DNA of 31,223 nucleotides from a virus: positions 1-31,223 of IMG/VR virus record IMGVR_UViG_3300028800_000245. One strand, written 5' to 3'. The notes under the pieces were generated by a model. The model worked only from the letters and a program-made list of their open reading frames with translations, did no database searches and was not told where the DNA came from. Made by a program: the position numbers and the translations under genes. Position 1 is the first letter of the stretch. Every line of letters starts with the position of its first letter. Below are positions 1 to 31,223 of the stretch, piece by piece.

Positions 1-2
1 AG

Positions 3-458
3 CCGCTAGGAAAACAGGAGGTCATAGACTGCGTTATTGATCTTATTCCTGAAAAATCCGCGCTTGCCGATACTTTAAAAATATCCGCAAAAGAGGCTTA
101 TGTAAAACATCTTACTCATCTTCTGATGCACAAGAAATTCGGCAGCACAAATCAAGATCGCCCCGTTATGCTGGCCGATTATGTCAAAGCTCTAGAAAAT
201 TTCCCCGAATTTGTTGTCTATCAGGTTTGCCGGTTTTATTGGGAGCATGACCGCAGACCATTCGTGCCGTTCATGGGAGAAATGGCCGATGCTTGCCAGA
301 TTTTCACGGATGCCATCAAACGCTTGCTAAATCACGACAGCGGAGCACCGCGCATCAAAAAACAAGCCGAAGAACCTTGGACGCCACCTACCGAAGAAGA
401 TAAGCAGAAAATCTCCAATATGCTTGCCGAGGCAATGAATGTTATTGGTGCAGAGTAA
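3..458 (+). CDS. Partial phage protein, possibly a replication/helicase-loader-like protein
   Basis: The reading frame is open to the left edge, so the N-terminus is missing; the first ATG inside (126) is probably not the start because about 40 sensible codons precede it in frame. The visible 151 residues are mostly helical with a charged C-terminus. A stretch rich in aromatic residues around 'FVVYQVCRFYWEH' followed by 'RPFVPFMGEMADAC' loosely recalls small phage helicase-loader/G39P-like proteins, in which an aromatic helix precedes a proline and a target helix. That link is a weak inference. It is separated from the next gene by 137 bases containing a possible promoter, so it likely ends an upstream operon. 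Confidence 0.6.
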   Translation, partial: PLGKQEVIDCVIDLIPEKSALADTLKISAKEAYVKHLTHLLMHKKFGSTNQDRPVMLADYVKALENFPEFVVYQVCRFYWEHDRRPFVPFMGEMADACQIFTDAIKRLLNHDSGAPRIKKQAEEPWTPPTEEDKQKISNMLAEAMNVIGAE

Positions 459-475
459 TTTTCTTGCGAAAAGTG

Positions 476-503
476 TTAACCATTACCAACCTATTGGTAT
501 ACA
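476..503 (+). promoter_or_regulatory. Putative promoter with embedded inverted repeat
   Basis: The 137-base gap 459-595 holds TTAACC (476-481), a 16-base spacer and TATACA (498-503), an acceptable sigma-70-like pair. A perfect inverted repeat, TACCAA-CCTA-TTGGTA (484-499), fills the spacer and would suit repressor binding. The first gene downstream is at 596 with a good Shine-Dalgarno (AGAGGAGA). The promoter call is by eye only. Confidence 0.35.
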
Positions 504-595
504 ACAAAACATTTATCTTGAATGTAGCGCAAAGGCTTGGTATAAATGGTCATCAAATAGCCGCTACCGGCTAGCCTTAACTAGAGGAGAAGATC

Positions 596-811
596 ATGAC
601 CACCTACATTCAACCAAACCAAAACGAGAAGAACGCATGGGCCGCTATGGCACAAGCAGCTTATACGCAAGGCCGCAATGATATAGGCCATAAGTTTAGC
701 GCGGCTGCGAGTATGCCGAATGGCGCTCGCACAAGCTCTTCCACCTTTGACAAGCTGCAATCTCAATACCGCGCTTGGCTGATTGACAACATTTTTGCAG
801 AAGAGGTTTAA
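596..811 (+). CDS. Small hypothetical phage protein (71 aa)
   Basis: Start chosen on a strong Shine-Dalgarno (AGAGGAGA, about 5 bases before ATG). The product is soluble, Ala/Gln/Asn rich, with no recognised domain; its core 'AWAAMAQAAYTQGRNDIG' looks helical. It is the first gene of a plus-strand run of small genes with very short gaps. Function unknown; an early regulatory or host-takeover peptide is possible but cannot be shown. Confidence 0.65.
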   Translation: MTTYIQPNQNEKNAWAAMAQAAYTQGRNDIGHKFSAAASMPNGARTSSSTFDKLQSQYRAWLIDNIFAEEV

Positions 812-813
812 TC

Positions 814-984
814 GTGAGCAGCTTTGTCATCATTCGCAAGGAAACTGGCGAAGTCATTTGTGAGACTTGCAGCCAGAAAGTAATCGCCAGCTTCAACTTC
901 AACCCCGAGAAGGTCGATATCGTGCCAATCCACGAATATCTTGCCAACCTAAACCGGAAAATTAGAGAGGGGGTGCAATCATGA
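814..984 (+). CDS. Small hypothetical phage protein, GTG start (56 aa)
   Basis: A GTG start at 814 is preceded by AGAGG (801-805). The frame reads VSSFVIIRKETGEVICETC and continues to a TGA at 982-984 that overlaps the next ATG (ATGA). The pattern is a short beta hairpin (FVIIRKETGEVIC) followed by a segment with 'VPIHEYLANLN'. I recognise this as a recurrent small protein type in alphaproteobacterial phages, without known function. Two Cys (CETC) could bind metal. Confidence 0.7.
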   Translation: MSSFVIIRKETGEVICETCSQKVIASFNFNPEKVDIVPIHEYLANLNRKIREGVQS

Positions 985-1253
985 CTTTGGCCATTAGTTA
1001 TTCAGATCATGATGGCGGCTGGTATAAAGTGACAAACGGGAAACGCTGTCTTGCTGATTTTCGCAACTACGAAGAAGCTGAAAAATATATGCAACGCAAA
1101 TTAGATGCTGCTTGCAAGCAAATCGACCATACCTATGCGAACGACCACAAGGGTTACAATCTGTGCCGGAAATGCGGGGGAGATGCGGTTCTAGACCGGC
1201 AAGCCTGCAAGGAAATCGAGGCCGAGCATGGGCAGTTTGGAGCGGGGGCTTAA
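981..1253 (+). CDS. Small protein with C-x2-C zinc-like motif (90 aa)
   Basis: Overlaps the preceding stop by ATGA, indicating translational coupling. The N-terminal half resembles a beta-rich module (GGWYKVTNGKRCLADF), then a helix (YEEAEKYMQRKLDAAC). Near residues 62-76 there is C-x2-C plus a further Cys (LCRKCGGDAV...QAC) that may coordinate a metal. No named family recognised. The preceding gene supplies the ribosome-binding context. Confidence 0.7.
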   Translation: MTLAISYSDHDGGWYKVTNGKRCLADFRNYEEAEKYMQRKLDAACKQIDHTYANDHKGYNLCRKCGGDAVLDRQACKEIEAEHGQFGAGA

Positions 1254-1254
1254 C

Positions 1255-1545
1255 ATGACATTAGAAAACTTTTCTACTGAAGAACTGGAAAAAGAACTGA
1301 AGTACCGTAAAACCCTTTTGGAAGTAGGAAAGGCTACAGAAATTCCATTAGAGGATGCTGGCCTGACCATCAATGTCGGGCGTGACGGAACTTGGCTGCA
1401 TTTTAAGGCTAAGGACGGCCTATATGCTTCGTTGAATGTAGAAAATCTTGCAGCCAATAAGGGATCGGTAACCGAAAGAGCGCTTCTGGCATGGTGCCAT
1501 GACCGAGCCGAAATTGCTCAAAAGATAAAGGATAGAGTGCCATGA
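1255..1545 (+). CDS. Hypothetical phage protein (96 aa)
   Basis: I start it at ATG 1255 rather than 1228 because the G-rich segment GGAGCGGGGG lies just upstream and the earlier start would overlap the previous gene by 26 bases. The N-terminal 'FSTEELEKELKYRK' is a highly charged helix of a kind seen in many small phage proteins. The middle part looks beta-rich. Ends in an ATGA overlap with the next gene. Confidence 0.7.
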   Translation: MTLENFSTEELEKELKYRKTLLEVGKATEIPLEDAGLTINVGRDGTWLHFKAKDGLYASLNVENLAANKGSVTERALLAWCHDRAEIAQKIKDRVP

Positions 1546-1910
1546 CTGATGAGAAAAAAGCTATACATACGCCGAGCCAGATAATCGGTGAACAGATAGA
1601 GGGAGGCAATATCATTTCTGGGCGCATCGGTGGAACAGATGAAGCCACTTCTGATTATTGGAGCCTCGAAAACAGAGTGCGGAGACAAGTGCCAAAACCG
1701 AAAGAAGGATGCGAGGGAAATATCTTTCATGAGGCCGCTGGCACAATCGACCGCCTCAAGGAAACGGTGAGGGAGATGGCAGAAGTCTTGAAAGCATGGG
1801 TTTTTATGTATGAAGATGCGCCTGAAAATGTTCCGCCTGAAGCTAGATTAACCGCATACATGGCAACAGTCGCAGCCCTCGCCCGCGCACAGAAGGAGAT
1901 TGGGGGATGA
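1542..1910 (+). CDS. Hypothetical phage protein (122 aa)
   Basis: ATGA-coupled to both neighbours. The N-terminal 40 residues are polar and Gly/Ile rich. From about residue 65 a long helix (AAGTIDRLKETVREMAEVLKAWVF) could form a coiled coil. No catalytic motif recognised. Function unknown. Confidence 0.68.
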   Translation: MTDEKKAIHTPSQIIGEQIEGGNIISGRIGGTDEATSDYWSLENRVRRQVPKPKEGCEGNIFHEAAGTIDRLKETVREMAEVLKAWVFMYEDAPENVPPEARLTAYMATVAALARAQKEIGG

Positions 1911-2104
1911 GCGACAGTTTAGATGAAATGCCAGAAGAGGAATTAACTGCTTATACAGACTTGGAAAATCTGTTGTATAATCGTATAGATTTTGGATTAG
2001 GCAAACGAGATGCTTACGACATTACAAAAGCAATCGGAGATTTGATCCAGCAACGCATTAAATGCGCTTTCGAGGCAGCGGGGATAAAATATGTCGGGGA
2101 ATGA
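1907..2104 (+). CDS. Small acidic hypothetical protein (65 aa)
   Basis: Overlaps the previous gene by 4 bases (ATGA) and the next by 14 bases. The product is acidic and entirely helical by composition (SLDEMPEEELTAYTDLENLL). No known family recognised. Its tight packing suggests a shared transcript with 981-2303. Confidence 0.65.
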   Translation: MSDSLDEMPEEELTAYTDLENLLYNRIDFGLGKRDAYDITKAIGDLIQQRIKCAFEAAGIKYVGE

Positions 2105-2303
2105 GCCAATCTCAGCATCCGAAATCCGCACCATCCGCAAGGCTCTAGGGCTATCCTACACCAAGTTTGCCGAGTTGCTAGGCTACACTAGCCGGAACTG
2201 CGGCCAGACGATCTACCGCTTCGAGAAGGGCACACGGAGGCCTTCCCCGCTGGCCCTCAAGGCACTCAATGAGCTAAGGGAGAAGATCAATGCGAAGCGC
2301 TAA
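2091..2303 (+). CDS. XRE/Cro-type helix-turn-helix DNA-binding protein (70 aa)
   Basis: Residues about 9-65 form a lambda-repressor-like fold: 'EIRTIRKALGLSYTKFAELLGY' gives helices 1-2 and the turn, followed by recognition-helix region 'CGQTIYRFEKGTRRPSPLALKAL'. The RFEKGTRRPS sequence is the hallmark of XRE regulators. At 70 residues it is a stand-alone DNA-binding domain without a peptidase or dimerisation extension, so Cro-like in build. It could act on the inverted repeats at 3069-3087 and 3774-3792; that pairing is inference. Confidence 0.85.
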   Translation: MSGNEPISASEIRTIRKALGLSYTKFAELLGYTSRNCGQTIYRFEKGTRRPSPLALKALNELREKINAKR

Positions 2304-2484
2304 AGAATGGTCAGACATATTTTGCAATCGACACATCATCAGCGTCCGTGGTAATGTGATGGAGGAATTTATCAAGGAAATTCAGGATGATGCTAGAGAA
2401 AACAAGGAGTCGGAACAGACAAAAAGAACAGAAGATCAAATCGACCTTACAAACGCACTATTCAAGCATTCCTCGAAAGTCTAA
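2290..2484 (+). CDS. Small hypothetical phage protein (64 aa)
   Basis: Starts inside the end of the HTH gene, with GGGAGAAGATCA as the ribosome-binding site. 'MEEFIKEIQDDAREN' in the middle is a motif seen in many small alphaproteobacterial phage proteins of unknown role. Its last 98 bases overlap the nuclease gene in another frame; either the overlap is real or one start is wrong. Confidence 0.55.
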   Translation: MRSAKEWSDIFCNRHIISVRGNVMEEFIKEIQDDARENKESEQTKRTEDQIDLTNALFKHSSKV

Positions 2485-2902
2485 ATTCCATGGCTGCTCG
2501 AATCCTATCAAGCGATATCGGCATAAACGGAAACTTGAAGATGTTCGAGACTATGCCAATCAGTGTAGGCAAAAGCGACTCGCAAACCCGTCAGAAGCGG
2601 AACGAGCATTACAAGATATTCTGGAAAACATCGGGATTGCCGCCGAAAGAGAAAAAATCTTATCCTACGCCGAAGGCCAGCGCTTCATCATTGCCGACTT
2701 TTACATTGATAGTGCAAAAGCCATCCTCGAAGCAGATGGGCCAAATCATGGTCTACAGCGAGGATATGATCGAGGACGCGATCAGTACTTTGAACAACTT
2801 GGCATCAAAACATACCGCTTCACCAACCGCGAAATCCTCAAAAACTCCCCCGCCACGGCCAAGAGAGTGAGGGAGATACTCAATGAAACAAGTCCAGATT
2901 GA
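2387..2902 (+). CDS. DUF559 / Vsr-like endonuclease-fold protein (171 aa)
   Basis: The C-terminal 105 residues match the DUF559 / very-short-patch-repair-like nuclease pattern: 'NPSEAERALQDIL' (helix 1), 'IIADFYIDSAKAILEADG' (core strands carrying D104 and E115), then a conserved H121, 'RDQYFEQLGIKTYRF' and a terminal 'TNREILKN' helix. These are PD-(D/E)xK-type folds that cut DNA. The N-terminal 65 residues are very basic and unrecognised. No alternative start exists after the previous stop, so the 98-base overlap with the upstream gene is forced if translation begins at an ordinary start codon. Role in the phage (mismatch repair, host DNA degradation, homing) is unknown. Confidence 0.8.
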   Translation: MMLEKTRSRNRQKEQKIKSTLQTHYSSIPRKSKFHGCSNPIKRYRHKRKLEDVRDYANQCRQKRLANPSEAERALQDILENIGIAAEREKILSYAEGQRFIIADFYIDSAKAILEADGPNHGLQRGYDRGRDQYFEQLGIKTYRFTNREILKNSPATAKRVREILNETSPD

Positions 2903-3044
2903 GTGGAACCCTGCGCTAATGACAGCCATAGAGTTTCTTAAGCGGTGCAAAGCAGTTGATATACCTTGGGAAAAATTGATGATAGCAGGAGAGATCGAGG
3001 GGGTAGATGGCGTACTACAAATTACCTTGCATCGTGAACATTAA
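2883..3044 (+). CDS. Small hypothetical protein (53 aa)
   Basis: ATG at 2883 overlaps the nuclease C-terminus by 20 bases and has GAGGGAGA just upstream. The frame (MKQVQIEWNPALMTAIEFL...) runs cleanly to TAA 3042-3044. Composition is typical of a folded small protein with a helix then a beta hairpin (GVLQITLHREH). Function unknown. Confidence 0.6.
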   Translation: MKQVQIEWNPALMTAIEFLKRCKAVDIPWEKLMIAGEIEGVDGVLQITLHREH

Positions 3045-3068
3045 GCCGATCAGGCTGCATAATTCCAG

Positions 3069-3096
3069 TTGCCTAAATAATGGGCAATGCTATAAT
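3069..3096 (+). promoter_or_regulatory. Strong putative promoter with operator-like inverted repeat
   Basis: TTGCCT (3069-3074), a 16-base spacer and a consensus TATAAT (3091-3096) with an extended -10 TG (TGCTATAAT). Overlapping the -35 and spacer is an imperfect inverted repeat TTGCCTA-n5-TGGGCAA (3069-3087), nearly identical in architecture to the one at 3774-3792. A start site near 3103 would exclude the in-frame ATG at 3080 and fixes the next gene's start at 3119. Confidence 0.65.
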
Positions 3097-3118
3097 CCAC
3101 AAAACTAGGGAGATGCCT

Positions 3119-3466
3119 ATGGCCGACAATCAAATTGAAGATGAATTGATGATCCGCCGCCGCAAGCTAATCGCCGCCTCCAAAACCCCCCGCACCAAGG
3201 AAGAAGTCGAGAAAGTCCTCCTTCCCTACAAGGCCAGAGGAATAAAGTTTATTTACGACGAACGCGAGGTAACAATCACTCGCGACTTTGATGCCATGAT
3301 TACGGATGCTAATAACAACGCGATTAAGCGTAAAAAGGAAGTCACACTCACCGTTTCAGGAAACCTGTTCAGGCCCATCGAGGACTTCGACCACGATGCC
3401 CGCTGGCTCTTGGCCCAAGCCGGAGCAATTCAGGAAGCCCAAAAAACCCTTACAACCCGGAGATAG
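3119..3466 (+). CDS. Hypothetical phage protein (115 aa)
   Basis: Start set at 3119 because the predicted transcript begins near 3103 and AGGGAG (3107-3112) sits 6 bases before this ATG; the ATG at 3080 lies within the promoter. The product is basic at the N-terminus (IRRRKLIAASKTPRTKEEVEKVL), then beta-rich (FIYDEREVTITRDFDAMI). First gene behind a strong, apparently repressible promoter, so it may be an early or regulatory gene. Family not recognised. Confidence 0.7.
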   Translation: MADNQIEDELMIRRRKLIAASKTPRTKEEVEKVLLPYKARGIKFIYDEREVTITRDFDAMITDANNNAIKRKKEVTLTVSGNLFRPIEDFDHDARWLLAQAGAIQEAQKTLTTRR

Positions 3467-3468
3467 CC

Positions 3469-3555
3469 ATGAAACCATCCAAGAAAGAAAAACCCACCAA
3501 GAACAAGGACGCCAAGGCCAAGACCGGCAAGCGCATGACCCGGTGCGGAAAATGA
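3469..3555 (+). CDS. Tiny Lys-rich peptide (28 aa)
   Basis: An ATG at 3469 lies 6 bases after a good GGAG (3459-3462), directly behind the stop of the previous gene. It encodes MKPSKKEKPTKNKDAKAK and ends TGKRMTRCGK, with TGA at 3553-3555 overlapping the ATG of the next gene (ATGA). About half of the residues are Lys or Arg, so it would bind nucleic acid non-specifically, or it may serve as a leader peptide that couples translation of the next gene. Confidence 0.5.
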   Translation: MKPSKKEKPTKNKDAKAKTGKRMTRCGK

Positions 3556-3773
3556 TCTACGACAACAACCACCAAAAGCTGCTCCAGAGAAACGAATTAA
3601 TCTCTGCCCTCAACCGGGACAAATCAGCCAAGGACATTGTTGTTAAGGAGATTGACGGCGAAAGCATCTTCATAAACGCCAAGACAAACAAGCATTTCAA
3701 GTTCGTTGACCCAGAGAAGAAATGGATTGCAGAGCTTAGCGATATCCCTGCGATCCTTAACCAGTTAAGGTAA
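3552..3773 (+). CDS. Hypothetical phage protein (73 aa)
   Basis: I start this at ATG 3552 (MIYDNNHQKLLQRNELIS) rather than the much earlier in-frame ATG at 3306, which would overlap the preceding gene by about 160 bases and read Pro/Ser/Gln-rich, shadow-like sequence. ATGA overlap with the 28-residue ORF suggests coupled translation. The product has a helix then beta strands (DIVVKEIDGESIFINAKTN). Function unknown. Confidence 0.65.
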   Translation: MIYDNNHQKLLQRNELISALNRDKSAKDIVVKEIDGESIFINAKTNKHFKFVDPEKKWIAELSDIPAILNQLR

Positions 3774-3802
3774 TTGCCTAAAAAATAGGCAAATGGTTAA
3801 TA
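3774..3802 (+). promoter_or_regulatory. Putative promoter and operator ahead of the terminase genes
   Basis: TTGCCT (3774-3779), a 17-base spacer and TTAATA (3797-3802). A perfect 7-base inverted repeat TTGCCTA-AAAAA-TAGGCAA (3774-3792) covers the -35 and spacer. The matching repeat at 3069-3087 suggests one repressor controls both sites. The start codon downstream (3833) has no clear Shine-Dalgarno. Confidence 0.55.
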
Positions 3803-3832
3803 ACCCTAATAACTTACCTGTGATTAACAAGA

Positions 3833-4249
3833 ATGGCTTGGGAGCAAGGAATAGAAAGCCCTAACCCAGAGGGTCGGCCTCCCAAACGCCGCTCTTGGTC
3901 TGCTGCGATTGAACGGGCGATTTACCGCCGAGCGCACGATGATCCTCAAGCCTTGGAGAAACTCGCTGAGAAGCTTGTAATAGCCGCTGAGAACGGAGAT
4001 TTAGGAGCCTTGAAGGAAATTGGTGACAGGATCGAAGGCAAATCATTACAATTGATGCAGATCACCAAAGAAAATCCATTCGAGGATATGAGCGCGGAAG
4101 ATGTCATTAAGCTCCGAGACAGTATCCGAAAGCAACTTGGCTATAATGGAAAAGCTTCTGGACTTAGACCTGAAACGCAGGAAGCTAGAATTATACAAGC
4201 CATACCCGAAGCAGAAGGAATTTCACAAAGCGGGGAAGAGATACCGTGA
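3833..4249 (+). CDS. Terminase small-subunit-like protein (138 aa)
   Basis: The N-terminal 'NPEGRPPKRRSWSAAIERAIYRR' and the helical core 'LEKLAEKLVIAAENGDLGALKEIGDRIEGK' match a protein type found immediately upstream of large terminase genes, where it is annotated as small terminase or DUF5681-like. It would recognise packaging DNA and load the motor. The C-terminal part overlaps the large subunit gene by 104-149 bases in another frame. No strong ribosome-binding site is visible. Family assignment rests on position plus pattern memory. Confidence 0.7.
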   Translation: MAWEQGIESPNPEGRPPKRRSWSAAIERAIYRRAHDDPQALEKLAEKLVIAAENGDLGALKEIGDRIEGKSLQLMQITKENPFEDMSAEDVIKLRDSIRKQLGYNGKASGLRPETQEARIIQAIPEAEGISQSGEEIP

Positions 4250-5522
4250 GCGACTATTCCGCGCCGGAAACCAATTGGGCAAGACCGTTGCAGGATCAGC
4301 CGAAGTCGCAATCCACGCCACAGGCCGTTATCCCGATTGGTGGGAAGGCCGTGTCTTTGACGAGGCTACGAATGGATGGTGTTCAGGTGTCACGGGAGAA
4401 GTTACGCGCGATACGATCCAGAGATTGCTCCTAGGAAATGTGGGAGAACGCGGAACAGGATTTATCCCGCCAGATTCAATCATTGATGTTTCGCAGGCCA
4501 GAGGCCAAGCCGATCTTGTCGATAGTATTCTGGTCAGACACAATTCAGGCGGCAAATCACGTATCAAGCTCAAGTATTACGAGCAGGGGCGAGAGAAATT
4601 CCAAGCCGATACCCTGCACTGGGCATGGAACGACGAAGAGCCGGAAGAGGATATTTATTCCGAAATCCTGACCCGGACTAATGCGACAGGAGGATTAATC
4701 TGGACAACATTTACGCCCTTACTCGGTATGTCTAATGTCGTCCGAAGGTTCATGATGGAGCCTAGCAACGATAGAATAGATATTAACATGACGATTGACG
4801 ATGCCTTGCATATCAGCAAGGAGCAGAAACAGATCATCATCAACAGCTATCCTGCCCATGAGCGCGAGGCCCGTATTAACGGAACGCCGATGTTGGGATC
4901 GGGCGCAATCTTCCCGATTGCCGATGACGATATTGCCTGCGATGCCTTTGACCCTCAGGATATTCCGCAGCACTGGCGAGAACTCGCAGCCTTGGACTTT
5001 GGGTGGGATCACCCTACAGCAGCCGTGAAAATCCTCTACGATCCTGACGACGACATTATTTATGTGACCGCTTGCTATAAGCGCAAGGAGGCTTCGCCAA
5101 TCATTCACGTACCTGCATTAAGACCATGGGGGAAAGAATTGATGTTCGCTTGGCCTCACGATGGCCTTCAGCATGATAAGGGATCAGGCAAGCAGCTAAA
5201 GAAGATATACGAGGATGAAGGGTTGAACATGCTGGCAGAACATGCCCAATTCGAGGATGACAGGGGAAACGGAGTCGAAGCCGGTATCACCGAAATGCTT
5301 ATGAGGATGGAAACCGGGCGCTGGAAAGTCTATCGTCACTTACACGAATGGTTTGAGGAAAAGAGGCTTTATCATCGCAAGGATGGTAAGGTTATCAAGG
5401 AATTTGATGACATTCTCTCGGCCTCGCGTTATGCTCTGATGTGCCTAAGATTTGCTTCCCCCATTAAGGGTTACGATACGCCGATGAGAAACAGAACAGG
5501 GCGCACTTGGGCCAGCGCATGA
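4101..5522 (+). CDS. terL: Terminase large subunit (T4 gp17-type ATPase/nuclease)
   Basis: Packages phage DNA into proheads. The N-terminal ATPase has Walker A 'AGNQLGKT' (residues 55-62), Walker B 'LHWAWNDEEP' (catalytic D178/E179) and a coupling segment 'WTTFTP' (201-206). The C-terminal RNase-H-like nuclease shows 'LDFGWDHPTAAV' (D299), 'WPHDG' (D354) and 'FDDILSASRYAL' (D436/D437). The length of 473 residues is usual. The conserved region begins near 'YKPYPKQKEFH'; ATG 4146 (residue 16) is an equally possible start, and neither start has a convincing Shine-Dalgarno. Confidence in function is high. Confidence 0.95.
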   Translation: MSLSSETVSESNLAIMEKLLDLDLKRRKLELYKPYPKQKEFHKAGKRYRERLFRAGNQLGKTVAGSAEVAIHATGRYPDWWEGRVFDEATNGWCSGVTGEVTRDTIQRLLLGNVGERGTGFIPPDSIIDVSQARGQADLVDSILVRHNSGGKSRIKLKYYEQGREKFQADTLHWAWNDEEPEEDIYSEILTRTNATGGLIWTTFTPLLGMSNVVRRFMMEPSNDRIDINMTIDDALHISKEQKQIIINSYPAHEREARINGTPMLGSGAIFPIADDDIACDAFDPQDIPQHWRELAALDFGWDHPTAAVKILYDPDDDIIYVTACYKRKEASPIIHVPALRPWGKELMFAWPHDGLQHDKGSGKQLKKIYEDEGLNMLAEHAQFEDDRGNGVEAGITEMLMRMETGRWKVYRHLHEWFEEKRLYHRKDGKVIKEFDDILSASRYALMCLRFASPIKGYDTPMRNRTGRTWASA

Positions 5523-5620
5523 GGGATGAGATGTTAGCCGGATTGGCAATAGGATCGGTTGTGGGTTTCTGCCTCGGCATAGGCGTGACAATCATCTTTC
5601 TTCTGTGGATGGGGTCTTAG
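5519..5620 (+). CDS. Single-span membrane peptide (33 aa)
   Basis: ATGA overlap with the terminase stop, or internal ATG 5531 preceded by GAGGGATGAG. The frame reads MRDEMLAGLAIGSVVGFCLG then a hydrophobic run to a TAG at 5618-5620, giving one glycine-rich transmembrane helix with almost no tails. The next gene's GTG follows directly. Size and composition fit an inner-membrane micropeptide; role unknown. Confidence 0.55.
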   Translation: MRDEMLAGLAIGSVVGFCLGIGVTIIFLLWMGS

Positions 5621-6019
5621 GTGGACAACAAGACCATTCGCCTCGCTATTATGAAGCGTTGCCCTGAGATATATTTCATCTCCAAGCCCAAGAAGAACGG
5701 GCAAGGTAAGGTCTTGTGGCTCATGTATGCCAAGATCGAGGGCCAGAAGCGCCCTATTCGCCTCCTTGCCGATATGCCGGACACCGCCATTCTAAGCTTC
5801 AAGGAACTTATGAATACGATGGTATCGGAAATCTATGATGAGATTCAGGCTATCAAGAAAGGCGTGATAACCCCTCCTGACGATCCTTGGGATATAGATA
5901 CCGGAGTTGGCCCGCTTTCCCAAGAGGGCCAGAAGGTATTCGATAGCCCTGAGATTCAGTATTACGCCAAGGGAACGCCTAATATCGACCCCAAGAAGGG
6001 CAGAATTATCATCCCATGA
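5621..6019 (+). CDS. Hypothetical phage protein, GTG start (132 aa)
   Basis: GTG immediately follows the TAG of the 33-residue peptide, with GGGG upstream. The N-terminal part 'LAIMKRCPEIYFISKPKKNG' and 'VLWLMYAKIEGQKRPIRLLA' looks like a compact alpha/beta fold. The C-terminus is Pro/Asp/Gly rich and likely disordered. Positioned between packaging and head genes; no family recognised. Confidence 0.7.
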   Translation: MDNKTIRLAIMKRCPEIYFISKPKKNGQGKVLWLMYAKIEGQKRPIRLLADMPDTAILSFKELMNTMVSEIYDEIQAIKKGVITPPDDPWDIDTGVGPLSQEGQKVFDSPEIQYYAKGTPNIDPKKGRIIIP

Positions 6020-6312
6020 CTATCTGGAACCTTAACTTTGCAAAGCAGGCAGAGTTCGGGGAAGATGTTCTGGATATCATCAAGCGTAAACGTATCACCT
6101 TCCACGGTTGCCCCCCTTGGTATCTGGAAGTTAACGATGGCGGAGACTTGAAGCTCTGGTTTTACGGACACCGCAATGGCAAGCCTTGGGCTGGTGGTGT
6201 GACTATCAAGCATAGAGAGGACATGGCTAATGCTGTAATAGCCGGGGATTGTAATGCTCTCGCAGACGCCTTCGAGCAGATCATCGACCACACAATGAGC
6301 AAGTATGAATAA
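6016..6312 (+). CDS. Hypothetical phage protein (98 aa)
   Basis: ATGA-coupled to the preceding gene. Central 'FHGCPPWYLEVNDGGDLKLWFYGHRNGKPWAGG' is rich in aromatic residues and Gly, suggesting a small beta-sheet domain. The C-terminus is helical. It ends just before a putative promoter at 6327, so this is probably the last gene of the terminase transcript. Function unknown. Confidence 0.68.
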   Translation: MTIWNLNFAKQAEFGEDVLDIIKRKRITFHGCPPWYLEVNDGGDLKLWFYGHRNGKPWAGGVTIKHREDMANAVIAGDCNALADAFEQIIDHTMSKYE

Positions 6313-6326
6313 AGTCCGTCAGAGTA

Positions 6327-6355
6327 TTGACTTTAGCCTTCCGTTCTCATTAACA
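6327..6355 (+). promoter_or_regulatory. Putative structural-gene promoter 1
   Basis: TTGACT (6327-6332), 17-base spacer, TTAACA (6350-6355). The surrounding TATTGACTTT core recurs upstream of the capsid genes at about 11178 and 12040. It lies in the 73-base gap before the secreted fibre-like gene, whose Shine-Dalgarno is AAGGGG (6374-6379). Confidence 0.6.
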
Positions 6356-6385
6356 TTGAGCGCCTTTACCTTTAAGGGGAAACCC

Positions 6386-7018
6386 ATGAAAAAATATCTG
6401 TTGGCGCTGGCTCTTTTTCTCCCGATGCCTGCCTTTGCCCAATCCTCCACGGCCTCCCTTCTAGGCGTTTATACCACGGACAATGTTCCGGCTTTAACCT
6501 TCGGCTACACCGATCAGTTTGGTAATTTCACTGGCGGCTCGGTTCTATTTCGTGGCTCTACATCAGGGACATTGACCATTAAGCCCAATGCCACGGCAGG
6601 AACAGCTACACTTACGTTCCCGACCGGGACTGATACCCTGACTGCCAATGCAGCAACGCAAACCTTGACCAACAAAACTCTGACAAGCCCGACAATCACT
6701 GGCCCGACTATTTCAGGCGGGGCTGTAGGTGCGTCAATTATTTCCAGCCAGACAACGGCTCCCACCACAGCATCATGCGGCAACGGGCCTACGCCTGTTA
6801 CGGGTACGGACGTTGCTGGACTTATCGCAACTGGGACGGGAACGCCGACGACTTGCGATCTAGTCTTTGCCACTCCCAAGACTACTGTCCCGCATTGCGT
6901 TGGCGATGTGACCAGCGGTGTAGGTGTGGTGACGGTTTTAGGCTCGTCCACCACGGCTCAGGTCAATTTCAGTCTCTCCGCTACTGCCACGGGCCTTCAG
7001 TATATTTGTATTCAATAA
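6386..7018 (+). CDS. Signal-peptide-bearing fibre-like protein (210 aa)
   Basis: I choose ATG 6386 rather than the upstream ATG 6305 because it follows AAGGGG and the promoter at 6327, and it yields a textbook Sec signal: MKK, hydrophobic core YLLALALFLPMP, and AFA before Gln. The mature protein is Thr/Gly/Ser rich with 'NKTLTSPTITGPTISGG', a fibre-type repeat, and a C-terminal Cys-containing beta domain (about residues 128-210; Cys in 'PTTCDLVFATP', 'PHCVGDV' and 'LQYICIQ'). It sits between terminase and portal with its own promoter, an odd place for a fibre. It may be an exported or surface-exposed protein rather than a virion part. Function is inference. Confidence 0.75.
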   Translation: MKKYLLALALFLPMPAFAQSSTASLLGVYTTDNVPALTFGYTDQFGNFTGGSVLFRGSTSGTLTIKPNATAGTATLTFPTGTDTLTANAATQTLTNKTLTSPTITGPTISGGAVGASIISSQTTAPTTASCGNGPTPVTGTDVAGLIATGTGTPTTCDLVFATPKTTVPHCVGDVTSGVGVVTVLGSSTTAQVNFSLSATATGLQYICIQ

Positions 7019-7028
7019 GGCGTGAAAT

Positions 7029-9188
7029 GTGTCTGATGTTGAGGAACTCCAGTTTGGCAGTCCTGAAGGCACCGAGGATTCAAATCCTGCGGAGAACGCC
7101 GAATTACACGAATACACCGGCCCTACAGACCTAGAGACATTCAAGAACTGGTACAGGCAAGACCGCGATCATTCTAGGGATTGGCGGCAAGAGGCCCGTG
7201 AGCAATATGATTTTGTCGCTGGCTGGCAATGGTCGCAGGAAGATGCGGCTTACCTCAAACTATCTCTCAGGCCGATCATTACCTTTAACCGCATAGGCCC
7301 GGTTGTCGATTCCGTTGCAGGATTAGAGGTCAATAACCGGCAGGAAGTCCGTTTCTTCCCCCGTCATGTAGGCGATGCTCAAGTGGACGAGCTTCTTACT
7401 GACGCCGCAAAATGGGTAAGGGACGAATGCAATGCAGAGGACGAAGAATCAGATGCCTTCATGGACTTGGTTATCTCAGGAATGGGATGGACTGAGACAA
7501 AGACAATTTACGACGAAGAGCCTGATGGGAAATGCGTAATTGACCGGGTTGACCCGCTTCAGATGTATTGGGATGCGACTGCATCAAAGAAGAATCTAGG
7601 CGATGCAAGGCGGGTAACAAGGGTCAAGGACGTATCCGTTATTGCAGCGCAGGATATGTTCCCCGGCATTCCGATTACTACCCTCCATGCCGCATGGGCC
7701 GATGATACGGCGGCAATGGCGGAAGACCCCCACAACGCCCAACAGGCTCCCTTCTACCGTAACGACCAATCGGGACTAATCGACAAAAATATGACACTTG
7801 TTCGCATTGTGGAAACGCAATGGTGGGAGCATGAGACTGTCTATCGGGTAATTGATCCGCTCAGCAAACAGCCTGAGACATTGACGCAAGAGGAATACGC
7901 AAAGCTCAGAAAGCGTATTTCCATGGTCAATAAAATCTCACCTGTTCCAATCCCTATGCCCCAAGGTGTCCGGCAGAAGCGCAAGTGCTACTGGAAGGCA
8001 TTTATTGGCGAGGAAGTCCTAGCGACTTACAAAGGCCCAAGCGAAGGCGGCTTTACCCTCAAGCCCATGACGGGCAAACGTGACAGGAACAAGGGGACTT
8101 GGTTCGGGTTAGTCCGGGCGATGGTTGATCCGCAGAGATGGGCTAACAAGTGGCTCTCGCAAAACCTTCACATCCTAAACACGAACGCCACCGGCGGAAT
8201 TGTTGCAGAGGTAGGAACCTTCCTTAATCCTCAAGAGACAGCAGACAATTGGAGCGATCCTGCCAGCATCGACTACGTTAACAAGGGCATGTTGGATAAG
8301 TGGAAAGAAAAGCCAAAGCAGCAATTACCAAATGGCTCCGAGGCATTGATGCAATTCGCCATTAGCTCGATCAGGGACGTATCGGGGGTAAACCTTGAAC
8401 TCTTGGGCCAAGCCGACAGGACGCAGCCCGGAATCCTAGAGCATCAACGCAAGCAATCCGCGATGACCATTCTCGCTGGCCTCTTCGATAGCTTGAGGCG
8501 TTATCGCAAAGAGCAAGGAAAGCTCCTGCTTTTCTACATTACCAAATATCTCTCCGATGGCCGTTTAATCAAGATCGGGGGGCCGTCAGAGGCTAAATAC
8601 GTTCCATTGGTGCGTCAGCCAGATACCACCCGATATGACGTAATTGTGGATGATACGCCGAATTCCGTTAACATGAAGGAACAGGCATGGATGGCATTGC
8701 AGGCAATGATGCCGATGCTGGCTAAGCTTCCGGTTCCATTGCCGGTATGGATGAGCGTCCTGAAATACAGCCCATTGCCTAGCTCCCTTGTGGCTGAAAT
8801 TGAGGATGGCTTCCAGAATGCACCCCCACAACCAAATCCTGAGCAAGATAAGATCAAGGCGCAGATGCAGATCGAGCAGGCCAAGGCTCAGGCTAACGCC
8901 CAAGACGATCAGAGAAGGGCGCAATTCGAGCGTGAGAAGGCTCAATTTGAATTTAGCCTTGACCAGCAACGCTTCGAAGCCGAAATGAAGCTGGAAATGA
9001 TGAAATCCCAGAACATGCAGCATGTCGAGATGGCAAAACACGCCGCCACCAACATGACCAATCTTCACAAGGCCCGCATGGACAATGAGACTAGGCTTGC
9101 GGTCGAGAAAATGAAAACCATGACGAAGCCGAAAGAGAGTAACGATAACGGCGAATTACAATTTAACGAGCGCGGGGAACTCGCATGA
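7029..9188 (+). CDS. Portal protein, P22-type (719 aa)
   Basis: Forms the dodecameric DNA entry ring at the capsid vertex. GTG start with AAGG 8 bases upstream. The N-terminal '[28 protein letters not shown]' and '[25 protein letters not shown]' followed by '[14 protein letters not shown]' are characteristic of the P22-like portal family, as is the 700-residue length. From about residue 600 the protein becomes a long Gln/Ala/Lys/Glu coiled coil, equivalent to the P22 barrel/C-terminal tail. It ends in an ATGA overlap with a coiled-coil protein. Confidence 0.93.
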
Positions 9189-9730
9189 CGATTGCCAAGC
9201 ATCCTGACGGTCGCCAGTTTTACTTTGACGATGCCATTCCCAAAGAGGCCATACAGGCTTCGATGAAGCATTTGATGATGAATGAATCTGCTGAGAAGCA
9301 GCGTCAAGCACAGGAAGAACAACGCAGGCAAGCCGAAGAGGCGCAACGCAAACAAGAGCAAGCGGCAAAAGAGGACGCCGAGCGCAAACGTCAGGATATG
9401 GAGGCAAAGCGCCAGAAGGCGGAATCCGAAGGCCAGAGAAAAGAGGGAATGGCCCGCGAGGATAAGCGTCACTCCGACCACATGCAGATGGGCAAAGCCC
9501 AATTACAGATGCACGCTCAAACCGCCTCGGCAATCGAGGAATTAAGCAAGCAATTCGAGTCCCTGAAAGATTTACCGGCACGAATGGATGCTTTAACAAA
9601 AGCCGTTACAATGCTCGGACAACAGATCGGCAAATCCACGGATGGTCTGGTCAAGGTCATGAAATCTCCGAGGAAGATTGTTAATAGCCCCAAGGGACGC
9701 CCGATAGGTATGCAGATCGAGGATGAGTAA
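9185..9730 (+). CDS. Coiled-coil protein next to portal (181 aa)
   Basis: Residues about 33-125 are an uninterrupted Gln/Glu/Lys/Arg/Ala helix ('[20 protein letters not shown]'), predicted coiled coil; the C-terminus is basic and Pro/Gly rich. ATGA-coupled to the portal, whose own C-terminus is also coiled coil, so the two may interact. A connector, internal core or scaffold-assisting role is plausible. No family recognised. Confidence 0.75.
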
Positions 9731-10104
9731 TGCCGGTAGTAACCCATCCATTTGTATCTGCGATAGCCGATGATCCTGCTGCCGTTGCAGCCGGTGAAGT
9801 TGTCCCTTCAAACTGGAACGCCAACCATACCCTAGCCTATAACATATCAACTTCCACGACAGGCTCATCCGTGACGATGGACGCTTCCGAGGATATCAGG
9901 GAAGTGAATCGGGCCCACGCCTTTACGGTCAATTTGCCAACAAGCCCGATAGCAGGAAAGCCATATAGGGTTGTCGATACATCGGGGGCCGCTGCTACCT
10001 ATAACATCACAATAAGCCCGGCTTCGTATGTCATTGGCTCGAATAATGGGGCATGGACTGGTTACTACAGTACATCTGCTTCGGCGTGGATTCAGACGGC
10101 ATGA
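9730..10104 (+). CDS. Small beta-rich virion-type protein (124 aa)
   Basis: TAATG overlap with the previous gene. 'PFVSAIADDPAAVAAGEVVP' and 'SNWNANHTL' form a motif common to phage structural and receptor-type proteins (V.PSxWNAxH). The rest is Thr/Ser/Gly rich beta sheet with an aromatic end ('GAWTGYYSTSASAWIQTA'). Possible decoration or fibre-base protein. Coupled by ATGA to the GAFQ-repeat gene. Confidence 0.7.
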   Translation: MPVVTHPFVSAIADDPAAVAAGEVVPSNWNANHTLAYNISTSTTGSSVTMDASEDIREVNRAHAFTVNLPTSPIAGKPYRVVDTSGAAATYNITISPASYVIGSNNGAWTGYYSTSASAWIQTA

Positions 10105-10274
10105 GCGGGGCGTTCCAGTACGGGGCTTTTCAATTCGGGGCTTTTCAGGAAAGTGTTTCCAGTGTTATATTCCAGCCCGGAACAAAAGGGTATAAATACC
10201 CCGATAGTGTTTTATGGGAACGAGAGAACAGCTTTGACGATGACGCATTGGCAATCCTGCTGATGATGTATTAG
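10101..10274 (+). CDS. GAFQ-repeat small protein (57 aa)
   Basis: I start at ATG 10101 (ATGA overlap with the previous stop), giving MSGAFQYGAFQFGAFQES, three tandem GAFQ-aromatic units; the upstream in-frame ATG at 10053 would add a frame-shadow. Short proteins beginning with AFQ repeats are a recurrent type in podovirus head operons. The C-terminus is acidic and hydrophobic (DDDALAILLMMY). Function unknown. Confidence 0.7.
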   Translation: MSGAFQYGAFQFGAFQESVSSVIFQPGTKGYKYPDSVLWERENSFDDDALAILLMMY

Positions 10275-10283
10275 GAGGGCAAA

Positions 10284-11162
10284 ATGGATGACCTGTCACC
10301 TGAAGAACAAAAACAATTCGAGCAAATGCAAAAGCAGGAAGCCGAAGAGAAGGTTGTTATCGATGCTGAAAAAGCTGCTCCTGCCGAGAAGATTGAGACT
10401 GTCGAAGAGCCTGTTAAAGAGGCTAAGGAAGTTCCTCTCGCGGCTTTGCAGGAAGAGCGCGAACGCCGCAAGGCAGCAGAAGCCGCGACACGCCAAGCGG
10501 AGCTAAATCAGGCCCGGTTAGACGAACGCCTGAAGATTATCAACGACCGGCTAAATCCTCCCACGAAGCCACGGGAGATTCCCGACCCCGACAAGGATGC
10601 TCTTGGAGCCTTGAAGGCGACTACCGAAGAAATCAAACTGTTCCGCGAGTTCCAGCAACGGCAGCAAGATGAGACACAGCAAAGGAACTATGCCCAAGAC
10701 ATTATGGCCCGCGCTTCGTCTGCTGAAGCCGAGTTTATGAAGCAGAACGAGGATTACGGGGTTGCAAGTGTGTTCCTCAAAAAGTCGCGTCAGGCAGAGT
10801 TGGAGGCCATTGGTAAGCAACCTCTGGAAATCCAGCAAATCCTTACCCAAGAGGGGCTTTTGCTGGCTGACGCAGCATTAAAGCAGGGCAAGAATCCGGC
10901 TGAGCTTATCTATAATCTGGCAAAGTCTAGGGGTTATTCGCGGCAAACAACTGTTGTCGCGGCACAGCCCGTGACGGATGCCGAAAAGCTTGCCAAGATA
11001 GCCGAGGGCCAGAAAGCCAATACCTCGCTCGGAAATGTTAACGCCACGCCTCCAAAACCACAGATGAGCGGCAAGGACTTGCTGGCTATGGACGACGAGC
11101 AATTCGAGAAATGGCTTGACAAGCTTCCTACGAAAGAAAGGGCAAAGTTCCTCGGCGCTTAA
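10284..11162 (+). CDS. Head scaffolding-like protein (292 aa)
   Basis: Strong Shine-Dalgarno AGGAGGG. Highly charged, Glu/Lys/Ala/Gln rich and almost all helical, with coiled-coil segments at about residues 1-30, 40-95 and 115-165. The C-terminus is small, basic and compact ('DDEQFEKWLDKLPTKERAKF'), as in scaffolds whose C-terminal helix docks on coat subunits. It precedes the major capsid gene, the usual position. Assigned by context and composition, not by a recognised family signature. Confidence 0.8.
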   Translation: MDDLSPEEQKQFEQMQKQEAEEKVVIDAEKAAPAEKIETVEEPVKEAKEVPLAALQEERERRKAAEAATRQAELNQARLDERLKIINDRLNPPTKPREIPDPDKDALGALKATTEEIKLFREFQQRQQDETQQRNYAQDIMARASSAEAEFMKQNEDYGVASVFLKKSRQAELEAIGKQPLEIQQILTQEGLLLADAALKQGKNPAELIYNLAKSRGYSRQTTVVAAQPVTDAEKLAKIAEGQKANTSLGNVNATPPKPQMSGKDLLAMDDEQFEKWLDKLPTKERAKFLGA

Positions 11163-11176
11163 TTTAATTGGCCGAG
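11151..11176 (+). terminator. Weak hairpin at end of scaffold gene
   Basis: CTCGGC (11151-11156) can pair with GCCGAG (11171-11176) around a 14-base AT-rich loop, spanning the scaffold stop. Only a short T-rich stretch follows, so termination would be partial at best. It directly abuts the putative promoter at 11180. Confidence 0.3.
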
Positions 11177-11179
11177 GTA

Positions 11180-11208
11180 TTGATTTTGCAAAAAAGAAAG
11201 TGTTAGGT
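11180..11208 (+). promoter_or_regulatory. Putative structural-gene promoter 2
   Basis: TTGATT (11180-11185), 17-base spacer, TTAGGT (11203-11208), sharing the TATTGA(C/T)TTT core with the promoters at 6327 and 12042. The -10 is poor, and the predicted start would leave the 11216 gene almost leaderless, so it may serve mainly the gene at 11420. Confidence 0.4.
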
Positions 11209-11215
11209 TTCGACA

Positions 11216-11410
11216 ATGGCGCTAGAACCGCAAGTTGATGCATTGCTTGATAATGCCACTTTGACCAAGGGCATTGACAATGGCTCTATGGGTCAAGTTC
11301 TGGCGCAACTCAAAATCATCACTTTCCTTCTGCGAGAAGGGCTTGCTGTTAACGTAAGCGATGAAGATTTGACCATGTTCCAGTTGAATAACCCACTATC
11401 CCCACAATAG
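11216..11410 (+). CDS. Small hypothetical head-region protein (64 aa)
   Basis: A weak ribosome-binding context (AGG 9 bases upstream) or leaderless start. The product has one amphipathic helix ('MGQVLAQLKIITFLLREGL') and an acidic tail. It lies between scaffold and a virion protein, suggesting a minor head or assembly role. No family recognised. Confidence 0.6.
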   Translation: MALEPQVDALLDNATLTKGIDNGSMGQVLAQLKIITFLLREGLAVNVSDEDLTMFQLNNPLSPQ

Positions 11411-11419
11411 GAGAACAAA

Positions 11420-12022
11420 ATGCAGCCCACCGGCCTCGTAGGACAAGTAAACAAGATTGCTGATGGCTCTACGAACGTCCAGTTCAAACAGGGTAATCAG
11501 GGCAATGCCATTGTCGATCAGTTGCATGGCAACTGTTACGAGGCCGCGCTCCGCGGGAACCTCTACACGCTTGCCAATCAGGCTGCAGTAACGACGACCG
11601 CTGGTCTTGCCACTACGTTTACCGGGCTTGCTATTGCCAATCCGTCCGGTTCTGGTGTTAACCTCATCCTGCGCCGTTTCTCTGTTGGTCAGGTTGCTGT
11701 TGCAGTTGCAGGTTCGGTAGGATTAATGGCGGGTGCTGGTGCAGCCGCAGGAACCCTTGTCCCGCAAAACTGCCTCATTGGTGGCCCGACTTCCAAGGCT
11801 ACCGGCAGCGCGAGCGCCACCATTGCAACGCCCATCCTGCTTGGAACGTACGGCTCTGTTGGCTCACTTGCGACTACGGGTTATGGCCTTCAGCCGGGGA
11901 TCGTGGTCGATCTTCAGGGCTCAATCGTCGTTCCTCCCGGCCAGTATTTGGCCTCCTACACCACCGCTGCTTGCACTTCAGCGTTTGTATTCGGCTTCGT
12001 TTGGGAAGAGTGCGCGGTATAA
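11420..12022 (+). CDS. Putative virion/head-decoration-like protein (200 aa)
   Basis: Good Shine-Dalgarno AGGAGAA. Ala/Gly/Thr/Val rich, beta-type composition, with central small-residue stretches ('VAVAVAGSVGLMAGAGAAAG'), no charged catalytic motif and a C-terminal 'FVFGFVWEECAV'. Sits directly before the major capsid gene, so a head decoration or minor capsid function is the reasonable inference. The small-residue stretch is not convincingly transmembrane. Confidence 0.7.
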   Translation: MQPTGLVGQVNKIADGSTNVQFKQGNQGNAIVDQLHGNCYEAALRGNLYTLANQAAVTTTAGLATTFTGLAIANPSGSGVNLILRRFSVGQVAVAVAGSVGLMAGAGAAAGTLVPQNCLIGGPTSKATGSASATIATPILLGTYGSVGSLATTGYGLQPGIVVDLQGSIVVPPGQYLASYTTAACTSAFVFGFVWEECAV

Positions 12023-12041
12023 AATAATTCTGGTGCAGCTA

Positions 12042-12070
12042 TTGACTTTGAGAGTGCCGAAAAATTAATA
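12042..12070 (+). promoter_or_regulatory. Putative major capsid gene promoter
   Basis: TTGACT (12042-12047), 17-base spacer, TTAATA (12065-12070); best match of the three TATTGA(C/T)TTT promoters. The predicted start near 12077 would give the capsid mRNA a leader of about 124 bases that carries the structured element at 12113-12193. Confidence 0.65.
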
Positions 12071-12082
12071 TGAAGTTCTGCT

Positions 12083-12101
12083 CATAGGCCAGTTGTCTAT
12101 G
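12083..12101 (+). promoter_or_regulatory. Small hairpin in capsid mRNA leader
   Basis: CATAG (12083-12087) pairs with CTATG (12097-12101) around a 9-base loop, near the predicted 5' end of the capsid transcript. It is short and by itself weak; it may shield the 5' end or belong to the larger fold downstream. Confidence 0.35.
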
Positions 12102-12112
12102 TCTCGCCTCCG

Positions 12113-12193
12113 CTCCTGCGTTATGGACGGTTTCGCTTAATCCCTGCGGTATGGGATTACCAATCGAAACCAGATAACCATAATAGGCAGGAG
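12113..12193 (+). ncRNA. Nested leader RNA structure enclosing the capsid Shine-Dalgarno
   Basis: Four perfectly nested helices: P1 CTCCTGC (12113-12119) with GCAGGAG (12187-12193); P2 TTATGG (12121-12126) with CCATAA (12178-12183); P3 GGTTTCG (12129-12135) with CGAAACC (12165-12171); P4 TAATCCC (12138-12144) with GGGATTA (12153-12159) closing an 8-base loop. Internal loops are asymmetric, with the longer side 3'. P1 contains the AGGAG that serves ATG 12201, so the fold would hide the ribosome-binding site. This is not a terminator (no U run). A cis-acting translational control RNA is the inference; no known Rfam class is recognised. Confidence 0.7.
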
Positions 12194-12200
12194 ATTACTA

Positions 12201-13328
12201 ATGGCCGTCACTTCTTATGGCACTAATGACCCACTCGCGGTAAAGCTCTGGGCCAAGACGCTCAATGTTGAGGTCTTGAAGGCCACATGGGCTTCAAAGT
12301 TCATGGGCGAAAGCTCTGACAACATCATCCAGATCAGGGATGACACCACGAAATCAGCCGGTGACAAGATCACCTATGGCTTGCGTATGCAGCTTTCCGG
12401 TCTTGGCGTGATTGGTGATGGTACATTGGAAGGCAACGAAGAGTCGCTTACGACTTACTCGGATTCAATCGTCATCAACCAGCTTCGCCATGCCGTTCGC
12501 TCTGCCGGTCGCATGAGCCAGCAGCGTGTTCCGTTCAGCATCCGTCAGGAAGCCCTTTCCGGCTTGCGGGATTGGTGGACGAACAGGCTCGATCTTGGTT
12601 TCATGAACCAGATTTGTTGCAATACTGCCGAGTCTAACTATGTTGCGACAGGCGGAACGCAGAACACGGGCCTTCAGGCTCCGTTTAGTCTGCCTAGTAC
12701 CAGCGGTGCCACCGATGTTCATTATCTCTCGATGAATGCCACGGCAGGCGACGAGAACATCACCTCCGCCAATACCATGACATTGACAATGGCCGATAGG
12801 GCCGTTGAACGTGCAACAGGCTCCCTTGGTCTGGGAACCTCGAATGCCGGTTATGCCCCGGTTCGCCCGGTCAAGGTCAATGGCTCCGAATGGTATGTAT
12901 GGTTTTTGCATCCGTACCAGATCACGGACATTCGCACCAATACCTCAACCGGACAGTGGCTCGATATTCAGAAGGCCGCAATGACGGGTGGCGAGGTCGA
13001 GGAAAACCCGATCTTCACTGGAGCCTTGGGTGCATACAATAACGTTATCCTACACAAGGATCAGCGCGTCACAACGGGTGTAAGCTCTGCAACCAGCACC
13101 ACGGCTGAAACCACGGTTCGGCGCTCGGTCATTGCTGGCGCTCAGGCTTGTACGCTTGCCTACGGGCGTGAGTCAGGCAAGGAAAAGTACACTTGGGTCG
13201 AGGAACTCTTCGACTACGAGAACCAGTTGGGTGTCTCGGCTGGCTTGATTTACGGCATGAAATCGACGCAGTTCAACAGTTCGGTGTTCGGCCTGTTTGT
13301 CTGCTCAAGCTACGCCGCTCAGCACTAA
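12201..13328 (+). CDS. Major capsid protein, N4-gp56 type (375 aa)
   Basis: Main shell protein. The opening 'MAVTSYGTNDPLAVKLWAK' followed by 'SKFMGESSDNIIQIRDDTTK', 'GDKITYGLRMQLSGLGVIGD' and 'DSIVINQLRHAVRSAGRMSQ' is the signature of the N4-gp56/DUF4043 capsid family. The 375-residue length fits. Ribosome-binding site AGGAG lies 7 bases upstream and inside the leader stem P1. Preceded by its own promoter and followed within 10 bases by a likely accessory head gene. High confidence in family, good confidence in role. Confidence 0.93.
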   Translation: MAVTSYGTNDPLAVKLWAKTLNVEVLKATWASKFMGESSDNIIQIRDDTTKSAGDKITYGLRMQLSGLGVIGDGTLEGNEESLTTYSDSIVINQLRHAVRSAGRMSQQRVPFSIRQEALSGLRDWWTNRLDLGFMNQICCNTAESNYVATGGTQNTGLQAPFSLPSTSGATDVHYLSMNATAGDENITSANTMTLTMADRAVERATGSLGLGTSNAGYAPVRPVKVNGSEWYVWFLHPYQITDIRTNTSTGQWLDIQKAAMTGGEVEENPIFTGALGAYNNVILHKDQRVTTGVSSATSTTAETTVRRSVIAGAQACTLAYGRESGKEKYTWVEELFDYENQLGVSAGLIYGMKSTQFNSSVFGLFVCSSYAAQH

Positions 13329-13338
13329 GGGGGAATGA

Positions 13339-13839
13339 ATGGCTACAGCATATAAATCTCAGCAGATCACGGCAGGCAAACAGCCGCGTGTTCTCCCTAC
13401 GGGTGTTGAGGTGTTGCAGGTTGCAACATTCCTTAACTCAACCGCCTTCGTCATCAACGATACGATTGCTTTGGTACAGATTGAGGCCGATCCGTCAATT
13501 ACCAATAATGGCCCGGTAGTGACCCGGACAACCATTGACATGCCTCCCATGGATAGCTCAACGGGCTTTACGTGGATTCTTGGCGATAGCGTCACGACAA
13601 ATCGCTACATCACGACTTCCACGCTCGGCCAGTCGAGTGCCGGTGGTATCGTGGGAATGAACTCCGAGGGTGGTCTAGGTTTTGCTCCATTCCTCTCTGC
13701 CTTCGGAGCCTTCAGTACCTACACGGCTGTTTCAAATCAGGTCTATACGGTTGTCCTGAAGGTCACGGCTGCTGCCACAGGTACTGCAACGACCGGCAAC
13801 ACGATCACGGCTGTTATCGGCTACTCTTACGATCCCTAA
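13339..13839 (+). CDS. Hypothetical head protein downstream of capsid (166 aa)
   Basis: Excellent Shine-Dalgarno (AGGGGGAA). Beta-rich Thr/Val/Gly composition with 'VLQVATFLNSTAFVINDTI' and 'TVVLKVTAAATGTATTGNTI'. No family recognised. Directly after the capsid gene on the same transcript; a decoration or capsid-stabilising protein is the plausible inference. Confidence 0.7.
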   Translation: MATAYKSQQITAGKQPRVLPTGVEVLQVATFLNSTAFVINDTIALVQIEADPSITNNGPVVTRTTIDMPPMDSSTGFTWILGDSVTTNRYITTSTLGQSSAGGIVGMNSEGGLGFAPFLSAFGAFSTYTAVSNQVYTVVLKVTAAATGTATTGNTITAVIGYSYDP

Positions 13840-13848
13840 AGGAGTCCT

Positions 13849-14052
13849 ATGAAACACGGCTATCACGGTTCTCCGAAGGAGACTCACAAAATACACGGCG
13901 GGAAGGCGATGGTTCCCAAGGAACTCACCGCGACTTCCATGCCGGGTAAGGCCGCAATGCGGATCAAGCCTCAGATGAGCGGTTCGCAGTTTGAGGGCGG
14001 AGAAAAGACCAGCGGTAAGGCGAAGGGACTTCGCACATATCGAGAGGAATGA
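13849..14052 (+). CDS. Small basic Gly/His/Lys-rich protein (67 aa)
   Basis: AGGAG 4-5 bases before ATG. No predicted globular core: Lys/His/Gly rich with 'KHGYHGSPKETHKIHGGKAM' at the N-terminus. The high charge suggests DNA or capsid-interior contact. Conserved-looking position between capsid and adaptor. Function unknown. Confidence 0.68.
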   Translation: MKHGYHGSPKETHKIHGGKAMVPKELTATSMPGKAAMRIKPQMSGSQFEGGEKTSGKAKGLRTYREE

Positions 14053-14064
14053 GATGAGGGTTGA

Positions 14065-14781
14065 ATGGCTGTTTCTTATAACTACGGACAGCTTCAGGCC
14101 CAGATTGCCTTTGAACTCGGCCAGCGCACAGACCTTCTGAGCATTCCTGCTGGTTCTGGGCTGGCCCTTTCACCCGTCCAGCAAGCCATTCAAAACGCGA
14201 TTGCCAAGTGGGAACGCGAGCATTTCTACTTCAATGAAGTAGAGGCAATAAATACTTGTAATACTTCAAAGGGCGTAGAATTTTATACAGCTACAGCGCC
14301 CGCTGGTTCTCCTTGGTCGTTTATTGCCGCGCAAATCCATATCGACAAGATATGGGTCTTGATTAGCAATAATCGCTATTCGCTTAATCCGCGCACAGAA
14401 CAATATCTCTCAGATACATCACTTAATCCTAGCGTCCAAGGTCAACCTATCGACTACGCCTATTATGCCGAGACAATAAGACTCTATCCCATACCGGATG
14501 GTATTTATCCAATCACGATTGAGGGAACGCAAAGATTTTCTACTTTGCAAAACTCATCTGACAGCAATTCTTGGACGACAGACGCCGCTGATTTAATCAA
14601 GGCGGAAGCCAAGATGGACTTGCTGAATAACGTCCTGAAACAAAGTGATCTGGCGCAAGTCCAAAAGAACCTGATCTATGGCGACCCCATGAACCCGCAG
14701 GATCAAGGGTATATCCACGCCCTTAGAAGCGAAGGGGTACAGCGTCCCGCACAACTCAAAGCAAGGGCTCATTACTTCTGA
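14065..14781 (+). CDS. Head-to-tail adaptor-like protein (238 aa)
   Basis: N-terminal helical region 'YNYGQLQAQIAFELGQRTDL' plus 'SPVQQAIQNAIAKWEREHFYFNE' and the later 'LYPIPDGIYPITIEGTQRF' correspond to a family of phage adaptor proteins (DUF6682/gp4-like) that sit below the portal ring. Position after capsid genes and before the gp10-like tail gene agrees. Residues 185-215 form a helix that would pack in the ring. The family name is from memory. Confidence 0.75.
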   Translation: MAVSYNYGQLQAQIAFELGQRTDLLSIPAGSGLALSPVQQAIQNAIAKWEREHFYFNEVEAINTCNTSKGVEFYTATAPAGSPWSFIAAQIHIDKIWVLISNNRYSLNPRTEQYLSDTSLNPSVQGQPIDYAYYAETIRLYPIPDGIYPITIEGTQRFSTLQNSSDSNSWTTDAADLIKAEAKMDLLNNVLKQSDLAQVQKNLIYGDPMNPQDQGYIHALRSEGVQRPAQLKARAHYF

Positions 14782-16544
14782 TGCGTAGCGATACCTCACC
14801 CATTGTCCTCAAGCCTGCCGATTACAGCCCGGATATGCCGATCTATGAAAATCCGGGATCAGGCAACATCCAGAACGCCATTCCCCTGACTCCGAACAGC
14901 TATGGCCCATTTCTCGGACTTGCAGCCTATGGCTCGGCAATCAGTGGGCAATGCTTGGGGGCAATATGTGCAGAGGATGCCGATGCCACAAACTACGTTT
15001 TTTGCGGTGATGCAACCGATCTATTCGTGTATTCCGACAGCACTACTCCCACTAATGTAAGCAAGAGTTCGGCAGTCTATACACTTTCTACAGGGCAACG
15101 CTGGCGCTTTCTTCAGTTCGGCCAATATGTCTTGGCGACCGACTATGCCGATCCAATTCAGTCTTTCCTCTTGGGAACATCGACAAAGTTTGCCGATCTT
15201 GCGAATGGGAATATTTCGTCACTCACGCTTGTTGCCGGAACAGGCTATACGCCGGGAACCTATGCCCTAGCCGTAACGGGGGCTGGAGGCGGATCGGGCT
15301 TTGCCGGGACTGTCACGGTCAATGGCGGCGGCGGCTTGGCAAGCTATGTAATAACCAGTGTAGGAAAACTTTACCCTCAGACTGCCACGATTGCCATTCC
15401 AGCAGGAGCCGGGTCTGGATCGGGTGGCTCCATCACGCCTACCATTCAGACAATTGCCCCTAACGCCCGGTACATTGCGGCAATAGACGGATGGTGCGTC
15501 GTTGCCGGGACGAACGATTCTGTGAACGGAAACAATCCTCAAAGGGTATGGTGGTCTGCCCTCAATGATCCGACCGATTGGCCGGTTGTCGGGACTTCGA
15601 CTTCTGCCGCTCTTCAATCAGGTTACAACGATCTATTCGGTGACGGCGGCTGGAATATGGGCATTGTCGGAAACCTTGGCAATGCAGACGGTGCGGTGTT
15701 TCAGGAAAGAACCGTTTGGCGAATTTTGCTTGCTGGCCCTCCCGGAACCTTCTCATTCATTCAGGCTGAAGGCGTGAAGGGATGCGTTGCTCCCAACTCT
15801 ATCATTCACCTTGGCCCGCTTTGCTATTATTGGGCGCAGGACGGAATCTACAAGTTTGACGGCTCCCAAAGCTTTCCATTAGGAGCTAATAGAGTAGATC
15901 GCACGATTTATTCTATGGTCGATTTTTCCAACATCAATAGAGTGGATGGATGCGTCGATCCGACCAATAAGATGATTTATTGGGCTTTCCCCTCGCTCTC
16001 AAACTCAAACGGAAATCCCGATACAATCCTTGGATATAATTGGGTATTGGACAAGTTTTCTCTCATTACCGGCGTTACTTGCGAGACAATGTTTTACTCG
16101 CTTTCGTTCGGAACCACGCTTGCCAATATGCCGGGAGGAAATCTGTCTCAGATAAATGTCCCCCTTTCCTCCCGTTTGTGGACAGGCGGAACGCTCAACC
16201 TGTCTGGATTTAACACAAGTCACCAGCTTTCCTATTTCAACGGAATGACACTTCAGGCCACGCTCGATACGATGGAAATCCAGCCCTATCCGGGGCAAAT
16301 GTCATTCGTCCAGAATACCCGTCCCCTTGTTGATGGTGGGTTGCCGACCGTTGCACTCGCAGCAAGAAATCGCCTTATCGACACATCATCCTTTAATTCT
16401 GCGGCTCCGATAAATTCCTTCGGGACTTGCCCTAATACAGTTAACGGACGCTACATCAAGGCTGAAGTGGTTATTCCTGCCGGTAGCCAGTGGACGCATG
16501 TCCAAGGTGTTGAGCTAGAAGCCATTCCGAACGGTGTCCAATGA
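14781..16544 (+). CDS. P22 gp10-like tail-hub / packaged-DNA stabilisation protein (587 aa)
   Basis: TGATG overlap with the adaptor. The central blocks 'RYIAAIDGWCVVAGTNDSV', 'PQRVWWSALNDPTDWP' and 'LFGDGGWNMGIVGNLGNADG' followed by 'GPPGTFSFIQAEGVKGCVAP' match the beta-propeller hub protein of podovirus tails that closes the portal after packaging. Residues about 144-228 are a Gly/Thr/Ala-rich insertion ('GTGYTPGTYALAVTGAGGG') not expected in the plain fold, possibly a surface beta domain. Likely contacts the fibre proteins. Family call by pattern, good confidence. Confidence 0.8.
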   Translation: MRSDTSPIVLKPADYSPDMPIYENPGSGNIQNAIPLTPNSYGPFLGLAAYGSAISGQCLGAICAEDADATNYVFCGDATDLFVYSDSTTPTNVSKSSAVYTLSTGQRWRFLQFGQYVLATDYADPIQSFLLGTSTKFADLANGNISSLTLVAGTGYTPGTYALAVTGAGGGSGFAGTVTVNGGGGLASYVITSVGKLYPQTATIAIPAGAGSGSGGSITPTIQTIAPNARYIAAIDGWCVVAGTNDSVNGNNPQRVWWSALNDPTDWPVVGTSTSAALQSGYNDLFGDGGWNMGIVGNLGNADGAVFQERTVWRILLAGPPGTFSFIQAEGVKGCVAPNSIIHLGPLCYYWAQDGIYKFDGSQSFPLGANRVDRTIYSMVDFSNINRVDGCVDPTNKMIYWAFPSLSNSNGNPDTILGYNWVLDKFSLITGVTCETMFYSLSFGTTLANMPGGNLSQINVPLSSRLWTGGTLNLSGFNTSHQLSYFNGMTLQATLDTMEIQPYPGQMSFVQNTRPLVDGGLPTVALAARNRLIDTSSFNSAAPINSFGTCPNTVNGRYIKAEVVIPAGSQWTHVQGVELEAIPNGVQ

Positions 16545-16885
16545 CCTATCCTGCTGTCCCGGTTGCCTTTGCAGACGAGAAAACGCACCGCCGCATTTTG
16601 GCGGAAGCCTCAAATCGGCACAATCAGGGGAAATTTAACTGTTTTATCGAAGTGACTCTGGTTGCCAATGCCGCGACGACAAAGATAAACGATCTTCGCA
16701 TTACGGCGACTAGCGTCCTGCTTTTCATGCCAACAACTGCCCATGCGGCGACTGAACTGGCTACGCTCTATGTCCCGGAAAGCACCATTTTGCCTCCTAT
16801 CGGTACTTCATCTGGAAGCGCGGTGATCCATCATGCCAACAACTCACAGACCGATAGAACCTTTAGAGTAGGAATCTTTGGATGA
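16541..16885 (+). CDS. Hypothetical tail-region protein (114 aa)
   Basis: ATGA-coupled to both neighbours. Mixed alpha/beta composition; 'NAATTKINDLRITATSVLLF' and 'TRIVGSAVIHHAN'-like beta stretches suggest a compact beta sandwich. Lies between the tail hub and the ejection-type proteins, so a minor tail component is inferred. Confidence 0.68.
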   Translation: MTYPAVPVAFADEKTHRRILAEASNRHNQGKFNCFIEVTLVANAATTKINDLRITATSVLLFMPTTAHAATELATLYVPESTILPPIGTSSGSAVIHHANNSQTDRTFRVGIFG

Positions 16886-17373
16886 CATTCTTTAACCCTG
16901 CACAAATGCAATCGACCATGAACAGCCCCTATTATGCTCAGCTTATGCAGCAGATGCAGGGCGGTGGAATGATGGGGCAACCCCAATCTGGTGGTCAATT
17001 TCCTGCGCCCGGAGCGCCGCAGATGCCGCAGGCTCAACCGGCCATGTCTGCCTACAAACCATCTCCTACAAGCAATACACAGCCTCCGCAGGGCTTTTTT
17101 CAGCAGATGATGGGAAGCCCGCAGGGCATGGCCCAAGGTGTCCAAGGGCTTCAGGGCATGGGCAATATGATGGGAAGTTTAGGGAGTAATTTAGGAGCCG
17201 CAGGAAGTTGGGCAACCTCACAACTCCCCTATGCAATGAACAGCATGGGAATGGGTAATACGGCTTACGATATGTTAGCAGCGCAAGACGCAATTCCGAT
17301 GGCTGCTTCTGCTACGTCTGCGGCTTCCGCAGCAGCCCCCTCGTTCTTCGATTCACTCTTGGCTTTCCTATGA
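16882..17373 (+). CDS. Met/Gln/Gly/Pro-rich internal virion-type protein (163 aa)
   Basis: Low-complexity with unusual Met and Gln load ('MQQMQGGGMMGQPQSGGQF'), Pro-rich middle, Gly/Met/Leu helix-like segment at 90-130 and an Ala/Ser C-terminus. Its composition and place in the operon match small ejection proteins of podoviruses (gp14-like by role, not by similarity). Disordered until injected is a reasonable guess. Confidence 0.65.
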   Translation: MTFFNPAQMQSTMNSPYYAQLMQQMQGGGMMGQPQSGGQFPAPGAPQMPQAQPAMSAYKPSPTSNTQPPQGFFQQMMGSPQGMAQGVQGLQGMGNMMGSLGSNLGAAGSWATSQLPYAMNSMGMGNTAYDMLAAQDAIPMAASATSAASAAAPSFFDSLLAFL

Positions 17374-17804
17374 ACACAGCAATTGTAGGCATACCCTCGA
17401 CCCAACTAGCTGATTGCTGGAATGGTATCAAGCATATGGTCACTGATGCCTGCACCCATTCCAACGGAAAATATGAGGCCATAGATATTCTTCATGCCCT
17501 GCTCAGGGAACACATGCAGTTATGGGCTATTGTCGGAGAAACGGGAATAAGCGCGATTGTTATCAGCGAAATCGTCAATTATCCGAGGATCAGGGAGTTC
17601 CGCATTCTAGCCACTACGGGAGAGGGCATGAGCGATTGGCTTCATCATCTCGCGGCGCTTGAGAATTGGGCCAGAAGTCAGGGTTGCCAAGCCTCAGAGG
17701 CTATCGCAAGGCCGGGGTGGGAAAAAGTGTTAAAAAGCGAGAATTACAAGCGCACCCATATTATACTAAACAAGAGCCTCGGAAGCTCGGAGACAATGCA
17801 ATGA
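17370..17804 (+). CDS. GNAT-like or internal virion protein (144 aa)
   Basis: ATGA-coupled. The pattern 'LREHMQLWAIVGETGISAIV' followed by 'ISEIVNYPRIREFRILATTG', 'HHLAALENWARSQGCQA' and 'RPGWEKVLKSENYKRTHIIL' is that of a GNAT-fold protein family placed beside internal virion proteins in short-tailed phages (T7 gp13 is similar in kind). Whether acetyl-CoA is bound is unknown: I see no clear R/Q-x-x-G-x-G/A loop. Probably structural. Confidence 0.7.
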   Translation: MNTAIVGIPSTQLADCWNGIKHMVTDACTHSNGKYEAIDILHALLREHMQLWAIVGETGISAIVISEIVNYPRIREFRILATTGEGMSDWLHHLAALENWARSQGCQASEAIARPGWEKVLKSENYKRTHIILNKSLGSSETMQ

Positions 17805-18811
17805 GACTAGAACTTACGCCCTATAGCAACCGCCCATTCCTGAAATGCCGGGATCAAAACATCTGCCATTTTGGCGGCGGATCACAGGACGCAACGACAA
17901 GCGGAGGCCCGTGGAAACCGCAGCAGCCTTATCTAAAGGGGCTGTTTGGGTCTGCCCAGAGTCAGTACCAAGATTACACCCCGCAGTATTTTGGGTACAA
18001 CGGAACCTCCGGTGGAACTCCGACACAGACGGGATCAAGCCAAGTCTCCCCCTTCAATTCTCAGGAAACCGGGGCTATCTCCCAGATCGGCCAGCTTGGA
18101 GCAAATGGGACACCAACATTGGATTCCGCAAATAGCGCGGTTAATCAGTACGCCAACGGCTCGATGTTGTCCGGCAGCAACCCCTATTTCCAGAGTGTCA
18201 CCAATCAAATCCAAGGGTCACTTACTCCGGGTCTAATGTCTGCCTTTAGCCAAGGAACAACCGATAATCCGAACGTAGCCTATGCCGCCTCGCAGGGTCT
18301 AGGAAATGCGGTCGGTCAAGCTGCCTCGCAGAATTACGAGACACAGAGCCAGAACCAGCTTAACGCCGCCAGCATGGCCCCGTATATGTATAACACTCAG
18401 TTGGGTGGCGCGAATGCCGCGCTTACGGCAGGCCAAGCCTCACAGACGCAGGCGCAGAATGAATTGAGCAATCAAGTCAACGCCTATAATTACTACCAGC
18501 AACTCCCGTACAATCAGATCAACCAGTACGCGAGCCTTATCAACGGAAACTACGGAACGCAAAGCACTCAGAGCGTCCCGCAGCAAAGCCTGCTCGGCTC
18601 TATCTTCAGCGATGCCCGGTTGAAGGAGAACATCAAGAAAGTCGGGAAACTCGATAACGGGCTTCCGGTCTATAGCTTCAATTACATCGGAGAACCGACG
18701 ACTCATATCGGCCTCTTGGCTCAGCAAGTGCAAAAAGTCCATCCTAAAGCCGTCAGCACCTATAAATCATTGTTGATGGTGGATTATGCTAAAGCCGTGG
18801 AGATGGCATGA
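17801..18811 (+). CDS. Gln/Asn-rich protein ending in S74-type intramolecular chaperone (336 aa)
   Basis: I start at ATG 17801 (ATGA overlap) rather than 17666, which would overlap the preceding gene by 139 bases. The body (residues 30-260) is Gln/Asn/Ser/Gly rich and low-complexity. The C-terminus 'IFSDARLKENIKKVGKLD' then 'LPVYSFNYIGEPTTHIGLLA' and 'VQKVHPKAVS...LLMVDYAKAVEM' is the peptidase S74 module, which self-cleaves between Ser270 and Asp271 and normally trimerises fibres. Here it is attached to an ejection-type protein, an unexpected host domain. Confidence 0.82.
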   Translation: MRLELTPYSNRPFLKCRDQNICHFGGGSQDATTSGGPWKPQQPYLKGLFGSAQSQYQDYTPQYFGYNGTSGGTPTQTGSSQVSPFNSQETGAISQIGQLGANGTPTLDSANSAVNQYANGSMLSGSNPYFQSVTNQIQGSLTPGLMSAFSQGTTDNPNVAYAASQGLGNAVGQAASQNYETQSQNQLNAASMAPYMYNTQLGGANAALTAGQASQTQAQNELSNQVNAYNYYQQLPYNQINQYASLINGNYGTQSTQSVPQQSLLGSIFSDARLKENIKKVGKLDNGLPVYSFNYIGEPTTHIGLLAQQVQKVHPKAVSTYKSLLMVDYAKAVEMA

Positions 18812-20793
18812 CCGACACAAGCAACACAGACAGCGGGGATAGCTGGTTATCTCAAATAGCCAAGTTTATCGGCTCAGGATTCACGCCTGACACAATGCCT
18901 GCATGGGGCGCTCTGGCAGGCTTGGGCCAAGCCGCGACCCCTCATGCCGGACGCGGAATGGGTTGGGGGAATGCTCTAATCCAGACCGCCGCAGATGTAG
19001 GCAAGGATGCTGTGGCGGGCTACAAATCTGGTCTTGAGTCCAAACAAAAACAGATGATGCTCGATTACTACCAGAACATGATGGGCGGTCAGCCTTCTCC
19101 GGGCGCAGGGAATAATCTTGTGTCAGGGGGGAATCCTACCCCCGGTTCACTTAACGGCGGCACAAGCCAACTCTATGCCATGCAGCAACGTGGAATGGCG
19201 CTTACGCAAGCCCCCGATCCTACAGGAAATACTCAACGCGCTGGCGCACAGCTTATTCAGGCGGTCAAGAGTGTGATCGGAGAAGGCAAGGAACTTAATC
19301 CAGATGGTTCCGTTACTCCATTGGCTGGTTACAATAAGGCAGTAGGTTTAACCGAGGCTACCAAGCAGGAACAGACCCCGCGCGAAACGGCACAGAAAAC
19401 TTACCAGTTTATGACGCCTCCTGCACTTCAGAATAATTTCGGAAGCCTCGCGCCTGCCGTCACATCCTCTGCCTTGCAAGACATTACTGCGAACAGGGAA
19501 CCGGCAGGACAAGGGCCGGGGAACCAGACACCACCTGACGGACAAGGCCAAGAGGTTCCACCCGTCGATATGGCGACCCTGATGGCACAACAGCAACCTC
19601 CGCCACCCCCTCCGCCTCCGGGGGCTAATCAATTACCGCCTCAACCACCCGCACAAGGAATGGCCCCGCAAGGGGATGCCTTGGCTGCGTATCGTCAGCA
19701 ACAAGGAATGCCTGCGCCGCCTATTGATGCCCAAAGGGGTGCGATGGGGATTCCTATCGGCTCTTCTTCGCCTCAACCATTGCCGCCACAAGGCCAACCT
19801 CCAATGCAGGGGCAACCGCAGGGTATGCTGCCGCAAGCCCCTGCACCACGCCAAGCCGCATTTATGCCGCCTCAGGCTGTGCCTCCGCAAGGGCAGATGG
19901 CAACTCCGCAACCTAATCCCTTATCTTCCCTGATTGCTCAGCAACAGAACCCACAGGCGCAAGCCGCTCTTCAACAATATCCAAATATCGCCAAAGGCTC
20001 CGATGGGACACCCTTGGTTGCTGGTGATGGCAAGCCGTTGCTTCCGCAACTTGCCAATAACCCAACTTATGCACCAAGCAAAACCGGCCCCGTATGGAAT
20101 ACAACGCCAAGCGAGAACACCAATACTGCTGTCGCCGCTACAAATAAACAGGTAGAGAAAAATATCTCCGATCTTTCGGAAGGAACTTCCTCTATGGGTG
20201 AGTTGGCTTCTGTTCTCAGCAATGAACAAGCCGCGACAAACAAGCTGACTCAATTATTCCAGCAGACAAAGATGGGCGGTGCGGTTCAAAACTGGCCGGA
20301 TATTGTTAGAGAGGCTGCGGCTGCTGGTTTTGTCACCGATCCGTCAACTATCCATAGTCTCGCAGACACACAGCAAGCCTTGGCAATCTCATTAAGACAG
20401 GTTTTAGGGGACTTGAAGAATACCAGCATCGGTGGTGGCGAAGGTACTCCGATGCGTATCTTCGGAACGGAAGTTAGCGCCTCGTTAGAAAAAGCAATCA
20501 ACCCGCAATTACAGCCGGATGCTCTTTTCGGACAGATGAGTTTTGTAAACGGAGTAACGGGGCGTGGTCTTGACGCATTGAAACAATGGGATGTCGCGGG
20601 AGGTAGAAACAACACACTTGATAATGGGCGTACCATGTTGCCTGCGGATTATATGCGCCAATTTACTCTTAACCACCCCATTGATGCTTACAGCAAATCA
20701 TGGGAACAGAACACGGCCCCGTTTGCGGGGATGAAGGGATCATCTGGGACAAATAATTGGATCAGAGTTAATGGAAAGCTCGTCCAGCAATGA
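18808..20793 (+). CDS. Large Pro/Gln-rich ejection-type protein (661 aa)
   Basis: ATGA-coupled. Three regions: N-terminal helical part (1-215), central Pro/Gln/Met-rich low-complexity block (about 220-390, including a run of 8 prolines after 'MAQQQ'), and a C-terminal helical domain (about 400-660, 'ISLRQVLGDLKNTSIGGGEG'). In podoviruses proteins like this are packaged and injected ahead of DNA to form a trans-envelope channel. Role inferred from position and composition; the family is not recognised. Confidence 0.7.
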   Translation: MTDTSNTDSGDSWLSQIAKFIGSGFTPDTMPAWGALAGLGQAATPHAGRGMGWGNALIQTAADVGKDAVAGYKSGLESKQKQMMLDYYQNMMGGQPSPGAGNNLVSGGNPTPGSLNGGTSQLYAMQQRGMALTQAPDPTGNTQRAGAQLIQAVKSVIGEGKELNPDGSVTPLAGYNKAVGLTEATKQEQTPRETAQKTYQFMTPPALQNNFGSLAPAVTSSALQDITANREPAGQGPGNQTPPDGQGQEVPPVDMATLMAQQQPPPPPPPPGANQLPPQPPAQGMAPQGDALAAYRQQQGMPAPPIDAQRGAMGIPIGSSSPQPLPPQGQPPMQGQPQGMLPQAPAPRQAAFMPPQAVPPQGQMATPQPNPLSSLIAQQQNPQAQAALQQYPNIAKGSDGTPLVAGDGKPLLPQLANNPTYAPSKTGPVWNTTPSENTNTAVAATNKQVEKNISDLSEGTSSMGELASVLSNEQAATNKLTQLFQQTKMGGAVQNWPDIVREAAAAGFVTDPSTIHSLADTQQALAISLRQVLGDLKNTSIGGGEGTPMRIFGTEVSASLEKAINPQLQPDALFGQMSFVNGVTGRGLDALKQWDVAGGRNNTLDNGRTMLPADYMRQFTLNHPIDAYSKSWEQNTAPFAGMKGSSGTNNWIRVNGKLVQQ

Positions 20794-22742
20794 CACAGCA
20801 AGTTACCCTTGAGGACGGATCGGTTCATGCTTTCCCGGATGATGCAACGCCAGATGAGATGACGACTGCGCTTGCTGCTGTATCTCCCCCTCAAGACCAG
20901 AATTACCGACTTGCCAAAATGGGGGGAAGCAAGATAGTCGAGGGATTGGAAAATTTTGCTGGCGCTCCCGGCGATATTGCGGATTTATACGAAGGCTTTA
21001 TCGGAAGCCCATTTTCCAGAATGATGCAAGGCCAGAAACCGCAATTCGGCGTTCCTGACCCATCAATTACTGGCCCCATAAATTCTGTATTGCCAAACTC
21101 TCAGCAAACTATCGGAGCCAGCAATGCTGCTGGCGTTACGAATAGACCTGATTTAGCGCCGCAAACAGAGGGGGAGAATTTATACGCATCGACAATGAAA
21201 GGTGTCGGGTCAACTGCCCCACTTGCATTGTTTGGTGGCCTTTCTGCTATTCCAAATTTGATAGCTCAGGGAGCCGGAAGTGGTTTCGGCCAACAAGTAG
21301 CAAAAGATTATTTGCCTAATTGGATGCCGGGGAAAGAAGCTATTGGGTCGGTTCTTGGTGGATTCGGTGCTGGTGGCGCAGAGAATCTTGTTGAGAAAGG
21401 TATAAATGCAGCAAGCGGTGCGACTTCCGATCTTCTGAAATCCTACCAGAACCTTGACATTAAACCCAGACTTGTCGGAGATGTTTCCCAAAATCCTACC
21501 ATGCAGGCATTGCAGGGTTTTGCCACGAAAGCTCCTTTCGGTGCTAATCCGGTTAGAGAAGCAAGCAAAGATACGCTTGATGAGTTTGGCAATGCGGTTA
21601 ACAAAACAGCAGATATAATGGGCAGTTCTCAAACTTTACAGGAAGCCGGTCAAACACTCCAAGACCACGGCAAAATATGGATGAAGGATTTTAAGAACGC
21701 TCAGGAATCGGCGGCGAACGATGTTGCTCAAACGATTGGCACTAATGCTCCTGTCTCTCCTAGCAACACAAGATCGGCAATCGGACAATTAACCCTTTCT
21801 TCGAATGGCAACCAAGCATTATCAGATGCTCTTAAAAGCCCAACGACACAGGACATTATTAATGTCTTGGCGGAAAACGGAAATAACCCTTTAACATGGG
21901 AACAGGCTGCCGCGCTTCGTACAAAAGTCGGACAAACTTTAGAGTCCACACACTTGATCGGAACACAAGAGCAAGCACAAGCGAAACTGCTTTACGGCGC
22001 TCTTACGAAAGACATGGAAAACGGCGCTCTCCTTTCTGGAAGCTCGGCAGGATTGGCTAAATTCAGAGCCTCTAACTTGCTGACTTCCCAAGGCCATGAT
22101 TTTGTCGATAATGTTCTAGGTGATGTGATGAACGCAACACCAGAGCAGGCTGCCTCTGGTTTGCTTGCTTCGGGGACTAAAGGAGGGACGAAATTGCAGA
22201 TGTTAAGAGATGAAATGCCTGAAGCAGCCGACGAATTAGGATCAGCAAGCATTAGAAGAATGGCGGCTGGCGAATCAAACGCTTCTGGCGGGAACGCGGT
22301 TTCTCCGTCCCGCTGGCTTTCTAACCAAGACCCTACAAGGCGTCTAGCTCCAGAGGCCAACGCTGCCCTTTTCCCCCACCCAGACGTGCAGGCACGGATG
22401 CAAGACCTTGATAAGGTAGCGCAATCAATGCGTTCCACGGAAGCATTTGTAAATCATTCCAATTCGGCGTCTAATCTTGAAGTAGCTTCCATGTTCGCCG
22501 CCCCCGAAGCTATTGCGGCTGGTGCTGTCGCCGGTCACGAGGTCGGGGGTGTTCCGGGAGCCTTAGCAGGAGGCACACTTGCAGCCACTCCTTTTATGGC
22601 TGGCCCTCTGGCCGGTCGTCTTTCTACTTCTTCTGCGCTGGCACGATTGATGGCGACCCCTTCGGTTGCACAAAAATTAGGCAAAGTTCCTACTTATCTA
22701 AATTCTGCTCTTGTGCCGTTCTCTTTAAACGGAGGACAGTAA
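20790..22742 (+). CDS. Large internal virion/ejection protein (650 aa)
   Basis: ATGA-coupled. The N-terminus 'VTLEDGSVHAFPDDATPDEM' is a short beta-helix opener common in podovirus ejection proteins. Gly/Ala-rich hydrophobic segments at about 145-200 ('APLALFGGLSAIPNLIAQGA' and 'IGSVLGGFGAGGAENLV') and 560-615 ('VASMFAAPEAIAAGAVAGHE') resemble membrane-inserting hairpins. The centre is Ala/Asn/Gln helical. Likely partner of the 18808 product in forming the DNA conduit. Confidence 0.72.
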   Translation: MTQQVTLEDGSVHAFPDDATPDEMTTALAAVSPPQDQNYRLAKMGGSKIVEGLENFAGAPGDIADLYEGFIGSPFSRMMQGQKPQFGVPDPSITGPINSVLPNSQQTIGASNAAGVTNRPDLAPQTEGENLYASTMKGVGSTAPLALFGGLSAIPNLIAQGAGSGFGQQVAKDYLPNWMPGKEAIGSVLGGFGAGGAENLVEKGINAASGATSDLLKSYQNLDIKPRLVGDVSQNPTMQALQGFATKAPFGANPVREASKDTLDEFGNAVNKTADIMGSSQTLQEAGQTLQDHGKIWMKDFKNAQESAANDVAQTIGTNAPVSPSNTRSAIGQLTLSSNGNQALSDALKSPTTQDIINVLAENGNNPLTWEQAAALRTKVGQTLESTHLIGTQEQAQAKLLYGALTKDMENGALLSGSSAGLAKFRASNLLTSQGHDFVDNVLGDVMNATPEQAASGLLASGTKGGTKLQMLRDEMPEAADELGSASIRRMAAGESNASGGNAVSPSRWLSNQDPTRRLAPEANAALFPHPDVQARMQDLDKVAQSMRSTEAFVNHSNSASNLEVASMFAAPEAIAAGAVAGHEVGGVPGALAGGTLAATPFMAGPLAGRLSTSSALARLMATPSVAQKLGKVPTYLNSALVPFSLNGGQ

Positions 22743-22743
22743 A

Positions 22744-23850
22744 ATGGGATCAGATATTTCCAATTCGGTATGGTCAACCACGGACGCGTCAAACAATGCG
22801 GCGAGTCCTAACGGTTATAGTTCCAGCACCACACCGGCCAACGTGGTCGCCATTCAGCAAGCCGAGCGGGGCGCACTCAAAAGATTATACGAACGCCTCG
22901 GCCCTGCTCTTACTAGTACAGGATCGGCCAACGCCTATGTTGTCACTCCATCGAATACCGGCTACCCGGTAGCCTTAGTCCAAGGTGACATTTATTGCTT
23001 CATTGCCAACTTCACAAATTCAGGCGCGGCTACGCTTGCTTACAATGGCCTCACGGCTACCGCTATCACAAAGATGGGGACAAGCGGCCCTACAGCCTTA
23101 ACCGGAAACGAAATTCAGACCAATCAGGTTGTGATTGTCGCCTATGACGGGACGCAATTCCAGCTTGTCTCTGCTTTGCCTGCACCATCTCAAACGGGTT
23201 ATGCGGCTTTAACCGGGGCTTCATTCTCTGGTGCGGTAAACTTTGCCCAAGGCGCAAACATTGCCTCTGCTTCGACCACGGCTATCGGAGCCGGAACCGG
23301 AAATTATATCAACATCACCGGAACAACCACGATTACCGCCTTTGACACGGTACAGGCGGGGACAGAACGCATACTAAACTTTAACGGCATTCTGACGCTT
23401 ACTTACAATGCCTCTTCCCTCATTCTTCCGGGTGCTGCGAACATCACGACAGCCGCAGGAGACATAGGGCGCTTTGTTTCTTTGGGATCGGGGAATTGGG
23501 TCTGCACCGCTTACAGCAAAGCCTCCGGCAATCCTGTCGCTACGGCTATCGCATTAGCGACTTACCTTGGGTTTACCACTTCGGCTTCTGCTAACGGATA
23601 CGTGAAATTGCCAGGGGGAATAATCGTTCAATGGGGAAGCGCGACAGGCGCTTCAGGCTCAACGAGTGTCGCCGCAACATTTCCGCTGACCTTCCCCACA
23701 AATCTTTATCAGATCGTCCAGAATTATGGCGACAGCGGCCATAGTGGGAGTATCGGCATAACATCATCTTCGACTGCCGGAGCCACTTTTCATATTACAT
23801 CGACTCCCTCTGGAACGGCGACAGTAAACTATATTGCTATAGGCAATTGA
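22744..23850 (+). CDS. Tail-fibre protein with gp53-like C-terminal domain (368 aa)
   Basis: Strong Shine-Dalgarno GGAGGA. Thr/Ser/Gly/Ala rich, shaft-like, with an N-terminal Cys-poor attachment segment ('NVVAIQQAERGALKRLYERL'). The end 'GYVKLPGGIIVQWGSATGAS' plus 'AATFPLTFPTNLYQIV' is the putative tail-fibre gp53-like C-terminal domain that forms a receptor-binding head. No signal peptide, unlike the next gene. Ends in a 1-base overlap (TGATG) with it. Confidence 0.85.
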   Translation: MGSDISNSVWSTTDASNNAASPNGYSSSTTPANVVAIQQAERGALKRLYERLGPALTSTGSANAYVVTPSNTGYPVALVQGDIYCFIANFTNSGAATLAYNGLTATAITKMGTSGPTALTGNEIQTNQVVIVAYDGTQFQLVSALPAPSQTGYAALTGASFSGAVNFAQGANIASASTTAIGAGTGNYINITGTTTITAFDTVQAGTERILNFNGILTLTYNASSLILPGAANITTAAGDIGRFVSLGSGNWVCTAYSKASGNPVATAIALATYLGFTTSASANGYVKLPGGIIVQWGSATGASGSTSVAATFPLTFPTNLYQIVQNYGDSGHSGSIGITSSSTAGATFHITSTPSGTATVNYIAIGN

Positions 23851-25874
23851 TGAGAGTCGTAGCCTTTATATTCACTCTTCTGCTAAGCCAGCAAGCTTGG
23901 GCCTTATCCACACCTCCCAATTGTCCGACTTCTGGCGGAACGCAGGCGCTAAATTACCTGACGGCCACTAATGCTTACTCATGCAATGCAATCACGGCTG
24001 CGCCAGCAGGAAGTGCTGGTGGTGATTTAACCGGCTCATACCCAAACCCCGCACTCGCGAACACGGCTACAGCCCGTTCCGATCTTGGCCTTGGCTCCAT
24101 TGCCACGCAAAACTCAAATAACGTATCCATCACAGGCGGGAATGCTCTAGTAACCACCTTGACGGCTACAACCGGAAACATCGCCACACTGAATTTCACG
24201 AATGCGTTGGGAACGACGATTACAGCAACGAACCACGAAGGCACGAGCATGGCGTTGTCAGGAACGGCAACGGTGGGGTATCTCGCGTCAACCACAACTC
24301 CGATCAGTGTACCGTCTGGCGGAACTGGGTTTCAGGGTGCGACTCAATATGGCCTGATTCTTGGAAATGGTTCGAGCGCATTAAGCGTCCTGTCGCCGAC
24401 CACAACGCCAGGATTAGCCCTTATATCAACTGCTACGGCTGCGTCGTGGCAGGCCACGGCGAGTGGTGTCACGTGGCCGACTTCTGGCGATGTCGTAATC
24501 AGTAACGGCACTAATACGCCCGCTGGCGTAGCCGAAGTTGATGGCGAGTGTCTGGTGGGAACAACCGGAAGCTGGGTCGCAGGATCATGTGGAGGCGGCG
24601 GCAGCTCTCCGGCAATAAACGCGACCACGTCTGCGGCGACGTATTACCCGTTGTTTGCGACGAACACGAGCGCGTCTGCAACCAATCTCTATATCGACAA
24701 GGCGTCCCCTTGGTCTTATGTCGCCTCTACCGGATTAACCGGAATTTTAGGTATTACGACGACCACATTCACGGATAACGGAAACGCGTCGCTTGCGGGG
24801 ACAACGACATTTTTGGGCGCGATCCATGCGACAGGTCTTTCGAGCGGAACGGTTGCGGCGGGTTCTTACTTGGGCCTTAATTCCAGCAATCAGGTCGTTC
24901 TGGGTAACGGCGGAAGTGGAAGTTCTACAATTGTCGGCCCACAAGGACGCTTGACGCTTCAATCCGGTCAGCCCGTCCAAAATGCAGATCAAACTGGTGT
25001 CTCTACGGTTTATTATGATTGCTATACGGGAAACCAGGTTCCTGTCGGCTCATCGCCAGCGTTGCTTACAATTGGATCGTGCGAAATTTCTATGGGGCTT
25101 GATGCCGTAACGCCGCACATTGCAATCAGCACGTTATACGATATTTTTGGCATTTCTAATTCAGGCTCTTTGGCGCTTTGTACCGGCCCTGCATGGTCAA
25201 GCACCACAGCGAGGGGAAGCGGAGCAGGAACGACAGAATTGCAACTTAACACAGGGATTTGGACTAACAAAAATTCCCTCACACATTGTTGGGGGGGTGC
25301 GTCTGGGACAACCGATTACGGATCAATTTCCGCCAACGCAGGAACATATTTGGGAAGCCTATATGCAACTGGAACAGGCCAAACCAGCATGACTATTTTA
25401 CCTGCCGCTGCATCAACTGGCCCGAATAGTTTCTTGGGTCTTTATAATGCATATAACAGGGTTCCGATAAAAGCGTCTGCTTTGGATAGCACTACATCTT
25501 GGGCTTACACGACTGCGACATGGAGAACTGCGAATAATAGTTCTAACAACAGAATTTCATTTATTGACGGATTGCAACAATCACAATTTGACACTAGTTA
25601 TGTGGTTTTGGCTAATCCTGCGAACGCAGCCGGTGAGTGTTATTCTGCACTTAATCTCACATCAACAAGTGCTACTCCGACCCATATTTGCGGGATGGCT
25701 TCCACTGTTACTGCGACCCTTGGTTTTGGTGATAGTATAAACTGTATCCAAAATTTTTATCCACAAATAGGACTTGCTTATGTTCAGGCAATGGAAGAGG
25801 GGGATGGGACTCATTCTTGCAGATTCGACGCTAACGGTACTTACCAATTTCTTTCAATTAATATAGGAATGTAA
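23850..25874 (+). CDS. Fibre-like protein with N-terminal signal peptide (674 aa)
   Basis: ATG 23850 gives MRVVAFIFTLLLSQQAWA then LSTP, a Sec signal (the TTG at 23847 adds one residue). The middle repeats fibre sequence such as 'GGDLTGSYPNPALANTAT' and 'LGSIATQNSNNVSITGG', familiar from phage fibres. The C-terminal 230 residues, with 'LGLYNAYNRVPIKASALDST' and 'WAYTTATWRTANNSSNNRIS', look like a conserved but uncharacterised fibre tip domain with several Cys. Composition changes toward AT from about 25400. Either an exported surface protein or a fibre whose signal is not used. Confidence 0.75.
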   Translation: MRVVAFIFTLLLSQQAWALSTPPNCPTSGGTQALNYLTATNAYSCNAITAAPAGSAGGDLTGSYPNPALANTATARSDLGLGSIATQNSNNVSITGGNALVTTLTATTGNIATLNFTNALGTTITATNHEGTSMALSGTATVGYLASTTTPISVPSGGTGFQGATQYGLILGNGSSALSVLSPTTTPGLALISTATAASWQATASGVTWPTSGDVVISNGTNTPAGVAEVDGECLVGTTGSWVAGSCGGGGSSPAINATTSAATYYPLFATNTSASATNLYIDKASPWSYVASTGLTGILGITTTTFTDNGNASLAGTTTFLGAIHATGLSSGTVAAGSYLGLNSSNQVVLGNGGSGSSTIVGPQGRLTLQSGQPVQNADQTGVSTVYYDCYTGNQVPVGSSPALLTIGSCEISMGLDAVTPHIAISTLYDIFGISNSGSLALCTGPAWSSTTARGSGAGTTELQLNTGIWTNKNSLTHCWGGASGTTDYGSISANAGTYLGSLYATGTGQTSMTILPAAASTGPNSFLGLYNAYNRVPIKASALDSTTSWAYTTATWRTANNSSNNRISFIDGLQQSQFDTSYVVLANPANAAGECYSALNLTSTSATPTHICGMASTVTATLGFGDSINCIQNFYPQIGLAYVQAMEEGDGTHSCRFDANGTYQFLSINIGM

Positions 25875-25910
25875 AGTGCCTACCAACCTCAACCTAAAAA
25901 GGAAAATACC

Positions 25911-26312
25911 ATGACCGTTTCTCCTACAATCGTTGCCAATCTTGATCTTACCGCTCAACAAGCAGATGTCGCCAGCACCACTCTTTTAACGGCTCCTGCC
26001 GATACATTGTATCGTGTTACAGCCTACTCTGTTGTTACCCAACAGGCCACCACATCCGGGCAAGCTCCGATTATTAACATGACGTACACAGACGCAGACA
26101 GCGGAGTAGCTCAGAGCGTTTTGCTGGCCCAGAAGATCGTCAATACGAACGGGAAAATCTGTAATGTTCTCGTCAATACGAGCAACCTTTTCCCTTATAT
26201 ATTTAAGGCGAAGAGCGGAACGGACGTAGATATTTTTACCAATGCTTACCTCAGCACTGGAGCAACTCCTCTTCACTTCGCCCTTCACGTTGTTCTCGAA
26301 CAAATGCAGTAA
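25911..26312 (+). CDS. Hypothetical tail/fibre-associated protein (133 aa)
   Basis: Own Shine-Dalgarno AAGGAAAA. Beta-rich 'ADVASTTLLTAPADTLYRVT' and 'NMTYTDADSGVAQSVLLAQK', followed by a hydrophobic aromatic patch (LFPYIFKAKSG). Resembles small virion beta proteins of the fibre base. A hairpin follows the stop. Function unknown. Confidence 0.7.
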   Translation: MTVSPTIVANLDLTAQQADVASTTLLTAPADTLYRVTAYSVVTQQATTSGQAPIINMTYTDADSGVAQSVLLAQKIVNTNGKICNVLVNTSNLFPYIFKAKSGTDVDIFTNAYLSTGATPLHFALHVVLEQMQ

Positions 26313-26318
26313 CCGAGG

Positions 26319-26341
26319 GACGGCGGCTAACAGCCCCCGTC
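26319..26341 (+). terminator. GC-rich hairpin between fibre and lysis genes
   Basis: GACGG (26319-26323) with CCGTC (26337-26341), a C-C mismatch, then GGCT (26325-26328) with AGCC (26332-26335) closing a 3-base loop. It begins 7 bases after the stop of the fibre-associated gene. The following bases (TTACTAC) are not a good U run, so it may be an attenuator, RNA-processing signal or weak terminator. Confidence 0.4.
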
Positions 26342-26360
26342 TTACTACAGGAAAAAAAGA

Positions 26361-26579
26361 ATGAATGAGGCTGACTATGAGAGAAGGCAAAGCGTGGCTG
26401 ATCTAGCCAATGAAGCCTATACGGGGGTTAAAGTGCTTGCATCGAGATTCGAGACACATGACAGGACTTGCACGGAACGCTACAGGTCTTTGCAAGGATG
26501 GCTGAAAAGCACATTCTTTACTCTTCTTTCTGCCCTAGGCTTTCTTGTTTTCTACATGCTGACGCGGGGAAGATCATGA
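26361..26579 (+). CDS. XhlA-like membrane-anchored lysis protein (72 aa)
   Basis: A polar helix (MNEADYERRQSVADLANEAY) followed by a single C-terminal transmembrane segment (TFFTLLSALGFLVFYML) and a short basic tail (TRGRS). This build and length match the hemolysin XhlA family, which cooperates with a holin. ATGA-coupled to the holin-like gene. A role in lysis is inferred from context. Confidence 0.65.
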   Translation: MNEADYERRQSVADLANEAYTGVKVLASRFETHDRTCTERYRSLQGWLKSTFFTLLSALGFLVFYMLTRGRS

Positions 26580-26878
26580 CGGACACGACCATTCCTCAAA
26601 CCAAGACTGTCAAAGCAGCCAATACTACTCTCGATGTTATCCTGAGAATGGTATGCCAAAACATTACTCCCTCAATTGTAGGCTTTTTCTGTGCCAAGCT
26701 TCCTCTGATTGCCGAGGCTACATGGTACGAAATAGTCGTATTTGTCCTAGCCGCAGCAGGGAATGCCATTAACCAATATACACAAGATGGGTTTTGGGGT
26801 AGTATCTCGGCCCTAGTCCTTTACGTGCGCCGAGGATTTAAGAAAATAAAATCCGCAACCGATGAACCTTTACAATAG
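26576..26878 (+). CDS. Putative holin (100 aa)
   Basis: Start at ATG 26576 (ATGA overlap), not the upstream in-frame ATG 26468. Three hydrophobic segments: about 29-46 (TPSIVGFFCAKLPLIAEA), 49-63 (EIVVFVLAAAGNAIN) and 72-83 (SISALVLYVRRG), ending in a basic, cytoplasmic tail (RRGFKKIKS). This is class I/III-like holin topology. It would form the membrane holes that release the lysozyme at 27571. Confidence 0.7.
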   Translation: MTDTTIPQTKTVKAANTTLDVILRMVCQNITPSIVGFFCAKLPLIAEATWYEIVVFVLAAAGNAINQYTQDGFWGSISALVLYVRRGFKKIKSATDEPLQ

Positions 26879-26887
26879 GAGATAGAA

Positions 26888-27202
26888 ATGGGCTTACTCA
26901 CCACAGCAATAGACGATATCGAGATTGATGCCGAAACCGCCTTCAAGGCAATCGAGCAGTTCATAGACGATACGGTCTGGCCTGATCTGAAAACCTTCCT
27001 CTCGGTATTCGATCCGCTAGAAGCCAAGGCACTTCTGGCCGACTTGATCGGGGCCATTCCTACGGCAGAGACAGGTAATCTTCCCGGTGCAGCCATTCAG
27101 GTTGCCACGCAAATAGGCCCTCAGACGGTTGCTAACGCCAAGGTAGCCTTGGCGGCAGTTACCGCACAAAACGCACCAGCGGCCACGCCCGCGAACCCGT
27201 AA
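26888..27202 (+). CDS. Small acidic helical protein in lysis cassette (104 aa)
   Basis: Shine-Dalgarno AGGAGATAG. Acidic, amphipathic helices ('DDIEIDAETAFKAIEQFIDD') and an Ala/Pro/Gln tail. Neither signal peptide nor transmembrane segment. Placed between holin and spanins on the same transcript; could modulate lysis. Family not recognised. Overlaps the next start as TAATG. Confidence 0.68.
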   Translation: MGLLTTAIDDIEIDAETAFKAIEQFIDDTVWPDLKTFLSVFDPLEAKALLADLIGAIPTAETGNLPGAAIQVATQIGPQTVANAKVALAAVTAQNAPAATPANP

Positions 27203-27399
27203 TGTGGTTCCTTAAGCTCCTTGGGGCCGTAGGGGGTCTAGTTAACTGGTTTTTGGGTAAGGAACAGCAAAAAATAGGTATGGACGAGCAAAAGCTGGCA
27301 GACGACCAAAAGACCTTGGAGGGCGTTAATGCAAGGCAAGAAATTGAGCAAGCCAATTCTAGCCTCTCTGATGCTGCTATCCGCGACAAGCTGCGCTAA
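27202..27399 (+). CDS. Putative i-spanin (Rz-like, 65 aa)
   Basis: Very short hydrophobic N-terminus (FLKLLGAVGGLVNWFLG) as membrane anchor, followed by a charged periplasmic helix ('EQQKIGMDEQKLADDQKTLE') of coiled-coil type. The o-spanin gene begins inside it (27329), the classic nested Rz/Rz1 arrangement. At 65 residues it is short for an Rz, and the assignment depends mostly on the pairing with the lipoprotein. Confidence 0.62.
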   Translation: MWFLKLLGAVGGLVNWFLGKEQQKIGMDEQKLADDQKTLEGVNARQEIEQANSSLSDAAIRDKLR

Positions 27400-27571
27400 C
27401 GCTCCTAGCCAGAACGAGTGTTTTTTGTTCCACCCCATAACGCCTAGCTGCACAGACGTTGATACCATGTCAGCCCCCCTTGCCCGGCAAATCCTAGATC
27501 ATGACGAGACAGGCCGGAGCCTCTGCGGGTGGCCTAGAGTTAGCGCGTGTGGGAATAAGGGGACAATCTAG
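27329..27571 (+). CDS. Putative o-spanin lipoprotein (Rz1-like, 80 aa)
   Basis: Excellent Shine-Dalgarno (GGAGGG). Signal peptide MQGKKLSKPILASLMLLSAT with lipobox-like ATSC; Cys22 would be lipidated. The mature part 'FHPITPSCTDVDTM' and 'LARQILDHDETGRSLCGW' is a familiar small phage lipoprotein pattern (residues like ILxHNE...CG). 71 bases of its gene lie inside the Rz-like gene. Outer-membrane spanin linked to the inner-membrane partner. Confidence 0.75.
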   Translation: MQGKKLSKPILASLMLLSATSCANAPSQNECFLFHPITPSCTDVDTMSAPLARQILDHDETGRSLCGWPRVSACGNKGTI

Positions 27572-27990
27572 TGGACGTTCAAAGACTAACAGCCAGCATT
27601 CAACAGCACGAGGGGCTAAGCCTAAAAATCTATCAGGATTCCGTTGGAAAATGGAGCATAGGCTATGGGCGAAATTTATCAGATATCGGGATTTCGCCAC
27701 CAGAGGCAGAGTACCTGCTCGGCAACGACATACAATCAGCCATACATCAGGCTCAGGCCCAAGAATGGTGGCCCAATGTCAGTCTCAATGACGCACGATC
27801 AAGGGCATTTGTTGAGATTGTCTTTAATATCGGCCTTGGAGTTTTGGCTGGCTTCCGCAAGGCTCTTGATGCTGCAATGCGATCTGATTGGAATGCCTGT
27901 AGCGCAGAGTTTCTTGACAGCCTATGGTCGCGTCAAGTCGGCAAGAGAGCAGAGACTCTCTGCGCTATGATCCAGACGGGAAGCGATTAG
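27571..27990 (+). CDS. Endolysin, T4-type lysozyme (GH24, 139 aa)
   Basis: Cleaves the peptidoglycan glycan bond between MurNAc and GlcNAc. GTG start overlapping the previous TAG by one base, with AAGGGGA upstream. The catalytic Glu is E14 in 'QHEGLSLKIYQD', Asp is D23, and the Thr of the usual Glu/Asp/Thr triad is Ser29 in 'GKWSIGYGRN'. The 'SRAFVEIVFNIGLGVLAGF' and 'WSRQVGKRAE' motifs are typical. No signal peptide, so it needs the holin. Stop overlaps that of the opposing minus-strand gene. Confidence 0.93.
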   Translation: MDVQRLTASIQQHEGLSLKIYQDSVGKWSIGYGRNLSDIGISPPEAEYLLGNDIQSAIHQAQAQEWWPNVSLNDARSRAFVEIVFNIGLGVLAGFRKALDAAMRSDWNACSAEFLDSLWSRQVGKRAETLCAMIQTGSD

Positions 27991-28157
27991 CGCCCCTCCA
28001 AGAACTCATCAGCTTGGGCGATGGCTGTTCTAGCCCAATGTCCTTCATCCTTGATTTGTGGAATGAAATTATCTGGGCTGCTATCGTCGGCTACTACTCG
28101 CGTGTAATGCGTGAGTGCTTCTCTCAACTGCCTGATAAGGGCGATGGGGTCGGTCAT
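27987..28157 (-). CDS. Small hypothetical protein opposing lysozyme (56 aa)
   Basis: Start at 28157 (MTDPIALIRQLREALTHYTR) on a strong GGAGG site, 9 bases upstream on the minus strand; an earlier in-frame ATG has none. Its TAA (27989-27987) overlaps the lysozyme TAG by 2 bases. 'IRQLREALTHYTRVVADDS' is a common small phage protein type. It lies beyond the terminator at 28259-28287 for the minus-strand array, so it needs read-through or a promoter of its own; none was recognised. Confidence 0.6.
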   Translation of the reverse strand: MTDPIALIRQLREALTHYTRVVADDSSPDNFIPQIKDEGHWARTAIAQADEFLEGR

Positions 28158-28258
28158 TGAAGAAATCCTCCAACAAACAAGAAAGCGTGCGCCCCGACAA
28201 AAGACCAATAGCGTGGCTGCCATTTCTTTTTATTTGTGGTGAAGAAAATAAAAAACAG

Positions 28259-28287
28259 AATTTCTGCCCCTATCAGGAGCAGAAATT
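28259..28287 (-). terminator. Strong minus-strand intrinsic terminator (partly bidirectional)
   Basis: A 9-base perfect stem AATTTCTGC (28259-28267) with GCAGAAATT (28279-28287), continued by a mismatch and 3 more pairs around a 3-base loop. On the minus strand the stem is followed by CTGTTTTTTATTTTC, a strong U run. On the plus strand only a short T run follows. It ends the minus-strand array; the rest of the gap 28158-28316 holds nothing else recognised. Confidence 0.8.
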
Positions 28288-28316
28288 TCGCTAAATATAT
28301 ACCGAACGGTTCCATT

Positions 28317-28499
28317 TTATCTCTTCTCTCCCGGTGATGGGGGCTGCACTTCCTCAGCGGTCGCGGCGAGAGCTTTGTCGGCTATTTGGTGGATTAATTT
28401 TTCTTGTGAAAATTCGCGGGCCAATATGGGGTTAACCACAGTTTTAATTTCTTCGAGTGCTGTGCGAAGCGCAGCGATCTGTTCGGCGGGGGTTTTCAT
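28317..28499 (-). CDS. Small hypothetical protein (60 aa)
   Basis: GAGGG 8 bases before the start. 'AEQIAALRTALEEIKTVVNP' is a charged helix recurring in phage accessory proteins; C-terminus Pro-rich (VQPPSPGEKR). Start overlaps the upstream gene's TAA by one base. Last gene before the minus-strand terminator. Function unknown. Confidence 0.62.
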   Translation of the reverse strand: MKTPAEQIAALRTALEEIKTVVNPILAREFSQEKLIHQIADKALAATAEEVQPPSPGEKR

Positions 28500-28744
28500 T
28501 ATTCATCCCTCGTTGATTTAATAAGCAAGTCAGCGGCGGCGAATGCCAACTGAGATTTCGTGCAGACTTGATAATGACGCACGGCTCCTTCTTTATCGAG
28601 GAGGACAATTATCCCCTCGATTACATCGGGATAATCGAGGACAATTATCCCCTTGGTTACATCGGGATAATCACTGATTAAGTCTTGCACCAAAATCTTT
28701 ATATCGCTGTATTTCTTAGCTGCGGGAAAATTATGGATGCTCAT
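28499..28744 (-). CDS. Small protein with internal 12-residue duplication (81 aa)
   Basis: Start at 28744 (MSIHNFPAAKKYSDI) with GGAG 8 bases upstream and ATGA overlap with the preceding 34-residue gene; the earlier start at 28807 would overlap it. It contains two tandem copies of DYPDV(T/I)(K/E)GIIVL from a 36-base duplication (28601-28672), and a 'DKEGAVRHYQVCTKSQLAFA' C-terminal half typical of small phage proteins. Function unknown. Confidence 0.65.
   Translation of the reverse strand: MSIHNFPAAKKYSDIKILVQDLISDYPDVTKGIIVLDYPDVIEGIIVLLDKEGAVRHYQVCTKSQLAFAAADLLIKSTRDE
28601..28672 (-). repeat. Tandem 36-base in-frame duplication
   Basis: Unit 28601-28636 and 28637-28672 are contiguous 36-base copies differing at two positions. 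Each copy also contains an inverted repeat TTATCCC...GGGATAA, so the two copies could form alternative hairpins. The duplication keeps frame and adds 12 residues. Confidence 0.85.
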
Positions 28745-28845
28745 TTCATCTTCTCCATCTTGATCTGCGCCGGGGTGGGTTTCCATTCGTCCCAAAGCCG
28801 AACCCATTTGTTATATTTCTCGCGACGATATTTTACACAGATCAT
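28741..28845 (-). CDS. Tiny basic phage protein (34 aa)
   Basis: Read from 28845 on the minus strand: MICVKYRREKYNKWVRLWDE then WKPTPAQIKMEKMK, TGA at 28743-28741. It overlaps both neighbours with ATGA at each end, and AAGGATAAGAC lies upstream. Strong aromatic/basic character (RLWDEWKPTP) and coupling on both sides argue that it is real despite its size. Function unknown. Confidence 0.65.
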   Translation of the reverse strand: MICVKYRREKYNKWVRLWDEWKPTPAQIKMEKMK

Positions 28846-29345
28846 GTCTTATCCTTTGCGCTGGCAGGGGCGGATTTAAGGGCGCGAATCGCTTCCTCAC
28901 ATTCGATGTAGGCGAGAGCAATATCTTCGTGGTTACCGGGGAAAACCGTAGCGCCTGTGTCGCCTTCGGTTTGGCCATATTGTGTTGCGTGATCTTCCCC
29001 AAGTTTTTGTATTTTCTTAATCGCCTCTTCCAACACCGCATCTCGGTCTGTCGGCCTCACCGAGGCGAGGGCGTCTTGCCCCGCACATTCGGGGCATGGC
29101 TCTATGTCCATCGAAAATTTTCCGTCCTTAACGCCGCTGCCGCCGCATGAAGGGCAGTTTCTTTTCTGGTAATAATTGACAGCATCGCAGACCATTGCAG
29201 CCGTAGTTTTGTCACCATACGGAACGGCCAGCGTTATCATGGTCACACTGCGCTCGTTGTCGATAAGATACATATCGACTTTGCCGCCCGGTAATGACGG
29301 ATTATCGAGCGTTTTCCAGAATTGAGGTCGCCACGCGTTTTTCAT
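28842..29345 (-). CDS. Protein with DnaJ-like CxxC...CxxC zinc motif (167 aa)
   Basis: Start at 29345 (MKNAWRPQFWKTLD) on AAGGAGCAGCT; ATGA overlap with the upstream gene. The middle has CPSCGGSG (Cys64, Cys67) and CPECAG (Cys84, Cys87), the spacing of one DnaJ-type zinc knuckle, without a J domain. The N-terminal part has 'VDMYLIDNERSVTMITLAV'; the C-terminal half has a helix with 'HEDIALAYIECEEAIRALK'. A protein or RNA binding role is possible; unproven. Confidence 0.75.
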   Translation of the reverse strand: MKNAWRPQFWKTLDNPSLPGGKVDMYLIDNERSVTMITLAVPYGDKTTAAMVCDAVNYYQKRNCPSCGGSGVKDGKFSMDIEPCPECAGQDALASVRPTDRDAVLEEAIKKIQKLGEDHATQYGQTEGDTGATVFPGNHEDIALAYIECEEAIRALKSAPASAKDKT

Positions 29346-29992
29346 AGCTGCTCCTTTGGGGGTGCGGGAAGTGGTTGCCAGTGGGTGGGGGCATCTAAAA
29401 TCTCTCTTCCGTAAGACACTGCTAACCAATTTGGGAATGGTTCATGCCAACGAGCATGGAGCAACCCTTGAGAATTTTTATCACTCCCGAAACACAAAAG
29501 AATCTCTGTCCCATCCTTCGGCGCTGTCTCGATAGGTTGCCACTGGCTTGCAAGGGAGGCGGGAGCGGCGGCGTCTAGCCCCCATTGCGCCGAAATATCG
29601 ATGAGGTTCCAAATATAATCCGGCGTATAGTCCAAAACCCATTGCTTAAAGCGTGGATCATCAACCATTGTGCTGATCCTAGCGCGAATTTCCTGTGCTT
29701 GTCGTGAAGGTTTAACTTCTTTCCATTTTTCTTCTGTGAGAGTGAATAAATCTGCCTCTGTTGGCCCATCCGCCCCGCCCGTAACCTCGGCTCGGCTGGC
29801 GATGCGGGTGTTCCATGCGTATTTCGATCCATCGCCTTCGTGTCGATCCGTGCTTACAAAACATAAACATTGTGTGCATTCAACCCAATCGGCGCACGTA
29901 TCTTCACTATCTTGCTGACAATAAAATTTTGCCTTTCCCCCGCAAAACGGACATGGCTTGAGGGTCTGCGCTGGCGTGATTTTGTCAGGCAT
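29342..29992 (-). CDS. Lar-like zinc domain fused to DUF551 (216 aa)
   Basis: Two recognisable modules. N-terminal 'TLKPCPFCGGKAKFYCQQ' with Cys14/Cys17 and later Cys39/Cys42 ('VECTQC') is the Lar-type restriction-alleviation zinc ribbon. C-terminal residues about 151-214, 'WQPIETAPKDGTEILLCFGS' and 'APTHWQPLPAPP', are DUF551, a frequent phage and prophage domain. The linker (70-150) is helical. Lar proteins relieve type I restriction; whether this fusion does so is inference. Confidence 0.82.
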   Translation of the reverse strand: MPDKITPAQTLKPCPFCGGKAKFYCQQDSEDTCADWVECTQCLCFVSTDRHEGDGSKYAWNTRIASRAEVTGGADGPTEADLFTLTEEKWKEVKPSRQAQEIRARISTMVDDPRFKQWVLDYTPDYIWNLIDISAQWGLDAAAPASLASQWQPIETAPKDGTEILLCFGSDKNSQGLLHARWHEPFPNWLAVSYGREILDAPTHWQPLPAPPKEQL

Positions 29993-30167
29993 AAGACCAT
30001 TCCTCCTTTATCGCTTCGTAGATTGTGTATCCATTGGCCCGATATTCGTCCCATACAGATCGCGGGGTTTGCTGAAGAATTTCAGCTATAGAATAATACC
30101 TCATTCTTGGTTCGTTAGGAATTTTCCCACAAAATTCGCATGGCGTCAGTTCCGGCTTATTCTCCAT
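29985..30167 (-). CDS. Small protein with CxxC (60 aa)
   Basis: Start at 30167 (MENKPELTPCEFCGKIPNEP); GGGAG about 11 bases upstream; a TTG 18 bases earlier is less likely. One CxxC (CEFC) and a helical C-terminus ('VWDEYRANGYTIYEAIKEEW'). The N-terminal 'KPELTP' and its DNA are duplicated at the start of the upstream gene. Function unknown. Confidence 0.65.
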   Translation of the reverse strand: MENKPELTPCEFCGKIPNEPRMRYYSIAEILQQTPRSVWDEYRANGYTIYEAIKEEWSYA

Positions 30168-30339
30168 GGTACTGCTCTCCCTCAACCGCTGCGTGAAGTC
30201 TCCGCAATGCTTTTTGCAATATACTTTCGGTTATGTGTTCGGCAAAGAACCAGAGACTTTCATCCTCGGCCTGCTCCTTAACGACAGTCATGGCATTTTC
30301 TATCGTTGGCGTCAGTTCCGGCTTGTCGGTGGCGGTCAT
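30157..30339 (-). CDS. Small hypothetical helical protein (60 aa)
   Basis: ATGA overlap with the upstream gene. 'SLWFFAEHITESILQKALRR' and 'LHAAVEGEQYHG' are of a common small phage protein type. The N-terminal DKPELTP matches NKPELTP of the next gene, from an 18-base repeat (30307-30324 and 30141-30158). Function unknown. Confidence 0.65.
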   Translation of the reverse strand: MTATDKPELTPTIENAMTVVKEQAEDESLWFFAEHITESILQKALRRLHAAVEGEQYHGE

Positions 30340-30509
30340 GGAATGCTCACTCCTGAAATTTGTTTCGGAGATTCAATTTCATCAGAATCATTTTCGTGTT
30401 TCTTCAAAACTTTTTCAACAGCATCGTTCAAAGATTCTCCCTCTGCGAATTTGTAGACACACGAAAACGCCGTTGCCAAACGGCGGTATGCTTCTGATTG
30501 TTCACTCAT
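30336..30509 (-). CDS. Small hypothetical protein (57 aa)
   Basis: Read from 30509: MSEQSEAYRRLATAFSCVYK then FAEGESLNDAVEKVLKKHEN..., ending ISGVSIP with TGA 30338-30336 that overlaps the next start (ATGA). Shine-Dalgarno GGAGAAGAGAG. Sequence upstream is a partial copy of the boundary at 30687-30711. Highly charged, likely soluble; unknown role. Confidence 0.65.
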   Translation of the reverse strand: MSEQSEAYRRLATAFSCVYKFAEGESLNDAVEKVLKKHENDSDEIESPKQISGVSIP

Positions 30510-30540
30510 CTCTCTTCTCCGTTGTCTCGCTAGCGATCAT
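30502..30540 (-). other. Vestigial 12-codon ORF carrying a copied C-terminal end
   Basis: ATG 30540 follows CGGGAGATAGCC and reads MIASETTEKRDE then TGA. The SETTEKRDE end matches the C-terminus SETEKRDE of the 30685-30990 product, and the DNA (30504-30531 against 30687-30711) is the same apart from a 3-base insertion. It looks like the tail of a duplicated gene kept because it carries the next gene's ribosome-binding site. Confidence 0.45.
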
Positions 30541-30542
30541 GG

Positions 30543-30692
30543 CTATCTCCCGAACCAAGTATAGACACTGAGTTTTGTTGGGAAGTCCTTTGCGCCCATA
30601 TCCCAGTGTTTTTTAATTCTAACCCACGGCCAAGACGGGCCTATTTGCAAAAACCAGTTTAGAAAACGAATGTTGAACCAAAGATTACTCAT
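30543..30692 (-). CDS. Small aromatic-rich protein (49 aa)
   Basis: Start at 30692 (MSNLWFNIRFLNWFLQIGPS) on GGAGAAGAGAG; the earlier start at 30749 would overlap the upstream gene. The WFNIRF...LQIGP opening is a recurrent small phage protein pattern. Hydrophobic and basic, possibly membrane-associated, but no clear transmembrane segment. The unknown role is typical of this array. Confidence 0.62.
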   Translation of the reverse strand: MSNLWFNIRFLNWFLQIGPSWPWVRIKKHWDMGAKDFPTKLSVYTWFGR

Positions 30693-30990
30693 CTCTCTTC
30701 TCCGTCTCGCTGAGGGCTGCGCGGGCCTTCGCTCCGCAATCTTCTTCAATAGGAGCCGGAATGCCTACGCTTCTTCCGTCTGGATAATCACAAACATCGC
30801 CGTTCCAATTCTGCGTATCAGCATAAAACCTCAAAGCCCCCTCCATCACCTGTAGGCGGCGGGAGAGGGTTTCGAGGGCGGCTAGGGCATCAGCGATGTA
30901 TTCGCAATCGTAGCTTCCGCCTATGTGCTTAGCGCCAATTTCTAGCGCAAGTTTGATCGTCTGCACAGGATTGGGGGTTTGAATGGTCAT
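30685..30990 (-). CDS. Small hypothetical phage protein (101 aa)
   Basis: Starts at 30990, overlapping the repeat ORF frame that ends in TGA (ATGA) or 3 bases after the TAA of the alternative frame; no Shine-Dalgarno is visible. 'ADALAALETLSRRLQVMEGA' and 'LRFYADTQNWNGDVCDYPD' are a familiar phage accessory-protein pattern. C-terminal SETEKRDE overlaps the next gene's ribosome-binding site. Function unknown. Confidence 0.7.
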   Translation of the reverse strand: MTIQTPNPVQTIKLALEIGAKHIGGSYDCEYIADALAALETLSRRLQVMEGALRFYADTQNWNGDVCDYPDGRSVGIPAPIEEDCGAKARAALSETEKRDE

Positions 30991-30993
30991 TTT

Positions 30994-31223
30994 TTAGCCA
31001 TCGCCAGAGCCATAGCCATAGCCATAGCCATAGCCATTGCCATTGCCATAGCCAGAGCCATCGCCATAGCCAGAGCCAGAGCCAGAGCCATAGCCAGAGC
31101 CATCGCCATAGCCAGAGCCAGAGCCATAGCCAGAGCCATAGCCATAGCCATTGCCATTGCCATAGCCAGAGCCATAGCCATAGCCATTGCCATTGCCATA
31201 GCCATCGCCATCGCCATAGCCAG
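30994..31223 (-). CDS. Low-complexity repeat protein, partial (Gly-X frame preferred)
   Basis: The repeat is open in more than one minus-strand frame. Frame A encodes G alternating with Y, N, S or D (ending ...YGSGDG, TAA 30996-30994). Frame B encodes (Met/Leu)-Ala repeats, ends AKK at TGA 30989-30987 and overlaps the next start as ATGA. I favour frame A because alternating Gly-Tyr/Ser/Asp/Asn is a known soluble, flexible low-complexity type that I recall from phage genomes, whereas poly(Met-Ala) is not; the ATGA overlap favours frame B. The N-terminus lies beyond the window. Function unknown; could be a spacer, adhesive or phase-separating segment. Confidence 0.5.
   Translation of the reverse strand, partial: GYGDGDGYGNGNGYGYGSGYGNGNGYGYGSGYGSGSGYGDGSGYGSGSGSGYGDGSGYGNGNGYGYGYGYGSGDG
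30997..31223. repeat. Hexanucleotide repeat (GCC-A-T/G-N), at least 37 units
   Basis: About 227 bases of GCC alternating with ATA, AGA, ATC or ATT on the plus strand, with perfect 6-base phase and running off the right edge. Counting units gives 37 plus a partial one. Larger blocks (ATA-ATA-ATT-ATT-ATA-AGA) recur, indicating expansion by slippage and unequal exchange. The contig end inside this repeat may itself reflect assembly failure. Confidence 0.95.

Follow-up and report, generated by a model that had tools for sequence, protein, structure and literature searches.

The window, the whole stretch of DNA analyzed here, is a 31,223-base viral sequence that makes up the entire source record. 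It encodes a P22-like portal protein and a major capsid protein that matches PF13252 (E 7e-75) and the major head protein family phrog_334 (E 2e-84). The features that frame the capsid leader are as follows.

10284-11162, plus strand: probable scaffolding protein, 292 aa
12042-12071, plus strand: sigma-70-like promoter match TTGACT-18-TAATAT, weak (9/12 of the consensus)
12201-13328, plus strand: major capsid protein, 375 aa

The 292-aa product had no match in Pfam or PHROG, and a scaffolding role is probable from its position and its acidic, coiled make-up. In most relatives, a gene of this family comes just ahead of the capsid gene and immediately precedes the leader, unlike in the window, where genes of 64 and 200 aa without family matches (11216-11410 and 11420-12022) lie between the probable scaffold gene and the capsid gene. 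Among relatives, a median of 178 nt separates the capsid start from the gene before it. Three sigma-70-like matches were found in the region, against 0.4 expected, and the leader transcript might begin near position 12078. The idea that every leader has its own promoter was rejected; a TTGACA/TTGAC site at about -180 occurs in a subset of relatives only. Elsewhere in the window, both on the minus strand, are a match to the restriction alleviation protein Lar (29342-29992; PF14354, E 1e-7) and, at the contig end, a low-complexity reading frame that consists almost entirely of Met-Ala/Leu-Ala repeats (30987-31217; MAMAMALAMA...).

Two mutually exclusive pairings, one of them over the capsid ribosome site

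Four nested helices, P1 to P4, had originally been predicted to hide the capsid ribosome-binding site, and all four were found where they had been placed, both in the sequence and in the computed fold. The minimum-energy fold of 12077-12200 consists of exactly these helices and one upstream hairpin (12083-12089/12095-12101), and the capsid AGGAG does lie inside P1. P2, first placed at 12121-12126/12178-12183, is extended in the fold by the pair G12120-U12184. All features of the leader are on the plus strand.

12083-12101, plus strand: first array hairpin, CAUAGGC-CAGUU-GUCUAUG (minimum-energy fold; 28-nt register read from the sequence)
12110-12130, plus strand: switch hairpin of the open state, CCG(C)UCC-UGCGUUAU-GGACGG, loop CGUUA at 12119-12123 (local fold, -7.0 kcal/mol)
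12113-12119, plus strand: P1 5' arm, CUCCUGC (sequence, fold and swap tests)
12120-12126, plus strand: P2 5' arm, GUUAUGG (fold)
12129-12135, plus strand: P3 5' arm, GGUUUCG, which includes the UUCG linker of the array (fold)
12138-12159, plus strand: P4, the last array hairpin, UAAUCCC-UGCGGUAU-GGGAUUA, arms 12138-12144/12153-12159 (sequence and fold)
12165-12171, plus strand: P3 3' arm, CGAAACC (fold)
12178-12184, plus strand: P2 3' arm, CCAUAAU (fold)
12187-12193, plus strand: P1 3' arm, GCAGGAG, with the Shine-Dalgarno (SD) sequence AGGAG at 12189-12193 (sequence and fold)

Chance had been judged an unlikely source of this nesting, and comparison with shuffled sequence bore this out: the fold has an energy of -41.6 kcal/mol, where dinucleotide shuffles average -30.3 (sd 3.6; z -3.16), and 0 of 200 shuffles did as well. 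The observation of a nested fold that hides the capsid ribosome site is confirmed. Opening P1 was computed to cost about 7.2 kcal/mol at 37°C.

The original description of P1-P4 as a single nested stem held only in part, in that the helices exist but form one of two competing states of what is instead a hairpin array. Residues of P1, P2, and the P3 edge are also part of the switch hairpin, which makes the local hairpin and P1/P2 mutually exclusive; when the local hairpin forms, the ribosome site is left free. In the window, by computation, the closed state is far more stable than the open one. The leader has two exclusive conserved pairings, one of them over the SD sequence, as an SD-sequestering two-state leader should.

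Conservation of the pairings among related phages

Capsid homologues at 151 loci, together with annotated phages, gave 134 distinct leaders once starts had been set by script; 110 distinct alpha-clade loci were examined. Alignment of 15 leaders with MAFFT and RNAalifold yielded no consensus structure, because the arms shift register and the loops differ in length. Column-based covariation being unworkable, swap tests were used in place of a covariance model. The main test used 70 non-redundant leaders whose capsids share at least 50% identity; pairing was computed in silico between positions -135 to -38 of each leader and the SD region (-38 to -6), taken in turn from its own phage and from every other one.

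Leaders paired with their own SD regions at -23.1 kcal/mol, compared with -18.7 (sd 0.38) for permuted partners (z -11.6). Six controls (two coding regions, the reversed SD region, coding sequence against the SD region, and equal geometry within coding sequence and within the upstream gene) were null, with z scores from -1.9 to +0.5. Relatedness counts against the detection of a signal in this test, since relatives share partners. Leaders thus strongly prefer the SD region of their own phage to foreign ones, and P1/P2 are therefore kept by compensatory change, the property of homologous leaders on which the prediction had been staked. When the switch hairpin was chosen by its local stem alone, the long-range pairing gave a z of -4.8 (0/20,000 permutations); the same test gave 0.0 for earlier hairpins, -1.5 for the last hairpin, and -0.4 for a coding-sequence control. 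The median cost of opening the SD region was 6.2 kcal/mol, versus 3.8 in chimeras that carried the upstream part of another phage (p 1e-10).

The competing pairing is conserved as well. In 41 leaders selected for the long-range helix and not for the local hairpin, the hairpin around the CGNNA motif had an energy of -6.4 kcal/mol with its own partner and -3.6 (sd 0.32) with swapped ones (z -8.6). Computation thus finds both pairings retained in divergent phages. The swap signal was weaker at 40 to 50% capsid identity (4/20000 permutations) and absent below 40%. A clear long-range helix is missing from a substantial share of alpha-clade leaders, and one relative whose capsid is 69% identical (L001) has array-like hairpins and no predicted long-range helix.

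A hairpin array in 28-nt steps

As a whole, the element is an array in which hairpins recur every 28 nt or so, their loops reading CGUNA and their linkers UUCG. In the window the loop motifs at C12119 and C12147 are separated by 28 nt, the second being the CGGUA of P4; the first array hairpin keeps the 28-nt register and has lost the CGUNA motif. At least one CGUNA hairpin was present in 68% of 93 alpha-clade leaders, against 4 to 9% in control regions, and at least two in 37%, against 0%. Counts of such hairpins in the two 100-nt bins that precede the gene were 68 and 65 on the sense strand and 9 and 12 on the other. The commonest distance between hairpins is 28 nt, and UUCG keeps a fixed phase at -13 to -16. 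On the sense strand only, pairs of hairpins 24 to 33 nt apart were about 235 times denser in leaders (1.26 per kb) than elsewhere (0.005 per kb), and no region elsewhere had an array density like that of the leaders; by these measures the array is specific to its position and strand. An alpha-type capsid (40% identity) preceded by array-like CGUNA hairpins was also seen in Microcystis phage Mae-JY35 (L159), which is recorded on a cyanobacterium, so that the range of hosts or of the array may extend beyond the alphaproteobacteria.

The first reading of the leader had recognized no known RNA class, and Rfam 15 offered none: there were no matches at the gathering score in the window or in 20 related loci, and nothing meaningful at E values up to 10 in 11980-12260. 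The leader is widespread among alpha-clade loci and undescribed in Rfam and in the searchable literature on RNA leaders of capsid genes, on structured RNAs of phages, and on CsrA in phages.

Probable control of capsid synthesis and possible readers of the array

We consider it probable that the leader is a two-state, cis-acting RNA that governs translation of the major capsid protein. The proposal that a translational switch times capsid synthesis survives in so far as the SD-hiding fold is kept by compensatory change; that fold is only one of the two states. The closed state would pair sequence at and just before the SD (P1/P2) with residues of the next-to-last hairpin, namely its loop and 3' arm, so that the last hairpin (P3/P4) is enclosed and the ribosome site hidden. 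In the open state, these hairpin residues would instead refold locally under a CGUNA loop, freeing the ribosome site. The closed state is presumably the default, and an effect on translation would lie in the passage between the two. Something appears to read the CGUNA loops, and a loop-binding protein may open the leader. The loop of the switch hairpin is exposed in the open form only, so a protein that binds the array loops would favor that form; for this reason we rank activation above repression, as somewhat likelier. With the scaffold gene on one side of the leader and the capsid gene on the other, the most likely purpose of the leader is to set scaffold-to-capsid order or ratio.

Clustering of the reading frames of 11 array phages gave nine families common to all. 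Those on the coding strand are, by position, portal, scaffold-like, capsid, and other virion genes; the remainder are unnamed minus-strand frames opposite the portal and similar genes, which we took to be antisense frames. Apart from these unnamed frames the common families look structural, and the scaffold or capsid protein, whose genes flank the leader, is therefore the first candidate for a reader that is phage encoded and as conserved as the array; otherwise a host protein is a candidate. The clustering gave no named RNA-binding protein common to the 11 phages, and among the families near the capsid gene there was no small common RNA-binding protein. We tentatively suggest that steps of a UUCG linker plus a CGUNA hairpin, 28 nt each, form a new class of RNA-recognition array read by the phage scaffold or capsid protein, and that the bistable next-to-last hairpin makes capsid translation depend on how much assembly protein is available.

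A coat or scaffold protein might instead act as a repressor, binding the array, stabilizing the closed form, and stopping capsid synthesis once there is enough. The structural look of the common families, unnamed minus-strand frames aside, fits this possibility, and autogenous control has established precedents in the P22 scaffold and the coat proteins of RNA phages. The CGUNA loop of the switch is paired in the closed form, however, and a loop binder should favor the open one, which leaves repression a doubtful alternative.

A kinetic timer that needs no protein is unlikely. By this account nascent local hairpins leave the site open briefly before P1-P4 stops translation, as in the MS2 maturation leader. 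Folding of successively longer prefixes agrees with such an order of events, in that the local hairpin is present by position 12132 and P1/P2 takes over once 12184-12194 has been made, but this is minimum-energy folding of growing pieces and not a kinetic simulation. Hairpins outside the switch also keep their CGUNA loops, UUCG linkers, and 28-nt spacing, which a timer would leave unexplained.

Improbable, too, is a role outside translation, in transcript stability or processing, in termination or antitermination, or as a DNA site. Hairpin arrays can serve such ends, but there is no terminator-like site (a stem followed by a U run) in 11950-12260, the stems vary freely while pairing is kept, which argues against a DNA operator, and the covariation is aimed specifically at the SD region. 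An RNA thermometer, also among the triggers first considered, is very improbable: a nested stem does hide the ribosome site, but the model cost of opening the SD sequence, 9.1 kcal/mol at 15°C, is still 6.7 at 42°C and too high throughout, and the array and its loop motif would be without a role. That the structure is accidental or left over from coding sequence has a negligible chance of being true; the single-sequence fold has a z of only -3.2, but the permutation tests hold in 70 leaders, 28 nt, the period of the array, is not divisible by three, and the leader has no conserved reading frame beyond near-identical contigs.

If the switch reading is true, breaking P2 should raise capsid output and restoring the pair should lower it; if the loops are read, changes to CGUNA that leave the stems intact should abolish control. 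At the RNA level, there is for the most part no explanation of how double-stranded DNA phages set the quantity and order of their scaffold and capsid proteins.

Other leaders stand before the capsid genes of a distant sister group. A csrA homologue lies about 265 to 550 nt upstream of the capsid gene in twelve beta/gamma loci and in phages DC1 and PEp14, and a conserved GCGCANGAGUGC hairpin is found 35 to 78 nt before the capsid start in beta/gamma loci (L124-L144) and in L158 and L160, with csrA upstream. This suggests that phage CsrA acts on the GCGCANGAGUGC hairpin and so controls capsid translation in the sister group. The csrA that adjoins the capsid gene in JC1 has been listed as a moron gene, its benefit unknown (PMC9144972). 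CsrA may do the same job at the same place in the sister group, which would explain why csrA is carried. In Bartonella loci (L117, L118, L120, L121, and L141), the array is replaced by a terminator-like CCGGCUUUAAGCCGG hairpin followed by a T run, about 20 to 50 nt before the capsid start.

CsrA was rejected as the reader in the alpha clade; PF02599 was detected in two sister phages and was missing from the window, from 8 viral contigs, and from two records of alpha-clade phages. CsrA/RsmA control likewise uses hairpins near the SD sequence, but the alpha-clade loops are CGUNA and lack GGA. Riboswitches and T-box-type leaders are also bistable and sequester the SD sequence in one state, whereas the capsid leader has no ligand pocket or Rfam match, and its repeated hairpins suggest a protein ligand. 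The lambda cIII mRNA, whose switch involves RNase III and magnesium, is likewise a phage mRNA with two exclusive folds, one of which hides the ribosome site, but it is a single element without a hairpin array and regulates a lysogeny gene. The coat operators of the single-stranded RNA phages MS2, Qbeta, and PP7, at which coat protein represses replicase, resemble the leader as conserved-loop hairpins beside a ribosome site through which a structural-protein operon is controlled; they are single hairpins with other loop motifs, whereas the capsid leader has two to four hairpins in a 28-nt register. HK022 put and lambda nut/boxB, hairpins of phage RNA whose set loops are likewise read in cis or by protein, act on RNA polymerase at the starts of operons; the capsid leader, in contrast, pairs with the SD sequence of a gene inside the late operon.
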